This document shows, piece by piece, positions 1 to 64,000 of a DNA stretch of 64,000 nt. Numbering within the stretch: position 1 is the first letter of the stretch; each line of letters opens with the position of its first letter. The stretch spans positions 62,001 through 126,000 of the forward strand of contig AP021857.1 of the NCBI GenBank assembly GCA_017347485.1, written 5' to 3'. This DNA comes from Candidatus Desulfobacillus denitrificans (GTDB lineage Bacteria > Pseudomonadota > Gammaproteobacteria > Burkholderiales > Rhodocyclaceae). The position numbers and the translations under genes were made by a program. The notes beneath the pieces are model-generated. The model was given only the letters and a program-made list of their open reading frames with translations. It made no database searches and was not told the DNA's origin.

Positions 1-831
1 GAGGAGGAACAGTACGCGTCCTACCGCAGCGTGGCCGAGGCGATGGCCGGCCGGCCGGTCGTCATCCGCACCCTGGATATCGGCGCCGACAAGAACCTGC
101 GCGGTGTCGAGCGCAGCGAGGCCAACCCGGCGCTCGGCCAGCGCGCCATCCGCTACTGCCTGGCCGAGCCGCAGATGTTCCTGACGCAATTGCGCGCGAT
201 CCTGCGCGCTTCCGCCCACGGCCGCATCCGACTGCTGGTGCCGATGCTGGCGCATGCGCACGAGATCGAGCAGACCCTGGCGCTTGTCGGGCAGGCGAAG
301 GAGCAGCTGCACGGCCGCGGCCTGCCCTTCGACGAGGGTATCGAGGTCGGCGGCATGATCGAGATTCCCGCCGCCGCGCTGGCCCTCGGCGTGTTCCTGC
401 AGAAGCTGGACTTCCTTTCGATCGGCACCAACGACCTGATCCAGTACACCCTCGCCATCGACCGCACCGACGAGGCGGTGGCGCACCTCTACGACCCGCT
501 GCATCCGGCCGTGCTGCGCCTGATCGCCCACACCATCCAGGCCGGCGCGCGCGCCGGCCTGCCGGTGGCGGTGTGCGGCGAGATGGCCGGCGACCCGCAG
601 CTGACGCGCCTGCTGCTCGGCATGGGGCTCACCCAGTTCTCCATGCACCCGGCGCAGATCCTCGAGGTCAAGCAGGAGGTGATGCGCAGCAACCTGGCCG
701 AGCTGCGCCGCAAGGTGGCCCGCCTGCTCGCCACGGACGATCCGGTCCGGCTGCGCCAGAAGCTGGCGCGGCTGAACGCCCCGGCAAATGCTTTCGGCAA
801 ACCCCTTTACAAACGAATGCTCGTTCGCTAG
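1..831 (+). CDS. ptsI: Phosphoenolpyruvate-protein phosphotransferase (PTS enzyme I), 3' part
   Basis: The gene is open from base 1 in this frame, so the start lies outside the window. Enzyme I takes phosphate from PEP on an active-site histidine and passes it to HPr in the cytoplasm. The visible part is the C-terminal PEP-binding TIM-barrel domain: RTLDIGADKN near the beginning, IGTNDLIQYTLAIDR in the middle, and the catalytic cysteine in VCGEMAGDP near residue 194. The phosphohistidine domain is not in view. The stop codon (829-831) lies between the two operator palindromes of the next gene. The family is clear; whether the system feeds sugar uptake or is regulatory cannot be told from this fragment. 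Confidence 0.95.
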   Translation, partial: EEEQYASYRSVAEAMAGRPVVIRTLDIGADKNLRGVERSEANPALGQRAIRYCLAEPQMFLTQLRAILRASAHGRIRLLVPMLAHAHEIEQTLALVGQAKEQLHGRGLPFDEGIEVGGMIEIPAAALALGVFLQKLDFLSIGTNDLIQYTLAIDRTDEAVAHLYDPLHPAVLRLIAHTIQAGARAGLPVAVCGEMAGDPQLTRLLLGMGLTQFSMHPAQILEVKQEVMRSNLAELRRKVARLLATDDPVRLRQKLARLNAPANAFGKPLYKRMLVR

Positions 832-849
832 CATGCGAATGAACATTCG
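814..849 (+). promoter_or_regulatory. Two tandem palindromic operators upstream of the LexA-like gene
   Basis: Two near-identical dyads of the form CGAAYG-NN-CRTTCG lie at 814-827 (CGAATG, CT, CGTTCG) and 836-849 (CGAATG, AA, CATTCG, perfect). Their centres are 22 bp apart, about two helical turns, so two dimers could bind one face of the DNA. The second ends 21 bp before the LexA-like start. Autorepression is inferred from position. They do not match the CTGT-N8-ACAG SOS box of gamma- and betaproteobacteria. A further CGAATG half-site is at 1505-1510, just before vapB. Confidence 0.6.
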
Positions 850-870
850 TCATTTTGCAAAGAGGCGTCC

Positions 871-1461
871 ATGCCCCCGTCCAAACCGTCGCAGGATGCC
901 GGCTACCTCGGCCGCCTGCAGGACTACTTCGCTGCGCACCGCAGCCTGCCTTCCTTCTCGCACATGGCGCGGCTGCTCGGCCTGCGCTCGGTGGCCTCGG
1001 CCCACGCCGTCGCCGGTCGGCTGAAGCTGGCCGGCTTCCTGCAGACCACGCCCGACCGGCGCCTCGCCCCCGGGCCGCGCTTCTTCGACCGGCCGGTGGC
1101 CGACTCGGTGCGCGCGGGTCTTCCCGCCGCCGCCAACGACGCCGGCGCCGAGACGCTCACCATCGACGAGTTCCTCGTCGACGCGCCCAGCCGCACGATC
1201 CTGCTCACCGTCAAGGGCGACTCGATGATCGAGGCCGGCCTGCAGCCGGGCGACTACATCGTGGTGGAGAAGGGCCGCTCGGCGCGCGTCGGCGACATCG
1301 TGGTGGCCATCGTCGACAACGAGTTCACCCTGAAGTACCTCGCCCAGGACAAGCGCGGCGCGTATCTGAAGGCCGGCAACCCGGCCTACCCGCCGATCCG
1401 CCCGCAGGGCCAGCTGGAAATCTTCGGCCGCGTCAGCGGCAGCTTCCGGAAGTACGTTTGA
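871..1461 (+). CDS. LexA-like repressor, S24 self-cleaving family
   Basis: A 196-residue protein with the layout of LexA: an N-terminal winged-helix part (about 10-60) and a C-terminal S24 peptidase fold. The catalytic serine is in GDSM (Ser118), the lysine in EFTLK (Lys155), and the likely Ala-Gly self-cleavage site is Ala82-Gly83 in RAGLP. Such proteins repress DNA-damage genes until RecA filaments stimulate autocleavage. The start at 871 follows AAAGAGG. The N-terminal region departs from classical LexA, and the upstream operators differ from the usual SOS box, so this may be a second LexA paralogue or a phage-type repressor rather than the main SOS repressor. Confidence 0.85.
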   Translation: MPPSKPSQDAGYLGRLQDYFAAHRSLPSFSHMARLLGLRSVASAHAVAGRLKLAGFLQTTPDRRLAPGPRFFDRPVADSVRAGLPAAANDAGAETLTIDEFLVDAPSRTILLTVKGDSMIEAGLQPGDYIVVEKGRSARVGDIVVAIVDNEFTLKYLAQDKRGAYLKAGNPAYPPIRPQGQLEIFGRVSGSFRKYV

Positions 1462-1475
1462 CCGGCCCGGGGCCT

Positions 1476-1503
1476 GCTTCATTGCATATACTGAAGCATA
1501 TAC
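1476..1503 (+). promoter_or_regulatory. Probable vapBC promoter/operator
   Basis: The region before vapB holds a direct repeat GCATATAC (1484-1491 and 1496-1503) and an overlapping inverted repeat GCTTCA (1476-1481) / TGAAGC (1492-1497). A TATACT hexamer at 1487-1492 resembles a -10 box; no well-spaced -35 is obvious. VapB-type antitoxins commonly bind such dyads to repress their own operon, so autoregulation is inferred. Confidence 0.45.
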
Positions 1504-1525
1504 ACGAATGCCGGAGAGATTTTGC

Positions 1526-1753
1526 ATGGATCGTACTGCCAAGATTTTCCTGAACAATCGCAGCCAGGCCGTCAGATTGCCGAAGGATTTCCAGTTCAGC
1601 GTGAGCGAGGTTTTCATCCGCAAGCAAGGTGATGAGGTGGTGCTGTCGCCGCGCCCCTCGAGCTGGGATGCCTATCTCGAAAGCGGCCCCGCGGCGCCGG
1701 CCGATTTCATGGCGGGGGTCGAAGATCTGCCGGTTCAGGAGCGCGATTTCTGA
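1526..1753 (+). CDS. vapB: VapB-type antitoxin (AbrB/VagC family)
   Basis: A 75-residue protein beginning MDRTAKIFLNNRSQAVRLP, typical of VapB/VagC antitoxins with an N-terminal swapped-hairpin AbrB DNA-binding domain (about 1-48) and a C-terminal tail that would occupy the toxin. An upstream in-frame ATG at 1508 exists, but GGAGAG at 1513-1518 is well placed for 1526, so the shorter start is preferred. The stop overlaps the toxin start by one base (TGATG), so the pair is translationally coupled. The antitoxin would neutralise VapC and repress the operon. Confidence 0.88.
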   Translation: MDRTAKIFLNNRSQAVRLPKDFQFSVSEVFIRKQGDEVVLSPRPSSWDAYLESGPAAPADFMAGVEDLPVQERDF

Positions 1754-2157
1754 TGGCGCGCTACCTTCTTGATACGGACATCTGTTCGTACATCATGAAG
1801 CGTTCCCATCCCGTGCTGCTGGAGCGCATCCGCAGTGTGCCCATCGCCGATCAGGCGATGTCGGCCGTGACCGCCGCGGAGCTTCTGTACGGCGTGAAGC
1901 TCTCGGCGAAGCAGAAGCAGGCGCGCGAGGCCTTCAATGCATTCGTGCGGCATCTGGAAGTGTTGGGATGGCCGGCAGAGGCCGCCGAGCATTACGCGGA
2001 CATCCGGGCCGATCTCAGGCACCGCGGCGCAAAGATCGGGGCCAACGATTTGCTGATAGCCGCCCACGCCCGCAGCCTCAAGGCGGTGCTCGTGACGAAC
2101 AATGTCCGCGAGTTCGCCCGGGTGAAGGGGCTGAAGGTGGAGAACTGGACCGCGTGA
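1753..2157 (+). CDS. vapC: VapC-type PIN-domain ribonuclease toxin
   Basis: A 134-residue PIN-domain protein. Acidic metal-binding positions are visible as LLDTD (Asp7), AAELL (Glu43) and GANDLLIAA (Asp99); the usual fourth aspartate is replaced by asparagine in TNNVREF, as in many family members. VapC toxins are Mg-dependent endoribonucleases, often cutting tRNA. It is coupled to vapB by a TGATG overlap, and its own stop overlaps the GTG start of the downstream umuD-like gene. All catalytic positions look intact. Confidence 0.9.
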   Translation: MARYLLDTDICSYIMKRSHPVLLERIRSVPIADQAMSAVTAAELLYGVKLSAKQKQAREAFNAFVRHLEVLGWPAEAAEHYADIRADLRHRGAKIGANDLLIAAHARSLKAVLVTNNVREFARVKGLKVENWTA

Positions 2158-2573
2158 TCTTCGTTCCCGCTCCCGCCGCGCCGCGCCTGGCGCGCCCACT
2201 CTTCCGCTCGCGCGTGCCGGCCGGACTGCCTGTCGCCGCGGAGGAGCACGTCGACGGCAGCCTCGACCTCAACGAGCATCTGATCGAGCACCGCGAGTCG
2301 ACCTACTTCATCCGCGTGCAGGGCCAGTCGATGACCGGCGCCGGCATTCACGATGGCGACCTGCTGGTGGTGGACCGCGCCCTCGAGCCGCGCGACGGCG
2401 ACATCGTCGTGGCGATGGTCGACAACGAACTGACGCTCAAGCGCCTCTCCAAGCGCAACGGCCACGTCCGCCTGCTGCCGGAGAATCCCTGCTTCCATCC
2501 CATCGCGTTCGCCGACGGCCAGGAGCTGTCGATCTGGGGCGTGGCGACCAGCGTCGTGCACCGCCTCAAGTAG
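2154..2573 (+). CDS. umuD: UmuD-like S24 peptidase, no polymerase partner nearby
   Basis: Starting at GTG 2154 gives 139 residues, the length of E. coli UmuD, and creates a GTGA overlap with the vapC stop. UmuD is cleaved after RecA stimulation and becomes a subunit of translesion polymerase V. The cleavage site is Ala23-Gly24 (VPAGLP), the serine is Ser59 in GQSM, the lysine Lys96 in ELTLK. No umuC follows: the next gene is a transporter on the other strand, whose end overlaps by 8 bp. The protein also resembles the C-terminal half of the LexA-like protein at 871-1461. It may act with a polymerase encoded elsewhere, or in regulation. Confidence 0.85.
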   Translation: MIFVPAPAAPRLARPLFRSRVPAGLPVAAEEHVDGSLDLNEHLIEHRESTYFIRVQGQSMTGAGIHDGDLLVVDRALEPRDGDIVVAMVDNELTLKRLSKRNGHVRLLPENPCFHPIAFADGQELSIWGVATSVVHRLK

Positions 2574-3447
2574 GCCGCGCCCGTCCGCTGCCGGCGGCGA
2601 GTGCCTGCATGACCAGCGCGGCGAGCACCAGCGCGCCGCCGAACAGCGCGTGTCCGCCCGGCACCTCGCCGGCGCCGAGCCAGGCCCACAGCGGGCCAAA
2701 GACGTTTTCCGTCAACCCGATCAGCGCCACTTCCGTCGGCGAGAGGCGGCGCGCCGCCACCACCGTCAGGGCGCAGGGCAGCGCCAGCTGCAGCGCGCCG
2801 AGCAGCGCCAGGGTGGCGAGGTCGCGCGGCGTGGCGAGGAAGGGCCAGGCCAGCGGCAGCGTCGCCAGCGCCGAGAGCAGGCCGCCGACCAGCACGGCGG
2901 GAATCAGGTTTACCCGCGCGCCGCTCTTGCGCATCAGCACGAAATTGAGTCCCGCCGCCAGCGGCACGCTGAGCGCGATCAGGTTGCCGCTCATGCGCCC
3001 GCCGCCGGCCTCGCCGCCGAACATGACGAGGATGCCGGCGAAGGCGACGCCGATCAGCAGCCAGGTGCGGGCCGGCACGCGCTCGCCGAGCAGCAGCCAG
3101 GCGAACAGGCTGGCGGTGAGCGGCGAGATACTGGTGAGGATCAGCGTGTTGGCGGTGCTGGTCTGCGTCAGCGCCAGCATGAAGCCGGTGAACATCACCG
3201 CCCACAGCGCGCCCGAGGCGAGGCCGGCGCGGCCGAGGCGCAGGACTTCGTCGGCGGCCTGGCGCCGGTGCAGGACGGCGAGGAGGGCGAGCATCGCCAC
3301 GGCGCAGAAGAACGAGCGCCAGAAGGTGGCCTCCCAGCGCGGCGCCTGCTCGAGGTGGCGGGTGAACACGCCGGCGATGCTCCATAGCAGGCCGGCGCAG
3401 AACATCAGCGCCGCGGCGCGGCGGTGGCGGCCGGCGTCGCGACTCAT
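2566..3447 (-). CDS. EamA/DMT-family transporter
   Basis: A 293-residue integral membrane protein with about ten hydrophobic segments in two related five-helix halves, the layout of the drug/metabolite transporter (EamA) family of inner-membrane exporters. The N-terminal half carries the typical helix with GLLWSIAGVFTRH; the second repeat contains ALIGLTENVFGPLWAWL, matching the conserved end of the family. Substrate cannot be predicted; related proteins export amino acids or other small metabolites. Its 3' end overlaps the end of umuD tail to tail. It has no operon partner on its strand. Confidence 0.85.
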   Translation of the reverse strand: MSRDAGRHRRAAALMFCAGLLWSIAGVFTRHLEQAPRWEATFWRSFFCAVAMLALLAVLHRRQAADEVLRLGRAGLASGALWAVMFTGFMLALTQTSTANTLILTSISPLTASLFAWLLLGERVPARTWLLIGVAFAGILVMFGGEAGGGRMSGNLIALSVPLAAGLNFVLMRKSGARVNLIPAVLVGGLLSALATLPLAWPFLATPRDLATLALLGALQLALPCALTVVAARRLSPTEVALIGLTENVFGPLWAWLGAGEVPGGHALFGGALVLAALVMQALAAGSGRARPT

Positions 3448-3631
3448 TTCAGCGCTGCGGGCAAGCCTTGCGGCGCCGGCCTGCGGGCGAAGGGCGGGCG
3501 AGGCCGCTGCCGGCGGTCATGTGGCGTGTCGCGGTCAGGGTCATGGCGGATTCCGGGTTCGGGCAGCGGCAATGATGGCAAGAAGCGGGGCTTTTGGCTA
3601 TGCTTGGCTTCCCTTTGCGGCGGTGATTTCC

Positions 3632-4471
3632 ATGCAGCTCATCCTCATCAGCGGCCTCTCCGGCTCCGGCAAGAGCATCGCGCTGCGCGCGCTCGAGGAC
3701 GCCGGTTACTACTGCGTCGACAACCTGCCGGCCACCCTGCTGCCGCCGCTGGTGCGCCAGCTGCGCGACGAGGGCTACGATCGCGTGGCGGTGGCCATCG
3801 ACGTGCGCGCCGGCAGCTCCATCGCCGCCCTGCCGCAGCAGCTGCGCGACCTGCAGGCGATGGGCATCCCGACGCGCTTCGTCTTCCTCGAGGCGCGCGA
3901 CGAGACCCTCATCGCGCGCTTTTCCGAGACGCGCCGCGGTCATCCGCTGTCGAACGAGGAGACCACCCTGGCCGAGGCCATCGTGCGCGAGCGCGGCCTG
4001 CTGGAGAACGTCGCCGGCCTGGGCAACCGCATCGACACCAGCAGCCTGAATCCGAATGCCCTGCGCGCCTGGGTGCGCGACTTCGCCGAGACCGCCGTCT
4101 CGCAGGGACTGACTTTGCAGTTCGAGTCCTTCGGCTACAAGCACGGCATCCCGCTCGATGCCGACCTGGTCTTCGACGTGCGCTGCCTGCCGAATCCGCA
4201 CTACGACCCGGCGCTGCGCCCGCTCACCGGGCGCGACCCGGAGGTGGCGCGCTTCCTCGAGGCGCAGTCCGAGGTGCGCAAGATGGCCGAGGACATCCGC
4301 GGCTTCCTCTACGAATGGCTGCCGGCCTACGTGCGCGACAACCGCAGCTACCTCACCGTGGCGGTGGGCTGCACCGGCGGCCAGCATCGCTCGGTGTATC
4401 TCGCCGAGTGGCTGGCCGGCCAGTTCCGCGACCGCGCCCGCGTCCTGGTGCGCCACCGCGCGATCTCATGA
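3632..4471 (+). CDS. rapZ: RNase adapter / nucleotide-binding protein RapZ
   Basis: A 279-residue protein beginning MQLILISGLSGSGKS, the P-loop of the RapZ/YvcJ family (Walker A about 8-15). The C-terminal domain has the family signatures DVRCLPNPHYDP and AVGCTGGQHRSVY. In E. coli RapZ targets the sRNA GlmZ for decay by RNase E and so controls glucosamine-6-phosphate synthase; in many betaproteobacteria it lies near PTS genes, which fits ptsI at the window start. The frame stays open far upstream, but only this start gives the family N-terminus. One copy of the dispersed 24-bp motif lies inside the gene at 4093-4116. Confidence 0.93.
   Translation: MQLILISGLSGSGKSIALRALEDAGYYCVDNLPATLLPPLVRQLRDEGYDRVAVAIDVRAGSSIAALPQQLRDLQAMGIPTRFVFLEARDETLIARFSETRRGHPLSNEETTLAEAIVRERGLLENVAGLGNRIDTSSLNPNALRAWVRDFAETAVSQGLTLQFESFGYKHGIPLDADLVFDVRCLPNPHYDPALRPLTGRDPEVARFLEAQSEVRKMAEDIRGFLYEWLPAYVRDNRSYLTVAVGCTGGQHRSVYLAEWLAGQFRDRARVLVRHRAIS
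4093..4116 (-). repeat. 24-bp bipartite motif, copy 1 (in rapZ)
   Basis: Read on the minus strand: AAAGTCAGTC, spacer CCTGCGAG, ACGGCG. Both halves are exact. Confidence 0.85.
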
Positions 4472-4492
4472 ACGGCGCATCGCGCCGCACGA

Positions 4493-4620
4493 ACCTCCCC
4501 TCTCCCGCTTGCGGGGCGAAGGCGGGGTTTCGCGAAGCATGCTTCGCGCCGCCTGAGCCGGCCGGCTGTGCAAAGCCGGCCGTGGGGCGCGGAGCGGGGG
4601 CCGGGGGAGAGGGAAACCCC
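4493..4620. repeat. G/C-rich palindromic intergenic repeat
   Basis: The gap between rapZ and the NusG-II gene is a nest of inverted repeats: an outer CCTCTCCCGC / GCGGGGG...GGGAGAGGG pairing, an inner TTTCGCGAAGC/GCTTCGCG hairpin and a GCCGGCC...GGCCGGC pair. The same CTCTCCC...GGGAGAG design recurs at 5032, 6239 and 42643. It looks like an interoperonic palindrome family rather than a terminator, since there is no T-tract. Confidence 0.7.
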
Positions 4621-4622
4621 AC

Positions 4623-5000
4623 GTGAAGTCCTCCCTGCGCTTCATCAAGCCCGGCGACTGGGCCGTGCTGCTGCTCCTTGCCGCCGCCACCGCCGCGATG
4701 GCGCCGGTGGTCTTCAAGGGCGGCGCCGCCGAGAAGGCGGTGGTGCGCCGTGACGGCGTCGTCGTCGCCGAGCTGCCGCTCACCCGCGCGGCGCGCATCG
4801 AGGTGCCGGGCGCGTTGGGCACCAGCGTCATCGAGGTGCAGCCGGGCCGCGCCCGCGTCGCCGCCGATCCCGGCCCGCGCCAGTACTGCGTGCGCCAGGG
4901 CTGGCTCAGCCAGCCGAACGCCATCGCCATCTGCGCGCCGAGCCACCTCAGCCTGTCCATCGCCGGACGCGCTTCCAGCCATGACAGCCTCAGTTACTGA
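4623..5000 (+). CDS. NusG domain II-containing membrane-anchored protein
   Basis: A 125-residue protein from a GTG start, with one N-terminal hydrophobic segment (about 12-30) followed by a small beta-rich domain that ends with the cysteine-containing stretch YCVRQGWLSQPNAIAICAP. This is the pattern of the NusG domain II (NusG_II) family of secreted or anchored proteins, usually encoded just before a Gx-transporter/Hpre_diP_synt_I membrane protein, as here. The two cysteines may form a disulfide outside the membrane. Function is unknown; in other bacteria such pairs are found near redox and flavin-transfer genes. Confidence 0.75.
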   Translation: MKSSLRFIKPGDWAVLLLLAAATAAMAPVVFKGGAAEKAVVRRDGVVVAELPLTRAARIEVPGALGTSVIEVQPGRARVAADPGPRQYCVRQGWLSQPNAIAICAPSHLSLSIAGRASSHDSLSY

Positions 5001-5031
5001 TGCGGTCGCGCAGCGACCCACAACGCTTCCC

Positions 5032-5070
5032 TCCCCCCGCGGGGGGAGGGGTTGGGGGAGAGGGGGAAGG
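5032..5070. repeat. G/C-rich palindrome before the Gx transporter
   Basis: CCCTCCCCCC / GGGGGGAGGG with further G-runs, ending in GGGGGAAGG directly before the ATG at 5072. The end of the repeat is therefore the best candidate Shine-Dalgarno sequence of the downstream gene. Confidence 0.7.
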
Positions 5071-5071
5071 C

Positions 5072-5599
5072 ATGTCCGCCAACGGCATTGAGCTCGTCCC
5101 CACCGCCGACGACCACCGCATCGCGCGCTATGCGGCAGCGGCCATCGCCCTCTCGGTGGTGGAGGCGGCCATCCCGATGCCGCTGCCGGGCGTGAAGCCG
5201 GGGCTGGCCAACATCATCATTCTCGTCGTGCTGGCGCGCTACGGCTGGCGCGACGCCGTCTGGGTGTCGCTGCTGCGCGTGGTGGCGGGCAGCCTGCTCC
5301 TCGGCCAGTTCCTCGCGCCGGGCTTCTTCCTCAGCCTCGCCGGCGCGCTGGCCAGCCTCGCCGCACTGGGCCTCGCCATGCACCTGCCGGCGCGCCTCTT
5401 CGGCCCGGTCAGCCAGAGCCTGATCGCCGCCTTTGCCCACATCGCCGGTCAGCTCGCCGTGGCGCGCCTGTGGCTGGTGCCGCACGACGGCCTGTTCTAC
5501 CTGCTGCCGTTCTTCGCGGCGGCTGCGCTACTATTCGGCCTGGCCAACGGACTCGCCGCGGCGAAGCTGCTCGAAGACGCCGGCCGAATTCATCGATAG
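5072..5599 (+). CDS. Gx transporter family protein (Hpre_diP_synt_I)
   Basis: A 175-residue hydrophobic protein with about five membrane segments. The N-terminal region has the conserved AIALSVVEAAIPMPLPGVKPGLANI stretch in parts (VEAAIPMPLPG; PGLANIIIL), which marks the family once called heptaprenyl diphosphate synthase component I and now seen as an ECF-S-like Gx transporter. It pairs with the NusG-II gene upstream. The ATG at 5072 is chosen because the conserved region begins soon after it and GGGGGAAGG precedes it. The transported substrate is not known. Confidence 0.82.
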   Translation: MSANGIELVPTADDHRIARYAAAAIALSVVEAAIPMPLPGVKPGLANIIILVVLARYGWRDAVWVSLLRVVAGSLLLGQFLAPGFFLSLAGALASLAALGLAMHLPARLFGPVSQSLIAAFAHIAGQLAVARLWLVPHDGLFYLLPFFAAAALLFGLANGLAAAKLLEDAGRIHR

Positions 5600-5611
5600 C
5601 GAAAGACACGC

Positions 5612-6238
5612 TTGGCCATCCTGCCCTTCCCGCAGCGGCGCGAGGCCGCCGCCGCGCAGACCCTGCCCCTGTTCCCGCTCAACGCCGTGCTGTTTCCGGG
5701 CGGCACGCTGTCGCTGCGCGTCTTCGAACAGCGCTACATGACCCTGGTGAAGGACTGCTTCAAGCAGGAAAGCGCCTTCGGCATCTGCCTCATCGCCGAA
5801 GGGGCCGAGGTCGGCGCGCCGGCAAAACCGCACCCTGTCGGCACGCAGGCGCGCATCGTCGCCTGGGACATGACCCAGCCGGGCATCCTCAACATCGCCG
5901 TGCGCGGCGAAGGCCGCTTCCGCGTCCTTGCCAGCGAAGCCGATCGCACGGGCCTGCTGCAGGCGCGCATCGAGCCGATTGCCGCCGAGCCGGCCCAGCC
6001 GGTGCCGGAATCGCTGGCGGCCCTGGTGCCGCTGCTGCAGGCGATGGCGGAGGATGCCGGTGCCGAGCGCCTGCCGCCGCCGCACCGCTTCGACGACGCG
6101 GCCTGGGTCGGCTACCGCTTCTGCGAGCTGCTGCCGATCCCCGCCATCGCGCGGCAGAAGCTGCTCGAGCTGGAAGACCCGGTCTCGCGGCTGGAGATCG
6201 TCTTCAAGTTCCTCGCCCAGCGCAATCTGGTGAAGTGA
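5612..6238 (+). CDS. LON substrate-binding domain protein
   Basis: A 208-residue cytoplasmic protein made only of the N-terminal substrate-binding domain of Lon protease, without the ATPase or protease parts. Family landmarks are TLPLFPLNAVLFPGGTLSLRVFEQRYM near the N-terminus (seen as LPLFPLNAVLFPGG and LRVFEQRY) and the late helical part LLELEDPVSRLEIVFKFL. The start is a TTG at 5612; no better ATG gives a complete domain. Such stand-alone domains are common in betaproteobacteria and their role is unknown, perhaps peptide or protein binding. Confidence 0.85.
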   Translation: MAILPFPQRREAAAAQTLPLFPLNAVLFPGGTLSLRVFEQRYMTLVKDCFKQESAFGICLIAEGAEVGAPAKPHPVGTQARIVAWDMTQPGILNIAVRGEGRFRVLASEADRTGLLQARIEPIAAEPAQPVPESLAALVPLLQAMAEDAGAERLPPPHRFDDAAWVGYRFCELLPIPAIARQKLLELEDPVSRLEIVFKFLAQRNLVK

Positions 6239-6276
6239 CCCTCTCCCCCGCCCTCCCGCAGGGCGGGGGAGAGGCC
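6239..6276. terminator. Strong hairpin between convergent genes
   Basis: CTCTCCCCCGCCCT (6241-6254) pairs perfectly with AGGGCGGGGGAGAG, with loop CCCGC. It lies between the convergent LON-domain gene and mutY. It lacks a T-tract, so it may be a member of the palindrome family acting as a stem-loop for both transcripts. Confidence 0.6.
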
Positions 6277-6281
6277 CGGGT

Positions 6282-7295
6282 TTACAGGTTTTGCAGGATC
6301 TTCCGGATCGGCGCCGGCAGCGGCGCTTCGTCGAGTTCTTTCAGGCTCAGCCAGACGCCGTCCGCGTTCAATGGCGCCGTGTCGCGGCGACTGACTTTGC
6401 ACAGCACTGGCGCGATGTCGAGGCGGAAGTGCGTGAAGGCGTGGCGCACGACGGGCAGCGGCAGCGCATCGGCGCAGCGTCGCGGCAATTTTCCGTCAGA
6501 CAGTTCCGGCAGCGACAGCAGCCCGCCCCAGATGCCGTGCGGCGGCCTCTGCTCCAGCAGCACGCGGCCGCGGTGCCGCAGCACCAGCACGCGCACCGAC
6601 CGCTGCGGCACGGCGCGCTTCGCGCGCGGCGTCGGCAACGCGGCGATGCGGTCCTCGCGCCGCGCCACGCACTGCGCCGCGAGCGGGCAATCGCCGCAGC
6701 GCGGCTTGCCGCGCGTGCACAGCGTCGCGCCGAGGTCCATCAGCCCCTGCGTGTAGGCGACGAGGTCGCGCTCCGGCAGCAGCGATTCGGCCAGCGCCCA
6801 CAGGCGTTTTTCCACTGCCTTCTCGCCGGGAAAGCCCTCGATGCCGAAGGCGCGCGCCAGCACGCGCCTGACGTTGCCGTCGAGGATGGCGGCGCGCGTG
6901 CCGAAGGCGAACACGGCGATGGCGGCGGCGGTCGAGCGGCCGATGCCGGGCAGCGCCTCGATGTCGGCAAGATGATGCGGGAAGCGGCCGTTGTGGCGCG
7001 CGACGATGTCCTGCGCCGCCCGCTGCAGGTTGCGCGCCCGCGCGTAGTAGCCGAGCCCGCTCCACAGCGCCATCACCTCTTCCGCCGGCGCCGCGGCGAG
7101 GCGGGCGAGGTCGGGGAAACGGGCGAGGAAGCGCCGGTAATAGGGGATGACCGTCGCCACTTGCGTCTGCTGCAGCATGATCTCGGAGAGCCAGACGCGG
7201 TAGGGATCGGCGCGGCCCTTCTGCTGCCAGGGCAGGTCGTGGCGGCCGGCGGCTTTCTGCCAGTGGATCAGCGTTTGCGCAAATTCGGTAACCAT
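6282..7295 (-). CDS. mutY: A/G-specific adenine DNA glycosylase MutY
   Basis: A 337-residue base-excision repair enzyme that removes adenine paired with 8-oxoguanine. Visible are the catalytic glutamate region SEIMLQQTQVATVIPYY, the helix-hairpin-helix LPGIGRSTAAAI, the catalytic aspartate in ILDGNVRRVLAR, and the four-cysteine iron-sulfur loop (CTRGKPRCGDCPLAAQC). The C-terminal third is the NUDIX-like domain that reads 8-oxoG. Length and motifs are normal. A copy of the 24-bp motif at 6375-6398 falls in the C-terminal domain, where it encodes CKVSRRDTA. The gene stands alone on the minus strand. Confidence 0.95.
   Translation of the reverse strand: MVTEFAQTLIHWQKAAGRHDLPWQQKGRADPYRVWLSEIMLQQTQVATVIPYYRRFLARFPDLARLAAAPAEEVMALWSGLGYYARARNLQRAAQDIVARHNGRFPHHLADIEALPGIGRSTAAAIAVFAFGTRAAILDGNVRRVLARAFGIEGFPGEKAVEKRLWALAESLLPERDLVAYTQGLMDLGATLCTRGKPRCGDCPLAAQCVARREDRIAALPTPRAKRAVPQRSVRVLVLRHRGRVLLEQRPPHGIWGGLLSLPELSDGKLPRRCADALPLPVVRHAFTHFRLDIAPVLCKVSRRDTAPLNADGVWLSLKELDEAPLPAPIRKILQNL
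6375..6398 (-). repeat. 24-bp bipartite motif, copy 2 (in mutY)
   Basis: Minus strand: AAAGTCAGTC, spacer GCCGCGAC, ACGGCG. Both halves exact; here the motif is on the coding strand of mutY. Confidence 0.85.
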
Positions 7296-7389
7296 GATGA
7301 ACCCGGGGGGATTGCTTGCCAGAAGGACGCGCGGCGGTTAGTCTGCTTGAATTCTAAAGCAGTTGCGGTCCCCGTCCGTCATTCCATCC

Positions 7390-7911
7390 ATGAACAAGCC
7401 CTGCGACCCCCTCATGGCCAGCCCCTGGAGCAGCGCCGAGAACGGCCATCGCGCCCTGCGCGACGCGCTCGGTGCCTTCGCCACCGGCGTCACCGTGGTG
7501 ACCGCCCTCGACCCCGACGGCCATGCCATCGGCCTGACGGTGAATTCCTTCAGCTCGGTGTCGCTCGAGCCGCCGCTGGTGCTGTGGAGCCTCGCGCGCA
7601 CCTCGCCCGGCCTCGCCGCCTTTCGCGCCGCCAGCCACTTCGCGGTGAACATCCTGGCGGCCGACCAGCAGGCGCTGTCGGAACGCTTCGCCCGGCGTGG
7701 AGCCGACAAGTTCGCCGGCATCGGCTGGCAGGGCGGCCTCGGCGGCGCGCCGCTGCTGCCCGGCTGCTGCGCCGTGCTCGAATGCCGCAACGAGTTGCAG
7801 CACGAGGGCGGCGACCACCTGATCTTCATCGGCCGCGTCGAGCGCTTCAGCCGGCGCGAGGCCGCACCGCTGATCTACCACGGCGGCAGCTACCGGCAAT
7901 TGAAGGAATGA
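7390..7911 (+). CDS. Flavin reductase-like FMN-binding protein
   Basis: A 173-residue protein of the flavin reductase-like (FMN-binding split barrel) family, with ALGAFATGVTVVTA near the N-terminus, GLTVNSFSSVSLEPPLV (the conserved TVNSFxSVSLxPPL block) and a terminal LIYHGGSYRQL. Members supply reduced flavin to monooxygenases or reduce flavins using NAD(P)H. No monooxygenase gene is adjacent, so the partner is unknown. Starts at TTG 7363, ATG 7390 and ATG 7414 are all possible; 7390 is chosen, though no strong ribosome site separates them. A strong terminator follows. Confidence 0.88.
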   Translation: MNKPCDPLMASPWSSAENGHRALRDALGAFATGVTVVTALDPDGHAIGLTVNSFSSVSLEPPLVLWSLARTSPGLAAFRAASHFAVNILAADQQALSERFARRGADKFAGIGWQGGLGGAPLLPGCCAVLECRNELQHEGGDHLIFIGRVERFSRREAAPLIYHGGSYRQLKE

Positions 7912-7922
7912 GTCGATGCGAC

Positions 7923-7962
7923 AGGACAAAAAAGCCGGCGTGGGGCCGGCTTTTTTTGTCCT
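7923..7962. terminator. Bidirectional rho-independent terminator
   Basis: AAAAAAGCCGGC and GCCGGCTTTTTTT form a strong hairpin with flanking AGGAC/GTCCT pairing. The A-tract and T-tract allow termination of the flavin reductase (plus) and of tRNA-Gly (minus); it touches the encoded CCA end of the tRNA. Confidence 0.92.
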
Positions 7963-8035
7963 GGAGCGGGTGATGGGAATCGAACCCACGCTATCTGCTT
8001 GGGAAGCAGAAGTTCTGCCATTGAACTACACCCGC
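7962..8035 (-). tRNA. tRNA-Gly (CCC)
   Basis: A 74-nt cloverleaf including the encoded CCA. On the minus strand the acceptor arms GCGGGTG and CACCCGC pair; the anticodon arm TCTGC-TTCCCAA-GCAGA gives anticodon CCC, reading GGG glycine codons; the T loop TTCGATT is standard. It is transcribed toward the terminator at 7923. Confidence 0.95.
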
Positions 8036-8068
8036 GAACGGCGCCATTCTACCTGTTAGAATTCCCGC

Positions 8069-8269
8069 ATGGAAATCAGTGTCAACGGCGAGACGCGCAA
8101 CGTCGCGGCCGCGCTTTCGGTGGCGGAGCTGCTGCGCGGGATGGGCCTGGAGGGCAAGCGCCTGGCGGTCGAGCGCAACGGCGAGATCGTGCCGAAGAGC
8201 GGCCACGCCGCCGCGCGGCTCGCCGAGGGCGACCGCATCGAGATCGTCGTCGCCGTCGGCGGCGGATAA
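8069..8269 (+). CDS. thiS: Thiamine biosynthesis sulfur carrier ThiS
   Basis: A 66-residue ubiquitin-fold protein ending VAVGGG. The C-terminal Gly-Gly is adenylated and then thiocarboxylated, so that ThiS delivers sulfur to ThiG for the thiazole ring of thiamine. The frame starts EISVNGET, typical of the family. It lies 6 bp before thiG, in the usual thiS-thiG order, and probably shares one transcript with it. Confidence 0.95.
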   Translation: MEISVNGETRNVAAALSVAELLRGMGLEGKRLAVERNGEIVPKSGHAAARLAEGDRIEIVVAVGGG

Positions 8270-8275
8270 CTGGAA

Positions 8276-9067
8276 ATGGACAACGACAAACTCATCATCG
8301 CCGGCAAGGCGTATTCCTCGCGCCTGCTCGTCGGCACCGGCAAGTACAGGGACTTCGAGCAGACCCGCGCGGCCATCGAGGCCTCCGGCGCCGAGATCGT
8401 CACGGTGGCGATTCGCCGCACCAACATCGGCCAGGAGCCGGGCCAGCCGAGCCTGCTCGACTATCTGCCGCCGTCGAAGTACGCCCTGCTGCCGAACACC
8501 GCCGGCTGCTATACGGCGGAGGACGCCGTGCGCACGCTGCGCCTGGCGCGCGAACTGCTCGACGGCCACGACCTCGTCAAGCTGGAGGTGCTCGGCGACG
8601 CGCAGACGCTGTTTCCCGACATGCCGCAGACGCTGAAGGCGGCCGAGACGCTGGTGCAGGACGGCTTCAAGGTGATGGTGTACTGCGCCGACGACCCGAT
8701 CCAGGCCAAGCGCCTCGAGGAGATCGGCTGCGTGGCGGTGATGCCGCTGGCTTCCCTCATCGGCTCGGGGATGGGCATCCTCAACCCGTGGAACCTGCGC
8801 CTGATCATCGACAACGCGAAAGTGCCGGTGCTGGTCGACGCCGGCGTCGGCACGGCGTCGGATGCGGCCATCGCCATGGAGCTGGGCTGCGACGGCGTGC
8901 TGATGAACACCGCCATCGCCGGCGCGCAGAATCCGGGGCTGATGGCTTCCGCCATGCGGAAGGCGGTGGAAGCCGGCCGCGAAGCCTTCCGCGCCGGGCG
9001 CATGCCGAGGAAGTCCTATTCCGCCTCGCCCAGCTCGCCGATGGGCGGACTGATCGGCAAAGCCTGA
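8276..9067 (+). CDS. thiG: Thiazole synthase ThiG
   Basis: A 263-residue TIM-barrel enzyme that makes the thiazole phosphate from 1-deoxyxylulose 5-phosphate, ThiS thiocarboxylate and dehydroglycine. Motifs: [13 protein letters not shown] near the N-terminus, [15 protein letters not shown] with the imine-forming lysine region, and the phosphate-binding [12 protein letters not shown] and LMNTAIAGA. The protein is full length. In many betaproteobacteria trmB follows thiG directly; here the c-di-GMP gene at 9074-12838 on the other strand lies between them. Confidence 0.97.
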
Positions 9068-9073
9068 TTCCGC

Positions 9074-12000
9074 TCAGGCCGCCAGCGCGGCCTTTTCGCG
9101 GAAGAGGACGGCCAGTTCCGCGGCCGGCAGGGGCTTCGAGAACAGGAAGCCCTGCATTTCGTCGCACTGGCTGTCCACCAGGAAGGCGCGCTGCGCCTCC
9201 GTCTCGACGCCTTCCGCCACCACCGACAGCCCCATGCTGTGCGCCAGGGCGATCACCGAGCGGGTGATGGCGACGTCGTCGGGGTCGTTGGGCACGTCGC
9301 GCACGAAGGAGCGGTCCACCTTGAGGCAATCCACCGGGAAGCGCTTCAGCACCGCCAGCGAGGAATAGCCCGTGCCGAAGTCGTCGATGGCGATGCGCAC
9401 CCCGAGCGCCCGCAGCTGCTCCAGCGTGGCGATGGCCCGCTCGACGTTCTGCATGACCATGCTCTCGGTGATTTCGAGCTCGAGGAATTCGGGCAGGAAG
9501 TCGGGCTGGTCGATGAGCGTGCGGATGCGCTCGGCGAGGTTGCGGCTCTGGAACTGGCGCGGCGAGAGATTGACGGCGATGCGCAGCGGCGGCAGGCCCT
9601 GCTCCTGCCACAGCCGCGCCTGGCGGCAGGCGCGCGCGATGACCCACTCGCCCACCTCGAGAATCAGGCCGGTCTCCTCGAGGATGGGGATGAACTTGGC
9701 CGGCGAGACCAGGCCCATGTCGGGGCTGTGCCAGCGCAGCAGGGCCTCGACGCCGGTGATGGCGCCGGACTGCAGGTCGACCTTGGGCTGGTAGTGCAGC
9801 TCGAACTCGTCGCGCTCCAGCGCGTGGTGCAGCTCGGCGCCGACCTCCAGCCAGTCGGCGGCGGCGCGGTTCATCTCGGGATCGAAGAAGCGGTACTGGC
9901 CGCGGCCGGCCTGCTTGGCGGCGTACATGGCCTTGTCGGCCGACATCAGCAGCGCCTGCAGGGTGTCGCCGTCCTGCGGATAGAGGGCGAAGCCGATGCT
10001 GGCGCCGGGCACGATCTCGCGCCCGTTCAGCGTCATCGGCGGGGCCAGCGCGTCGAGCAGCTTTTGCGCCACCGGCGCGGCATCCTCCGGGCGCTGCATG
10101 TCGGTGATCACCACGACGAATTCGTCGCCGCCCTGGCGCGCCACGGTGTCGCTGCTGCGCAGGCAGCCGGAGAGGCGCTGCGCGATCTCCTTGAGCAGCT
10201 CGTCGCCGGCATCGTGGCCGAGCGTGTCGTTGATGATCTTGAAGCGGTCGAGGTCGACGAAGCCGACGGCCACCAGGTTGCCGCTGCGGCGCGCGTGCGC
10301 CAGGGCCTGGCCGAGCCGGTCGTTGAGCAGGTTGCGGTTGGGCAGGCCGGTCAGGTTGTCGTGGCTGGCGATTTCCGCCAGGCGCGCCTCGTAGGCGCGG
10401 CGCTCGGAGATGTCCTGGATGATTCCGGTCATGCGCAGCGGGCCGGTGTCGTGGTATTCCATTTCCGCCTTGGCGTGCACCCAACGCACCTGCTCCCCGT
10501 GGAGAATGCGGAAGTCCATTTCGGTGGATAGCGCCTGGCCTGCGGCGACCCCTTCCAGCCGCCCGCGTACCATCGACCGATCGTCCGGGTGGGCGCGCGC
10601 CAGCGCCGTCTCCAGATCGGGCGCCGCGCCTTGCGGATCGAGGCCGAAGATGCGAAAGCTCTCCTCCGACCATTGCACGGCCCCGCTGCGCAGGTCCCAT
10701 TCCCAGCTGCCGACATGGGCCAGCGACTCGGCGCGGCCGAGCAGGGCCTCGTTGCGGCGCAGGGCGGCTTCGGCCTCGTTGCGCGCGGCGGTCGCGCGCA
10801 GGGCCACCAGGGCGTGGCCGATGTCGCGGGCCAGGTCCTGCAGCAACTCGCATTCGGCGTCGCCGAAGGCATCATCGGCGGCGTAGATCACCAGCGCGCT
10901 TTCGATCTTGCCGTCGACCAGCAGGGGGAAGGAGGCGGTGGCGATGAAGCCCATCTCCCGGGGGTAGTCGCGCCAGGCGGCGTAGATCGGATCGGTCTGG
11001 GCGTCGCGCACGATGCAGGGCCTGCCGCTGCGCAGCGCGCGGCCGACCGGACCCTGGCCGTACGGATGGTTTTCGTCCCAGTTCACGATGCCGCTGCCGA
11101 CCGGTTCGAGCATGCCGGGATGGCCGGCGCTGGCCAGATGCGCGACGCGCTTCTCCGGCCCCGGCTCCTTGCCGGCGATCCAGGCGAAGTGGTAGCCGCC
11201 GGTGACGACGACGATGTCGCAGGCGCGCTGCAGCAGGTCGGCCTCGGAGGCGGCCTGGCGCGTGGCCTGGCTGACGGCGGAGAGCATGCGCAGGGCGCGG
11301 TTGGTGCGTTGCAGCTCCATTTCGCGCCTGACCTGGGCGGTGACGTCCTGCACCGAGCCGACGATGCGGGCCGGCCGGCCGTCGCGGAATTCCGCCTCGC
11401 ACTGCATGTGGACATGGCGCACCAGGCCGTCCTCCCAGACCACGCGGTGGTCGATTTCTTGCGACGAGGATTCGCCCTGCACGAGCCCGCGGATTTCCCG
11501 CGCGACGCGCTCGCGGTCGTCGGGATGGGTGCGGGCGATCACCGCGTCCTTGCTCGGCTCGATCTCGTCCGGCTCGTAGCCGAAGATGCGGTAGAGCTGG
11601 TCGGACCAGCGCACCGCCTGGTTGACCAGATCCCACTCCCAGCTGCCGACATGGGCGATCTGCTGGGAGCGGTCGAGCAGGGCTTCGCTGCGGCGCAAGG
11701 CCGTCTCGGAGTGGCGGCGGCTTTCGGTCGCGCGCAGCGCGCCGATGCCGTGCACGATGTCGGCGGCGAGATCGTCGAGCAGCCGGCACTCCTCCTTGCC
11801 GAAGGCGTCCTCGCTGGCGGCATAGATGACCAGCACCGCCCGCAGCGTCGCCTCGATCGGCAGCGGGAAGGCGGCGACCGAGGCGTAGCCGCGCTGCAGC
11901 AGCATGCCGCGCCAGGGCGCCATGCTAGGGTCGCGGGCGATGCTGCGCACGACGACGCGCCGCCCGCCGCGGATGGCGCCGCCGGCCGCCCCCCGCCCGC

Positions 12001-12838
12001 TCGGCGAATCGTCCCAGGTGACCCTCAATTCGCTCAGGTAGCCGTCTTCGAAGCCGCCCCAGGCCACCGGATGCACGCTCCGGGCGGCGTCGTTCTCGGC
12101 ATAGCCGATGAAGGCGAAGCGGTAGCCGCCGGCCTCGATGACGATACGGCAGATTTCCTGCAGCAGCTCGATCTGGCTGTCGGCCTTGCGCATGACCTGG
12201 CTGGCCTCCGACAGCAGTCGCAGCGCGCGGTTGATGCGGTTCAGTTCCGCCTCGCGCCGCGCATGCTGGGAAATGTCCGCGACGAACAGCGTCATGGCCG
12301 TGCCGGCCGCGGTGTGGCGCGCGCCGATGTTCAGGCAGGCGAGGAACTCGCTGCCGTCCTTGCGCCGGGCCAGCATGCGCTCGCCCTGGACGACGGCGTT
12401 GCCGGAGGCCTGGCAGATGAAATCGTTGCGGCGGCGCAGGTGCTTGTCGCGCACCCGCTCCGGCACCAGCCGCTCGAGCGGAATGCCGGCGAGCTCGCCC
12501 GGCGCGTAGCCGAACAGCTCTTCGGCGCGGTCGGTCGCCAGCGTGATGACCCCCGCCCTGTCGAAGACGATGACGCCTTCCGGCGCCGCGTCGAGGATGG
12601 TGCGGTAGTCGTGAGCCAGCTCCTGCTTGTCCGATTCGAGGCGGCGCATGCGGCGACCGGCGGCCCAGACCAGCGCGGCAAAGGTCGCGAAGCCGAGCGC
12701 CACGAACAGCACGGCGCTCGGATGCAGCCGGACCGGTTCATGCTGCCAGCGCATGGCCAGGGCCAGCAGCAACAGCAGGGCGGCGATGAGCGCCGAGCCG
12801 CGCACGATGGCTTGCGAGCTGGAGGTGGGAGTCGGCAT
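9074..12838 (-). CDS. Membrane multi-sensor GGDEF-EAL protein (c-di-GMP turnover)
   Basis: Read from the ATG at 12838 this is 1254 residues: two N-terminal membrane helices (about 14-32 and 42-62), PAS, GAF, PAS, GAF, PAS, then GGDEF and EAL domains. The second GAF-PAS unit looks like a duplicate of the first (RALRLLSE / RALRMLSA; AHVGSWEWDL in both). GGDEF is intact (RQGGDEF) with an inhibitory-site RxxD (RSSD) five residues before it; EAL is intact (EALLRW, DDFGTGYSSL, VAEGVETEAQ). It may make or break c-di-GMP depending on signal. The frame continues upstream, but that stretch overlaps trmB antisense and is not coding. Confidence 0.9.
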   Translation of the reverse strand: MPTPTSSSQAIVRGSALIAALLLLLALAMRWQHEPVRLHPSAVLFVALGFATFAALVWAAGRRMRRLESDKQELAHDYRTILDAAPEGVIVFDRAGVITLATDRAEELFGYAPGELAGIPLERLVPERVRDKHLRRRNDFICQASGNAVVQGERMLARRKDGSEFLACLNIGARHTAAGTAMTLFVADISQHARREAELNRINRALRLLSEASQVMRKADSQIELLQEICRIVIEAGGYRFAFIGYAENDAARSVHPVAWGGFEDGYLSELRVTWDDSPSGRGAAGGAIRGGRRVVVRSIARDPSMAPWRGMLLQRGYASVAAFPLPIEATLRAVLVIYAASEDAFGKEECRLLDDLAADIVHGIGALRATESRRHSETALRRSEALLDRSQQIAHVGSWEWDLVNQAVRWSDQLYRIFGYEPDEIEPSKDAVIARTHPDDRERVAREIRGLVQGESSSQEIDHRVVWEDGLVRHVHMQCEAEFRDGRPARIVGSVQDVTAQVRREMELQRTNRALRMLSAVSQATRQAASEADLLQRACDIVVVTGGYHFAWIAGKEPGPEKRVAHLASAGHPGMLEPVGSGIVNWDENHPYGQGPVGRALRSGRPCIVRDAQTDPIYAAWRDYPREMGFIATASFPLLVDGKIESALVIYAADDAFGDAECELLQDLARDIGHALVALRATAARNEAEAALRRNEALLGRAESLAHVGSWEWDLRSGAVQWSEESFRIFGLDPQGAAPDLETALARAHPDDRSMVRGRLEGVAAGQALSTEMDFRILHGEQVRWVHAKAEMEYHDTGPLRMTGIIQDISERRAYEARLAEIASHDNLTGLPNRNLLNDRLGQALAHARRSGNLVAVGFVDLDRFKIINDTLGHDAGDELLKEIAQRLSGCLRSSDTVARQGGDEFVVVITDMQRPEDAAPVAQKLLDALAPPMTLNGREIVPGASIGFALYPQDGDTLQALLMSADKAMYAAKQAGRGQYRFFDPEMNRAAADWLEVGAELHHALERDEFELHYQPKVDLQSGAITGVEALLRWHSPDMGLVSPAKFIPILEETGLILEVGEWVIARACRQARLWQEQGLPPLRIAVNLSPRQFQSRNLAERIRTLIDQPDFLPEFLELEITESMVMQNVERAIATLEQLRALGVRIAIDDFGTGYSSLAVLKRFPVDCLKVDRSFVRDVPNDPDDVAITRSVIALAHSMGLSVVAEGVETEAQRAFLVDSQCDEMQGFLFSKPLPAAELAVLFREKAALAA

Positions 12839-12952
12839 GGCGAAGGTCGGTCTTGTCTTTACGAAGCGTGGCCCGGAAGCTAGACTGCGAATCCCATTTA
12901 ACGGGTATTCCCTTGGATTCTTGAGGGGGCTTGCCCCTCGGCCCCGCAGCGC

Positions 12953-13630
12953 ATGAACGTCACCCCGATCCGGCCGATCCGCAGCTACGTACTGAGACAG
13001 GGGCGCGTGTCGAATGCCCAGGCGCGGGCCCACCATGCCCTTCTTCCCGTTTATGGAATAAATTATACGGATCAACGACTTGATCTGGATGCGGCATTCG
13101 GTCGGCGCGCCCCGAAAATCCTCGAGATCGGCTTCGGCATGGGCGAGACGACCGCCGCGATTGCCGCCGCGCACCCGGAAAACGACTATCTCGGCATCGA
13201 GGTGCACACCCCCGGCGTCGGCAGCCTGCTCAAGCTGATCGGAGAGCGCGGGCTCGCCAACCTGCGCCTGATCCAGCACGATGCCGTGGACGTGCTGCGG
13301 TACATGATCCCCCCCGCCTCGCTCGACGGCGCCCACATCTTCTTCCCGGACCCCTGGCCGAAGAAGCGCCACCACAAGCGCCGTCTCGTGCAGACTGACT
13401 TTGTCGCCCTGCTGGCGAGCCGGCTCAAGCCGGGCGGCTACCTGCACCTGGCCACCGACTGGCAGGAATACGCCGAGCAGATGCTGGCCGTGCTCTGCGC
13501 CGAGCCGCAGCTGGAGAACACGGCGGCCGGCTACGCGGCGCGGCCGGACTACCGGCCGCAAACCAAGTTCGAAACGCGCGGCCTGAAGCTGGGACACGGC
13601 GTCTGGGACATCGTCTTCAGGAAGAAATGA
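12953..13630 (+). CDS. trmB: tRNA (guanine-N7)-methyltransferase TrmB
   Basis: A 225-residue SAM-dependent enzyme that makes m7G46 in tRNA. Family marks are [11 protein letters not shown] (SAM site), [17 protein letters not shown] (the FPDPWxKKRHxKRR block) and the C-terminal ETRGLKLGH. The start at 12953 gives the full protein. It is divergent from the GGDEF-EAL gene, with 114 bp between. A copy of the 24-bp motif at 13379-13402 encodes RRLVQTDF within the conserved block without disturbing it. A hairpin repeat begins one base after the stop codon. Confidence 0.96.
13379..13402 (-). repeat. 24-bp bipartite motif, copy 3 (in trmB)
   Basis: Minus strand: AAAGTCAGTC, spacer TGCACGAG, ACGGCG. 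Both halves exact; the motif is on the strand opposite to coding. Confidence 0.85.
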
Positions 13631-13738
13631 GCATCGTCCGCCGGGCCGTCCCAAGGGCGATGCAGCCAGCAGCATGGAGCCGCGCAGCGGCGAACAACCG
13701 TCACCCCCTTCCCCGGGAAGGGGGTTGGGGGGAAGGCA
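13631..13738. repeat. Composite hairpin/G-rich repeat, copy 1
   Basis: Hairpin arm GCATCGTCC (13631-13639), constant loop GCCGGGCCGTCCCAA (13640-13654), arm GGGCGATGC (13655-13663), pairing fully if one G-T is allowed. It is followed by CCGCGCAGCGGCGAA and the palindrome ACCCCCTTCC/GGAAGGGGGT (13703-13723), ending GGGGGGAAGG. The hairpin begins one base after the trmB stop, and the GGAAGG end could be the ribosome site of the next gene (ATG 13743). Confidence 0.8.
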
Positions 13739-13742
13739 GGCA

Positions 13743-15035
13743 ATGAACGAACGCTACGACGAGCACTACATCGCCAGCGTCACCGCGCTGGGCGACACGC
13801 ACGAGGTGGTCGCCACCCAGGCGGTGTTCACCCGCAACGGCATCAAGCTGATCGAGAAGGGCACGCGCATCGACTCCGCCTTCCGCGAGCGGCTGGTGCA
13901 GCACAAGCTGCTGCCGCCGCTCGACCAGTGCCTGTCCGTCGCGGACGGGGTCAGCCAGGCCGCCCTGCGCGAGCGCGCCCGCGCCATTCTCGACGACGAG
14001 CCGCGCTTTCAGCTCCTGCGCGCCGCGCTGCCCGGCATCGAGCGGCTGGCCAATGCCCTCTATGCCATGCCGCTGACGCCGCAACTGGCCTTCAAGCTCA
14101 CGGTGGCGCGCGAGCAGCGCCCGGAGGTGTACGAGCACAGCGTGCAGATGACCCTGATCGCCCTGTTCCTCGCCATCAAGAGCCGCCTGCCCGACCGGGA
14201 CCTGGCCAGCGTCGCCGCCGCCGGCATGCTGCACGACATCGGCGAGCTGCACATCGACCCCGAGCTGCTGCGTCCCGGCCGCCGCCTCGATGCGACCGAA
14301 CTGCGCCATGTCTACGCCCATCCGATGACGGCCTACCTGATCCTGCAGGAGCACCCGCAATTCCACCCGGAGATCAGCACGGCGGTGTTCGAACACCACG
14401 AGCGGCTCGACGGCAGCGGCTATCCGCGCGGCCTGAAGGGCGAGGAGATCGGGCCCATTGGCCAGATCCTCATGCTGGCCGAGGCCGTCACCACGCTGTT
14501 CGAAAAGAGCTGGCGCACGCACGGCGCCTCGCGCCTGTCGGTGATGCTGAAAATGAACCGGCGCAAGTTCAACCGCGAGCTGATCGACCACCTGGTCGGC
14601 CTGCTGCACGGCGGCGAGCCTCAGGGCCTCGACAGCATGGGCGAGGTTTCGGCCGAGGTGGTGGTGGCCCAGCTCGACCAGCTGGCCGAGGTCTTCCGCA
14701 GCTGGCACGGCGCCTACCAGGCCTGCGCGGTGGACACGCCGCAGCTCGCCGAAGCGCCGCTGGTCGACTTCCTCAATAAGCGCATCACCGGCCTGGAGCG
14801 CACCCTGCTCGAGACCGGCTTCCATCCCGACGAGCTGTCGGCGCTCACCGCCGGCATCGAGGACGACGCCGTCGCCCTCGCGGAGATGCAGCTGATGGTG
14901 CGCGAATCGCGCTGGCAGGTGAGCGACATCATCAACGAAGTGGCTCGTCGCGGCGCCGATTTCGAGGCCGCCGATGCCGGCCGCGCCCTCGTCGACGGCT
15001 GGATCGGCCGCGCCGGGGCGCTGATCAGGGACTGA
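13743..15035 (+). CDS. HD-GYP domain protein (probable c-di-GMP phosphodiesterase)
   Basis: A 430-residue cytoplasmic protein whose central part is an HD-GYP domain: His132, HD pair in LHDIGE (164-165), His193, then EHHERLDGSGYP (217-228) with the GYP signature. HD-GYP enzymes hydrolyse c-di-GMP to GMP. The N-terminal 110 residues have no domain I recognise; the C-terminal 170 residues look helical and may sense or oligomerise. The ATG at 13743 follows GGAAGG from the composite repeat. With the GGDEF-EAL gene two genes away it makes a local c-di-GMP cluster. Confidence 0.87.
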   Translation: MNERYDEHYIASVTALGDTHEVVATQAVFTRNGIKLIEKGTRIDSAFRERLVQHKLLPPLDQCLSVADGVSQAALRERARAILDDEPRFQLLRAALPGIERLANALYAMPLTPQLAFKLTVAREQRPEVYEHSVQMTLIALFLAIKSRLPDRDLASVAAAGMLHDIGELHIDPELLRPGRRLDATELRHVYAHPMTAYLILQEHPQFHPEISTAVFEHHERLDGSGYPRGLKGEEIGPIGQILMLAEAVTTLFEKSWRTHGASRLSVMLKMNRRKFNRELIDHLVGLLHGGEPQGLDSMGEVSAEVVVAQLDQLAEVFRSWHGAYQACAVDTPQLAEAPLVDFLNKRITGLERTLLETGFHPDELSALTAGIEDDAVALAEMQLMVRESRWQVSDIINEVARRGADFEAADAGRALVDGWIGRAGALIRD

Positions 15036-16310
15036 TCAGCCCGCCAGGAAAACCTGCAGCAGGTCGTTGAGGAAGCGGCGGCCGCGTTCGGTCGGCGCGA
15101 TGCGCCCGGCGCTCACCTCGAGCAGGCCTTTCGAGGCCGCTTCGTCCAGCAGCGGGCGGATCGAATCCAAAGTCAGGCCCGTCCGCTCGGCGAAGAGGCG
15201 CAGAGGAAAGCCTTCGGTGAGGCGCAGGGCATTCATCATGAACTCGAAGGGAAGGTCGGCGGCCGCGACGGCGTGCTGCTCCTGCACCGCGTCGCCGCGC
15301 TCCGTCCCGTCGAGGTAGGCCTGCGGATGCTTGTGCTTCATCTGCCGCACGATGCCTTCGTGCGAGGAAATCTTGGCGTGTGCGCCGGCGCCGATGCCGA
15401 GGTAGTCGCCGAACTGCCAGTAGTTGAGGTTGTGGCGGCACTCGAAGCCCTTGCGCGCGAAGGCGGAAGTCTCGTAGTGGCCGTAGCCGCGCGCGGCGAG
15501 CGCCTCCTCCACCGCGTCCTGCATCTGCGCCGCGAGGTCGGCATCCGGCAGCGGCGGCGGCGCGCGGTGGAAGGCGGTGTTCGGCTCCAGCGTCAGGTGG
15601 TAGGCGGAGAGGTGCGGCGTGCCGAAGGCCGCCGCCGCCTCGATGTCGGCGCGCGCCTCTGCCAGCGTCTGGCCGGGCAGGGCGTACATCAGGTCGAGGT
15701 TGGCGTTGTCGAAGTGCGCCAGCGCCAGTTCGACGGCGCGGCGCGCCTCGTCCGCATCGTGGATGCGGCCGAGCGCGGCGAGGTGGCGCGGATTGAAGCT
15801 CTGCACGCCGACGGAAAGGCGATTGACGCCTGCGGCGCGGTAGCCGGCGAAGCGTGCCGCCTCGACCGTGCCGGGGTTGGCCTCCAGCGTGATTTCGGCA
15901 TCCGGCAATAAAGTCAGTCGCGCCCGCACGGCGCCGAGCAGGGCATCCACCGATTCCGGCGCGAGCAGGCTCGGCGTGCCGCCGCCGATGAAGACGCTGA
16001 CGACCGGCCGGCCCCAGACCAGCGGCAGCGACTGCTCCAGGTCGGCGATCAGCGCGGCGAGGTAGGCGGCTTCCTGCTGGGGAAGCAACACGCCGGGCCG
16101 CCCCAAGTGTTGCTTCGCCCCCTGGGGGGAGGGCGCCGCCGAGCGGCGACTTCGGGGGGGGGCAATTTCGTGCGAGTTGAAGTCGCAGTAGGGGCACTTG
16201 CGCACGCACCAGGGGAAGTGCACGTAGAGGGAGAGCGGCGGCAGGGCCGCCAGCCCGGCCGGCTTGCCGCCGCGGCCCTCGGCAACGATCGGGATGACGC
16301 CGCGCGCCAC
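15036..16310 (-). CDS. hemW: HemW, radical SAM heme chaperone, with an in-frame insertion
   Basis: A 424-residue protein of the HemN/HemW family: radical-SAM cysteines in CVRKCPYC (35, 39, 42), FIGGGTPSLL, VQSFNPRHL and a C-terminal winged-helix domain. HemW is thought to deliver heme rather than oxidise coproporphyrinogen. The start is GTG 16310, three bases after the rdgB stop; no ATG is available upstream of the cysteines. Residues about 51-78 (rich in R, S, P, G) correspond exactly to a copy of the dispersed hairpin repeat (16082-16162), absent from ordinary members. The gene also carries one exact and one weak 24-bp motif. Confidence 0.92.
   Translation of the reverse strand: MARGVIPIVAEGRGGKPAGLAALPPLSLYVHFPWCVRKCPYCDFNSHEIAPPRSRRSAAPSPQGAKQHLGRPGVLLPQQEAAYLAALIADLEQSLPLVWGRPVVSVFIGGGTPSLLAPESVDALLGAVRARLTLLPDAEITLEANPGTVEAARFAGYRAAGVNRLSVGVQSFNPRHLAALGRIHDADEARRAVELALAHFDNANLDLMYALPGQTLAEARADIEAAAAFGTPHLSAYHLTLEPNTAFHRAPPPLPDADLAAQMQDAVEEALAARGYGHYETSAFARKGFECRHNLNYWQFGDYLGIGAGAHAKISSHEGIVRQMKHKHPQAYLDGTERGDAVQEQHAVAAADLPFEFMMNALRLTEGFPLRLFAERTGLTLDSIRPLLDEAASKGLLEVSAGRIAPTERGRRFLNDLLQVFLAG
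15169..15192 (+). repeat. 24-bp motif, degenerate copy (in hemW)
   Basis: AAAGTCAGGC, spacer CCGTCCGC, TCGGCG: one mismatch in each half and exact spacing. Possibly a decayed copy. Confidence 0.4.
15910..15933 (+). repeat. 24-bp bipartite motif, copy 4 (in hemW)
   Basis: Plus strand: AAAGTCAGTC, spacer GCGCCCGC, ACGGCG. Both halves exact. Confidence 0.85.
16082..16162. repeat. Composite hairpin/G-rich repeat, copy 2 (inside hemW)
   Basis: GAAGCAACAC (16082-16091), loop GCCGGGCCGCCCCAA (16092-16106), GTGTTGCTTC (16107-16116): a perfect 10-bp stem. The G-rich part follows (CCCCCTGGGGGG, then CGCCGCCGAGCGGCG and a run of G). The whole copy is translated within hemW without breaking the frame. 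Confidence 0.8.
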
Positions 16311-16313
16311 GGC

Positions 16314-16916
16314 TCAGAGGCCGGCGCGCAGGCGCTCGGCGAGCTTGGCGAAGGCGACGGCGCGGTGGCTGACGGCGTTCTTGGCCTCCTCGCTCAATTC
16401 CGCCGAGGAGCAGTTCGCCGAGGGCACCAGGAACAGCGGGTCGTAGCCGAAGCCGCCCGCGCCGCGCGGCGCCGCGAGGATCTCGCCGTGCCACTCGCCC
16501 TCGGCGATCACCGGCTGCGGGTCGGAGGCCCCGCGCAGCAGCACCAGCACGCAAACGTAATGGGCGCGGCGGTCGTCGCGCTTGGCGAGCTCGGCCAGCA
16601 GCCTGGCGTTGTTGCGCGCGTCGCGCGTCTCGCGGTCGCCTTCCTTGCCGGCATAGTAGGCGGAGTGCACGCCCGGCTCGCCGCCGAGCGACGGCACGCA
16701 CAGGCCGGAGTCGTCGGCCAGCGCCGGCAGGCCCGAGAGCTGCGCGGCATGGCGCGCCTTGGCCAGCGCGTTCTCGAGGAAGGTGTCGTGCGGCTCCTCG
16801 GCCTCGGGGATGGCGAAGGCCGACTGCGGCAGCACCTCGATGTCGAAAGGCGCGAACAGCGCGGCGAATTCGCGCAGCTTGCCGGGGTTGTTGGAGGCGA
16901 GGACGAGTTGCTTCAT
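16314..16916 (-). CDS. rdgB: RdgB/HAM1 non-canonical purine NTP pyrophosphatase
   Basis: A 200-residue enzyme that removes ITP, dITP and XTP from the nucleotide pool. Marks are LVLASNNPGKLREF at the N-terminus, ALADDSGLCVPSLGGEPGVHSAYYAG, and GFGYDPLF; all match the family and length is normal. Its ATG (16916) overlaps the hsdR stop as ATGA, which suggests translational coupling to the restriction gene upstream. In a normal betaproteobacterial order rdgB follows rph; here the defence block lies between them. Confidence 0.95.
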   Translation of the reverse strand: MKQLVLASNNPGKLREFAALFAPFDIEVLPQSAFAIPEAEEPHDTFLENALAKARHAAQLSGLPALADDSGLCVPSLGGEPGVHSAYYAGKEGDRETRDARNNARLLAELAKRDDRRAHYVCVLVLLRGASDPQPVIAEGEWHGEILAAPRGAGGFGYDPLFLVPSANCSSAELSEEAKNAVSHRAVAFAKLAERLRAGL

Positions 16917-19255
16917 GCGTTGGCATCCGTGAGGTAAAGGTATTTCTGGAAGCCGGCGAACACGCGGCCGATATCCTCGGGCTTGCCGAGGTCGGCCACG
17001 GCGTCGGCGATGGAGTCGCGGTACTTCAGTTTCAGCAGCGGCGTCAGCTTGGCCTGGTCGAGCTCCTCGACGCCGATGCTGACGTAGTGCGCCAGCACGA
17101 AATCGAGGAACGCGCGCTGCCGGTCGTCGAAATGCGGGCCGATCAGCGGCCTGGCGCGGTCGGCCCGCTCCTTGCGGGTCAGCGGCTCCAGCGCATAGGC
17201 GACATGCGCCAGCACGTCGAACAGGTCGCTCTGCTCGGCGTCGATGAGCTTCTGCATCTCGGCCAGCTGGTCGTGGCCGAAGCCCTTTTCCGCCAGCCCT
17301 TCGAGCAGCTTCCGGCGCGTGTCGGGCGCGCTCCACAAGCGGCGCAGTTCCTCTTCGTCCCTGAAGAATTCCGGCAGCCTGCCGAACAGCGCCTCCATGA
17401 ACTGCGCGGCCGACATCGGCGTGCCGTCGGGATGCCAGAAGCTCGTCGCCATCATGTGCTGGATGTGGCGCGCCTTGCCGTCGGCGAGCTTCACCTTGAC
17501 CTTGCGGCGTGGCGGCGGATCGCCCGGGTCCGGCTCGCGCACCTCCGGCGGCGGGTGGGGCGTCGGCGAAGGATAGGCGGCCGCCGGCTCATCGGGTGCA
17601 ATGGGCTCGCCATCCCACTCCGGATCGCTGAAATGATGGTGCGCCCGGACGAAGTCGTAGAGGGTGAAGTAGTCCTTGCCCTCGTAGAGCCGCGTGCCGC
17701 GGCCGATGATCTGCTTGAACTCGATCATCGAATTGATCGGCCGCAGCAGCACGATGTTGCGCACGTTGCGCGCATCCACGCCGGTCGACAGCTTCTGCGA
17801 AGTGGTCAGGATCGTCGGGATGGTTTTCTCGTTGTCCTGGAAGTCGCGCAGCCACTGCTCGCCGAGCGCCCCGTCGTCGGCCGTGACGCGCTGGCAGTAG
17901 TTGGGATCGGCGCTGGTCTTGACCTGGTTGATCAGGTCACGGATCGCCAGCGCATGGGTCTGGTTGGCGCAGAACACCAGCGTCTTCTCCCGCTGGTCGA
18001 TCTGGCCCATGAAAATCTCGACGCGTTTCTTCTCGCGCTCGCGAATCTCGATGATGCGGTTGAAATCCTTTTCCTCGTAGCGCCTGCCGGCCTCGATCTC
18101 GCCCTCGACCACGGTGTCGTCGGGCGTGAACACGTAGTCGTCCAGCGTCGTGGCGATCTGCCTGACGCGGAACGGCGTCAGGAAGCCGTCGTTGATGCCG
18201 TCCCTGAGCGAATAGACGAACACCGGCTCGCCGAAATAGGCGTAGGTATCGACGTTGTTATGTAAGCCAACTGAGCGCTTCGGCGTCGCCGTCAGGCCCA
18301 GCTGCACCGCCGGCGCGAAATAGTCGAGGATGCCGCGCCAGTTGCCCTCGTCGTTGGCGCCGCCGCGGTGGCATTCGTCGATGACGATGAAGTCGAAGAA
18401 GTCGGGCGGATACTCGCCGAAATACGGCGCGGGTTGGCCATTCTGTCCCGGCCCGCTCATGAAGGTCTGGAAGATGGTGAAGAACAGGCTGCCGTTCTTC
18501 GGCACCTTGCCCTTCTTGCGGATGTCGTCCGGCGCGATGCGCACCAGCGCGTCGTCGGGAAAGGCCGAAAAGGCGTTGTAGGCCTGGTCGGCCAGGATGT
18601 TGCGGTCGGCGAGGAACAGGATGCGCGGCCGGCGCGTCGGCTCTCCGCTCAGGTTCCAGCGGCTGTGGAACAGCTTCCAGGCAACCTGGAAGGCGATGAA
18701 GGTCTTGCCCGTGCCCGTCGCCAGCGTCAGCAGGATGCGCTTGCGCCCCTCGGCCAGCGCCGCCAGCACGCGCTCGACGGCGATGTCCTGGTAGTAGCGC
18801 CCCTGGAAGAAGCCGCCCCTGTCCTCGAACGGCACGGCGGCGAAGCGGTCGCGCCAGGCATTCGGCGCGGCGAAAGTGAGATTCCAGAGTTCGTCCGGCG
18901 CCGGAAAGCCGGCCCGTTCGCCCTCCGCACCGGTCTGCATGTCGATGCCGTAGACGCCCCGGCCGTTGCTGGCATAGCCGAAGCGGATCGCCAGCTTGCC
19001 GGCGTAGTCCTTGGCCTGGCCGACGCCCTCGGTGAGTTCCTTGTCCCAGGCCTTGGCTTCCACCACCGCCAGCCGGGTGTTGCGGTATTCGAGCACGTAG
19101 TCCGCGCTCAAGGCCTTGCCACGCCGGCCCGCGCCTTCCAGCCGGCCGAGCGTGATCGGGTACTCGCGCCGGACGCGGCTGCCTTCCACTCGGCCCCAGC
19201 CGGCGGCGGCGAGGGCCGGGTCGATGTGCTCGGCGCGGGTTTCGGCTTCGTTCAT
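16913..19255 (-). CDS. hsdR: Type I restriction enzyme, HsdR subunit
   Basis: A 780-residue motor and nuclease subunit. The N-terminal nuclease has D52, then VVEAKAW (E66, K68), a PD-(D/E)xK site. The helicase has Walker A ATGTGKT (179-185), DECH (293-296), GLTATPKR, and the QIIGRGTRL motif VI. A proline-rich linker (PSPTPHPPPEVREPDPGDPPP, shown in part) precedes the EcoEI-type C-terminal domain. With HsdM and HsdS it translocates and cuts unmethylated DNA. Start ATG 19255 overlaps the fic stop (ATGA), and its stop overlaps rdgB (ATGA). Confidence 0.95.
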   Translation of the reverse strand: MNEAETRAEHIDPALAAAGWGRVEGSRVRREYPITLGRLEGAGRRGKALSADYVLEYRNTRLAVVEAKAWDKELTEGVGQAKDYAGKLAIRFGYASNGRGVYGIDMQTGAEGERAGFPAPDELWNLTFAAPNAWRDRFAAVPFEDRGGFFQGRYYQDIAVERVLAALAEGRKRILLTLATGTGKTFIAFQVAWKLFHSRWNLSGEPTRRPRILFLADRNILADQAYNAFSAFPDDALVRIAPDDIRKKGKVPKNGSLFFTIFQTFMSGPGQNGQPAPYFGEYPPDFFDFIVIDECHRGGANDEGNWRGILDYFAPAVQLGLTATPKRSVGLHNNVDTYAYFGEPVFVYSLRDGINDGFLTPFRVRQIATTLDDYVFTPDDTVVEGEIEAGRRYEEKDFNRIIEIREREKKRVEIFMGQIDQREKTLVFCANQTHALAIRDLINQVKTSADPNYCQRVTADDGALGEQWLRDFQDNEKTIPTILTTSQKLSTGVDARNVRNIVLLRPINSMIEFKQIIGRGTRLYEGKDYFTLYDFVRAHHHFSDPEWDGEPIAPDEPAAAYPSPTPHPPPEVREPDPGDPPPRRKVKVKLADGKARHIQHMMATSFWHPDGTPMSAAQFMEALFGRLPEFFRDEEELRRLWSAPDTRRKLLEGLAEKGFGHDQLAEMQKLIDAEQSDLFDVLAHVAYALEPLTRKERADRARPLIGPHFDDRQRAFLDFVLAHYVSIGVEELDQAKLTPLLKLKYRDSIADAVADLGKPEDIGRVFAGFQKYLYLTDANA

Positions 19256-20259
19256 GCGTTCTTCAGGACATAGCGGCCGGTCTTGTTGCCGCCGACCTTT
19301 TCGACCACGCCCGCATCCAGCAGCGGACGCAGCAAATCCATTGCCCCCTGCCGCGACACGCCCAGCGCCGCCCATATCTGCGCCGGCGCCATGCCGCCGT
19401 GGTCGCGCAGCAGGTGCAGCAACTGTTCCTGGCGCGGACGCAATACCAGTTTCTCCGCGGAGCCGACCTGCAAGGTTTGAATCCGCAGCCAGACCCGTTC
19501 CAGCGTCTGGCGCAATCCCGCCGCGCAATACTCCAGCCAGGCGCTCAGGTCGTCCCCGGCCTCGCGCACCCCCTGCAGCGCGGCGTAGTAGGCGGGCCGG
19601 TCCTCCCGGTAATACTCGTCCACGGCAAAGATGTGATGCGTGTCGAAGCCGCGCCGGTAAAGCTCCCACAGCGCCAGCGCGCGTCCGGTGCGGCCGTTGC
19701 CGTCGGCGAAGGGATGGATGGCCTCGAAGCGGTAATGCAGGATCGCCGAACTCAGCACGGGCGAGAGCTTCGCCGCCGCCCCGTTCCACCACTCCAGCAA
19801 CTCGAACATCAGCCCCGAAACGGCATCCGGCGGCGGCGGACGGTATTGCCCGACCCGGACCGTGATCATCCGGTACCTCCCGGCCTCGCCCTGGTCCATC
19901 ACCTCGCCGGCCAGAATCCGGTGCAGTTCCAGGATGTCCGCGTGGCCGATCTTCTTCTTGCGGGCATGCTTCCCCACGTAGCGCAGCCCGGCGAAATAAT
20001 TGATCACCTCGCGCCTGGGCCGTGCGCCGGGCGCGGAAAGCGCGCGCCCTTCTTCCAGTGCGCGCACCTGCTCCAGCGTGAGCGGGTTCCCCTCGATGGC
20101 CGTCGAGGCATGGACGTTGCGGCTGCGGGTGTCCTTTTGCAGGGCGGGAATCCAGGCCAGATCGACCACCGTGTTCTGGATGCGCTCGCGCAAGGCCGCC
20201 ACCTGCTCGACTTCGGCCAGCAGGGCGGGGGTGATGCTGAATTGCGGGACATAGGCCAT
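19252..20259 (-). CDS. Fic/DOC family protein with N-terminal inhibitory motif
   Basis: A 335-residue protein with the complete Fic motif HPFADGNGRTGRA (182-194), which predicts AMP transfer to a target hydroxyl. An inhibitory (S/T)xxxE(G/N) helix is visible as STAIEGN (52-58), so it is a class II Fic that should be auto-inhibited. A C-terminal winged-helix part (about 270-335) may bind DNA. It is translationally coupled to hsdR and lies in the restriction locus, where Fic proteins are frequent; a role as a backup toxin or regulator is inference. Confidence 0.93.
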   Translation of the reverse strand: MAYVPQFSITPALLAEVEQVAALRERIQNTVVDLAWIPALQKDTRSRNVHASTAIEGNPLTLEQVRALEEGRALSAPGARPRREVINYFAGLRYVGKHARKKKIGHADILELHRILAGEVMDQGEAGRYRMITVRVGQYRPPPPDAVSGLMFELLEWWNGAAAKLSPVLSSAILHYRFEAIHPFADGNGRTGRALALWELYRRGFDTHHIFAVDEYYREDRPAYYAALQGVREAGDDLSAWLEYCAAGLRQTLERVWLRIQTLQVGSAEKLVLRPRQEQLLHLLRDHGGMAPAQIWAALGVSRQGAMDLLRPLLDAGVVEKVGGNKTGRYVLKNA

Positions 20260-20277
20260 GACGGCAGCCTAAGTGAA

Positions 20278-20307
20278 AGTCAAGTATCAGTCAAGTTATG
20301 AGTCAAG
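20278..20307. promoter_or_regulatory. Three AGTCAAG repeats upstream of fic
   Basis: AGTCAAG occurs at 20278-20284, 20289-20295 and 20301-20307, spaced 11-12 bp (one helical turn), 20-50 bp upstream of the fic start. They lie between fic and the divergent antitoxin gene and could be an operator for the C-terminal winged helix of Fic or another factor. Confidence 0.45.
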
Positions 20308-20352
20308 CCAAATGAAAGTCGGCGCAGAGCTGGCGGAACGGCAAGCAGATGC

Positions 20353-20380
20353 TATACTGTATTGCACTGTATTACAGGAG
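20353..20380 (+). promoter_or_regulatory. Antitoxin promoter with repeated operator
   Basis: TATACT at 20353-20358 is a good -10 box. It overlaps a direct repeat ACTGTATTGC / ACTGTATTAC (20356-20365 and 20366-20375), and CAGGAG at 20375-20380 is the ribosome site for ATG 20387. Ribbon-helix-helix antitoxins usually bind such short tandem repeats in their own promoter. Confidence 0.5.
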
Positions 20381-20386
20381 ACTACT

Positions 20387-20668
20387 ATGGCCTCAAATCC
20401 AGTTGCCGTTCGTCTCGCCGAGCCGCTAAAGGATCGCATGCGGACCTTGGCCGAGCAGCGCCGTCGGCCAATGCACTGGCTGATGCGCGAGGCCATCGAG
20501 CAGTATGTGACGCGCGAGGAACAGCGCGAAGCCTTCCGCCAGGAAGCGCTCGATGCCTGGAACTATTACCAGAGTACGGGCCGGCACGTCACCGCCGAAG
20601 AAGCCGATGCCTGGCTGGCCGAACTTGAAGCCGGCAACGACATCGAGCCGCCCGTCAGTCACACCTGA
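20387..20668 (+). CDS. Ribbon-helix-helix (CopG/ParD-type) antitoxin
   Basis: A 93-residue protein. The N-terminal VAVRLAEPLKDRMRTLAEQRRRPMHWLMREAIEQYV region is a ribbon-helix-helix DNA-binding domain (beta strand VAVRL, helices after it); the C-terminal half is charged and would bind the toxin. An upstream ATG at 20273 is in frame but the ribosome site CAGGAG fits 20387. The stop overlaps the toxin start (TGATG). The pair runs opposite to the surrounding restriction genes. Confidence 0.87.
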   Translation: MASNPVAVRLAEPLKDRMRTLAEQRRRPMHWLMREAIEQYVTREEQREAFRQEALDAWNYYQSTGRHVTAEEADAWLAELEAGNDIEPPVSHT

Positions 20669-20958
20669 TGCCACGCCTGGTCTGGTCGGAACCGGCCTTG
20701 GCCGGCGTGCAGCGTCTGTACCGTTTTCTCGCCGGAAAGAATATCGCGGCAGCAAGGCGCGCGGTCAAGGCGATCCGCGACGGGGCTAGGATCCTCGCCA
20801 CGCACCCGCAGGTTGGCCGAGTTGTCGAAGACATGGACGAAGCCTTTCGCGACTGGCCGGTGGATTTCGGCGACAGCGGCTACGTGGTGCGCTACCGCTT
20901 CGCCGAAGATGAAGTCGTCATTCTGGCCGTGCGACATCAAAAGGAAGCCGGATTCTGA
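20668..20958 (+). CDS. ParE/RelE-family toxin
   Basis: A 96-residue protein of the ParE/RelE fold: an N-terminal WSEPALAGVQRLYRFLAGKN helix hairpin (seen as ALAGVQRLYRFL), AVKAIRDGARILATHPQVGR, and the closing strands YVVRYRFAEDEVVILAVRHQKE, which are typical of the family. Depending on subgroup such toxins poison gyrase or cleave mRNA on the ribosome; which applies here is not visible. Coupled to the antitoxin by TGATG. It converges on the BRO-domain gene, 95 bp away. Confidence 0.88.
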   Translation: MPRLVWSEPALAGVQRLYRFLAGKNIAAARRAVKAIRDGARILATHPQVGRVVEDMDEAFRDWPVDFGDSGYVVRYRFAEDEVVILAVRHQKEAGF

Positions 20959-21053
20959 GCGGTTGAAAGTCGGCGCTGATGAAACAACTGCGCCACAAGG
21001 CGGTCGAGCAAGAAACGCTCTCCTCGCCGTAGCGGATGGCGGGACGGCGGCAG

Positions 21054-21902
21054 TCAGGGCTTTTTCGTCAGCTTGCGAGATTTGCCACCGGCCGGCGGCA
21101 GGAAATTCTCGCCCGTCACCACCGGCTTGCCGGTTTTGGCTTCCAGCGCCTGACGCGCCTGTTTGGCGATCGTTCCGCCCTTCTTCGCGGCTACTTCGTT
21201 TTCGGCCAGGCCGGTGGCCTCGTCCGACTCGGCGATCTGGCGCGCCGAGAGTTCCGCCAGCGCGGTGAAGATCAGTTCGGCCTCGCTCATGTGGTCGCGC
21301 AAATTGTGATCCTGCAAGCCCTTGAGCTTCTTGTGTGCCTTGACGCCGACGCCCGACCATTCCTGATGGATGATGTTGGTCAGGATGGCGAATTCCTCGC
21401 CCGGCTTGATGTCGTGACTGGCCCAGTAGTCGGTGAGCTTGTTGCGCGTTTCCTGCCCGGTCATGCGCTGCTGTATCCACTTCTCGCTGCGCCCGTGCTT
21501 CTGCCAGGTCTCGCGGGCGCGGTCGAGCGCGCGGCCGGGATCGCCCATTTCCTGCATGCGCTCGTAGCCCACCTTCGCCAGCCACAGCTTGATCGGCTCG
21601 GCCTTGGGGCTGGGCACGGACTGCACCAGGCGCAGCAGGGTTTCGGCGGTGGCGGCGTCGGTCAGGTAATTCTTGCCATCGGCGGCGGGCAATTTCAGTC
21701 GGTTACAGTTTGTAACCGACTGACTACCTTCCTTGGCCAGCCGGTTTTTCAACACCTTCCAGTAGTTTCGCGCCGCTTGGTAATCGGGCTGCTGGGTGAG
21801 TACCTGCATGATGTCGACCACCGAGAACCACCAGGTTTCGGTGGTCTCGTCATAGACGCGGCGGATTTCGTGGTTCTCGAAAAAGGCGGGGCGAATGGTC
21901 AT
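21054..21902 (-). CDS. BRO-N domain protein of the restriction locus
   Basis: A 282-residue protein with an N-terminal BRO/KilA-type domain (about 5-110; FFENHEIRRVYDE, WWFSVVDIMQVLT, NRLKLPAADGKNYLTD), related to phage antirepressors and DinD. The C-terminal part ends in a basic lysine-rich tail. Genes of this type are often found inside type I restriction loci next to hsdS. DNA binding is likely, but the role is unknown. It starts 11 bp after the hsdS stop and probably shares its transcript. Confidence 0.8.
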   Translation of the reverse strand: MTIRPAFFENHEIRRVYDETTETWWFSVVDIMQVLTQQPDYQAARNYWKVLKNRLAKEGSQSVTNCNRLKLPAADGKNYLTDAATAETLLRLVQSVPSPKAEPIKLWLAKVGYERMQEMGDPGRALDRARETWQKHGRSEKWIQQRMTGQETRNKLTDYWASHDIKPGEEFAILTNIIHQEWSGVGVKAHKKLKGLQDHNLRDHMSEAELIFTALAELSARQIAESDEATGLAENEVAAKKGGTIAKQARQALEAKTGKPVVTGENFLPPAGGKSRKLTKKP

Positions 21903-21913
21903 GGTCGGTGTCC

Positions 21914-23113
21914 TTACAGCTGTCCGCTGAACGCCCGATGCAGCAGCGACTTCTTCCACTCGTCCAGCGCCGCCAGCTTTTGCTGGTAGAGAGATTCGAG
22001 GTGTTGGGTTTCGGACTGCAATAATTCCAGCTTGGCTGTAATTGCTTCCTGCTGAGCTATCGGCGGGATAGCGACAGTCACCTTGCGCAAGTCGCCGATG
22101 TTTATTTGCATCAACGCCGTGCCGTAGGTCTTTGCTCGAATCTGGTTTTGGACCATCTCTGAAATCATCAAGAAGTAACCGAAACCTTGGCGAAGAATAG
22201 ACGGCTCAAAAGTAATGGGCACTATTCCGCGTGTTACGTTCGCTCCGGCCAATTCAGGGGCAGCAACTGAAACAATCCCGGTGCTGCCTCGAACGCAGAG
22301 CAGAAGTTCCCCTCCTCGAAGCGCTGTGCGTTTGTATCCATTCGCGAGCTTCGGATCGATCCGCTTCAACCGGTCAGCGGTTATGAGCTGGGTCGTCAAA
22401 TCCGTTGGACGAACTACCGGCAGGCCATTTCGAAAATCGTCGCCGGGCTGAACGATGCCATACGATAGAGAACAGGTTGAACTGACAACTTCCTCCAGCA
22501 ACCGCTCCACCCACCCCTCTCCCCGCTCCGTGAAAACCTGATGCAAATGGCTCTCGAACAAGGCGCGGGCGTTCTGGAGGTTCTGTTCGGCGTTGGCCTT
22601 GGCGGTGGCGATGCTGTCGAAAGCTTCGTCGAGGATGGCGACGATGCGGTGTTGTTCGGGGAACGATGGAACGGGAATTGGGACTTCCTTCAGTTTTCCG
22701 CCCGAAAGCTCCTTGAACGTGGCACCGGTTCCCAAGTCGTTGAGCAGCGGAACAATGCTTGTTAGGTAGTAGTACAGGAATTTGCAATCAAGTCCAGCTC
22801 TTGGCACCAACCCCTTGCAGCCTTGATTGGTTGCCATCGGCACCGTGTTGATAACCAAGTAGCCTATTGGTGCGCGCGTCGAGAGGATGACTGACTGGGC
22901 AGGCAACAATCTCGCGGAACTGTTCTGCAAACCTGCATCGGTGAGGGCTCGCTCGGTTAGCTCGATGAAGGGCGTAGCCCGCTTGCCCATCTCGGCGGGA
23001 GTGATCCATTGATGCGGCCCATCCCAGTATTCGGCTGTGCCGGTTTTGGGCGTGCCGCCATTGACCACGTCGCATACAGCGTCGATGGTCTTGTGCTGCC
23101 ACCCAGCCTTCAC
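21914..23113 (-). CDS. hsdS: Type I restriction specificity subunit HsdS
   Basis: A 399-residue protein with two target-recognition domains (about 5-150 and 205-350), each followed by a conserved helical spacer (FPEQHRIVAILDEAFDSIATAKANAEQN; IAQQEAITAKLELLQSETQHLESLYQQKLAALDEWKKSLL, shown in part as EQHRIVAILDEAF and KLAALDEWKKSLLHRAF). It sets the bipartite DNA target of the complex. Translation starts at GTG 23113, overlapping the hsdM stop (GTGA). The recognition domains are clearly richer in A and T than neighbouring genes, as expected for exchanged segments. The recognised sequence cannot be predicted here. Confidence 0.93.
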   Translation of the reverse strand: MKAGWQHKTIDAVCDVVNGGTPKTGTAEYWDGPHQWITPAEMGKRATPFIELTERALTDAGLQNSSARLLPAQSVILSTRAPIGYLVINTVPMATNQGCKGLVPRAGLDCKFLYYYLTSIVPLLNDLGTGATFKELSGGKLKEVPIPVPSFPEQHRIVAILDEAFDSIATAKANAEQNLQNARALFESHLHQVFTERGEGWVERLLEEVVSSTCSLSYGIVQPGDDFRNGLPVVRPTDLTTQLITADRLKRIDPKLANGYKRTALRGGELLLCVRGSTGIVSVAAPELAGANVTRGIVPITFEPSILRQGFGYFLMISEMVQNQIRAKTYGTALMQINIGDLRKVTVAIPPIAQQEAITAKLELLQSETQHLESLYQQKLAALDEWKKSLLHRAFSGQL

Positions 23114-24561
23114 AGCATCGCCCTGATCTTCGCCAGCACCGCCGCACTCTCGGCATCCAGCGCAACGATTTCATCGAGGATAGCCTGCGGGCTGCGGTGG
23201 GTGACGGCCTCGCCGCCATTGGGGTTCTTCACCGAGAGGTCGCAAGTCGCCGTGTCGCCGGGACTGACTTTTACGCGCCAGCTTTTCGGTGAGTCGGCGA
23301 AGGTCTTTTGCAGCTCGACGAACTCGGCGAGGTCGTCGTCGTTGAGCGGGTTGGTCTTGCCGAGGTTGCGGCCGGGGTCGAGCTGGTAGTACCAGATGCT
23401 GCGCGTCGGCGCGCCTTTCTCGAAGAACAGCACCACGGTCTTGACGCCCGCGCCCTGGAAGGTGCCGCCGGGGCAGTCGAGGATGGTGTGCAGGTTGCAG
23501 CTCTCCAGCAGGAGCTTCCTCAGGCTGACCGAGGCGTTGTCGGTATTACTCAAGAAGGTGTTCTTGATGACCACTGCCGCGCGGCCGCCGGCCTTGAGCA
23601 TCTTGATGAAATGCTGCAGGAACAGGAAGGCCGTCTCGCCGGTGCGGATGGGGAAGTTCTGCTGCACTTCCTTGCGCTCCTTGCCGCCGAAGGGCGGGTT
23701 GGCGAGGATCACGTCCATGCGATCCTTGTCCTGGATGTCGGCGAGGTTGAGCGCCAGCGTGTTGGCATGCACGATGTTCGGCGTCTCGACGCCATGCAGG
23801 ATCATGTTCATGATCGCGATGACGTAGGCGAGCGACTTCTTTTCGATGCCGTAGAAGGTGCGCTCCTGCAGGGTCTTGAGGTCGGCGGTGGTGAGCTTGC
23901 CGGCCTTGAGGTAGTCGAAGGCTTCGCAAAGGAAGCCGGCCGAGCCGCAGGCGCCGTCGTAGATGCGCTCGCCGATCTTCGGATTGACTACCCGCACCAT
24001 GGCGCGGATCAGCGGGCGCGGCGTGTAGTACTCGCCGCCGTTGCGCCCGGCGTTGCCCATGCGCCTGATCTTCTCTTCGTAGAGCGCCGAGAGTTCGTGC
24101 TTCTCGGCCTGCGAGCGGAAGCGCAGTTCGTCGATGTGGTCGATGATCTCGCGCAGGTTGTAGCCGCTGTGGATCTTGTTCTTGATCTCGCCGAAGATCT
24201 CGCCGATCTTGTACTCGAGGGTGTTCGGCCCGGCGGCCTTCTGCTTGAAGGCGTGGAGATAGGGAAACAGCGTGCGATCGACGAAGTCGCGCAGGTCGTC
24301 GCCGGTCAGGGCCTTGTTGTGGTCGAGCCGGCCGTCCGGCCCCTTCGGCGCGGCCCAGCTTTCCCAGCGGTAGGGCGGGGCGAGGATGTAGCTGTATTTC
24401 CGCCCTTCCAGCGCCGCCTCGGCGGCCTTGTCCTGCTCGAGGCCGTCGAGGTATTTCAGGAACAGCAGCCAGGAGGTCTGCTCGGTGTAGTCGAGCTCGG
24501 TGGTGCAGCCGGCTTCTTTCCAGAGGACGTCGTCGATGTTCCTGAAGGCCTGCTCGAACAT
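23110..24561 (-). CDS. hsdM: Type I restriction-modification methyltransferase HsdM
   Basis: A 483-residue N6-adenine methyltransferase. The SAM site is GACGSAGF (203-210) and the catalytic motif IV is NPPFGG (288-293); the N-terminal helical domain (about 1-150) binds HsdS. With HsdS it methylates host DNA. It begins 22 bp after the rph stop, in the same direction, so the defence genes probably read on from the rph transcript. A 24-bp motif copy (23248-23271) encodes KVSPGDTA near the C-terminus, which suggests that this cassette has been resident long enough to acquire it. Confidence 0.95.
   Translation of the reverse strand: MFEQAFRNIDDVLWKEAGCTTELDYTEQTSWLLFLKYLDGLEQDKAAEAALEGRKYSYILAPPYRWESWAAPKGPDGRLDHNKALTGDDLRDFVDRTLFPYLHAFKQKAAGPNTLEYKIGEIFGEIKNKIHSGYNLREIIDHIDELRFRSQAEKHELSALYEEKIRRMGNAGRNGGEYYTPRPLIRAMVRVVNPKIGERIYDGACGSAGFLCEAFDYLKAGKLTTADLKTLQERTFYGIEKKSLAYVIAIMNMILHGVETPNIVHANTLALNLADIQDKDRMDVILANPPFGGKERKEVQQNFPIRTGETAFLFLQHFIKMLKAGGRAAVVIKNTFLSNTDNASVSLRKLLLESCNLHTILDCPGGTFQGAGVKTVVLFFEKGAPTRSIWYYQLDPGRNLGKTNPLNDDDLAEFVELQKTFADSPKSWRVKVSPGDTATCDLSVKNPNGGEAVTHRSPQAILDEIVALDAESAAVLAKIRAML
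23248..23271 (-). repeat. 24-bp bipartite motif, copy 5 (in hsdM)
   Basis: Minus strand: AAAGTCAGTC, spacer CCGGCGAC, ACGGCG. Both halves exact; coding strand, read as AAA GTC AGT C. Confidence 0.85.
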
Positions 24562-24583
24562 GCCTGGTTGCCGCCCGATTCGC

Positions 24584-25318
24584 TTAGCGCCGTTCCGCCA
24601 GGACTGACTTTTGTGCCGCGATGAGCTGCGCGATGCCGCGCTCGGCCAGGCCGAGCAGCGTGTCCAGCTCGGCGCGCGAGAAGGGCGCGCCCTCCGCCGT
24701 GCCCTGCAGCTCGATCATGCCGCCGGAGGCGGTCATCACCACGTTCATGTCGGTGTCGCAGGCGGAGTCTTCCGGGTAGTCGAGGTCGAGCACCGGCACG
24801 CCGTCGTAGATGCCGACCGAAACGGCGGCGACCAGCTCGCGCAGCGGGTGGCGCGCGATGGCGCCCTCGGCGAGGAGCTTCGCGAAGGCGTCGTGGGCGG
24901 CGACGCAGGCGCCGGTGATCGAGGCGGTGCGCGTGCCGCCGTCGGCCTGCAGCACGTCGCAGTCGATCTGCACGGTGCGCTCGCCGAGCGCATCGAGGTC
25001 GGTGACGGCGCGCAGCGCGCGGCCGATCAGGCGCTGGATCTCCAGCGTGCGCCCGCTCTGCTTGCCCTTGGCCGCCTCGCGCGCGCTGCGCGTGTGGGTC
25101 GAGCGCGGCAGCATGCCGTATTCGGCGGTGAGCCAGCCCTGGCCGAGGCCGCGCAGGAAGCCCGGCACGCCCGGCTCGACGCTGGCGGTGCACAGCACTT
25201 TCGTGTCGCCGAACTCGACCAGCACCGAACCCTCGGCGTGGCGGGTGTAATTGCGCGTGAGGGTGACGCGGCGCAGCGCATCCGCGCCGCGGCCGCTCGG
25301 TCTGGTCCAGGTCGTCAT
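24584..25318 (-). CDS. rph: Ribonuclease PH
   Basis: A 244-residue phosphorolytic 3'-exoribonuclease that trims tRNA 3' ends. Marks include [11 protein letters not shown] at the N-terminus, [36 protein letters not shown], and [21 protein letters not shown] (seen as [14 protein letters not shown]). Its start overlaps the phosphatase stop (ATGA). The reading frame is open further upstream, but only ATG 25318 gives the family N-terminus. A 24-bp motif copy near the C-terminus encodes QKSVLAER. Confidence 0.96.
24588..24611 (-). repeat. 24-bp bipartite motif, copy 6 (end of rph)
   Basis: Minus strand: AAAGTCAGTC, spacer CTGGCGGA, ACGGCG. Both halves exact; coding strand, read as AAG TCA GTC, a different frame from the hsdM copy. 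Confidence 0.85.
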
Positions 25319-26235
25319 TTCGAGTATTTCCGTATGGCCGCGTTGATTTCCTGGATGGCGCGCTCGATGTCCTCGTCGGACAGGCTGGGCATCGGCTGGG
25401 TGCCCTTGCGCGCCTTGGCGAAGGCTTCCATCTGCGTGGTGAAGGAATCGATCGGCATGGTCTTGGTCGACACGCTGCCGAGCGTGTCCTCGGCGTAGCT
25501 GTCCTCCCAGCGGATGGCGATCAGCGACAGGTTGTCGGCGTTCTCGCCGCCGCGGGCCTCGGCCTGGTTCAGCAGCGCCGGCGTTGCCTGCACGACATTG
25601 CCGGTGGCGAGGGCGCGGGGAATGACGTCGTTCGGCAGCGGTCCCCACAGGCCGTCGGTGCACAGCAGGAGCACGTCGCCGGACATGAGGGGGGTTTTTT
25701 TCGAAAAATCGATCTGCGGCGCCGTGACGCCGCCGAGGCAGCTGAAGATGCGGTTGCGCGCCGGGTGGTGGATGGCGTCCTCGGCGCTGATGAGGCCGTC
25801 CTCGACCATGCGCGCGACACGCGAATGGTCGCGCGTCTGCGCGATGACGCGGCCGCCGCGGATGGTGTACAGGCGCGAGTCGCCGGCGTGCGCCCAGTAG
25901 GCGATCGAGTCCTGCACGATGCAGGCGACGCAGGTGGTGCGCGGCGCCTCCGGCAGCAAGCGGTCGGCGGCGTAGTCGAGGATGGCGTGGTGGGCGTTGG
26001 TGAGCGCGCCGGAGAGGAACAGGAAGGGATCCTTCAGGGAAGGCTTCGCCTCGCGCTGGAAGGCCTCGGTGATGTACTGCACGGCGATCTGCGCCGCCAC
26101 CTCGCCGTGCAGGTGGCCGCCCATGCCGTCGGCGACGACCATCAGCAGGGCGTCGCGCGAGTAGCTGTAGGCGATGCGGTCCTCGTTGGTCGGGCGCTTG
26201 CCCGGCCGGCTTTCCTGGTAGATCGTGAACTTCAT
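25315..26235 (-). CDS. PP2C-family Ser/Thr protein phosphatase
   Basis: A 306-residue metal-dependent phosphatase. Motifs: [10 protein letters not shown] (metal aspartate), [38 protein letters not shown] and [12 protein letters not shown]. No membrane segment; a C-terminal helical tail (about 250-306) extends past the domain. It follows a protein kinase and most likely reverses its phosphorylations. The start ATG 26235 is preceded directly by a perfect hairpin of the dispersed repeat whose 3' arm contains the GGAG ribosome site, so translation may be held back. The stop overlaps rph (ATGA). Confidence 0.93.
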
Positions 26236-26346
26236 GCCGTCTCCGCCGGGCCGTCCCAAGGAGACGGCAAGTCAACGACATGGAGCAGGCGATGCCTGCG
26301 AACTTTTGTTACCTCCGCCCATGGGGCGGGGGCTAGGGGGTGGGCG
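26236..26346. repeat. Composite hairpin/G-rich repeat, copy 3
   Basis: GCCGTCTCC (26236-26244), loop GCCGGGCCGTCCCAA (26245-26259), GGAGACGGC (26260-26268): perfect 9-bp stem abutting the PP2C start codon. On the minus-strand mRNA the arm next to the ATG is GGAGACGGC, so the ribosome site GGAG is paired. The G-rich part is at 26311-26346. It separates kinase and phosphatase genes of one operon. Confidence 0.8.
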
Positions 26347-26350
26347 GTTC

Positions 26351-27301
26351 TCATTTGATCAGGTTCCGCACTTTCCTGCGCAGGTGGCCGAACAGGCTGT
26401 CGGCCTGCTTCGGCACGCTGCGTTCCTTGTCCGCCAGGGCCTTCTGCAGGGCGAACACGCTCTGCGGGCGCTCCAGGTAATTCAGGCGCATGCACCAGTC
26501 GACCGTTTCCAGCAGTTGCCGGGAATACTTCTCCGGCCAGCGCTTGACGGCCGGGATGTGCTGGTCGCGCTCGACGCGCTGGTCGGCCGCCTGCGGCGCC
26601 GCCGCCGCCATGCAGGCATACATGCTGGCGCCGACCGAATAGATGTCGGTCCACGGCCCGAGCAGCTCGCGCCGGGCATTGTTGTATTGCTCGGGCGCGG
26701 CGAAGCCCGGCGTGTACATCGGCTTGAGCAGCGGCGTGTCGAGCGACAGCGTCTGGCGCGCCGCGCCGAAGTCGATCAGCACCGGCTGGCCGTCGTTGCG
26801 CAGGTAGATGTTGGAGGGCTTGATGTCCAGGTGCAGCAGCTTGTGCGTGTGCACCTCGCGCAGGCCGTTGAGCAGGCGGGCGAAGATGGTGCGGATGAAG
26901 CTCTCGCGGATCTCGCCCTTGTGCTTCTGGATGTGCTCCTGCAGGGTGCGGCCGCGCTCGTAGTGCATCACCATGTACACCGTCTCGTTGGCGCGGAAGA
27001 AGTTCAGCACCTGCACCACGTTCGGGTGGGAGATCTTCGCCAGGGCGCGGCCTTCCTCGAAGAAGCATTTCATGCCGTAGCGGAAGGTGGCGACGTTTTC
27101 CTCGGCGATGGAGGGCAGGGCGTCGCCCTCGGCGCGCAGCGCCAGCGAGTTGGGCAGGTACTCCTTGATGGCGACCGGGGCGTCGTCCTTGTCGAAGGCC
27201 AGGTACACGATCGAGAAGCCGCCCAGCGAGAGCTGGCGTTCGATGCGGTACTCGTCGAGCTGGTAGCCTGGCGGCAGCGGAACGTTGACTTGCGATGGCA
27301 T
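26351..27301 (-). CDS. Hanks-type Ser/Thr protein kinase
   Basis: A 316-residue cytoplasmic kinase without a membrane anchor. Visible are the glycine loop LSLGGFSIVY (24-33), the ATP lysine in VAIKEY (46), the catalytic loop HLDIKPSN (157-164, with HLD in place of HRD), DFG (177-179) and the APEQ motif. It heads a kinase-phosphatase-rph-rdgB-hemW order known from other betaproteobacteria. Substrates are unknown. It is divergent from yicC, with an inverted repeat between. Confidence 0.93.
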   Translation of the reverse strand: MPSQVNVPLPPGYQLDEYRIERQLSLGGFSIVYLAFDKDDAPVAIKEYLPNSLALRAEGDALPSIAEENVATFRYGMKCFFEEGRALAKISHPNVVQVLNFFRANETVYMVMHYERGRTLQEHIQKHKGEIRESFIRTIFARLLNGLREVHTHKLLHLDIKPSNIYLRNDGQPVLIDFGAARQTLSLDTPLLKPMYTPGFAAPEQYNNARRELLGPWTDIYSVGASMYACMAAAAPQAADQRVERDQHIPAVKRWPEKYSRQLLETVDWCMRLNYLERPQSVFALQKALADKERSVPKQADSLFGHLRRKVRNLIK

Positions 27302-27321
27302 GGGCGCGCGCCCGGCGGAAG

Positions 27322-27344
27322 TTCGGGTTAAGATTGAACCCGAA
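27322..27344. promoter_or_regulatory. Inverted repeat between divergent kinase gene and yicC
   Basis: TTCGGGTT (27322-27329) and AACCCGAA (27337-27344) form a perfect 8-bp dyad with a 7-bp centre, followed by an A/T-rich stretch. It sits in the 92-bp divergent gap and could be an operator acting on both genes. Confidence 0.4.
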
Positions 27345-27393
27345 TTGTCTTTATTTATCGCCGCGCTGTAAAGCCGCGGCCCGGGAAAACAGC

Positions 27394-28260
27394 ATGATCT
27401 ACAGCATGACGGGATATGCCGTGCAGATGCGCGACATCGGCCGCGGCGTCCTCCACCTCGAGCTGCGCACGGTCAACTCGCGCTACCTGGACATGAACTT
27501 CCGCATCGCCGAGGAAGTGCGCCTCGCCGAGCCGGCCCTGCGCGAGATGATTTCCGCCCGCCTCAACCGCGGCAAGGTCGATTGCCGGCTCAACCTGCTG
27601 CCCTCGACGACCGCCGCGCGCGAGGCGAGCCTCAACCGGGCCCTGCTGCAGCAGCTGGCCGACCTGGAGGCCGGCGTGCGCGACCGCCTGCCCGGGGCGG
27701 CGCCCCTCTCCGTGGCCGAGGTGCTGCGCTGGCCCGGCATGCTGGGCGACGAGGCTGCCGGCGCCGACACCCTGCAGGCCGAATGCGCCGCGCTGGGCAA
27801 GGCCGCCCTCGACGAGCTCGTCGCCACCCGCGCCCGCGAGGGCGGGAAACTGGGGGCGATGATCCTCGACCGGGTCGACAAGATGCGCGCCCTGGTGGCG
27901 CAGACCGCGCCCCTGCTGCCGCAGGCGCTGGCCGACTACCGGGAGCGCATGGCGACCCGCCTGCGCGAGGCCGCCGCCAGCCTCGACGAGGAGCGCATCC
28001 GCCAGGAGGTCGGCCTGTTCGCCGCCCGCGTCGACGTCGCCGAGGAGCTCAATCGCCTGGTCGCCCACCTCGACGAGGTGGCACGAGTCGTCGGCAAGGG
28101 CGGCGCCATCGGCAAGCGGCTGGACTTCCTCATGCAGGAGCTGAACCGCGAGGCCAACACCCTGGCCTCGAAATCGGTGTCGACCGAAATCACCGCCATC
28201 GCCGTCGACATGAAGCTGCTCATCGAGCAGATGCGCGAGCAGGTGCAGAATTTAGAGTAA
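27394..28260 (+). CDS. yicC: YicC family endoribonuclease-like protein
   Basis: A 288-residue protein starting MIYSMTGYAV, the hallmark of YicC/YloC, with VNSRYLDMNFRI and the C-terminal VGKGGAIGKRLDFLMQELNREANTLASKS (seen as RLDFLMQELNREANT). YicC proteins are implicated in RNA decay. The frame is open upstream, but ATG 27394 gives the family N-terminus. In most betaproteobacteria gmk follows directly; here an 8-kb element and a terminator lie in between. Confidence 0.95.
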   Translation: MIYSMTGYAVQMRDIGRGVLHLELRTVNSRYLDMNFRIAEEVRLAEPALREMISARLNRGKVDCRLNLLPSTTAAREASLNRALLQQLADLEAGVRDRLPGAAPLSVAEVLRWPGMLGDEAAGADTLQAECAALGKAALDELVATRAREGGKLGAMILDRVDKMRALVAQTAPLLPQALADYRERMATRLREAAASLDEERIRQEVGLFAARVDVAEELNRLVAHLDEVARVVGKGGAIGKRLDFLMQELNREANTLASKSVSTEITAIAVDMKLLIEQMREQVQNLE

Positions 28261-28297
28261 AGAATCAGACAGCCGCACGACGGCGCAGAAAATCAAC

Positions 28298-28322
28298 AAA
28301 GCCCCTATCCACGGGGCTTTTT
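28298..28322 (+). terminator. Rho-independent terminator after yicC
   Basis: AAAGCCCC (28298-28305), loop TATCCAC, GGGGCTTT (28313-28320), then TT. It would end yicC transcription before the integrated element. Confidence 0.85.
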
Positions 28323-28367
28323 CATTTCATGCCGTTGCATAACGAATCAGGAAAGCGCAGAATCCGT

Positions 28368-28392
28368 GTGCACCCAAACGTGCACCCAAGCC
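28368..28392. repeat. Left attachment-site-like repeat (attL)
   Basis: A 25-bp sequence made of GTGCACCCAA, two bases and GTGCACCCAAGCC's tail, matching 36397-36421 at 23 of 25 positions in the same orientation. It lies 45 bp before the integrase start. The internal GTGCACCCAA repeat could be an integrase arm or core site; the exact crossover point cannot be fixed. Confidence 0.6.
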
Positions 28393-28437
28393 AATAACAG
28401 GCTGGAAGTTTGGGTGCACACCGAAAGGACGGCGATC

Positions 28438-29709
28438 ATGGGCAAATTGTCTGACGTGCAAATCCGGGGATGGATCAAGGCGGGCGAGCGTTTCGAGCAA
28501 CGCGGCGACGGTGAAGGGCTGTATCTGCGCTACCGGAAAGAGGACGCAACCCCCCGCTGGCTGTTTCGCTATCGGCTGGCCGGGCAGGCGCGCATTCTCA
28601 GCATGGGCAGCTATGGCACGTTGAGCCTGGCCGATGCCCGCAAGACGGCAAAGGAAATGCGCGCCCGTGTTGCCCTGGGTTTTGATCCGGCGGGCGAGAA
28701 GAAGGAACGCAAGCGGGATGCTGTCGCCAAGATCGAGGCCGACCGGCTTATGGTTACGATGGGCCAGCTTGCCGACGACTACTTCGCGGCGCAAATCGTC
28801 GGGCGCTGGAAGCACCCCAATATCGTGCGGGCGCGGATCGAGAACGACATAAAGCCCAACATCGGCAAGCTGGCAGTGGCGGACGTGAAGCCCCAGCACA
28901 TAGACGCCATGCTGCAAACCATCGTCAAGCGCGGTGCGCCCACGATGGCGAACGACGTGCTGCGCTGGGCAAAGCGAATGTTTGACTATGCGATCAAGCG
29001 CCAGATGGTGACATTCAACCCGGCAACGGCTTTCAGCCTGATTGATGCAGGGGGCAAGGAAGCAAGCCGCGAACGCTGGCTGACCCGCCCGGAGTTGGTC
29101 AAGCTCTTTGAAGCCATGCGGACGGCGAAAGGCTGGAACATCGAAAACACCTATGCGGTAAAGCTGCTGCTCCTGCTGGCCGTCCGGCGCGAGGAATTGA
29201 TAGCCGCGCCCCTGGCTGAGTTTGACCTTGACGGGGCCGTGTGGCATCTGCCCGCCGGGCGCACGAAAACCGGCAAGGCCATCGACATACCGCTACCCCG
29301 GCAAGCGGTGGCAATCCTGCGCGAACTGGAACGGCTGGGCGGCGGTTCAAGCTGGCTGCTACCTGCCCGCAAGATGCAAAGCCGGATGATTCCGCATATC
29401 GACCTGAACACGGTGGGCGCGTCATTGGCGAAGAACATCCGCCCCATGTTGAAAGACGTTGCCCCCTTTACCGTGCATGACTTCCGGCGCACGGCGCGGA
29501 CGCATCTTGCCGCGCTGGGCGTTGCGCCCCACGTTGGCGAGCGTTGCCTGAATCACGCCGTCAAGGGTGTTGAGGGCATCTACATGCGCCATGACTTCTA
29601 CGAGGAACGCAAGGAAGCCTTGCAGAAATGGGCCGACCTGCTCGACCAACTTGAACGCGGCGACCTGGGCGATAACGTGGTGCCACTGCCGGGGCGCAAG
29701 CTGGCCTGA
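28438..29709 (+). CDS. int: Tyrosine recombinase integrase of the element
   Basis: A 423-residue integrase of the P4/CP4-57 type: an N-terminal DUF4102-like domain (about 1-85; LSMGSYGTLSLADARKTA), a SAM-like core-binding domain (105-200) and a catalytic domain with Arg in AVRREEL (about 250), HDFRR (347-351), His373 and the nucleophile Tyr382 (IYMRHDF). ATG 28438 follows AAAGGA; an upstream in-frame extension to 28366 would translate the att repeat and is rejected. It would catalyse integration and excision between the flanking repeats. Confidence 0.95.
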   Translation: MGKLSDVQIRGWIKAGERFEQRGDGEGLYLRYRKEDATPRWLFRYRLAGQARILSMGSYGTLSLADARKTAKEMRARVALGFDPAGEKKERKRDAVAKIEADRLMVTMGQLADDYFAAQIVGRWKHPNIVRARIENDIKPNIGKLAVADVKPQHIDAMLQTIVKRGAPTMANDVLRWAKRMFDYAIKRQMVTFNPATAFSLIDAGGKEASRERWLTRPELVKLFEAMRTAKGWNIENTYAVKLLLLLAVRREELIAAPLAEFDLDGAVWHLPAGRTKTGKAIDIPLPRQAVAILRELERLGGGSSWLLPARKMQSRMIPHIDLNTVGASLAKNIRPMLKDVAPFTVHDFRRTARTHLAALGVAPHVGERCLNHAVKGVEGIYMRHDFYEERKEALQKWADLLDQLERGDLGDNVVPLPGRKLA

Positions 29710-29744
29710 CTTGATGGATCAATCACTGAAAGGGGAAGCGAAGC

Positions 29745-29945
29745 ATGAACACAATCAGCCTGACCAATGACCAATGGGCAACCATCAGCCGCGCTATCGA
29801 CGGCAGTTTGGAAGATCACTACAACGAGATTCGCAAGTATGCCGCTGACGATAGCGGCGCTTACTGCGAAATGATGGATGAATTCGAGAAGCTGGCCGGG
29901 GTGCGGGCGTTGCTCAACCAAGCGATGCAACAACCGGCGGCATAG
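29745..29945 (+). CDS. Small acidic protein of the element, unknown function
   Basis: A 66-residue open frame starting MNTISLTNDQWATISRAI, acidic, with no membrane segment and a likely helical make-up. GGGGAAGCGAAGC precedes the start. It follows the integrase by 35 bp in the same direction. I recognise no family; coding is supported by position, ribosome site and normal composition. Confidence 0.6.
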   Translation: MNTISLTNDQWATISRAIDGSLEDHYNEIRKYAADDSGAYCEMMDEFEKLAGVRALLNQAMQQPAA

Positions 29946-30041
29946 CCAGTCATGCCGCGCCTAGCCCGACGGGGCGAACACCGGGAACCCTTGCCCGGCT
30001 GGCGCGGCACCCATTCAAGGGGGCGAGCGTGAAGGGGCGCG

Positions 30042-30749
30042 ATGATGGACAGCAACGACGAACTGACAATAGCGGCGCGGATGAAAGGTTGGGATATTTT
30101 CGCGCCCGATTGGGATTACCTGCGGCAATACCCGGCGCTGCAACTTGCTTCGCTTTGCGCCCTGTCCGTGGGCCTGCATCCGGCTTTCGCTTCGCCCGGC
30201 TGGGTGTTCAATCTCGCCAGGCCGCATTTCAGCGGAACCGACCCCGACGAATACTGCCCGCTTGAAGATGCAGAGAGCGGCGCGAAGCGGGCCGCGCTGC
30301 TGAATGACTTCTTGCGCCGTGTGCAAATCGCTGTCGGGAATCTTTTTCCGCGTGGAACGTTACCGATTGCCGACGGCGCAGCGGATGGCGAACGAACCGT
30401 GGTGAAGGTTGCCGACTTTGCAGCCTGGGCCGATGGCATGGGCTGGAACCTGCCCCCTGAATTCCCGCGAACTCAAGCGGGTGCGGTGGCGTACCCAGTC
30501 GCACCGGAAGGGCTGCAAACTGGCGGCGCTGGCTGGCCGTGGGGAAATCACGAAACCGAATTGCTGCGCAAGCTGGCGGCGGCTGCTGCGAGATTCTGGA
30601 CAAACTACGACCCCACCGACAACACCACGGCACCAACAAATCAGGCAGTAGCCACCTGGCTGAAAGAACAAGGGGTGGCGGAACGAGTAGCCGAAATCAT
30701 GGCGCAAATACTCCGACCCGACGGCTTGCCCACGGGGCCGCGCAAGTAG
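30042..30749 (+). CDS. Conserved element protein of unknown function
   Basis: A 235-residue soluble protein. The N-terminal part (WDYLRQYPALQLASLCALSVGLHP) and the C-terminal NQAVATWLKEQGVAERVAEIMAQILRPDGLP (seen as VATWLKEQGV and MAQILRPDGLPTGPR) resemble uncharacterised proteins found beside integrases in proteobacterial islands; the C-terminal part looks like a small helical, possibly winged-helix, domain. ATGs at 30042 and 30045 are both usable. A role in regulation of the element is a guess. Confidence 0.7.
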   Translation: MMDSNDELTIAARMKGWDIFAPDWDYLRQYPALQLASLCALSVGLHPAFASPGWVFNLARPHFSGTDPDEYCPLEDAESGAKRAALLNDFLRRVQIAVGNLFPRGTLPIADGAADGERTVVKVADFAAWADGMGWNLPPEFPRTQAGAVAYPVAPEGLQTGGAGWPWGNHETELLRKLAAAAARFWTNYDPTDNTTAPTNQAVATWLKEQGVAERVAEIMAQILRPDGLPTGPRK

Positions 30750-30924
30750 TTATCCGCGCCCTTGTGGCGCTTGTATTGGCCGGGCTTCCCGCGTATTTGG
30801 TGAATTGTCCGCGCCCTGCGCCCGCAGTCGATTGCGGCTATTTTCGGCGCGAACTCCTGTATTGAATCCGTAGCCATGCACCCCGCGTCATACCGATGCG
30901 GGGCATACCCGAAAGGACAAGAGC

Positions 30925-31158
30925 ATGGCACACCATAGCAACGCGGGGTCAGTCACCGAAGCCCTCAAGAACTTTGATTCACTCCCCGAGTCCGCCAATG
31001 TCCGCGCGCCAGTAGTCGCGGCGCTGTTTGGAGTTTCGGTGGCGACGGTCTGGCGCAAGGCCAAGGACGGCAAGCTGCCCGCACCTCGGCGCATTTCCGA
31101 CCGAGTAACCGTCTGGAATGTGGGCGAGCTTCGCGCATCCCTGAACGCAACGGTATGA
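30925..31158 (+). CDS. AlpA/excisionase-like helix-turn-helix protein
   Basis: A 77-residue protein with a MerR/AlpA-type helix-turn-helix: VRAPVVAALFGVSVATVWRKAKDGKLPAPRRIS (recognition part GVSVATVWRKAKDG), then a wing RVTVWNVGELRA. AlpA-like proteins of P4-type elements activate integrase or act as excision factors. ATG 30925 is preceded by AAAGGACAAGAGC. It is the likeliest transcription regulator of the element. Confidence 0.85.
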   Translation: MAHHSNAGSVTEALKNFDSLPESANVRAPVVAALFGVSVATVWRKAKDGKLPAPRRISDRVTVWNVGELRASLNATV

Positions 31159-31170
31159 CAGGGGGCGACG

Positions 31171-31344
31171 ATGAAAAAGAAAAATGTCCGGTTGACCGAA
31201 GCCAAACCGAGCGCACAACGACACGCGCATCTTATCACCCGCCCCCGCATTCACGCGGCAATCGTGCGGCTTGCACTCTGGGGCGTGTTACCCGTCAAGC
31301 TGGCCGACTGGCTGATCCATCGCGGAGGGCCGGGCCATGCTTAA
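31171..31344 (+). CDS. Small basic protein, 57 residues, element-encoded
   Basis: Translation from ATG 31171 gives a 57-residue basic protein starting MKKKNVRLTEAKPSAQRHAH and ending RGGPGHA, with an amphipathic or hydrophobic middle (IVRLALWGVLPVKLADWLI) that could be a short membrane helix. GGGGGCGACG precedes the start. It overlaps the next start by 8 bp (31337), the compact packing seen across this element. No family recognised. Confidence 0.6.
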   Translation: MKKKNVRLTEAKPSAQRHAHLITRPRIHAAIVRLALWGVLPVKLADWLIHRGGPGHA

Positions 31345-31639
31345 CGACGACAAGATTCTGTTTGTCACGCCTGCCCTGCCCGGCTTCTATGTGCTGTCGC
31401 CCTGCCATGACGAGGCCGGCGCGATCTGCGAGGCATCGCGGGAACCTGTAGTGGCCTGGGCGCTGGATGAAATCGGCTGCACCTGGCCTGTGACCGTGCG
31501 CGAAGTGCTGAACCACGGCAAAGACCCGGCGATCCTCTGCCCGGATGGTCAGGTGTTCAACTTCGATAGCGAATGGGACAGCCTGCCCGACTGGCTGGAA
31601 GAACAGAAAGCGAAGGTGCGGCATGCCAAACTTCGCTGA
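31337..31639 (+). CDS. Hypothetical element protein
   Basis: A 100-residue acidic protein starting MLNDDKILFVTPALPGFYVLSP, with a beta-rich N-terminal half and a charged helical end. It overlaps the preceding small gene by 8 bp and the primase-helicase start by 17 bp, so it is probably translated as part of the same operon. Similar short genes occur directly before primase genes in other islands, but I know of no function. Confidence 0.65.
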   Translation: MLNDDKILFVTPALPGFYVLSPCHDEAGAICEASREPVVAWALDEIGCTWPVTVREVLNHGKDPAILCPDGQVFNFDSEWDSLPDWLEEQKAKVRHAKLR

Positions 31640-34139
31640 TCTGGCCGCGCCCCTGCTGGCGCAAGGCATCCCCGTCTTTCCCTGCTGGGAGAAACCCAAC
31701 GGGGCGATTCAATCGAACGGCAAGCCCAAGCACCCCGACGGGAAGAATCCCCGCACCCGCAACGGCTTCAAGGATGCGACCACGGACGCCGGGCAGGTTG
31801 CCGCCTGGGCCGCGCAATGGCCGGCCGCGCTGGTGGGCGTGCCGACGGGCAAGGCTTCCGGCCTGTTCGTGCTGGACGTGGATGTGAAGAACGGCAAGGA
31901 CGGATTCAGCACCTTGCAGGCGATGGGCTGGAAGCTTCCGGCAACCCGCACCCACCGGACGAAGAACGGCGGCGGGGCGCACTACCTGTTCCGCGCCCCC
32001 GATGGCATCCCGTTGAAATCCTCGGCGGGCAACCTGGGCGACGGGCTGGATACGCGGGGCGATGGGGGCTATATCGTCTGGTGGCCTGCCCACGGCGGCG
32101 AAGTGGAACATGCCGACATCGTGGCGGACGTTCCGCCCTGGGTGGTGGATGCGCTGCAAGCGCCAGCACCCCGCAAGCCTGCACCGGCAAGCGATGCGAC
32201 GGACGGCGAGGGCATCACCGAAGGCGGGCGCAATGACACCCTGTTCCGCCTGGCCGCCTCACTGCGCGGCAAGGGGCTGACGGTGGATGCCATCGAGGCG
32301 GCATTGCAAATCGAGAACGAAGCGAAATGCTGCCCGCCCTTGTCGGCGGATGAAGTGCGCACCATCGCCCATAGCACCGGGCGCTATGTGGAAGGCGCGA
32401 CCGGCGGCGAACGCTGCGCCTATGGCAATGGGGAATTTGAAGTCTCGCCCGCTGGCGTGGCCTTCATCGGCACCGACAAGCACGGCGAACGCTTGCCCGC
32501 CCTCTGGATTTGTTCCGCCTTGCAAGTGCGGGCCATGACCCGTGATGCCAAGTCGGGCGAATGGGGGCGACTGCTGGAATGGCACGACAAGGACAACGTG
32601 CGCCATCAATGGGCGATGCCCCTGGAACTGCTGCAAGGCGACGGGGTGGATGTGCGGCGCGAACTGGCGCGGCTGGGCCTGACCATTTCCACCAACAAGA
32701 AAGGCCGCGACCTGCTGGCGTCCTTCCTGCAAGTCTGGCCGGTAGAGAATCGGGCGCGATGCGTGGAACGGCTGGGCTGGCATGGGGGCGTGTTCGTGAC
32801 CCCGGCGGAATCCATCGGGCAGGACGGGGAAATCGTGGTGTTCCAGAATGCCCATGCCATCGAACCGGCCTACTCCGTGGCGGGCAGCGTGGAAGAATGG
32901 CGCGATTCCGTGGGCCGACTGACCGCCGGTAATTCCCGCCTGGTGTTCGCCCTGTCCGTGGCATTCGCGGGCGCATTGGCCGACGTGGTGGGCGAGGATT
33001 CCGGGGGCTTCCACTTCCGGGGCGCGTCCTCGTCGGGCAAGACTACCGCCCTCAAGGTGGCGGCTTCCGTGTGGGGCGATCCATCGGCCTATCCCCGACT
33101 ATGGCGGGCGACGGCGAACGGGCTGGAAGGGCTGGCCGCGCTGCATAACGATGGCCTGCTGATTCTGGACGAGTTGAGCCAGATAGACCCGAAGGAAGCC
33201 GGCGAAGCCGCCTACCTGCTGGCGAATGGGCAGGGTAAGGCGCGGGCATCGCGCACCGGCACGGCGCGGCAGTCTGCCCGCTGGCGGCTGCTGTTCCTGT
33301 CGGCGGGCGAGGAATCGCTGACGGCGCTGATGGCGCGGGCCGGGCGCAAGGTGAATGCCGGGCAGGAAATCCGCCTGGCTGATCTGGACGCGGATGCAGG
33401 CGCGGGCATGGGCGTATTCGAGGTGCTGCACGATCAACCGAACCCGGCGGCGCTGGCGCTGGCCTTGAAGGATGCCGCGACCCGATACCACGGCGCGGTG
33501 GGGCTGGCCTGGCTGCGCTGCATCGTGGCCGACCGTGCCAAGCTGGCCGACTTCATCGCGGCAGGCATCAAGCGATTCGTGGCGGACGTTGCGCCCAAGG
33601 ATGCCGCCGGGCAAGTGCTGCGCGTGGCGAGGCGCTTTGCCCTGGTGGCGATGGCCGGCGAGCTTGCCAGCGGTTGCGATCTGGTTGCCCCTGGTTATGG
33701 CCTGACCGGCTGGGCCGAAGGCGAGGCCACTGCGGCGGCAAAGAAGTGTTTTGCCGCTTGGCTGGAAGGCTTCGGCGGCATCGGCAATCGTGAGGAACGC
33801 GCCATGCTGGGGCAAGTGCGGGCCTTCTTCGAGGCGCACGGCGCAAGCCGATTCGCGCTGCTGGATGACGCATTCCCCAACGACCGGCCTATCGTCAATC
33901 GGGCCGGGTTCGTCCGCACGATGGACGACGGCGGGCGGGAATTCCTGGTGCTGCCCGAAGTGTTCCGGCGGGAGGTATGCGCAGGATTTGACGCGAAGGC
34001 GGCAACGCGGGCGCTGATTGAGGCCGGATGGATCGAACCCGGCGAGGGACGCCATATCGCGCAGCGTGTGCGCGTTCCCGGCTTGGGCCTGGTGCGCTGC
34101 TACGTTTTCACCGGGCGCATGTGGGAGGGCGACGAGTGA
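31623..34139 (+). CDS. Primase-helicase (PrimPol N-terminus, DUF927-type helicase)
   Basis: An 838-residue replication protein. Residues 1-170 are a bifunctional primase/polymerase domain (LLAQGIPVFPCWEKPNG, GLFVLDVDVKNGKDG with the acidic pair, GGGAHYLFRAP). Around 200-260 is a PriCT-like helical domain (EGGRNDTLFRLAASLRGKG). The C-terminal DUF927 ATPase has Walker A GASSSGKTT (about 465-473) and Walker B LLILDE (about 512). Such single-protein replicases drive P4-like satellites and integrative elements. No structural or packaging genes accompany it. Confidence 0.9.
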   Translation: MPNFADLAAPLLAQGIPVFPCWEKPNGAIQSNGKPKHPDGKNPRTRNGFKDATTDAGQVAAWAAQWPAALVGVPTGKASGLFVLDVDVKNGKDGFSTLQAMGWKLPATRTHRTKNGGGAHYLFRAPDGIPLKSSAGNLGDGLDTRGDGGYIVWWPAHGGEVEHADIVADVPPWVVDALQAPAPRKPAPASDATDGEGITEGGRNDTLFRLAASLRGKGLTVDAIEAALQIENEAKCCPPLSADEVRTIAHSTGRYVEGATGGERCAYGNGEFEVSPAGVAFIGTDKHGERLPALWICSALQVRAMTRDAKSGEWGRLLEWHDKDNVRHQWAMPLELLQGDGVDVRRELARLGLTISTNKKGRDLLASFLQVWPVENRARCVERLGWHGGVFVTPAESIGQDGEIVVFQNAHAIEPAYSVAGSVEEWRDSVGRLTAGNSRLVFALSVAFAGALADVVGEDSGGFHFRGASSSGKTTALKVAASVWGDPSAYPRLWRATANGLEGLAALHNDGLLILDELSQIDPKEAGEAAYLLANGQGKARASRTGTARQSARWRLLFLSAGEESLTALMARAGRKVNAGQEIRLADLDADAGAGMGVFEVLHDQPNPAALALALKDAATRYHGAVGLAWLRCIVADRAKLADFIAAGIKRFVADVAPKDAAGQVLRVARRFALVAMAGELASGCDLVAPGYGLTGWAEGEATAAAKKCFAAWLEGFGGIGNREERAMLGQVRAFFEAHGASRFALLDDAFPNDRPIVNRAGFVRTMDDGGREFLVLPEVFRREVCAGFDAKAATRALIEAGWIEPGEGRHIAQRVRVPGLGLVRCYVFTGRMWEGDE

Positions 34140-34801
34140 AAGCGAGTTGCACTCAAAAACTGTGGGAACAGGTGGGAACATGCGGCATCCCTGTATCCAT
34201 GCGGGTTTCCGCTGTTCCCACAGGTGAAAAAGTTGTGGGAACAGGTGGGAACAAACCGAATCCGCAAATTCTGCGGATTGAGTTGTTGGCGTCCTACGCG
34301 CATGAAATCGCCCATTCAGCGGCTGCCCTGCACTACGGCTGCGTGGTCGCGGTGGAAATCAGCTATGACCCGGCAACGCGCTACTTCGATGGAGCTTGCC
34401 ATTACCGGCACCCGGACGGCGAACTGCCCCCGCCAGCGGTGCGGGCTATCGCCCTGGCTGGGATTGTGGGCGAAGCCGCCTACTGGCTGGGATGGGACAA
34501 CCCACGGCTGACCCCTGACCGGCTGACCGAATCAATACGGGCGGGCCGCGTGACTGTTTCCCCTAGCGATCTGTTACGCGCTGCGGGCTGGCAGGTTGAG
34601 GACATGGCGCGGGCCTTCGGGATTGTGCGGAATGCCTGGGCGTGGATCATCGCAGAAGTGGAAGAACGCGCCCCTGCTGGCGCAAGGCCGGCTGTTTGTT
34701 CCCACTGTTCCCACAAGGGGCGGCGCATGTGGGAACACGGAAATCCTTGTGCCGCAAGGGATGCCGCATGTTCCCACTGTTCCCACAGAAAAACATGGTG
34801 A
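34136..34801 (+). CDS. HExxH-motif protein whose ends are built from repeats
   Basis: From GTG 34136 (GTGA overlap with the primase) this is 221 residues. The middle (about 50-180) carries HEIAH in YAHEIAHSAAALHYG and a later IALAGIVGEAAYWLG, an arrangement like the M41/FtsH-type zinc peptidase fold, so a metallopeptidase-like protein is plausible. The first 45 and last 40 residues are encoded by the iteron-like repeats (WEQVGT; CSHCSH twice) and look like passive coding of DNA sites. A third zinc ligand cannot be assigned with certainty. Confidence 0.6.
   Translation: MKASCTQKLWEQVGTCGIPVSMRVSAVPTGEKVVGTGGNKPNPQILRIELLASYAHEIAHSAAALHYGCVVAVEISYDPATRYFDGACHYRHPDGELPPPAVRAIALAGIVGEAAYWLGWDNPRLTPDRLTESIRAGRVTVSPSDLLRAAGWQVEDMARAFGIVRNAWAWIIAEVEERAPAGARPAVCSHCSHKGRRMWEHGNPCAARDAACSHCSHRKTW
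34163..34253. repeat. Iteron-like TGGGAACA array, left cluster
   Basis: Five copies of TGGGAACA or its complement TGTTCCCA: 34163, 34173, 34213 (inverted), 34236 and 34246. Two direct pairs are spaced exactly 10 bp. The cluster overlaps the start of the HExxH gene. Confidence 0.8.
34697..34785. repeat. Iteron-like TGGGAACA array, right cluster
   Basis: Five more copies, mostly in the opposite orientation: TGTTCCCA at 34697, 34706, 34769 and 34778, and TGGGAACA at 34730. Two direct pairs are spaced 9 bp. The cluster covers the 3' end of the HExxH gene and mirrors the left cluster. Confidence 0.8.
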
Positions 34802-34807
34802 AGTGAA

Positions 34808-35101
34808 ATGAACGAAGCAAATTCCCTGCGCGATGGCGGAAAAGAATCCCCCGAAAGCGAAGCCGCAAGCGGCAACGTGCTGACCCTTACCCCCCTGCCG
34901 AAGATTGATCTTCGGGACGCGCACGCCATCCGGCGCGAACTCGGCAGCGTCTATCGAGACATGCGGGCGGGGCGGCTGGCGAGTCAGGACGGGACGCGCC
35001 TTGCCTACGTCCTGGACATGATCCGCAAAGCCTATGAAACCGCAGTGCTGGCCGACCGGCTGGAACTGCTGGAACGCACCATCAACCCACGAAAGGACTG
35101 A
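34808..35101 (+). CDS. Hypothetical element protein
   Basis: A 97-residue charged protein with a flexible N-terminus (about 1-30) and a helical body (DAHAIRRELGSVYRDMRAGRL ... DMIRKAYETAVLADRLELLERTI, seen as RRELGSVYRDMRAGRL). It starts 6 bp after the HExxH gene and ends 4 bp before the next start, so it belongs to the same operon. Proteins of this size and make-up are common beside primases in islands. No function known. Confidence 0.65.
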   Translation: MNEANSLRDGGKESPESEAASGNVLTLTPLPKIDLRDAHAIRRELGSVYRDMRAGRLASQDGTRLAYVLDMIRKAYETAVLADRLELLERTINPRKD

Positions 35102-35105
35102 CACC

Positions 35106-35618
35106 ATGCAACATCATGACCGATTGACAAAGGCATACCGTGGCCTGACTGCCGACCAACTGGCGGCGCTGGCCTTCCACTACATGACGGGCGCGAACGA
35201 TCTGGAATTCAAGCGCGTGGCGGACGCCGTGCCATTGAAGGACTACCGTTGCCCGGACGTGGCCTATCAGGCGCGGCTGGATGGCTTCACGCGATTTGCC
35301 GCGTATTGGGCCATTGAGCATTGGCGGCTGCGCACTCGCAAAGCGGAAATGCTGGGCGCGGCGCTGGCCGCCATCCGGCGCGGGGAGGACTTCGAGAAAA
35401 CGGACGATCTTCTCTATGCTCATGAACAGGCGGAAAGTTGCTTGCTGGCCCTGGATGCCGCCTTGCTGACGATCTGCGCGGACAACCAGATGGATCCGGC
35501 GGACGTGCGCAAGATGGCAGGAACGGAACCTTTCAAGCCCATGCGCGACGGCATGACAGCGGACGGCGAAATGCAGGCCGCAATGCAATCGGCGTTTGCT
35601 GAACTGCTGGCCGTGTGA
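35106..35618 (+). CDS. Hypothetical element protein
   Basis: A 170-residue, mostly helical soluble protein starting MQHHDRLTKAYRGLTADQLAALAF. ATG 35106 is chosen because the preceding gene ends at 35101 and AAAGGACTGACACC precedes it. I recognise no domain. It sits in the late part of the element operon after the replication genes. Confidence 0.65.
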   Translation: MQHHDRLTKAYRGLTADQLAALAFHYMTGANDLEFKRVADAVPLKDYRCPDVAYQARLDGFTRFAAYWAIEHWRLRTRKAEMLGAALAAIRRGEDFEKTDDLLYAHEQAESCLLALDAALLTICADNQMDPADVRKMAGTEPFKPMRDGMTADGEMQAAMQSAFAELLAV

Positions 35619-35621
35619 AAA

Positions 35622-35816
35622 ATGGACACCCGCCCGAAGTCCGGGGAACTGATCGAGGCGACGGTGGAAGAAGTGGCCGCCTGGCTTTCTGCAACGGAAG
35701 GCCGGGCGGTTTCAATCCATGAAGCGCGAATGATCGAGGCGCAAGCCCTGCGGAAACTGCGGCAGGAATTCACGCGGCGCGGGCTGTTCCCTGCTGACTT
35801 GTTGCCGGATCGGTGA
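35622..35816 (+). CDS. Small hypothetical element protein
   Basis: A 64-residue protein starting MDTRPKSGELIEATVEEVAAWL, helical and charged, with a possible short helix-turn-helix (VEEVAAWLSATEGRAVSIHEARMIE). Three bases separate it from the previous gene. It is the last clear coding sequence of the element. Function unknown. Confidence 0.6.
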   Translation: MDTRPKSGELIEATVEEVAAWLSATEGRAVSIHEARMIEAQALRKLRQEFTRRGLFPADLLPDR

Positions 35817-35893
35817 GTGGCGACCCCCGGCACGAGGACAGACATTGCCGGGGCTTGCGATCAAGGATGACTCGCCTTGATGCCGTAACGGGA

Positions 35894-35983
35894 GGGGTGC
35901 TGGTCAGGGCGGGAATTTCACCCGGCCAGCTTCTGTTTATTAGACAGACGGGCCTTTGACTGCACCCCACCGGCCAGCACCCC
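35894..35983. ncRNA. Possible structured RNA of the element
   Basis: GGGGTGCTGG (35894-35903) pairs with CCAGCACCCC (35974-35983). Inside, GGGCGGGAATTTCACCC forms a second stem-loop and TCTGTTTATTAGACAGA a third (35931-35947), so the stretch can fold into a three-way junction. No frame is open across it. It resembles in outline the small antisense RNAs (C4/isrK type) of phages and satellites, but I cannot confirm a family or the strand. Confidence 0.4.
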
Positions 35984-36396
35984 AAGAGTAGCCCTGGATC
36001 CCCCGTGCTGATGTTGCAGTCACGCGCCGGGGATACTGGCCGAAGCGTGTTGCGCTACGGCAGTCAGGGTGTGGAAAGTATAGCCCGACAAGCCGCCGGG
36101 CAAAAGTCGGCGCTGGCGCGACGGCGCATCAGCACCCGCCACGGTAGCCCCCTGCAAGCTGCAAGCCGGCGAGCAGGGTTATTGCTGGCCGGCGCAGTAG
36201 CGCAGCGGGGGCGGGGCAGGAGGGATGGCGGCAGCAGGGGCGATAGAGCCAGTGGCGTAGCCTCTGGCGTGGTGCAGAATGGCACGGCGCAGCGATGGCG
36301 CGGGCCTTGCCCGAAGCAAGGGCCGTGACTGAGCGGTGCGGGGGTGGGTGGTGCAGTGGTATTCTTTCACCCATGACCTTCGCACCCCTGAAACCT
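35984..36396. other. Non-coding end of the element
   Basis: About 410 bp with no convincing gene. Open frames exist on both strands (for example 36005-36328 plus) but have unnatural composition, low complexity and no ribosome site. It contains a weak form of the 24-bp motif at 36103-36126 (AAAGTCGGCG, spacer, exact ACGGCG). Confidence 0.55.
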
Positions 36397-36421
36397 GTGC
36401 ACCCAAGAGTGCACCCAAGCC
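36397..36421. repeat. Right attachment-site-like repeat (attR)
   Basis: Direct repeat of 28368-28392 with two mismatches in 25 positions. The two copies are 8,029 bp apart and enclose the integrase, regulator and replication genes. Confidence 0.6.
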
Positions 36422-36429
36422 TCAATCAG

Positions 36430-36471
36430 AGTAAGCCGGATGCCTTAATGACGGGCATTGTCTGGCTTACT
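36430..36471. terminator. Stem-loop at the right end of the element
   Basis: AGTAAGCC (36430-36437) pairs with GGCTTACT (36464-36471), with further ATGCC/GGGCAT pairing inside, followed by TT. It would isolate gmk from element transcription or belongs to the chromosomal side of the site. Confidence 0.55.
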
Positions 36472-36486
36472 TTGTGAGCAGGTGCA

Positions 36487-36596
36487 GCGCCCCGCACGGC
36501 CGCCCGAAGGGGCGCCAGCCAAAACCCGGAGTCCGCGCAAGCGGACGAACCACCGTCACCCCCTCACATGGGGAGGGGGCCGGGGGGAAGGCAGTC
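36487..36596. repeat. Composite hairpin/G-rich repeat, copy 4
   Basis: GCGCCCC (36487-36493), loop GCACGGCCGCCCGAA (36494-36508), GGGGCGC (36509-36515): perfect stem, variant loop. Then GTCCGCGCAAGCGGAC and the palindrome ACCCCCTC/GAGGGGG, ending GGGGGGAAGG seven bases before the gmk ATG, where it can serve as ribosome site. Confidence 0.75.
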
Positions 36597-36598
36597 TG

Positions 36599-37216
36599 AT
36601 GCCAGGCAATCTTTTCATCGTCGCCGCCCCCTCCGGCGCCGGCAAGACCACGCTGGTGAGGATGCTGCTCGAGCGCGACGGCGGCATCCGCCTGTCGATC
36701 TCCTACACCACCCGCGCGCCGCGGCCGGGCGAGGCGGACGGCCGCGAGTACCATTTCATCGACGAGCCGGCCTTCCATGCCATGCGCGAGAACGGCGACT
36801 TCCTCGAGAGCGCCGAGGTGCACGGCAACTTCTACGGCACCTCGCGGCCCTGGATCCTCGAGCAGATGGCCGCGGGCCAGGACGTCCTGCTGGAAATCGA
36901 CTGGCAGGGGGCCCAGCAGGTGCGCGGCCTGTTCCACGGCAGCATCGGCATCTTCGTCCTGCCGCCGTCCGTCGAGGAACTCGAGCGGCGCCTGCGCGGC
37001 CGCGGCCAGGACAGCGACGAAATCATCGCCCGCCGCGTGGCCGCCGCCCTGAGCGAAATGCGCCACGTCAACGAGTTTGATTATGTTATTATTAACAACA
37101 AGTTGCCGGAGGCGATCGAAGACCTCCAGACCGTAGTGCGTGCGGTGCGCCTGCGCACCGCCTCGCAGCTGGCCCGCCACCGCGCGCTTTTCTCGTTTCT
37201 CGAACAGGAATCATAG
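36599..37216 (+). CDS. gmk: Guanylate kinase
   Basis: A 205-residue enzyme converting GMP to GDP. P-loop [10 protein letters not shown] at the N-terminus, [20 protein letters not shown] (GMP binding), [14 protein letters not shown], and [22 protein letters not shown]. Full length from ATG 36599. It begins the usual gmk-rpoZ-spoT operon; its normal upstream partner yicC has been pushed 8 kb away by the integrated element. Confidence 0.97.
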
Positions 37217-37220
37217 AACC

Positions 37221-37427
37221 ATGGCCCGCATCACCGTAGACGACTGTCTCAAAAGAATCCCCAACCGCTTCCAGCTCACCCTGGCCGCCACCTATCGCGC
37301 CCGCCAGCTGACCATCGGCGCGACGCCCATGATCGAGGGCGAGAAGGACAAGCCGACCGTCATCGCCCTGCGCGAGATCGCCGCCGGCAAGGTCGGTCTG
37401 GAAGTGCTCAATCGCGGGCAGGCCTGA
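37221..37427 (+). CDS. rpoZ: RNA polymerase omega subunit
   Basis: A 68-residue protein, [20 protein letters not shown]..., the standard omega subunit that helps assemble beta-prime and takes part in ppGpp binding. It starts 4 bp after gmk and lies directly before spoT, whose product makes ppGpp. An upstream in-frame extension is ignored because the family starts at MARITV. Confidence 0.97.
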
Positions 37428-37454
37428 GCACCGCCGCGGAGGGAAGGGTGAGCC

Positions 37455-39632
37455 ATGCACGCCGCCGCTTCTCCTCCCGGCGAACAAACCCCGCAAGCGT
37501 TCGACGCTGAATTCTCCCTCCAGCTCGAGAAGCTGAAGGAGTTGCTCGGCACCTACCTCAAGGCCGAGGACATCGAGCGCGTCGCCGAGGCCTTCCGCTT
37601 CTCGGCCGAGGCGCACAAGAGCCAGTTCCGCATCAGCGGCGACCCGTACTTCTCGCATCCGCTGGCGGTGGCCGGCATCCTCACCGGCTGGCACCTCGAC
37701 GCCCAGGCGCTGATGGCGGCACTGCTGCACGACGTCACCGAAGACACCGAGATCGACAACAGGCAGATCGGCGAGCGCTTCGGCAAGGTGACGGCCGAGC
37801 TGGTCGACGGCGTTTCCAAGCTCGACAAGATCGAGTTCCAGTCGATCGAGGACGCCCAGGCGGAGAACTTCCGCAAGATGCTGCTGGCGATGGCGCGGGA
37901 CGTGCGCGTCATCCTCATCAAGCTGGCCGACCGCCTGCACAACATGCGCACGCTGGAGACGCTGCGTCCGGACAAGCGCCGCCGCATCGCCCGCGAGACG
38001 CTGGAGATCTACGCGCCGATCGCCAACCGGCTCGGCCTCAACAACCTCTACCGCGAGCTGCAGGAGCTGGCCTTCCGCCACGTCTGGCCGATGCGCTACC
38101 GCGTGCTCGCCAAGGCCATCAAGGCGGCGCGCGGCAACCGGCGCGAGGTGGTTGGCAAGATCCTCGGCGGCATCAAGGCGCGCCTGGCCGAGGCGCAGAT
38201 CGAGGCCGAGGTGATGGGCCGCGAGAAGCACCTCTACGGCATCTATCGCAAGATGCGCGGCAAGTCGCTCTCCTTCTCGCAGGTGCTCGACATCTACGGC
38301 TTCCGCGTCATCGTCAGGGACGTGCCGACCTGCTACCTGGCGCTGGGCGCCCTGCACAGCCTGTACAAGCCGGTGCCGGGCAAGTTCAAGGACTACATCG
38401 CCATCCCCAAGGGCAACGGCTACCAGTCGCTGCATACCACCCTGATTGGCCCCTACGGCACGCCGGTGGAGGTGCAGATCCGCACCACCGAGATGCACCA
38501 CGTCGCCGAGTCGGGCGTCGCCTCGCACTGGCTCTACAAGGACGACAAGAGCCTCTCCGAGCTGCAGCAGCGCACGCACAAGTGGCTGCAGTCCCTGCTC
38601 GAACTGCAGTCGGCCTCGGGCGACTCGGCCGAGTTCCTCGAGCACCTCAAGATCGACCTCTTCCCGGGCGAGGTGTATGTGTTTTCGCCGAAGGGCCGGA
38701 TCCTGCCGCTGCCGCGCGGCTCGACGGCGGTGGACTTCGCCTATGCCGTGCACACCGACATCGGCAACCGCTGCGTCGCCTGCCGCATCAACCACGAGCT
38801 GATGCCGCTGCGCACCGAATTGCGCAACGGCGACCAGGTCGAGATCATCACGGCGACGCATGCCAATCCCAACCCGGCCTGGCTGTCCTACGTCAAGACC
38901 GGCAAGGCGCGCTCGCAGATCCGCCACTTCCTCAAGACCATGCAATACGAAGAGTCCGCCGCGCTGGGCGAGCGCCTGCTGGCGCAGGCCCTGCGCTCCT
39001 TCGAGCTGTCGCTCGGCCGCATCGGCGATACGGTGTGGGAGAAATTCGTGGCGGAGTGCGGCGCCAAGTCGCAAAAGGAGGTGCTCACCGACATCGGCCT
39101 TGGCAAGCGCCTGCCGGCCATCGTTGCGCGCCGCCTGGCCGAGGGCATCGAGAAGGGCGAGCCGGCGGCCGAGCCGAAGCCGCAGGGGCCGATCCTGATC
39201 CGCGGCAGCGAGGGCATGGCGGTGCAACTGGCGCACTGCTGCCGGCCGATCCCCGGCGACCCCATCATCGGCGTCATCAAGAAGGGCCAGGGCCTGGTGG
39301 TGCACCTGGCCGACTGCCCGAGCATCTCCGTGCGCGGCCGCGGCGAAAGGGCGAAATGGGTCGACGTCGAGTGGGAGCGCGACAGCGGCAAGCTGTTCGA
39401 GGCCGCCATCAAGATCGAGGCGGAAAACCGCCGCGGCGTGCTGGCCAAGGTCGCCGCCGAAATCGCCGAGGCCGGCTCCAACATCCAGCACGTCACCATG
39501 GACGACGAGCACGGCGTGTATACCTCGCTCTACTTCACCCTGCAGGTCTCCAACCGGGTGCACCTGGCGCGCATCCTGCGCGCCCTGCGGCACATTCCCG
39601 AAGTGGTGCGCATCTCCCGCGTGCGGGAGTAA
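37455..39632 (+). CDS. spoT: Bifunctional (p)ppGpp synthetase/hydrolase
   Basis: A 725-residue Rel/SpoT protein: HD hydrolase (SHPLAVAGIL about 67; LLHDVTEDT about 90; DRLHNMRTL about 157), synthetase domain (YGFRVIVRD about 280; GNGYQSLHTT), TGS domain (DLFPGEVYVFSPKGRIL about 400) and C-terminal ACT domain (about 650-725). The intact HD residues imply ppGpp hydrolysis; synthetase activity is likely. Length is normal. It is the third gene of the gmk-rpoZ-spoT operon. Confidence 0.96.
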   Translation: MHAAASPPGEQTPQAFDAEFSLQLEKLKELLGTYLKAEDIERVAEAFRFSAEAHKSQFRISGDPYFSHPLAVAGILTGWHLDAQALMAALLHDVTEDTEIDNRQIGERFGKVTAELVDGVSKLDKIEFQSIEDAQAENFRKMLLAMARDVRVILIKLADRLHNMRTLETLRPDKRRRIARETLEIYAPIANRLGLNNLYRELQELAFRHVWPMRYRVLAKAIKAARGNRREVVGKILGGIKARLAEAQIEAEVMGREKHLYGIYRKMRGKSLSFSQVLDIYGFRVIVRDVPTCYLALGALHSLYKPVPGKFKDYIAIPKGNGYQSLHTTLIGPYGTPVEVQIRTTEMHHVAESGVASHWLYKDDKSLSELQQRTHKWLQSLLELQSASGDSAEFLEHLKIDLFPGEVYVFSPKGRILPLPRGSTAVDFAYAVHTDIGNRCVACRINHELMPLRTELRNGDQVEIITATHANPNPAWLSYVKTGKARSQIRHFLKTMQYEESAALGERLLAQALRSFELSLGRIGDTVWEKFVAECGAKSQKEVLTDIGLGKRLPAIVARRLAEGIEKGEPAAEPKPQGPILIRGSEGMAVQLAHCCRPIPGDPIIGVIKKGQGLVVHLADCPSISVRGRGERAKWVDVEWERDSGKLFEAAIKIEAENRRGVLAKVAAEIAEAGSNIQHVTMDDEHGVYTSLYFTLQVSNRVHLARILRALRHIPEVVRISRVRE

Positions 39633-39664
39633 AATTCGCCTTTTCCGAACCGAAGAGCACCGAC

Positions 39665-39847
39665 ATGGCCCAGTACGAATCCGAGCACACGAAGTTCATG
39701 CGCGAGTGGCTGGCGCAGCACCCCGAGGAAACCGCCGTCCAGCAGGCCGGCCGCGCCCTCTGGTGGGACAAGGCGCCGCAGACGCCCGACGAGCAGCAGC
39801 GCCTGAAGGAATCGCGGCTGCCGCAGAAGCCCTACGTCTACCGATAG
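39665..39847 (+). CDS. DUF3460 family protein
   Basis: A 60-residue protein: MAQYESEHTKFMREWLAQHP at the start and QKPYVYR at the end, the pattern of the DUF3460 family found in betaproteobacteria. It is soluble and strongly charged. It sits 32 bp after spoT and before a strong hairpin terminator, so it is the last gene of that operon. Function unknown. Confidence 0.85.
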   Translation: MAQYESEHTKFMREWLAQHPEETAVQQAGRALWWDKAPQTPDEQQRLKESRLPQKPYVYR

Positions 39848-39849
39848 GG

Positions 39850-39884
39850 AAAAGTCAGCCGCCGTGCCGCGGCGACTGACTTTT
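39850..39884. terminator. Bidirectional terminator built around a 24-bp motif copy
   Basis: AAAAGTCAGCCGC (39850-39862) pairs with GCGACTGACTTTT (39872-39884) with one internal mismatch; A- and T-tracts flank the stem. It ends the DUF3460 gene. The right arm and loop are an exact copy of the dispersed 24-bp motif (39860-39883, minus strand). Confidence 0.8.
39860..39883 (-). repeat. 24-bp bipartite motif, copy 7 (terminator)
   Basis: Minus strand: AAAGTCAGTC, spacer GCCGCGGC, ACGGCG. Both halves exact. Its left half is mirrored nearby at 39850, forming the hairpin. Confidence 0.85.
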
Positions 39885-39898
39885 GCCCGCCACCCCGC

Positions 39899-41293
39899 TT
39901 GCTCGACTCCCCCCTCGTTTTCGTCGACCTCGAGACCACTGGCGCCAACCCGGCGCACGACCGCATCATCGAGGTCGGCATCGTCAAGGTGAGCGGCGGC
40001 CGGCTCGACTACGAGTGGTCCACGCTGGTCGACCCGGGCGCATCCATCCCGCCGATGATCCAGGGCTTCACCGGCATCACCAACGACATGGTGCGCGGCG
40101 CGCCCTCCTTCGCCGACATCGCCGACGAGGTGTTTTCGCGCATCGAGGGCAGCGTCTTCGTCGCCCACAACGCACGCTTCGACTACGGCTTCCTCAAGAA
40201 CGAATTCAAGCGCCTCGAACGCGCCTTCCAGCCGCGCGTGCTGTGCACCGTCAAGCTTTCCCGTGCGCTCTATCCGGAGCACCACCGCCACGGCCTCGAT
40301 GCGCTGATCGCACGCCACGACCTGGGCTGCGACGCGCGCCACCGCGCGCTGGGCGACGCCCGCGTGCTGTGGGACTTCGTGCAGCTCGTGCACGCCGAGA
40401 AGCCGCCCGAGGCGATCCGCGCCGCGCTGAAGAAGGCGATGAAGTCGCCGAGCCTGCCCTCGGGCCTGGAGGCGACCGCGGTCGACGCCGTGCCGGAGTC
40501 GCCCGGCGTCTACATCTTTCATGGCGAGAACGAACTGCCGCTCTATATCGGCAAGGCCGTCAATATGCGGCTGCGCGTGCAGTCGCACTTCGCCGCCGAC
40601 CACAGCGCCGGCCGCGCCATGCGCCTCGCCCGGGAAACCAGGCGCATCGAGTGGATCGAGACCGCCGGCGAGCTCGGCGCCCTGCTGCTGGAGGCGCGCC
40701 TGATCAAGGCGCGCCAGCCCGTCCACAACCGCCACCTGCGGAAAAACGACGACTTGTGCGCCTTCCGCCTCGTCGAAGGCGGCGAGGTCGCGCTCGAGCG
40801 CGTGCCGCTCGCCGGCGCGCCGGCCGAAGAACTCGGCGAACTCTACGGCCAGTTCAAGTCGACGCGCGAGGCCCACAACACCCTGCGCGAGCTGGCCGCC
40901 GAGCACGGCCTGTGCCTGAAGCGCCTCGGGCTGGAGCAGGGCAAGGGTCCCTGTTTCAACCATCAGATCAGACGCTGCGGGGGATTCTGCGTCGGCAAGG
41001 AAAGCGCCGAGAGGCACGACCTGCGCCTGAAAGCGGCGCTCGCCGTGCTCAAGCTGCGCGCCTGGCCCTTTGCCGGGCGCATCGCCGTGCGCGAGCGCGA
41101 CGAGGCCAGCGGGCGCTGCGAGTGGCACCTCTTCGAGCACTGGTGTTACCTCGGCACCGCAAGCAGCGAAGCGGAACTGCACGAAGCCGCCGAGGCGCGC
41201 ACGGATGCCGCCTTCGACCTCGACGCCTACCGCATCCTGCGGCGCGCGCTGGAGCGGCGCGTCGACATCCTCAAGCTCGAACGCCATGAGTGA
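39899..41293 (+). CDS. DnaQ-like 3'-5' exonuclease fused to GIY-YIG nuclease (Cho-like)
   Basis: A 464-residue protein. Residues 1-165 form a DEDD exonuclease ([18 protein letters not shown]...D in HRALGDARV). Residues about 200-280 form a GIY-YIG domain ([25 protein letters not shown]) like that of UvrC and Cho, and a conserved C-terminal part follows with [13 protein letters not shown]. Proteins of this design are thought to act in DNA repair. The start is TTG 39899, directly after the terminator, since the exonuclease begins at once. Confidence 0.88.
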
Positions 41294-42026
41294 AGACGGC
41301 AAGGTGCGCATCTCGAAACTCATGTCCGAGCAGGGCCTCTGCTCGCGGCGCGAGGCCGACGCCTACATCGAGCGCGGCTGGGTCTTCGTCGACGGCGTGC
41401 GCGTCACCGAGCTGGGCAGCCGCGCCTTGCCGACGCAGAAGATCACGCTTGGCAAGGAAGCCAAATCGAACCAGCTCGCGCAGGTGACGATCCTGCTCAA
41501 CAAGCCGGTCGGCTACGTCTCCGGCCAGGCCGAGCCGGGCTACAAGCCGGCGGTGACGCTGGTCAGCGCCGCCACGCACCACGCCGTCGATCGCTCGCCG
41601 CAGCGCTTCAACCCGGCGCACCTGAAAGGCCTCGCCCCGGCCGGCCGCCTCGACATCGACTCCACGGGCCTGCTGGTGCTGACCCAGGACGGCCGCATCG
41701 CCAAGCTGCTCATCGGCGAGGATTCGCGCATCGAGAAGGAGTACCTGGTGCGCGTCGAGGGCCGGCTCGACGAAAAGGGCCTCAAGCTGCTCAACCACGG
41801 CCTCTCGCTCGACGGCCAGGCGCTGAAGCCGGCCAAGGTGAGCTGGCAGAACGAGGACCAGCTGCGCTTCGTGCTGCGCGAGGGCAAGAAGCGCCAGATC
41901 CGCCGCATGTGCGAGCTGGTCGGCCTCAAGGTCACCGGCCTCAAGCGCATCCGCATCGGCAGCGTGAAACTCGGCGACCTGCCGCCGGGCAAGTGGCGCT
42001 ACCTGCGCGAGGACGAGCGTTTCTGA
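41286..42026 (+). CDS. RsuA/RluB/E/F family pseudouridine synthase
   Basis: A 246-residue enzyme with an N-terminal S4 RNA-binding domain ([21 protein letters not shown]) and a catalytic domain whose aspartate lies in [18 protein letters not shown]. The C-terminal [25 protein letters not shown] block is typical of the family (seen as [11 protein letters not shown]). It probably modifies 23S rRNA; the insertion LGKEAKSNQ...GQAEPGYKP recalls RluF. Its start overlaps the exonuclease gene by 8 bp. Confidence 0.9.
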
Positions 42027-42042
42027 GCGGGCGCTGCCGAGC

Positions 42043-42633
42043 ATGGAGAAACCCGACGCCCCCTCCTGCGAGCGCAACCGCGAGCCGATCCTCGCCGTGC
42101 TGCGCCAGCACTTCGCCGACCGCCGCCGCGTGCTCGAGATCGGCAGCGGCACTGGCCAGCATGCGGTCTTCTTCGCCGCCGCGCTGCCGCAGCTCGAATG
42201 GCAGGCCAGCGACCGCGCGGAGAACCTGCCCGGCATCCGCGCCTGGCGCGAAGACGCCGCCCTGCCCAACACGCCGCCGCCGATCGAATTCGACGTCAAC
42301 GGCGCCTGGCCGGTGCAGCGCTACGACGCGATTTTCAGCGCCAACACCCTGCACATCATGAGCTGGGCCGAGGACGAGCGCCTGTTCGCCGGCCTGCCGG
42401 ACATCATGACGGCGGACGCGAAACTGATCGTCTACGGCGCCTTCAATTACGGCGGGCGCTTCACCAGCGAGAGCAATGCCGCCTTCGACGCCTGGCTGAA
42501 GGCGCGCGGCGCGCACCAGGGCCTCCGCGATTTCGAGGCGGTGGATGTGCTCGCCCGTGCCGCCGGCCTGCGTCTCGTCGAGGACCGTCCCATGCCCTCG
42601 AACAACCGCTGCCTCGTCTGGCAACGCACCTAG
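42043..42633 (+). CDS. DUF938 family SAM-dependent methyltransferase
   Basis: A 196-residue protein with a class I methyltransferase site VLEIGSGTGQHAVFFA and the DUF938 marks CERNREPILAVL (N-terminus), FSANTLHIMSW and YGAFNYGGRFTSESNAAFD (seen as YGAFNYGGRFTS). Substrate is unknown. It lies 16 bp after the pseudouridine synthase gene in the same direction. Confidence 0.87.
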   Translation: MEKPDAPSCERNREPILAVLRQHFADRRRVLEIGSGTGQHAVFFAAALPQLEWQASDRAENLPGIRAWREDAALPNTPPPIEFDVNGAWPVQRYDAIFSANTLHIMSWAEDERLFAGLPDIMTADAKLIVYGAFNYGGRFTSESNAAFDAWLKARGAHQGLRDFEAVDVLARAAGLRLVEDRPMPSNNRCLVWQRT

Positions 42634-42642
42634 CATCCTCCC

Positions 42643-42679
42643 CTCTCCCGCGAGCGGGGGAGGGGCCGGGGGAGAGGGC
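42643..42679. repeat. G/C-rich palindrome
   Basis: CCCCTCTCCCGC / GCGGGGGAGGGG, with trailing GGGGGAGAGGG next to the ATG at 42680. Same family as 4493, 5032 and 6239. Confidence 0.65.
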
Positions 42680-42817
42680 ATGCAGCCTCAAATCCTGAAC
42701 AGCGCCGAAGCCCTCCCCGAATCCGGCTGGCAGCGCCTCGCCACCGGCAACGACCCCTTCATCAGCCGCGCCTTCCTCGGCGCGGCGGAATCCACCGGCG
42801 CCGCACCTGCCGTTTAA
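42680..42817 (+). pseudogene. 5' remnant of a GNAT-like (DUF482) gene
   Basis: A 45-residue open frame, starting MQPQILNSAEALPESGWQRL, with GNDPFISRAFLGAAESTGAA. This matches my recollection of the N-terminus of the DUF482/GNAT (peptidogalycan biosynthesis-like) family, which normally runs to about 380 residues. After residue 45 the sequence passes into a stop and an intergenic palindrome, so only the first part is left. A short functional peptide is unlikely. Confidence 0.6.
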
Positions 42818-42874
42818 AAGTCTCTGCGATACGGCGATGGGAAGCGGGAAGGGCTGGAAGCGGCCAGAACCATT

Positions 42875-42951
42875 ATTCCGGGGCCGCGCAGCGGAACCCG
42901 GAATCCAGTGGTTTTGTTCGAGCGTAACTGGATTCCCGCGTTCGCGGGAAT
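42875..42951. repeat. ATTCCGGG / GGAATCCAG palindromic repeat
   Basis: Nested inverted repeats: ATTCCGGG (42875) with CCCGGAAT (42897-42904); GGAATCCAG (42900-42908) with CTGGATTCC (42928-42936); ATTCCCGCG with CGCGGGAAT (42932-42951). It looks like the common intergenic repeat of the CTGGATTCCCGC type seen in many proteobacteria. Confidence 0.7.
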
Positions 42952-42978
42952 GGCCGGATCGGGCCGAAAGCTCGCTCC

Positions 42979-43002
42979 CGCCGTCCTGCGCAGACTGACT
43001 TT
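42979..43002 (-). repeat. 24-bp bipartite motif, copy 8 (intergenic)
   Basis: Minus strand: AAAGTCAGTC, spacer TGCGCAGG, ACGGCG. Both halves exact; 44 bp past the lgt stop. Confidence 0.85.
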
Positions 43003-43046
43003 TCCTGCGTGCCTGATTCGGCCGGCCCCGGATGCGCTTTTCCAGC

Positions 43047-43838
43047 CTACCTGGCCGCTGCTTTCCTCGACCAGACCAGCATCGCCACGCCGGCGGCGAT
43101 CATCGGCAGGCTCAGCCACTGCCCCATGCTGATCGTGTAGCTGAGGCCGAAGATGCCGGCGTCCGGCTCGCGGAAGAACTCGGCGATGAAGCGCACCGTG
43201 CCGTAGCCGATGAGGAACACCGCCGACACCGCACCCAGTGCGCGCGGCTTCGCCGAGAACCACCACAGCACGGCGAACAGCACGACGCCCTCGAGGAAGG
43301 CCTGGTAGAGCTGGGACGGGTGGCGCGCGACGGCGTCGACGTGGGGAAACACCATCGCCCAGGGCAGCGAGGGATCGGCGGCGCGCCCCCACAGCTCGCC
43401 GTTGATGAAGTTGCCGAGGCGGCCGAAGCCCAGCCCGGGCGGCACCAGCGGCGCGATGAAGTCCATCACCGCGAACCAGGCGAGCTTTTTCTTGCGCGCA
43501 TACACAGTCAGTGCCGCCAGCACGCCGAGGAAGCCGCCGTGGAAGCTCATGCCGCCCTTCCAGACGGCGAGGATCTCCAGCGGGTTGGCGAGGTAGTGCG
43601 CCGGCTCGTAGAACAGCACCTGGCCGAGCCGCCCGCCGATCACCACGCCGAGCACGCCGTAGAAGAGCAGGTCGTCGATGTCCTTCGCCGTCCAGTTGAG
43701 ATCGGGCCGGCGCGCGATGCGCCGGCGGCCGAGCATGACGAAGGCGACGAAGCCGGCGAGGTACATCAGCCCGTACCAGCGCACCGAGAGCGGGCCGAGG
43801 GAAAAGGCCACGGGGTCGATGTGGGGATAGGTCAGCAT
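43047..43838 (-). CDS. lgt: Prolipoprotein diacylglyceryl transferase
   Basis: A 263-residue inner-membrane enzyme, with about seven helices, that attaches diacylglycerol to the lipobox cysteine of prolipoproteins. Signature [17 protein letters not shown] is complete, and the N-terminal [12 protein letters not shown] and [12 protein letters not shown] blocks are present. It is divergent from ilvD. Potential clients in this window include the LivK-like lipoprotein at 53920. Confidence 0.96.
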
Positions 43839-43907
43839 GGCGGTGGCGATGGGCTAAAATCCCGATTCTAGCTTAGGGCCGGCAGCGGCCCGTATATTGG
43901 AGCCGCC

Positions 43908-45758
43908 ATGCCCGAATACCGTTCCCGCACTTCCACCCACGGCCGCAACATGGCCGGCGCGCGCGCGCTGTGGCGCGCCACCGGCATCAAGGAAGGCGAT
44001 TTCGGCAAGCCGATCATCGCCGTGGTGAATTCGTTCACGCAGTTCGTGCCGGGCCACGTGCACCTGAAGGACATGGGCCAGCTCGTCGCGCGCCAGATCG
44101 AGGCGGCCGGCGGCATCGCCAAGGAGTTCAACACCATCGCCGTCGACGACGGCATCGCCATGGGCCACGGCGGCATGCTGTATTCGCTGCCCTCGCGCGA
44201 GCTGATCGCCGATTCCGTCGAGTACATGGTGAACGCGCACACGGCGGACGCCATGGTATGCATCTCCAACTGCGACAAGATCACCCCGGGCATGCTGATG
44301 GCGGCGCTGCGCCTGAACATTCCGGCGGTGTTCGTCTCCGGCGGGCCGATGGAGGCGGGCAAGGTGAAGTGGCACGGCGAGACCCGCATGGTCGACCTGA
44401 TCGACGCCATCTACGAGGCGGCGGATGCGAAGAACAGCGACGAGGAAGTGAACGCCATGGAGCGCTCGGCCTGTCCGACCTGCGGCTCCTGCTCGGGCAT
44501 GTTCACCGCCAACTCGATGAACTGCCTGACCGAGGCGTTGGGCCTCGCCCTGCCCGGCAACGGCTCGCTGCTCGCCACCCACGCCGACCGCGAGAAGCTC
44601 TTCGTCAAGGCAGGCCGCCTGATCGTCGACCTGGCGAAGCGCTACTACGAGAACAACGACGCCTCGGTGCTGCCGCGTTCCATCGCCTCGTTCGCCGCCT
44701 TCGAGAACGCCATCGCCCTCGACATTTCCATGGGCGGCTCGACCAACACCGTGCTGCACCTGCTGGCCGCGGCGCAGGAGGCCGGCGTGAATTTCACCAT
44801 GGCCGACATCGACAGGATGTCGCGCCGCGTGCCCTGCCTGGCCAAGGTGGCGCCGGCGACGCAGCAGTACCACATGGAGGACGTGCACCGCGCCGGCGGC
44901 ATCATGGCCATCCTCGGCGAGCTCGACCGCGCCGGACTCCTCAACCGCGACTGCCCGACGGTGCTGTATCCGACGCTGGGCGAGGCGCTCGACTGCTGCG
45001 ACGTCAAGCGCAATGCCGATCCGGCGGTGCATGAATTCTTCCGCGCCGCGCCCGGCGGCGTGCCGACGCAGACGGCCTTCTCGCAAAATCGCCGCTTCCC
45101 GAAGCTCGACCTCGACCGCGCCAACGGCTGCATCCGCGACCAGGGGCACGCCTATTCGCAGGACGGCGGGCTGGCGGTGCTGTTCGGCAACATCGCCGAG
45201 AAGGGCTGCATCGTGAAGACGGCCGGCGTGGACGACTCCATCCTCAAGTTCACCGGCCGCGCCCGCGTCTGCGAATCGCAGGAGGAGGCGGTGGAGAAGA
45301 TCCTCGCCGGCAAGATCGTCGCCGGCGACGTCGTCGTCGTGCGCTACGAGGGGCCGAAGGGCGGCCCCGGCATGCAGGAGATGCTCTATCCGACCTCGTA
45401 CATCAAGTCGATGGGGCTGGGCAAGGAATGCGCGCTGCTCACCGACGGCCGCTTCTCCGGCGGCACCTCGGGCCTGTCGATCGGCCACGCCTCGCCCGAG
45501 GCGGCGGCCGGCGGCGCCATCGGCCTGGTCGAGGAGGGCGACACCATCGAGATCGACATCCCCAACCGGCGCATCCACCTCGCCGTGGAAAAGTCAGTCC
45601 TGGTGGCACGGCGCAAGGCGATGGAGGCGAAGGGCGCCGCCGCCTGGAAGCCGGCCCAGCGCAAACGCACCGTCTCCGCGGCGCTCAAGGCCTACGCCGC
45701 CATGACCACCAGCGCCGACACCGGCGCCGTGCGCGACGTATCGCAGCTCGAGCGCTGA
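43908..45758 (+). CDS. ilvD: Dihydroxy-acid dehydratase
   Basis: A 616-residue iron-sulfur enzyme of isoleucine and valine synthesis. N-terminus [35 protein letters not shown] and [18 protein letters not shown] (cluster cysteines, about residue 187), C-terminal [14 protein letters not shown]. Full length. A 24-bp motif copy (45590-45613) encodes [10 protein letters not shown] near the C-terminus. The stop overlaps the next gene (TGATG). Confidence 0.97.
45590..45613 (+). repeat. 24-bp bipartite motif, copy 9 (in ilvD)
   Basis: Plus strand: AAAGTCAGTC, spacer CTGGTGGC, ACGGCG. Both halves exact; coding strand, read AAG TCA GTC. Confidence 0.85.
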
Positions 45759-46192
45759 TGGGCGCAACCGCCGCCGAGTTCGAGCAGCTCTACAGCGGCC
45801 GCCTGTGGAGCCTGCTGTCCTGGCAGCAGCTCTCCGACTTCTGGGCGCGCATCGATCGCGGCGCCGGCTGGTATCTCTATGCGGTGGGCGAGCCGCCGCC
45901 GGCGGCGCCGGCGACGGCGGAAGAGGTGGAACGCTTCCTCGCCGAGACCGACGCGCTGCTGCGCAAGGAGCACCATCACGACTACTGCGGCATTGTCTAC
46001 GCCGACGACCTCGAAGCGCCGCGCATCGTCAAGATCTACGACCCGAACAACCTCGGCGTCTCCTGCGGCTTCAGCAAGAACCCGCCGCCGCCCGGCTGGA
46101 TCATGAGCCGCGTGCCGCCCGTCGAACTGCAACGCGCCGGCCCCCTGCCGGAATCCCGCAAGCGCTGGTGGCGCAGTCTCCTTGGCGCCTGA
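45758..46192 (+). CDS. Conserved hypothetical protein coupled to ilvD
   Basis: A 144-residue soluble protein. It is rich in Trp (LWSLLSWQQLSDFWARIDRG, seen as LSWQQLSDFW) and contains HHHDYCGIVYADDLEAPRIVKIYDPNNLGVSCG, where the histidine cluster HHHDYC could bind a metal. The start ATG 45758 overlaps the ilvD stop (TGATG), so co-translation is likely. I do not know its function; position suggests a link to branched-chain synthesis or to its iron-sulfur enzyme, but this is a guess. Confidence 0.75.
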   Translation: MGATAAEFEQLYSGRLWSLLSWQQLSDFWARIDRGAGWYLYAVGEPPPAAPATAEEVERFLAETDALLRKEHHHDYCGIVYADDLEAPRIVKIYDPNNLGVSCGFSKNPPPPGWIMSRVPPVELQRAGPLPESRKRWWRSLLGA

Positions 46193-46273
46193 GGGCAGAT
46201 CGTCCTTGCTTCGCTCCGCTTCCGGGTCTAGGATGATGGCATTAGACTGATAATCCGCGCGCCAGGCTCGCGC

Positions 46274-46336
46274 GGTCAGACCCCGACGGCAGGCTCGCCG
46301 CCGGGTTGCCAAAGGCAAAGGAGGGGGGTCTGATCC
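46274..46336. repeat. GGTCAGACCCC inverted repeat
   Basis: GGTCAGACCCC (46274-46284) and GGGGTCTGATCC (46325-46336) form a long stem with inner GC-rich pairing (GGCAGGCTCGCCGCC). It lies in the leader before the exported-protein cluster and resembles the dispersed GGGGTCTGA repeats seen in many proteobacterial genomes. Confidence 0.5.
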
Positions 46337-46374
46337 AAAGTCCGCTTCGGTCAGGCGGGTGCGCGTGCGCAAGG

Positions 46375-48090
46375 TTGCGACAGTGTGCGCTGCCGGTGAT
46401 CGTATTGGGCCTGGCCAGTTCTTCGGCAAGGGCCGGCACCCAGTTCTCCGACAACTCCACCGTGCTGTCCCAATTCGCCCAGGCTTCCGGCGCGCCCGCG
46501 CCTCGGCTCGCCCCGGACGAAGACGGCGCGACCAGGATCGAATGGCACGGCGGCGCCACGGTCGATTTCTATTCGCGCAGCGCCAGCGGCGGCGCGACCC
46601 TGACGCCCTACAGCGGCGGCCACTTCCACCGTATCGGCATGCAAAGCGACCTGCGCGGAACGGCGTCCGAGGGCGATGTGTCCTGGGCGCAGTTCGCCCT
46701 GACCCAGTCCGACGACCCCTCCGCGATCATGCTGGGCAATTCCCAGATCAACACCCTCAACGTCGGCCGCGCCGGGCTGGGCTACCGCGTCGCTTTCGGC
46801 GACGTGGCGGTCAACCATTCCTCGTTCGGCGCCAACCTGCCGCTGCGCGGCCTGCTGGCGCAGCGCTACTTCGGCCAGACCCTGGTGTCGGCCTCGGCCG
46901 GCGTCATTGCCGAAAGCTGGGAAGCGCTGGCCGACCAGGGACGGCGGCGCATGTTCCTGAAGAACGCCTACGCCCTCAAGGCCGAATCCTCCTTCGGCCA
47001 GAATCTCCAGGCCTACGCCACGGCGCAGGGCTACCGCGAGGACGGCGACTCGGTCGGCGCCAATGTCCTGGCACAGGTGCCTTCGTCGGGCAGCACGGCC
47101 ACCGCCGGATTGAACTGGCGCGAGGGGCGGTATTACCTTCAGGCAGAGGGCGGGCTCAGCCGCTACGGCGAAAAGGGGCTGGACGGCCACCGTGACCGGG
47201 CGCTGATCGTCGACGGCGGCTGGCAGGGCGACAAGCTCGGCCTGCGTCTCGGCCATCACGATCTGGGGCGCTACTACGCCAGCCTGTCGGGACTCGCCGG
47301 CGCCGGCATCCGCGAGACCTACGCCAACGCCAGCTGGCAGGCGGCCCAGTGGATGAGCCTGACCGGAGACGTGCGCCGATCGGAAAACCGGATGGCGGCG
47401 CCGCCCGTGCCGCCGCCGCCGCCCACCATCCCGCCGACACCGGTCATGCCTTACATCCCGTTCATCGGCAAGACCGAGGCCGCCAGCCTGCGCGCGCAGA
47501 TCAATTTTCCCAGCGTGCCCGGCCTCGGGCTCGGCCTGAGCGCCGGCGAATCGCACGGCAAGAGCAGCGGCGGCGCCAGCAACCGCAGCCAGAATCAGGG
47601 CGCGACCCTGAGCTATGCGGCGATGGCCTGGAACGCCTCGCTCGGCTACCAGAACAGCAAGCAGTCGAACAGCGTCACTGCCGGATCCGACAGCCGCACG
47701 GATACCTGGTCCGCCAGCTACGGGCGCAACTGGAGCGATGCCACCGACGTGGTGCCGGCCTCCTGGACGCTGAATGCCACCGCAACAGCCAGCACCCAGC
47801 GCCAGCACCTCGAAACCGGTGCAACCGCCGCCCTGAACACCCTCAATCTTGTGATCAGCGGGGAACGGCAGCCCTGGGGCCGCCTGAGCGCGATTCTCGG
47901 CGGCAGCCGTGGCCATGACGCGACCGGCGGCGGCCTGCGCCAGTATTGGTACCAGCTTGACGCCGGGCGGGCGCTCGGCCAGCGCGGCGGCCTCCGCCTC
48001 TACCTGCGCGGCACCAGCAGCTTCCAGGATCGCGCCGCCATCGCCTGGCGCGACCGCCTGGCCGGCATCCAGTTGAGCTACGCCTTCTGA
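46375..48090 (+). CDS. Probable outer-membrane beta-barrel protein
   Basis: From TTG 46375 this is 571 residues with a signal peptide (RQCALPVIVLGLASSSARA, cut before Gly). Another TTG at 46306 is in frame; neither has a clear ribosome site. The mature protein is a succession of amphipathic strands with alternating hydrophobic residues and aromatic girdles, ending LSYAF, the terminal aromatic typical of outer-membrane barrels. A proline loop (PPVPPPPPTIPPTPVMP, about 345) probably faces outside or links two parts. No family recognised. It is the first of five exported-protein genes. Confidence 0.75.
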   Translation: MRQCALPVIVLGLASSSARAGTQFSDNSTVLSQFAQASGAPAPRLAPDEDGATRIEWHGGATVDFYSRSASGGATLTPYSGGHFHRIGMQSDLRGTASEGDVSWAQFALTQSDDPSAIMLGNSQINTLNVGRAGLGYRVAFGDVAVNHSSFGANLPLRGLLAQRYFGQTLVSASAGVIAESWEALADQGRRRMFLKNAYALKAESSFGQNLQAYATAQGYREDGDSVGANVLAQVPSSGSTATAGLNWREGRYYLQAEGGLSRYGEKGLDGHRDRALIVDGGWQGDKLGLRLGHHDLGRYYASLSGLAGAGIRETYANASWQAAQWMSLTGDVRRSENRMAAPPVPPPPPTIPPTPVMPYIPFIGKTEAASLRAQINFPSVPGLGLGLSAGESHGKSSGGASNRSQNQGATLSYAAMAWNASLGYQNSKQSNSVTAGSDSRTDTWSASYGRNWSDATDVVPASWTLNATATASTQRQHLETGATAALNTLNLVISGERQPWGRLSAILGGSRGHDATGGGLRQYWYQLDAGRALGQRGGLRLYLRGTSSFQDRAAIAWRDRLAGIQLSYAF

Positions 48091-48146
48091 ATGGCGTCAA
48101 CCCGCGGCCGGCCGCCCCGTTTATCGATTATGCATAAGGGAAACTC

Positions 48147-48983
48147 ATGAACGCCGCCCTGCCGCTCCTGCTCCTCGGCCTGCTGCTGGCCGCCCCCGCC
48201 GGGGCGCAGCCCGCCGTGCCGGCGCAGTCCGCCCAGGTTGCCGGCTTCGAGGACATGAAGGCGGCGCGCACGGCCCTCGACGAACTGATCCGCGCCTACG
48301 AGACCGGCGACGTCGGCCTGATCCAGTCGCGCCTCGATCCGGGCATGATCGGCTACCAGCGCTTCATCGACGGCCTGCGCCGCGACACGACCGCCCTGAA
48401 GCAGATCCGCCTGCATCTGTTCGAAGCCAACGTCACCGCCGGTCCCGACGTGACGATGATCGAGGCGGCCTGGGAGAAGCGCTTCTTCGGTGTCGCCGAC
48501 TTCACGCCGGGTCTCTTCCGCGGCCGCAGCACTTTCCTCATGCACCGTGCCAAAGAGGGCTGGCGTCTGGCTGCCGTCTCCGGCGACAACCCCTTTTCCA
48601 GCGAAGCGGGCGCGCTGGCGACGCTGTCGGTGATGCCCGCCGCCCTGCCCCTGGGCAGCCTGGCGCCCTGCCCGGGCGCGGCCGTGCCGCTGGCCATCGA
48701 GCTGGTCGATCCCGACCTGGCCGGCCTGAACAGCGTGACGATCGAACTCGCAAGCAGCCAGGGCGACCGCGAGGGCATCGTGCTCACCGCCGTGTCGCCC
48801 GGCCGCTTCAGACGGCCGACGACGCCGGTCTGCCAGGAATTTTTCGCGCCGATTCCGGGCAGCGGCATCGTCGAGGTCAATGCCGCCGCCGTCCCGGCGA
48901 CACTGACTTTTCGCTACATCGACGCCAACCCCGGCGCCAATCGGCCGCCGGCGACGCTGATGCGCGCGGTCGTCATCAGATAA
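48147..48983 (+). CDS. Exported protein with NTF2-like domain
   Basis: A 278-residue protein with a clear signal peptide (PLLLLGLLLAAPAGAQ). Residues about 35-150 look like an NTF2/SnoaL-like alpha-beta barrel (ARTALDELIRAYETGDVGLIQSRLDP, seen as ELIRAYETGDV; FLMHRAKEGWRLAAVSGD), a fold used for small-molecule or protein binding. The C-terminal half is beta-rich with two cysteines. It would act in the periplasm. A 24-bp motif copy with one mismatch is near its 3' end. Confidence 0.72.
   Translation: MNAALPLLLLGLLLAAPAGAQPAVPAQSAQVAGFEDMKAARTALDELIRAYETGDVGLIQSRLDPGMIGYQRFIDGLRRDTTALKQIRLHLFEANVTAGPDVTMIEAAWEKRFFGVADFTPGLFRGRSTFLMHRAKEGWRLAAVSGDNPFSSEAGALATLSVMPAALPLGSLAPCPGAAVPLAIELVDPDLAGLNSVTIELASSQGDREGIVLTAVSPGRFRRPTTPVCQEFFAPIPGSGIVEVNAAAVPATLTFRYIDANPGANRPPATLMRAVVIR
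48887..48910 (-). repeat. 24-bp bipartite motif, copy 10
   Basis: Minus strand: AAAGTCAGTG (last base differs), spacer TCGCCGGG, ACGGCG exact. Confidence 0.7.
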
Positions 48984-49001
48984 CGGGCCGGAGCCATCGA
49001 C

Positions 49002-49457
49002 ATGCGTCTTTGTCTGGTCCCGATCGCATTGGCCCTGGCCGCAAGTGCGGGCGTTCAGGCGCGCAATACGGAAGTAGTGCCGGGCGAGACGCGCACGGAA
49101 AACGTGGACAGGCGGCCTGCAAGTCGAGCGCCAGCCCGGGTCGCGCCGGGTACGAGCGCGCCGCCCGTGACGGGCGCGCCGCCGAACAACACGCAGCCGA
49201 GGTCGCTCCCGGCGGCCGGCTCGATGAACATGCCGCCCCTGCAGCCGCCTCCTGGCCAGTCGCCCAACGGCGGGGCGCTCCCCGGCCTGGTCAGCACCGG
49301 GACGCTGACCGTGACGGGCATGGGCGCCCAGGGCAAGCGCCTGCCGGAAACAATTTCTACAGGCGCCCTGACCGCGATGGGGATAGGCGCGATTGCGATT
49401 GGCTTGCCCAAGACGGTGACGACCGGGCCGCTCGGGGCGACGGGGACTGCCCAATGA
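49002..49457 (+). CDS. Small exported protein with three internal repeats
   Basis: A 151-residue protein with a signal peptide (LVPIALALAASAGVQA). The middle is proline- and alanine-rich and probably disordered (about 35-95). The end carries three imperfect repeats: STGTLTVTGMG, STGALTAMGIG and TTGPLGATGT. Such repeats suggest a small beta structure. No family recognised. It lies 18 bp after the NTF2-like gene. Confidence 0.6.
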   Translation: MRLCLVPIALALAASAGVQARNTEVVPGETRTENVDRRPASRAPARVAPGTSAPPVTGAPPNNTQPRSLPAAGSMNMPPLQPPPGQSPNGGALPGLVSTGTLTVTGMGAQGKRLPETISTGALTAMGIGAIAIGLPKTVTTGPLGATGTAQ

Positions 49458-49506
49458 AGAGTCGCCTGTCATATAACAGCTTGATCGGTCGGTCCAGGAG
49501 GATGAG

Positions 49507-49926
49507 ATGAAACCCAGATTCCCTTTCGTGCTCGCAACCGTCTTGATCGCGCTTCAGGGGCTGATCGGCACCGCTCATGCGGCGCCGATCGTGACTTTTC
49601 AAGTGCCCCTCAAGCTCGACAACCTGCCCCCCGAGATCGCCAAGGCGCGCATCACTTGCTGGATTCTGAAGAAGGACGATTTCGTCGTGGCGGTCAAATT
49701 CGTCGAGGTTCCCGTGGCCGGCGGGCAGTACGCCGGCCCCCCCGTTTCCGTTCCGGTAGACCTGGTCCTGCCCGGCTACGCTGCGGATGCTGCCGGCTGG
49801 AAATGCGCCGTTCAATTGGTGGCATCGAACGGCGCAGTCGGGGTGCCTGACTTCAACGCATCAACGGCAATGTTCAAGGCGAAGGCGGGCACGCCGCTGG
49901 TGATCGAAACCAAGGGATCGTTCTGA
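49507..49926 (+). CDS. Small exported protein, unknown
   Basis: A 139-residue protein with a signal peptide ending HAAP (VLATVLIALQGLIGTAHA). The mature part is a single beta-sandwich-like domain: FQVPLKLDNLPPEIAKARITCWILKKDD and a second cysteine in AAGWKCAVQLVAS, so a disulfide is likely. GGAGGATGAG provides the ribosome site for ATG 49507. Its LPPEIAKARITC wording suggests a protein built of paired strands exposed in the periplasm. Function unknown. Confidence 0.68.
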   Translation: MKPRFPFVLATVLIALQGLIGTAHAAPIVTFQVPLKLDNLPPEIAKARITCWILKKDDFVVAVKFVEVPVAGGQYAGPPVSVPVDLVLPGYAADAAGWKCAVQLVASNGAVGVPDFNASTAMFKAKAGTPLVIETKGSF

Positions 49927-49947
49927 TCCTGCAAGGAGGCCCCCATC

Positions 49948-51318
49948 ATGTCCAGCATCCGCCTATTCGGACCGCACGGAATCCGTGAACCGCGAAGGTT
50001 TGCGCAGACGGCTTCCGCCATCGTCTTTGCACTGTTGGCATCGGCAACGTCCGCTTCCGCACAGGGCGCGCAGCCGGTCACCCTTTCTTTCACGCAGGCG
50101 ACACAGAAATCAATCCAGTCGTCGACGGTCTGGCAAGTCAGGGCGCCTACCGGCAGCCAGATCGTGATCAAGGCCTCGCCCGACCTCGCCAAGCAGACGA
50201 AAAAAATTTCCCTTAAATACGCAGTCTCCGGTACGGGCTGGCAGGAATCGCTCTTCCCGCCCGGCCCGACCGAACTGAGCCTGAATGCCGGCGGGATGGC
50301 CGCCGCTTCGCTCAAGTTCGCCGTCAGCTCGCAGTGGGGGGTGCAGGCCTGCTACGCGTGGACGCCTCCCGGTTCGAATCAGAAGGCCGATGCTTGCACG
50401 GACAGGGTTTATTTCGAGGGCGTGGATCCCTTGAAGACAGGCGCCGAGAAACTCATCACCTTCTACTTCCAGCCTCCAGCGAGCGCCAGCGCCAAGCAGC
50501 CCGGAGCGGTGGTTGCCCAGCCGAGCGGCCAGGAATTGAGGCTGCGCGTCGCCAAGGACGTGCTGATGCGATCGACCACCAAGAAGTTTCGCCTGGTCTG
50601 GACCCCGGGCGGCGCAGCCAGTTTGCCGGCCAGTGAAGCGCAACCGCCCGGCCAGGTAGGCTTCAGCTTCTCCGGCACGGAGAAGCTGGGAGACATCAAG
50701 ATCGACATGATGATGAATGACTGGGGCGAGATCGTCGTGCCCCTCGATTTCGGGCCGCACAAGAACAAGCCGAGTTGGTCCCTGAAGGCGTGCACGGAAG
50801 TCGACTGGTCCGGCGAGATCTGCAGCAGCACCCGCCAGATCGAGCTGGTGCAGACCCCGGTCATCAAGATGTCCGACCAGCCCAAGGATCCCAAGATCGA
50901 TCCGAACCAGAAACTTCCTCCGCCGCCGTCCCCCGGCGGGCAGGGCGGCGGAGGGGGCGGTGGCGGACAGGGCGGTCGGGCAGGCGGCATGCCTGCGGGC
51001 GGCGGGAATGTCCTTGCGCCGCCGCCCCTGCTGGGGGCGCCCGCCGCCGTGCCGAGCCAACCGAATCCTGCCCTGCCTCCCGCGGCCGTGCGACAGGGTT
51101 CGGTGCCCTCACCCATCCTGGCGCCCGCGAGAACGCCGGCCGAAGCCGGGGGAATGGCGCCGGCGACGGACATTCCCGGCTGCGTTCCGCTCACGGGATC
51201 GCCCGGCCAGTATTCCTGCGGCACGCGCGAGGCCCAGGCCGCCTGCGAGCGGCAGCGCGCCGCCGGCGCGCTCGGCATCCGAGCTTGCAACGCCATCGCC
51301 GAAGGCAGACGTCGATAA
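49948..51318 (+). CDS. Large exported protein with Gly/Pro-rich linker
   Basis: A 456-residue protein with a long signal region (FAQTASAIVFALLASATSASA, residues about 18-38). Two beta-rich parts follow (40-170 and 180-300), each with cysteines (VQACYAW; LKACTEVDWSGEICS), then a Gly-run and Pro/Ala-rich linker (about 320-405), and a short cysteine-containing end (IPGCVPLTGSPGQYSCGTREAQ, seen as SCGTREAQAACERQR). The linker suggests spanning of the peptidoglycan or a flexible display. AAGGAGGC precedes the start. No known family. Confidence 0.7.
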   Translation: MSSIRLFGPHGIREPRRFAQTASAIVFALLASATSASAQGAQPVTLSFTQATQKSIQSSTVWQVRAPTGSQIVIKASPDLAKQTKKISLKYAVSGTGWQESLFPPGPTELSLNAGGMAAASLKFAVSSQWGVQACYAWTPPGSNQKADACTDRVYFEGVDPLKTGAEKLITFYFQPPASASAKQPGAVVAQPSGQELRLRVAKDVLMRSTTKKFRLVWTPGGAASLPASEAQPPGQVGFSFSGTEKLGDIKIDMMMNDWGEIVVPLDFGPHKNKPSWSLKACTEVDWSGEICSSTRQIELVQTPVIKMSDQPKDPKIDPNQKLPPPPSPGGQGGGGGGGGQGGRAGGMPAGGGNVLAPPPLLGAPAAVPSQPNPALPPAAVRQGSVPSPILAPARTPAEAGGMAPATDIPGCVPLTGSPGQYSCGTREAQAACERQRAAGALGIRACNAIAEGRRR

Positions 51319-51388
51319 CCTCACCGCTTTCGCGGAATAGTTGACGAATTCAGTCGACTGCTAGCCGGCCGGCGGCTACACTGGGTCC

Positions 51389-53431
51389 ATGCCCAACCGC
51401 CTCGCCGGCGAGACCTCGCCCTATTTGCAGCAGCACGCGGAAAACCCCGTGGATTGGCATCCCTGGGGTGAGGAAGCGCTCACCCTTGCGAAGCGGGAGG
51501 GCCGGCCGATCCTGCTTTCCATCGGCTATTCCGCCTGCCACTGGTGCCATGTCATGGCCCACGAATCCTTCGAGGACGCGGAGGTGGCGGCGGTAATGAA
51601 CCGCCTGTTCGTGAACATCAAGGTCGACCGCGAGGAGCGGCCGGACCTCGACCAGATCTACCAGACCGCCCAGCAGATGCTGACCGGCCGCACCGGCGGC
51701 TGGCCGCTGACGATGTTCCTCACGCCGGACGGCGCGCCCTTCTTCGGCGGCACCTATTTCCCCAAGGCGCCGCGCTACGGCCTGCCCGGCTTCCCCGACC
51801 TGTGCCAGCGCGTGGCGGAAGCCTGGCGCGACAAGCGCGCCGACATCGCACAGCAGAACGGCGAACTGCTCAAGGCGCTCTCGGCCGGCGCCGCCGCCCG
51901 GCCCCTGAGCGGCGCCCTGTCGGCCGCGCCCCTGCAACTGGCGGTCGAACGCGCCGCACAATCCTACGATCCGCAGTTCGGCGGCTTCGGCGGCGCGCCG
52001 AAATTTCCCCACCCGGCCGACCTGGAACTGCTGCTGCGCCGGAACGCCGCGACCGGCGAAGCGCGCTGCGGCGAGATGGCGCTCACGACGCTGCGCCGCA
52101 TGGCCGAGGGCGGCATTTACGACCAGCTCGGCGGCGGCTTCTGCCGCTACAGCGTGGACGAGCGCTGGGCCATCCCGCACTTCGAGAAGATGCTCTACGA
52201 CAACGGGCCGCTGCTGCGCCTGTACGCGGATGCCTGGCGGGTATCCGGCGATCCCCTGTTCCGCCGCGTCGCCGAGGAGACCGCCGGCTGGGTCCTGCGC
52301 GAGATGCAGGCGCCGGAGGGCGGCTACTACTCCTCCCTCGACGCCGACTCCGAGCACGAGGAAGGCAAGTTCTACGTCTGGTCGCGCGAAGAAGTCAGTC
52401 GCCACACCACGGCGGAGGAATATGCCGTGGTCGCCGCGCATTACGGACTGGAACGGCCGGCGAACTTCGAGGGCGCGCACTGGCACCTGCTCGTCGCGCT
52501 GCCGCTGGCCGAGGTCGCCGCGTCACTCGGCAGGCCGCTCGACGAGTGTGAGCGCCTGCTCGCCTCGGCGCGCGAGAAGCTGTTCGCGGCGCGCGAGCAG
52601 CGCATCCGCCCCGGCCGCGACGAGAAGATCCTGGTGAGCTGGAACGCGCTGATGATCGAGGGCATGACCCATGCCGGCCGCGTCTGCTCTCGCTCCGACT
52701 GGCTGGCCTCGGCGCGCCGCGCGCTGGATTTCATCCGCAAGTCGATGTGGCGGGACGGCCGCCTGCTCGCCACGTACAAGGACGGGCGCGCCCACCTGAA
52801 TGCCTACCTCGACGATTACGCCTACCTGCTCAAGGCCGCGCTGGAAATGCTGCAGGCGGAATTCGATGCGGAGCTGCTGGCCTTCGCCGAAGCGCTGGGC
52901 GAGGCCCTGCTCGCGCATTTCGAGGATGCGGCCGGCGGCTTCTGGTTCACCAGCCACGACCACGAAGCGCTGATCCACCGGGTCAAGACGGGACACGACA
53001 GTGCCATGCCCTCGGGCAACGGCGCGGCGGCGTTTGCCTTGCAGCGGCTCGGGCATGTGACCGGCGAAACGCGGTTTCTGGAAGCTGCGGACCGCACCCT
53101 GCGCCTGTACTACCCCGACATGGAGCGCCAGCCTGGGGGATTTGCCACCCTGCTGGCGGCACTGGACGAGGCGATTGTCCCTCCTGCCGTCGTCGTCTTG
53201 CGCGGACCGCAGGACCAACTCGCTGAGTGGAAAAGGAAAATCTCCGGGCGCTATTGGCCCTGGGCGCTGACGCTGGGGCTGCCGGCGCAGGCCGGGACGC
53301 TGCCGCCGGCCCTGAACAAACCGCTGAAGGAGGGTGTCAACGCCTGGGTCTGCTCGGGCGTTACATGTCTTGAGCCGATCGACGATTTCCCTTGTCTTGA
53401 ACGGGTTTGCAAGTCCCCGGAATTGATTTAG
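51389..53431 (+). CDS. Thioredoxin-fold DUF255 protein (YyaL/SPATA20 type)
   Basis: A 680-residue protein. The N-terminal thioredoxin-like domain carries [14 protein letters not shown] (CxxC about 52-55) and [18 protein letters not shown]; the rest is an (alpha/alpha)6 barrel like that of N-acylglucosamine epimerases ([49 protein letters not shown]). The family is widespread but its reaction is not known; redox sensing or sugar processing has been proposed. Full length. It holds a 24-bp motif copy. Confidence 0.92.
52391..52414 (+). repeat. 24-bp bipartite motif, copy 11
   Basis: Plus strand: GAAGTCAGTC (first base differs), spacer GCCACACC, ACGGCG exact. Confidence 0.75.
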
Positions 53432-53476
53432 AGTATCGGCGCTTTCTACCAACCACGCCTACGAGGAAACGGATAA

Positions 53477-53788
53477 ATGAAACTGCTGAAAACCCTGCTG
53501 CTCGCCGCCGCCGGCCTGCTCATCGCCGGCCAGGCCTCCGCCGACGAAGCCCTGGCGAAAGCCAAGAACTGCATGAGCTGCCATGCCACCGACAAGAAAG
53601 TCGTCGGCCCCTCCTACAAGGACGTCGCCAAGAAATATGCCGGCCAGGCCGATGCCGCCGCCAAGCTCGAAGGCAAGGTCAAGAAGGGCGGTTCGGGCGT
53701 GTGGGGCACCGTGCCGATGCCGCCGAACGCCGCCGTTTCCGACGCCGACATCAAGAAGCTGGTGGCGTGGATTCTCGCCATGAAGTGA
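53477..53788 (+). CDS. Periplasmic c-type cytochrome (c551/c8-like)
   Basis: A 103-residue monoheme cytochrome with a signal peptide (LLLAAAGLLIAGQASA). The heme site is CMSCH (32-36), and the methionine ligand is in VPMPPN. It transfers electrons in the periplasm. ACGAGGAAACGG precedes the start. It is followed by a strong terminator, so it is expressed alone. Partners cannot be told from the neighbourhood. Confidence 0.95.
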   Translation: MKLLKTLLLAAAGLLIAGQASADEALAKAKNCMSCHATDKKVVGPSYKDVAKKYAGQADAAAKLEGKVKKGGSGVWGTVPMPPNAAVSDADIKKLVAWILAMK

Positions 53789-53803
53789 GCTTCGGCTCAA
53801 CCT

Positions 53804-53833
53804 AAAAAAGCCGGCCCGCGGGCCGGCTTTTTT
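53804..53833. terminator. Bidirectional rho-independent terminator
   Basis: AAAAAAGCCGGCC (from 53804), short CGC loop, GGCCGGCTTTTTT (to 53833): perfect hairpin with T-tract, 15 bp after the cytochrome stop. Confidence 0.93.
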
Positions 53834-53919
53834 ATTGACATCGCCCGGGGCGGGCAGCACAATCCCCGCGCATTCGCTTGTCACAACAACAAATCACTCT
53901 TTTCCTGGAGACGATGACC

Positions 53920-55266
53920 ATGCGATTTCCCGCCAAGACGCTCGGCCTCGCCGTAGCTTCCGTCATTTTCGCATTCGGCTGCGGCAAGGAAGCGCCGCCG
54001 CCCCCGCCGCCGAAGGCCGAAGCCCCTGCCGCGCCGCCGCCCAAGCCGAGCGTGACCGTGAAGATCGGCCACGTCGCCCCGCTCACCGGCCCGCAGGCGC
54101 ATCTGGGCAAGGACAACGAGAACGGCGCGCGCCTGGCCATCGAGGAGGCCAACGCCAAAAAAATGGAAATCGGCGGCGCCATGGTGACTTTCGATCTGCT
54201 CGGCGAGGACGACCAGGCCGATCCGAAGCAGGGCACGACGGTGGCGCAGAAGCTGATCGACGCCAAGGTGAATGGCGTCATCGGCCACCTGAATTCCGGC
54301 ACCACCATTCCGGCCTCGAAGCTGTATGCGGATGCCGGCATCCCGCAGATCTCGCCCTCGGCGACCAATCCGAAATACACGCAGCAGGGCTTCAAGACCG
54401 CCTATCGCGTGATGGCCAACGACGAGCAGCAGGGCAAGGTGCTCGGCGGCTATGCCACCCAGCAGCTCGCCGCCAAGAACATCGCCATCGTCGACGACCG
54501 CACGGCCTACGGCCAGGGCGTCGCCGACGAGTTCGAGAAGGCCGCCGTCGCCGGCGGCGCGAAGATCGTCGCGCGCGAGTTCACCAACGACAAGGCCACC
54601 GATTTCGCCGCCATCCTCACCAAGATCAAGTCGAAGAAGCCGGACCTCGTCATGTACGGCGGCATGGACGCCCAGGCCGGCCCGATGGCGCAGCAGCTGA
54701 AGAAGCTCGGCATCAAGGCCAAGATGATCTTCGCCGACGGCGGCTGCACCACCGAGTTCCACAAGCTGGCGGGCGATGCGGCGGAAGGCCACTACTGCTC
54801 GCTGCCGGGCGTGCCGCTGGAGAAGATGCCGGGCGGCACGGCGTTCAAGGAAAAATACGCCAAGCGCTTCAATGTCGACATCCAGCTCTACGCGCCCTAT
54901 TCCTACGACGCGGCCAACGTCATGATCGACGCCATGAAGCGCGCCAACTCGGTCGAGCCGGCGAAGGTTCTGGCCGAGCTGCCGAAGACCGCCTTCGACG
55001 GCGTCACCGCCAAGATCACCTTCGACGAGAAGGGCGACGTCAAGGACGGCGCCATCACGCTGTACCAGGCCAAGGGCGGCAAGTGGGATCCGCTGGAAAC
55101 CATCGGCGGCGCGGCGCCGGCGCAGCCGGCCGCCATGGACGGCATGGCCGGAATGGGCGGCATGGCGCCGATGGGGGGCATGTCCTCGATGGGCGGCACC
55201 GCCGGCATGGGCGGCATGAGCATCTCGCCTCCGCCCGCAGCGGCTGCGCCCGTCGAGAAAAAATAG
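53920..55266 (+). CDS. LivK-type ABC substrate-binding lipoprotein with Met/Gly-rich tail
   Basis: A 448-residue binding protein of the branched-chain amino-acid family (IGHVAPLTGPQAHLGKDNENGARLA, seen as VAPLTGPQAHLGKD; YDAANVMIDAMK). ATG 53920 is preferred over 53914 because GGAG at 53907-53910 is 9 bp away. The signal ends AFGC, a plausible though non-consensus lipobox, then a proline-rich linker (PPPPPP) before the domain. Residues about 398-440 are a tail with eleven or more Met in MGGM-like repeats, absent from usual members. The genes of its transporter follow. Confidence 0.92.
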   Translation: MRFPAKTLGLAVASVIFAFGCGKEAPPPPPPKAEAPAAPPPKPSVTVKIGHVAPLTGPQAHLGKDNENGARLAIEEANAKKMEIGGAMVTFDLLGEDDQADPKQGTTVAQKLIDAKVNGVIGHLNSGTTIPASKLYADAGIPQISPSATNPKYTQQGFKTAYRVMANDEQQGKVLGGYATQQLAAKNIAIVDDRTAYGQGVADEFEKAAVAGGAKIVAREFTNDKATDFAAILTKIKSKKPDLVMYGGMDAQAGPMAQQLKKLGIKAKMIFADGGCTTEFHKLAGDAAEGHYCSLPGVPLEKMPGGTAFKEKYAKRFNVDIQLYAPYSYDAANVMIDAMKRANSVEPAKVLAELPKTAFDGVTAKITFDEKGDVKDGAITLYQAKGGKWDPLETIGGAAPAQPAAMDGMAGMGGMAPMGGMSSMGGTAGMGGMSISPPPAAAAPVEKK

Positions 55267-55285
55267 GCGGGATTTATGCGAGGCG

Positions 55286-55312
55286 AACGGCACCTTCGGG
55301 TGCCGTTTTTGC
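55286..55312 (+). terminator. Hairpin between livK-like gene and livH
   Basis: AACGGCACC (55286-55294), TTCG loop, GGTGCCGTT (55299-55307), then TTTG. A typical attenuating terminator which would lower expression of the transporter genes relative to the binding protein. Confidence 0.8.
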
Positions 55313-55325
55313 GTAAAGTTGGCGC

Positions 55326-56249
55326 ATGGACACTTTCATCCAGCAGATCATCAACGGCCTCGTGCTGGGCAGCATCTACGCCCTCGTCGCGCTCGGCTAC
55401 ACGATGGTCTACGGCATCCTCGGCCTGATCAACTTCGCCCACGGCGAGGTGGTGATGATCGGCGCGCTGACGGCACTGACTGTCATCAAATTGCTGGCCA
55501 ACAGCGGCCTGCCCGGCGTCGTCGTCGTGCTGCTCGGCCTTCTGGCGGCGATCCCGGCGTGCATGGCGCTCGGCTTCACCATCGAGCGCGTCGCCTACCG
55601 CCCGCTGAGGCACGCGCCGCGGCTCGCCCCGCTCATCACCGCCATCGGCGTCTCCATCGTGCTGCAGCAGCTGGCGATGATCTTCTGGGGCCGCAGCTAC
55701 CACGCCTTCCCGCCGATCCTGCCGACGACCGGCCGCGACATCGGCGGCGCCCACATCATGGACCTGCAGATCGTCATCGTGCTGCTGGCGGCGGCGATCA
55801 TGGCCGGCCTGATGTTGCTGATCAACAAGACGCGCCTCGGCCGCGCCATGCGCGCCACGGCGGAAAACCCGCAGATCGCCGGCCTGATGGGCGTCAACAT
55901 CAACACCATCATCTCGGCCACCTTCCTCATCGGCTCGGCGCTGGCGGCGGTGGCCGGCGTGATGGTCAGCGCCAACTATTCCATCGCCCACTACCACATG
56001 GGCTTCATCCTCGGCCTGAAGGCCTTCACCGCGGCGGTGCTGGGCGGCATCGGCAACCTGCCCGGCGCCATGCTCGGCGGCGTGCTGCTGGGGCTGATCG
56101 AATCGCTCGGCGCGGGCTACGTCGGCGATCTCACCGGCGGCTTCCTCGGCAGCCACTACCAGGACGTGTTCGCCTTCTTCGTGCTGATCCTCGTGCTCGT
56201 CTTCCGGCCCTCCGGACTGATGGGCGAAAAGGTCTCCGAACGCGCATGA
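55326..56249 (+). CDS. livH: Branched-chain amino-acid-type ABC permease LivH
   Basis: A 307-residue inner-membrane permease with about eight helices; N-terminus FIQQIINGLVLGSIYALVALGYTMVYGILGLINFAHGE (seen as LINFAHGEVVMIGA) and C-terminal GGIGNLPGAMLGG are typical of LivH. It forms the channel with LivM. Stop overlaps the livM start (ATGA). First of four transporter genes after the binding protein. Confidence 0.95.
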   Translation: MDTFIQQIINGLVLGSIYALVALGYTMVYGILGLINFAHGEVVMIGALTALTVIKLLANSGLPGVVVVLLGLLAAIPACMALGFTIERVAYRPLRHAPRLAPLITAIGVSIVLQQLAMIFWGRSYHAFPPILPTTGRDIGGAHIMDLQIVIVLLAAAIMAGLMLLINKTRLGRAMRATAENPQIAGLMGVNINTIISATFLIGSALAAVAGVMVSANYSIAHYHMGFILGLKAFTAAVLGGIGNLPGAMLGGVLLGLIESLGAGYVGDLTGGFLGSHYQDVFAFFVLILVLVFRPSGLMGEKVSERA

Positions 56250-57331
56250 AGACCGACAAGCGCAAGGCCCTGCTGGGCATGGTGCTGATCGGCGTGGCGC
56301 TGGCCGTGCTGCCTTTCCTCGTCGGCCAGGGCCTCGGCAACTCCTGGGTGCGCGTGCTCGACTTCGCCCTGCTCTACGTCATGCTGGCGCTGGGGCTGAA
56401 CATCGTCGTCGGCTTCGCCGGCCTGCTCGATCTCGGCTACATTGCCTTCTACGCGGTCGGCGCCTACCTGTACGCCCTGCTTGCCTCGCCGCATTTCGGC
56501 ATCCACTGGCCGGCCTGGGCGATCCTGCCGCTCGGGGCAATGGTCGCGGCTTTTTTTGGCATCTTGCTGGGAGCCCCCGTGCTGCGGCTGCGCGGCGACT
56601 ACCTCGCCATCGTCACGCTCGGTTTCGGCGAAATCATCCGCATTTTCATCAACAACCTGAATGCGCCGGTCAACATCACCAACGGCCCGCAGGGCATCAG
56701 CCAGATCGACCCGGTGCGCATCCTCAACACTCCGTTGTCGAAGCCCCTGGACATCTTCGGGCTCGGCGTGCCATCGGTCTATCTGTACTACTACCTGTTT
56801 CTGCTGCTGGCCCTGCTGGTCGTTTTCGTCTCGATCAGGCTGGAGGATTCGCGCATCGGCCGCGCCTGGGTGGCGATCCGCGAGGACGAGATCGCCGCCA
56901 AGGCCTGCGGCATCGACACGCGCAACGTCAAGCTGCTCGCCTTCGCCATGGGCGCCACCTTCGGCGGCATCGCCGGCGGGCTGTTCGCCGCCTTCCAGGA
57001 ATTCGTCAGTCCGGAGAGCTTCGGGCTGATGGAATCGATCATGGTGCTGTGCATGGTGGTGCTGGGCGGCATGGGCCACATTCCCGGCGTCATCCTCGGC
57101 GGGCTGCTGCTGGCGATCCTGCCGGAAGCGCTGCGCCACGGCGCCGTGCCGATGCAGCAGGCGGCCTTCGGCAAGGTCCTGCTCGACCCGGAGTCGCTGC
57201 GCATGCTGCTGTTCGGCCTGGCGCTGATCGCCGTCATGCTCTACCGCCCGGCCGGCCTGTGGCCGGAAGCGCGCAGGAAGCGCGAGCTCGCACGGCCTTC
57301 CCCCCAACCCCCTTCCCGGGGAAGGGGGTGA
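56246..57331 (+). CDS. livM: Branched-chain amino-acid-type ABC permease LivM
   Basis: A 361-residue permease with about nine helices: VMLALGLNIVVGFAGLLDLGYIAFYAVGAY (seen as GLNIVVGFAGLLDLGY), LRLRGDYLAIVTLGFGEIIRI, GGMGHIPGVILGG. Start ATG 56246 overlaps livH. The last residues RPSPQPPSRGRG are encoded by the dispersed repeat at 57297, which also supplies the stop codon, so the C-terminus has been extended or replaced by about 12 residues. Confidence 0.95.
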   Translation: MKTDKRKALLGMVLIGVALAVLPFLVGQGLGNSWVRVLDFALLYVMLALGLNIVVGFAGLLDLGYIAFYAVGAYLYALLASPHFGIHWPAWAILPLGAMVAAFFGILLGAPVLRLRGDYLAIVTLGFGEIIRIFINNLNAPVNITNGPQGISQIDPVRILNTPLSKPLDIFGLGVPSVYLYYYLFLLLALLVVFVSIRLEDSRIGRAWVAIREDEIAAKACGIDTRNVKLLAFAMGATFGGIAGGLFAAFQEFVSPESFGLMESIMVLCMVVLGGMGHIPGVILGGLLLAILPEALRHGAVPMQQAAFGKVLLDPESLRMLLFGLALIAVMLYRPAGLWPEARRKRELARPSPQPPSRGRG

Positions 57332-57394
57332 CGGTGGTTCGCTGCGCTCACAGACCAAGACCGGTCCCCTTTTGGGACGGCCCGGCGGCGGGAC
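57297..57394. repeat. Composite hairpin/G-rich repeat, copy 5 (inverted)
   Basis: Runs in the opposite direction: G-rich palindrome first (ACCCCCTTCCC/GGGAAGGGGGT), TTCGCTGCGCTC, then loop TTGGGACGGCCCGGC (57372-57386) with GTCCC/GGGAC arms. It covers the end of livM and the gap to livG. Confidence 0.75.
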
Positions 57395-57401
57395 AGGCGA
57401 A

Positions 57402-58168
57402 ATGAGCGGGACTTTGCTCGACGCCCAGTCGATCGGCAAGCGCTTCGGCGGCGTGCGCGCGCTGCACGACGTTTCGCTCACGATCCGGCGCGGCGAGATT
57501 TACGGCCTGATCGGCCCCAACGGCGCCGGCAAGACGACCTTCTTCAACGTCCTCACCGGACTGTACACCGCCGATAGCGGCCGCTTCGTCTTCGACGGCG
57601 CGCCGCTGAAGATCACGGCGCCGCACGAGGTCGCCGCCGCCGGCATCGCCCGCACCTTCCAGAACATCCGCCTGTTCGCCAACATGACGGCGCTGGAGAA
57701 CGTCATGGTCGGCCGCCACCTGCGCACTTCGGCCGGCGTCGTCGGCGCCGTGCTGCGCAACCGCGCCACGCGCGAGGAGGAAGCGGCCATCGGCCAGCGC
57801 GCCCACGAGCTGCTCGAGTACGTCGGCATCCATCGCCACGGCAACATCCTGGCGCGCCATCTCGCCTACGGCGACCAGCGCCGGCTGGAGATCGCGCGGG
57901 CGCTGGCGACGGAACCCAAATTGCTGGCGCTCGACGAGCCGGCCGCCGGCATGAACGCGACGGAAACCGAAGCCCTGAAGAAGCTGATCGAGGCGCTGCG
58001 CGCCGACGGCCTGACGATCCTGCTCATCGAGCACGACGTCAGGCTGGTGATGGGCCTGTGCGACCGCGTCGCCGTGCTCGACTACGGCGAGAAGATCGCC
58101 GAGGGCGTGCCGGCCGAGGTGCAGCGCGACCCGAAGGTGATCGAGGCCTACCTGGGCGGAGCCGTGGC

Positions 58169-58172
<4 letters not shown>
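57402..58172 (+). CDS. livG: Branched-chain amino-acid-type ABC ATPase LivG
   Basis: A 256-residue ATPase. Walker A GPNGAGKTT, LAYGDQRRLEIARAL in place of LSGGQ as usual in LivG, Walker B LLALDEPAAGM, and the C-terminal VPAEVQRDPKVIEAYLGG. ATG 57402 follows the composite repeat. Stop overlaps livF (ATGA). Confidence 0.95.
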
Positions 58173-58882
<710 letters not shown>

Positions 58883-58888
58883 ACCCGT

Positions 58889-59689
58889 TCAGCCGATCAG
58901 GCTGTGCAGCATCTTCGTCGCCAATAAAGCCAGAAACACCCCGAAGGCGCGCTTCAGCTGCTTCACCGGCAGGCGGTGCGCCGTCTTTGCGCCGAGCGGC
59001 GCGATCAGCATGGTCATCGCCGCCACGCCGAAGAAGGCCGGCAGGTAGATGTAGCCGAGGCTGAAGGCCGGCAGGCCCGTGGCCTTCAGTCCGGCGACGA
59101 TGTAGCCGATGCTGCCCGCCGCCGCGATCGGGAAGCCGAGCGCCGCCGAGGTGCCGACGGCGTGGTGGATCGTCACGTTGTGCCAGACCATGTAGGGGAT
59201 CGACAGGAAGCCGCCGCCGGCCGCCACCAGGCTGGAGACGATGCCGATCGCCGTGCCGACGACGAACATCCAGGCCGCGCGCGGCAGCGTGCGCGTCGGT
59301 TTCGGCTTGAAGTCGAGCACCATCTGCACCGAGGCGTAGTAGACGATGGCGGTGAAGGCGAAGGCCAGCGGCCGCGTCGGCACCAGGCTGGCGAAGAGCG
59401 AGCCGCCGAGCGTGCCGAGCACCAGCCCCGGCGCCATCGCCTTGACGATCTCCCAGCGCACCGCGCCGTGGCCGTGGTGGGCGCGCATGCTGGAGATCGA
59501 CGTGACGACGATGGTCGCCATCGAGGTGCCGAGCGCCAGATGCATGACGTGTTCGGGCGGGAAGCCCTGCGCGGCGAAGATCATGAACAGCAGCGGCACG
59601 ATGGTCAGGCCGCCGCCGACGCCGAACAGGCCCGCGATGAAGCCGGCGAAGCAGCCGAGCAGGGGATAAACCAGCCACCACCAGCTCAT
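58889..59689 (-). CDS. TauE/SafE family permease
   Basis: A 266-residue inner-membrane protein with about eight helices. N-terminal FAGFIAGLFGVGGGLTIVPLL and the repeat in the second half GIVSSLVAAGGGFLSIPYM are the two characteristic glycine motifs of the TauE/SafE family, which export sulfite, sulfoacetate or other organic anions. Start overlaps the EVE gene (ATGA). The substrate is not predictable here. Confidence 0.92.
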   Translation of the reverse strand: MSWWWLVYPLLGCFAGFIAGLFGVGGGLTIVPLLFMIFAAQGFPPEHVMHLALGTSMATIVVTSISSMRAHHGHGAVRWEIVKAMAPGLVLGTLGGSLFASLVPTRPLAFAFTAIVYYASVQMVLDFKPKPTRTLPRAAWMFVVGTAIGIVSSLVAAGGGFLSIPYMVWHNVTIHHAVGTSAALGFPIAAAGSIGYIVAGLKATGLPAFSLGYIYLPAFFGVAAMTMLIAPLGAKTAHRLPVKQLKRAFGVFLALLATKMLHSLIG

Positions 59690-60150
59690 TTCTCCATACC
59701 CATCAGTTGTTCGGTGATGAACTTCCACTCCGCCGGGTCGACCGGCGTGATCGACAGGCGGTTGCCCTTCGCCAGGGTGCGCATGTTGGCGAGTTCCTTG
59801 TGGCTGCGCAGTTCGGCGAGGCTGACGAGCGGCGTCTTCTTCACCAGTTTCACGTCCACGTTCAGCCAGCGCGGGTTGTCCGGCGAGGACTTCGGGTCGA
59901 AATATTTGTGCTTGCGGTCGAACTGGGTGGCGTCGGGGTAGGCGAGCTTCGCCACCTCGACGATGCCGACGATGCCCGGCTCGGCGCAGTTGGAATGGTA
60001 GAAGAAGCCGCGGTCGCCGAGCCGCATCTGGTCGCGCATGAAATTGCGCGCCTGGTAGTTGCGCACGCCCCACCAAGCCGTCACCTTGTCGCGGACGAGG
60101 TCGTCGATGCCGTAGGCCTCGGGTTCGCTCTTCATCAGCCAGTAGCGCAT
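59686..60150 (-). CDS. EVE domain protein
   Basis: A 154-residue protein: MRYWLMKSEPEAYGIDDL, WWGVRNYQARNFMRDQMRLGDRGFFYHSN (seen as GVRNYQARNFMRD) and a conserved VDVKLVKKTPLVSLAEL. EVE domains resemble PUA/YTH folds and may bind modified bases in RNA or DNA. In many betaproteobacteria it is found next to 6S RNA and zapA, as here. It is coupled to the permease gene downstream. Confidence 0.92.
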   Translation of the reverse strand: MRYWLMKSEPEAYGIDDLVRDKVTAWWGVRNYQARNFMRDQMRLGDRGFFYHSNCAEPGIVGIVEVAKLAYPDATQFDRKHKYFDPKSSPDNPRWLNVDVKLVKKTPLVSLAELRSHKELANMRTLAKGNRLSITPVDPAEWKFITEQLMGMEK

Positions 60151-60168
60151 AGGCCGCTCCGCAAAAAC

Positions 60169-60192
60169 AAAGCGCGGAATATTCCGCGCTTT
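60169..60192 (-). terminator. Terminator of 6S RNA
   Basis: AAAGCGCGGAAT / ATTCCGCGCTTT is a perfect palindrome with T-tract on the minus strand, just past the 3' end of the RNA and before the EVE gene. Confidence 0.85.
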
Positions 60193-60198
60193 TGAAGG

Positions 60199-60393
60199 GA
60201 TCCCCCGCCTGTGCCGCTAGGCCGGCATCCTGAACCTAGGGTCCAGAGCGGCCGCTTTCCGGTCACCGCAGGTGCATCCGCTCAGTTGCGTACAACTGGG
60301 GACGCGCACAAAAGTGACGCTGTGGTCCGCGGCCTATGCCAAGGCATTGGTTCAAGGAATATATGACCTTGGCGAACACCGCAGGGGAATTCG
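60199..60393 (-). ncRNA. ssrS: 6S RNA
   Basis: On the minus strand, downstream of zapA as in other proteobacteria, is a stretch of about 195 nt with no open frame whose ends pair (GAATTCCCC near 60393 with GGGGGATCC near 60199). It contains TGCGGTGTTCGCC near the 5' end and the CCTTGAACC segment typical of 6S, and can fold into a long rod with a central bubble. 6S RNA binds the RNA polymerase holoenzyme and lowers sigma-70 transcription in stationary phase. Ends are approximate. Confidence 0.72.
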
Positions 60394-60423
60394 GGGGCGC
60401 CGGATCGGCGGCGCGTGGGCGGT

Positions 60424-60735
60424 CTAGAACAACTGTTCCTGGCTGGCCATCGCTTCGTCGAGCCGCGCCTGCATGGAAGCGATTCTACGCCGGAACTCCT
60501 GCATGTCAAAGCCGCCGGGCAGCTTGACGGAGAGCAGTTCGTGGGCGAGGTTGAGCGCCGTCATGACGGCGAGGCGCTCGCCGGTGGACTTGGTCTTTTC
60601 GCCGATCTCGCGCATCTTCTCGTCGACGAAGGCGACGGCGGTTTGCAGGGCTTCGCGCTCGTCCGGCGCGCAGGCGACGCGATAATCGCGCCCCATCAGG
60701 ACGATGTCCAGGGTGTTGGCTTCCTTCTTGCTCAT
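60424..60735 (-). CDS. zapA: Cell-division protein ZapA
   Basis: A 103-residue protein beginning MSKKEANTLDIVLMGRDYRVACAPDEREAL, with a C-terminal coiled coil (MQEFRRRIASMQARLDEAM). ZapA binds and bundles FtsZ. ATG 60735 is used. It follows a ZapB-like gene and precedes 6S RNA, the usual order. The composite repeat at 60742 lies directly upstream and covers the likely ribosome site. Confidence 0.93.
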   Translation of the reverse strand: MSKKEANTLDIVLMGRDYRVACAPDEREALQTAVAFVDEKMREIGEKTKSTGERLAVMTALNLAHELLSVKLPGGFDMQEFRRRIASMQARLDEAMASQEQLF

Positions 60736-60741
60736 TCGACC

Positions 60742-60847
60742 ACCTTCCCCCCGCCCCCTTCCCGCGGAAGGGGGTGACGGTTGTTCGCCGCTGCGCGGCG
60801 CCACGTGATTGACTGTGCCGTCCTTGGGGCGGCCCGGCGGATGGCAC
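60742..60847. repeat. Composite hairpin/G-rich repeat, copy 6 (inverted)
   Basis: G-rich palindrome CCCCCTTCC/GGAAGGGGG (60749-60773), CGCCGCTGCGCGGCG, then arm GTGCCGTCC (60815-60823), loop TTGGGGCGGCCCGGC (60824-60838) and arm GGATGGCAC (60839-60847), pairing with one G-T. It begins one base past the stop of the ZapB-like gene. Confidence 0.8.
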
Positions 60848-61042
60848 TCATTGCTCGGGCATGCGCTCCATGAGGGACTCCAGGCGGGTGCAGGCGTTCT
60901 CGATTTTCTCGTTCAGGCGGTTGCGCTCGACTTCGAGCCCGGCGACCCGCGTACGCAGTTCCTGATTTTCCGCGCGCAGGTTGTGGCACAGCGTGATGAA
61001 TTGCTCGATGCGTTCCTCGAGCGCGAAGAGTTCCCGGTCCAT
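60848..61042 (-). CDS. ZapB-like coiled-coil protein (TIGR02449 type)
   Basis: A 64-residue protein that is one long coiled coil: LFALEERIEQFITLCHNLRAENQELRTRVAGLEVERNRL (seen as EERIEQFITLCHNLRAENQE), ending MPEQ. Short proteins of this type lie upstream of zapA in many proteobacteria and are thought to help FtsZ ring organisation as ZapB does. Function is inferred from family and position. Confidence 0.87.
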   Translation of the reverse strand: MDRELFALEERIEQFITLCHNLRAENQELRTRVAGLEVERNRLNEKIENACTRLESLMERMPEQ

Positions 61043-61117
61043 CGCGACAAACTAACAAAAAAAGCGGTTTCACGTCAAGCAATAACAGAAAACTCTGAAT
61101 GTTGTTTGTGACGCCGT

Positions 61118-61141
61118 CGCCGTGCCGCGGGGACTGACTTC
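61118..61141 (-). repeat. 24-bp bipartite motif, copy 12 (btuB leader promoter)
   Basis: Minus strand: GAAGTCAGTC (one change), spacer CCCGCGGC, ACGGCG exact. It ends 13 bp before the TATAAT of the riboswitch transcript. Confidence 0.75.
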
Positions 61142-61154
61142 GCCGTTTTGCGGC

Positions 61155-61160
61155 TATAAT
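61155..61160 (+). promoter_or_regulatory. Probable -10 box of the btuB transcript
   Basis: A perfect TATAAT lies about 35 bp before the riboswitch core. No consensus -35 is seen at 17 bp; TGACTT at 61135 is the nearest and belongs to the 24-bp motif. Confidence 0.5.
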
Positions 61161-61194
61161 CCGCCGCGTCGCGTGGTTTTGCCATGCGACATCC

Positions 61195-61385
61195 TGTTCC
61201 AGGTGCACCGCCGGTCCTCAGCCGGCGGGTTAAACGGGAACGAGGTGCGCCGGCCCTGCCGGCAAGGCCTCGGCTGCCCCCGCAACGGTAAGCGAGTGCG
61301 GGTCCGCCACACAGCCACTGGGCGACAAGCCCGGGAAGGCGGCGGATCAAGACTCGCGAGCCCGGAGACCGGCCTCGGACAGACC
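61195..61385 (+). promoter_or_regulatory. Cobalamin (B12) riboswitch
   Basis: The leader of btuB has the landmarks of a cobalamin riboswitch: AGGTGC near the 5' side, TTAAACGGGAACGAGGTGCG, the B12-box-like GGCTGCCCCCGCAACGGTAAGCG, ACAGCCACTGGG with CCCGGGAAGGCG, and the closing GAGCCCGGAGACCGGCC. Binding of adenosylcobalamin would lower expression of btuB and the genes after it. Confidence 0.95.
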
Positions 61386-61445
61386 AGTTCGGAATCGCCG
61401 CGGGGGTGCGGCCACCGGCACCGGGCCCTGCCCGCTCCGATTTCA

Positions 61446-61513
61446 GCTCCCTCGTCCGTTTCCGTTTTATCGACATTGTCCGGCAGCGGGGACGCAGGCC
61501 GGACCGAGGGAGC
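61446..61513 (+). promoter_or_regulatory. Expression platform sequestering the btuB ribosome site
   Basis: GCTCCCTCGTCCG (61446-61458) pairs with CGGACCGAGGGAGC (61500-61513) with a single bulged C. The 3' arm holds GAGGGAG, the ribosome site 8 bp before ATG 61521. Translational control by the riboswitch is therefore likely. Confidence 0.65.
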
Positions 61514-61520
61514 CCTCCAC

Positions 61521-63494
61521 ATGCACTTCAGGCATCGAGCCGCGGCGCTTGCCATCGCCGCCCTGTTCCACCCATCCAGCCAGGCCGCCGCAGTGAACGC
61601 GGACGAGGCGACGGTGATCGTCAGCGCCACCCGCTTCGCCGAGGCCGACCCGCGCGTGCCGGCCAACATTTCCGTCATCACGCGCGAGGACATCCGCAGC
61701 TTGCCGGCCTTCGACCTGCCCGCCGTCCTGCGCAGCGCCGCCGGCGTCGACGTGCGCACCCTCTACGGCAGCCTCGGCGTCGATGCCGGCGTCGATCTGC
61801 GCGGCTTCGGCGACACGGCCGCCAGCAACACCCTGGTCCTCATCGACGGCCAGCGCCTCAACCCCATCGACATGGGCTCGATCAGCTGGTCGGCGGTGCC
61901 GCTGGAGAGCATCCAGCGCATCGAGATCATCCGCGGCGCCGGCACCGTCCTGTATGGCGACCGCGCCAGCGGCGGCGTCATCAACATCGTCACCGACAAG
62001 TCCGGCCGCCCGCGCGCGGCGGTGACGGCCACGGCGGGCAGCTTCGGCCATCGCGGGCTCGATGCCCACGGCGCCGCCGGCAACGACCGCGGCTACTTCA
62101 ACGTCTTCGCCCACCATGCCGAGACCGGCGGCTGGCGGCGCAACAGCCAGCAGGACCAGCAGGCGCTCTCCGGCCGCGCCGGCGTGTACGTCGGCGCCGG
62201 CGAGGTCTTCCTCGACTGGGCCGCCTACAAGGACTCCTCCGGCCTGCCCGGCTACCTGCGTCGTGCCGCCTGGCGCGCCGACCCGCGCGCCAGCACCACG
62301 CCGGACGACTGGCAGAAGCGCGACGGCCATCGCCTGCGCCCCGGCGTCAAGCTGCCGCTCACCGATGCGCTGACGCTGGAGGCGGAGCTGTCCGCCGAGC
62401 GGGAGGACCAGCACGCCGACTACGCTTCCTTCGGCAGCCGGTCCGACCGCGCCAAGGACATGCTGTCGTTCACGCCGCGGCTGCGGTTTCGCCACGGCCT
62501 CGGCGGCCTGGCCAGCGAAACCGTGCTCGGCCTCGATCGTTACGACGGCGACGTCGATGCGCGCTACACGACGGCGCCGCGACAGACCGCGGCGCAGACC
62601 AGTACCGCCGTCTATTTTCAGAACATCACGAACCTGACCGGGGCGTGGGCGCTCACCCTCGGTGGACGCAACCAGCGCATGGCGCAAAGCGCCCACCAGG
62701 ACGCCTATGCGCCGTGGTTCTCGCCGGCGATGGACGGAGCCGCCACGCGGCGGCGCAACGCCTGGGACCTCGGCGCCAGCTACAGCGGCCAGGGTTGGCG
62801 CGCCTACGGCAAGCTCGGCACCACCTTCCGCTTCGCCAACACCGACGAGCTGTTCAGCTTCAACCCGCTCACCGGCAACCCCGCCTTCGCCGGCGACCTG
62901 CGCCCGCAGCACGGCCGCATCGGCGAGATCGGCGGCAGCGTGCAGTGGGGGCCGGTGCAGGCGCGGGCTGCGGCCTATCGCACGCTGTTGAAGGATGAAA
63001 TCGGCTACGACGGCGTCGCCGGCACGAACGTGAACTTCGATCCGACGCGGCGCCAGGGCCTGGAAGCCGAGCTCGACTGGCGCATCGCCGAACCGCTCAA
63101 GGCGAAGCTGGCCTATGCCCGCACCGACGCCGAATTCCGCGACGGCCCCTACGACGGCAAGCGTGTGCCGCTGGTGCCGCGCGACAAGCTCACGCTGCAG
63201 CTCACCTGGGATGCCGGCCGGGCGGGCAGCTATACCGCCCTCGTCAACCACGTCGGCGCGCGTCGCTACAGCGGCGACTTCGACAACGTGCGGGGACAGC
63301 TGCCCGGCTACAACACGCTCGACCTGCAGGCCGCCTGGAACCTCAAGCCGTGGACCGTCACGGCGCGCCTGCTCAACGCCCTCGACAGGCGCTACGCGCC
63401 GTATGCCGGCTACTCGCCCTGGATCGCCGACCATTACTACTATCCGGCCGACGGGCGCAGCTTCCACTTGAGCGCACGCTACGACTTCAAATGA
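61521..63494 (+). CDS. btuB: TonB-dependent cobalamin receptor BtuB-like
   Basis: A 657-residue outer-membrane receptor with signal peptide (AALAIAALFHPSSQAAA), TonB-box-like DEATVIVSATR, plug domain (VPANISVITREDIRSLPAFDLPAVLRSAAGVDVR, seen as VLRSAAGVDVRTLYGS) with LVLIDGQRLNP and RIEIIRGAGTVLYGDRASGGVINIVT, and a 22-strand barrel ending SARYDFK. ATG 61521 lies 8 bp after GAGGGAG. The riboswitch identifies B12 or a related corrinoid as substrate. Longer upstream frames run through the riboswitch and are not coding. Confidence 0.92.
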   Translation: MHFRHRAAALAIAALFHPSSQAAAVNADEATVIVSATRFAEADPRVPANISVITREDIRSLPAFDLPAVLRSAAGVDVRTLYGSLGVDAGVDLRGFGDTAASNTLVLIDGQRLNPIDMGSISWSAVPLESIQRIEIIRGAGTVLYGDRASGGVINIVTDKSGRPRAAVTATAGSFGHRGLDAHGAAGNDRGYFNVFAHHAETGGWRRNSQQDQQALSGRAGVYVGAGEVFLDWAAYKDSSGLPGYLRRAAWRADPRASTTPDDWQKRDGHRLRPGVKLPLTDALTLEAELSAEREDQHADYASFGSRSDRAKDMLSFTPRLRFRHGLGGLASETVLGLDRYDGDVDARYTTAPRQTAAQTSTAVYFQNITNLTGAWALTLGGRNQRMAQSAHQDAYAPWFSPAMDGAATRRRNAWDLGASYSGQGWRAYGKLGTTFRFANTDELFSFNPLTGNPAFAGDLRPQHGRIGEIGGSVQWGPVQARAAAYRTLLKDEIGYDGVAGTNVNFDPTRRQGLEAELDWRIAEPLKAKLAYARTDAEFRDGPYDGKRVPLVPRDKLTLQLTWDAGRAGSYTALVNHVGARRYSGDFDNVRGQLPGYNTLDLQAAWNLKPWTVTARLLNALDRRYAPYAGYSPWIADHYYYPADGRSFHLSARYDFK

Positions 63495-63497
63495 GAC

Positions 63498-63602
63498 GCG
63501 CCCCGCTCGGCCGCCCGAAGGGGCGCAAGTCACAAGCCGGAGCCGCGCAGCGGCGAATCTCCGTCACCCCCTCCCGCGGGGAGGGGGTTGGGGGGAAGGG
63601 GG
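63498..63602. repeat. Composite hairpin/G-rich repeat, copy 7
   Basis: GCGCCCC (63498-63504), loop GCTCGGCCGCCCGAA (63505-63519), GGGGCGC (63520-63526): perfect stem, same loop class as copy 4. Then CCGCGCAGCGGCGAA and ACCCCCTCCC/GGGAGGGGGT, ending GGGGGGAAGGGGG eight bases before ATG 63611. Confidence 0.78.
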
Positions 63603-63610
63603 CCTAACCT

Positions 63611-64000
63611 ATGCCCACCCGCCGCCGCGCCCTGCTGGTGATCCTGCTCCTGGCCCTCGTCGGGCTGGCGAGCCTGGTCGTCGCGCTGGCGGCGGGCAGC
63701 CTGCCGGTGTCGGCGGGCGACCTCGGCGCGGCGCTGCTCGGCGACCGGTCGACGGTGGCGGCGGAAGTGGTGCGCGAGCTGCGCCTGCCGCGCGCCCTGG
63801 CCGCCTTCGCCTGCGGCGGCCTGCTGGCGCTGGCCGGCGCGCTGATGCAGGTGCTGCTGCGCAATCCCCTCGCCGATCCCTACGTGCTGGGCATTTCCGG
63901 CGGCGCCTCGGTCGGCGCGCTCTGCGCCATGCTCTTCGGCCTGCCGCTGCTGCTGGTGAACGGCGGCGCCTTCGCCGGCGCGCTCGCCGCCACCCTGCTG
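63611..64000 (+). CDS. btuC: FecCD/BtuC-type ABC permease, 5' part
   Basis: Open from ATG 63611 to the window end (130 codons). It begins MPTRRRALLVILLLALVGLA with a first membrane helix, then ELRLPRALAAFACGGLLALAGALMQVLLRNPLADPYVLGISGGASVGA (seen as QVLLRNPLADPYVLGISGGA), the clear signature of FecCD-type permeases for B12, heme or siderophores. Next to btuB it is most likely the B12 permease under the same riboswitch. The rest of the gene, and presumably btuD, lie outside. Confidence 0.88.
   Translation, partial: MPTRRRALLVILLLALVGLASLVVALAAGSLPVSAGDLGAALLGDRSTVAAEVVRELRLPRALAAFACGGLLALAGALMQVLLRNPLADPYVLGISGGASVGALCAMLFGLPLLLVNGGAFAGALAATLL

Follow-up and report, generated by a model that had tools for sequence, protein, structure and literature searches.

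A predicted outer-membrane barrel and its NTF2-fold partner in a five-gene cassette of Candidatus Desulfobacillus denitrificans: a candidate platform for exported proteins

Five consecutive genes for exported proteins in Candidatus Desulfobacillus denitrificans raise the question of whether they serve one envelope function and, if so, which one. A first-pass annotation, made from the letters alone, had taken them for parts of one envelope machine with no recognised family. The latter point holds for the barrel encoded by gene 1 and for genes 3–5: searches of Pfam, NCBIfam and PHROG left the five proteins unnamed except for a sub-threshold SnoaL_3 match in gene 2 (in Pfam, the only other hit was a chance one to DUF4177), and no naming model for the barrel family is present in any of the three collections. 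No homologue of known function was found for the cassette proteins, nor did a literature search for this gene combination return a description. The former point stands in part, in that the genes are gained and lost as a single cassette around an inseparable barrel–NTF2 pair, but one machine made of all five is too strong a claim, as genes 3–5 occur in part of the genus and other partners take their place elsewhere. The window, i.e. the whole 64,000-nucleotide stretch analysed here, represents bases 62001–126000 of a single-contig 3.15 Mb genome whose closest named relatives are Rhodocyclaceae MAGs.

Gene content and chromosomal site of the cassette

Five ORFs, all in one direction, are flanked by a small gene whose end is at 46192 and, on the other side, by a gene with a thioredoxin domain at 51389. 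The features are as follows (window coordinates):

46174..51387: whole cassette; empty-site genomes align up to 46173 and again from 51388 (blastn against L093–L096)
46206..46235, + strand: weak promoter-like stretch, CTTGC-(about 17)-TAGGAT, upstream of the barrel gene and conserved across six aligned cassettes
46330..48090 (46375–48090 if read from TTG), + strand: gene 1, P0001, predicted outer-membrane beta-barrel, about 560 aa mature, core gene
48147..48983, + strand: gene 2, P0002, exported protein with a predicted NTF2/SnoaL-fold domain (residues 31–153) and a C-terminal Ig-like "DPD" domain, core gene
49002..49457, + strand: gene 3, P0003, Pro-rich and exported, with LPxxVxTGxLTxxGxGAxxxx repeats at the C-terminus, lineage-specific accessory
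49507..49926, + strand: gene 4, P0004, small exported protein containing a single Cys pair, lineage-specific accessory
49948..51318, + strand: gene 5, P0005, exported protein with two similar W/Cys repeats (residues about 44–305), a Pro/Gly linker and a C-terminal 4-Cys tag
51157..51315, + strand: C-terminal tag of P0005, PGC..G.PGQ..C..REA.A.CER.R..G..GI..C, common to the large Cys-rich protein of L019, L020 and L021

The exported, co-directional and closely spaced genes of the first-pass annotation were recovered at about the same coordinates, with gaps of 18–56 bp and a signal-peptide-like N-terminus, judged by eye, on all five proteins. Compared with their orthologues in locus L019, genes 1–5 have dN/dS ratios of about 0.27, 0.21, 0.57, 0.17 and 0.26, respectively; all five ORFs are under purifying selection and are therefore real genes. 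The synonymous divergence from the same locus is 0.39–0.51 for genes 1–4 and 1.17 for gene 5, which makes the cassette itself a mosaic.

The barrel gene is present in 7 of the 16 genus genomes, and a cassette-free site was demonstrated in four others (G005, G007, G009 and G013), where the cassette is absent, both neighbours are kept and only 83–92 bp separate the end points of homology. Since these four genomes retain both flanks, the block is present or absent as a whole, and its place in the chromosome is fixed. Inverted repeats were sought at the left end of the cassette and plasmid-borne homologues were searched for, neither being found. A consensus promoter/terminator scan of the cassette gave no result above chance, and the promoter scan called no consensus sigma-70 site. 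Neither a known type of energy source nor a known type of chaperone is encoded in the cassette.

The barrel gene and its NTF2-fold partner

Translation of gene 1 probably starts at the CTG codon at 46330, a choice based on the GTG that relatives carry in this position behind GGAGG or GGAGGG; TTG codons at 46306 and 46375 are alternative starts. The structural model of P0001 is all-beta and of low confidence (mean pLDDT 48). Its last 210 residues (363–569) form 12 antiparallel strands with a pLDDT of about 60–83, and further strands are placed before residue 363 with low confidence. Nearly all homologues of the barrel terminate in F, Y or L, and distant ones match OMP_b-brl weakly, under its cut-off. 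P0001 thus shows the all-beta strand meander and the terminal aromatic or hydrophobic residue characteristic of outer-membrane beta-barrels, in support of the barrel first proposed, and its location is most likely the outer membrane. The VIA-align matches listed for the model are all outer-membrane barrels; MtrB (6r2q_B) comes first (Z 15.9, 251 residues, 3.9 A), CymA and others being level with it to within 1 Z unit, and the best structural matches also include OprD/Occ-type and TonB-dependent barrels. The top Foldseek matches are ushers (E 5e-5, TM about 0.2). Considering the low confidence of the model, these matches indicate an outer-membrane barrel and nothing narrower. A sequence search of solved structures with the barrel, P0002 and P0005 gave no useful match.

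For P0002, the proposed NTF2-like character was confirmed by fold. Residues 31–153 are predicted to adopt the cone-shaped NTF2 fold (Z up to 11.0 over 104–108 residues), the leading structural matches are all NTF2-like or cystatin-like-fold entries, and the domain resembles NTF2-like, CaMKII-hub and ketosteroid-isomerase structures. The Pfam match to SnoaL_3 (E 9e-4) falls just below the cut-off (20 bits against 22). NTF2/SnoaL folds often bind small molecules.

How tightly are the two genes linked? An order sample of 349 genomes was searched with a barrel profile and then with an NTF2 profile. Nine genomes, from six genera, contain the barrel, and all nine contain the NTF2 partner; the probability of such co-occurrence by chance would be about 5e-17 if the genomes were independent, which they are not, yet six genera agree. 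The reverse search with the NTF2 profile returned the same nine genomes, one more with a strong match (G392) and one marginal match. In G392, a 70% complete MAG, the contig stops exactly upstream of the NTF2 gene, where the barrel would lie. The two genes are adjacent in every complete locus read, which covers the genus, the Burkholderiales loci L035–L041 and L118, L024, and L056/L057, and in the Burkholderiales loci the gene directly after the barrel always carries a P0002-type NTF2 domain. Around this constant arrangement the partner varies: in L036, L037 and L038 a FecR-NTF2-DPD protein comes after a short NTF2 protein, and L039–L041 have a single NTF2 protein with up to four DPD repeats. 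The same arrangement is found with close homology in a Desulfuromonadales MAG (L024), and with remote homology in Desulfobacterota (L056 and L057), where the gene order is barrel, NTF2, NTF2-CARDB-DPD. Neither gene was seen singly in an unrelated context, an occurrence that would have spoken against the proposed unit. Judged by gene content and order, genes 1 and 2 constitute an obligate core pair, inseparable over a wide evolutionary distance.

Exchangeable partners and the C-terminal cysteine tag

By their distribution, genes 3, 4 and 5 are lineage-specific accessories confined to part of the genus. Homologues of P0003 were found only in the window, in L019 and in L017 (36% identity over 55 aa). 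The TGxLTxxGxG motif reported to occur three times in this protein is present, but its third copy is degenerate (TGPLGATGTA). P0004 agrees with its description as a small disulfide domain protein, having 139 aa and exactly two cysteines, and is 85% identical to its counterpart in L019 and 26% to that in L017; genes 3 and 4 together occur only in the window and L019, and in a divergent form in L017. Gene 5 is found in the window, in L019–L022 and in G006. The Gly/Pro linker noted in its product is there, and the 4-Cys tag at its C-terminus is an addition to the first-pass annotation.

This tag is shared (hhalign E 1e-20) with an additional exported protein of 740–795 aa and 31–33 cysteines in L019, L020 and L021, which is absent from the window. 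Among the 16 genus genomes the P0005-type tag is private to the locus, apart from weak chance matches. A genome-wide C-terminal sorting tag was considered and rejected, the weak matches outside the cluster, located for example in the regions of a P-type ATPase and of an ABC transporter, being due to chance. In L037, exported proteins of 1128 aa and about 400 aa share a different C-terminal Cys tag (hhalign E 6e-27) of unrelated sequence. Two lineages (L019/L021 and L037) therefore each have a large exported protein and one of 400–460 aa with a common C-terminal Cys tag after a low-complexity linker. A relation of the large Cys-rich protein to the L024 (L024_872) and L037 (L037_1128) proteins is suggestive only (hhalign E 4e-4 and 1e-3, probability 35% and 20%, respectively).

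Elsewhere, genes 3–5 are replaced by TIG, FN3, CARDB, FecR and OmpA proteins and by S8 subtilases. A TIG-like protein occupies the slot of the large Cys-rich protein in L022, L023 and L017, and L035 encodes a 1864 aa TIG-like and a 673 aa FN3 protein. An S8 subtilase adjoins the barrel in L036, L056 and L057, with PASTA domains in the latter two, and lies three genes away in L024. S8 peptidases are absent from the whole genome to which the window belongs, and the subtilase was rejected as an essential part of the system on this account. The accessories have the look of exported proteins, and domains typical of the surface or envelope (TIG-like, FN3, CARDB, FecR, OmpA or PASTA-subtilase) are present in many of them. 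L039–L041 (g105) contain the core pair only, with no obvious tagged cargo; cargo export is therefore not the function of the core there, unless the cargo lies elsewhere.

Possible functions and comparison with known systems

The locus is one cassette with an obligate core pair, exchangeable partners and a shared tag confined to the locus. The simplest account of a fixed barrel–NTF2 pair accompanied by exchangeable exoproteins, often Cys-tagged or Ig-like, is an outer-membrane platform which exports and/or displays its own co-encoded exoproteins, a reading to which we give about an even chance of being correct. Secretion or surface assembly is accordingly our leading proposal for the function, and an anchoring or uptake role is compatible with the same gene content. 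In the export and display reading, the gene 1 product would be a large outer-membrane pore and gene 2 would supply its obligate exported partner, the NTF2-fold domain docking to the barrel or to clients and the DPD domain reaching outward. In other lineages the gene 2 protein is extended to as many as four DPD repeats, is combined with a FecR or CARDB module, or is joined by a second NTF2 protein. The products of genes 3–5, small repeat or disulfide-bonded proteins, would be the current cargo, which in sister genomes could also include the 31–33-Cys protein with its P0005-type tag. The tag itself may be a docking or anchoring element, marking proteins for the platform to take or hold. Outward transport, the role of the NTF2 domain and docking by the tag are thus proposed parts of this model.

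The main rival is a surface-adhesion complex without export, which we regard as possible and clearly less probable than the platform. The barrel would act only as an anchor, and the NTF2-DPD protein and the Ig, TIG, FN3, CARDB or Cys-rich proteins, exported by other routes, would form an adhesive or matrix layer, processed by an S8 subtilase in some lineages. The recurrence of surface-adhesion-type domains among the accessories and the subtilases next to or near the barrel in four loci (L036, L056, L057 and L024) argue for it, as do passages of PMC10553843 in which CARDB and S8-protease-domain proteins figure among the putative adhesins of sulfate-reducing ANME partners; a very large barrel is however not obviously needed for an anchor, and the genome of the window manages without any S8 peptidase. 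An uptake or diffusion channel is unlikely. Here gene 1 would be porin-like, the NTF2-fold protein a periplasmic accessory that binds a ligand or acts as an enzyme, as many SnoaL/ketosteroid-isomerase proteins do, and the other genes bystanders. This is consistent with the small-molecule binding frequent in such folds and with the CymA, OprD/Occ-type and TonB-dependent barrels matched by the weak model, but genes for transport or catabolism are missing from the cassette, relatives have the NTF2 domain fused to DPD, FecR or CARDB, and large Cys-tagged exoproteins accompany the cassette in sister genomes. A porin-cytochrome-type electron conduit, i.e. an MtrB/PioB-like barrel with partners, is very improbable: MtrB is the first, though tied, VIA-align match and relatives do occur in Desulfobacterota, but there is no MtrB Pfam match, and the lack of a single CxxCH haem motif in the cassette and the accessory proteins checked disfavours it. 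Equally remote is a chance grouping of unrelated genes in one genome, for which the poor conservation of genes 3–5 outside the genus could speak, as the clean single cassette with its empty site argues against it and the inseparable core pair refutes it for genes 1 and 2.

To our knowledge, only a few systems translocate proteins across the outer membrane, and most of them are well catalogued. A barrel family that has no model in Pfam or NCBIfam and is invariably accompanied by an NTF2-fold exported protein, amid fast-changing surface proteins, is a testable candidate for a new one; direct genetic tests are offered by strains with the empty site and by the pairs of tagged cargo proteins. Several hitherto unnamed families of exported proteins, from two phyla, also receive a label. 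More speculatively, and with rather low probability, the cassette could represent a distinct outer-membrane secretion or assembly pathway of Burkholderiales and Desulfobacterota, in which a new-family barrel and its obligate NTF2-DPD partner recognise cargo by short C-terminal Cys tags that co-evolve with the cargo set of each lineage.

Among known systems, the chaperone-usher pathway (FimD/PapC, PF00577) is similar in combining, in one operon, an outer-membrane barrel, a dedicated exported partner and co-encoded exported subunits, but the partner in the cassette has an NTF2 fold and there is no PapD-type chaperone. The usher profile PF00577 has no match in P0001 at E<=10 and none in the genome of the window. 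Kinship with ushers, suggested by the top Foldseek matches and a GD..RG-like motif, was rejected, hhalign against Burkholderiales ushers giving a probability of 0. Two-partner secretion (type V; FhaC, ShlB) also has a barrel and an exported partner encoded side by side; in the cassette, however, the conserved partner is the NTF2-DPD protein, the accompanying proteins change freely, and its proteins have no Pfam match to POTRA, ShlB/FhaC barrel or haemagglutination domains. MtrCAB and related porin-cytochrome systems share the large outer-membrane barrel with exported partners, of which MtrB is the tied best VIA-align match, and differ by the haem motifs and MtrB family match that the cassette lacks. 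As for S8-subtilase-coupled surface systems, S8 is linked to the barrel in L024, L036, L056 and L057 and is absent from the genome of the window. The S8-protease and CARDB adhesins of syntrophic sulfate reducers are alike in their CARDB, S8 and Ig-like repertoire in Desulfobacterota, but the passages of PMC10553843 concerned list single proteins as putative adhesins and do not describe a barrel–NTF2 core. Compared with the defining features of the usher, two-partner secretion and Mtr systems, the cassette is a member of none of them, and would work as an exporter or anchor platform of the same general sort.

Start of the barrel gene and nearby elements

The putative outer-membrane beta-barrel gene P0001, the first of the five cassette genes, probably starts at CTG 46330, within window 46306-46375. 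The cassette-bearing sister genomes have a GTG after the same GGAGG, at the position matching this CTG, and L018, near-identical to the window, likewise carries CTG at the barrel start. The palindrome TCGTGAAtctgngTTCACGA overlaps the barrel start codon in sister genomes (about 6128-6150 in L019, and the equivalent position in L021, L022 and L023) as if it were an operator or hairpin; it has been lost from the window. One copy each of GGTCAGACCC and GGGGGTCTGATCC (window 46274 and 46325) lies either side of the barrel gene start, and these sequences, found once each in the whole window, resemble the ends of a small mobile element.

Barrels of Desulfobacterota

Two loci with remote barrel-NTF2 homologues have a protease gene adjoining the barrel:
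L057 11017-14689, divergent PASTA-S8 subtilase
L056 3561-5927, divergent PASTA-S8 subtilase
In L057, a gene for an ECF sigma factor comes after the subtilase, as does an unnamed ORF of 250 aa. The barrels of L054, L055, L058 and L060 are weakly related (E about 1e-3 to 1e-6), being open frames of about 650-1130 aa that are Ig-like in their N-terminal part and contain a GD..RRG motif.

Neighbours of the NTF2 gene and of the cassette

The truncated NTF2 gene of the MAG G392 adjoins:
L117 1761-3225, toxin-antitoxin-like genes (ParE-like; VapBC-like PIN protein)
In one Burkholderiales genus, the two genomes each have an ATPase-regulator of about 1090 aa close to the cassette; its C-terminal part is transcriptional-activator-like:
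L038 5725-9012
L118 7839-11111
Downstream of the L118 NTF2 gene is:
L118 5442-6065, 207 aa exported protein of GGQxxIxGxxIVLPxxxI repeats
These repeats are reminiscent of the TGxLTxxGxG repeats of the exported cassette protein P0003.
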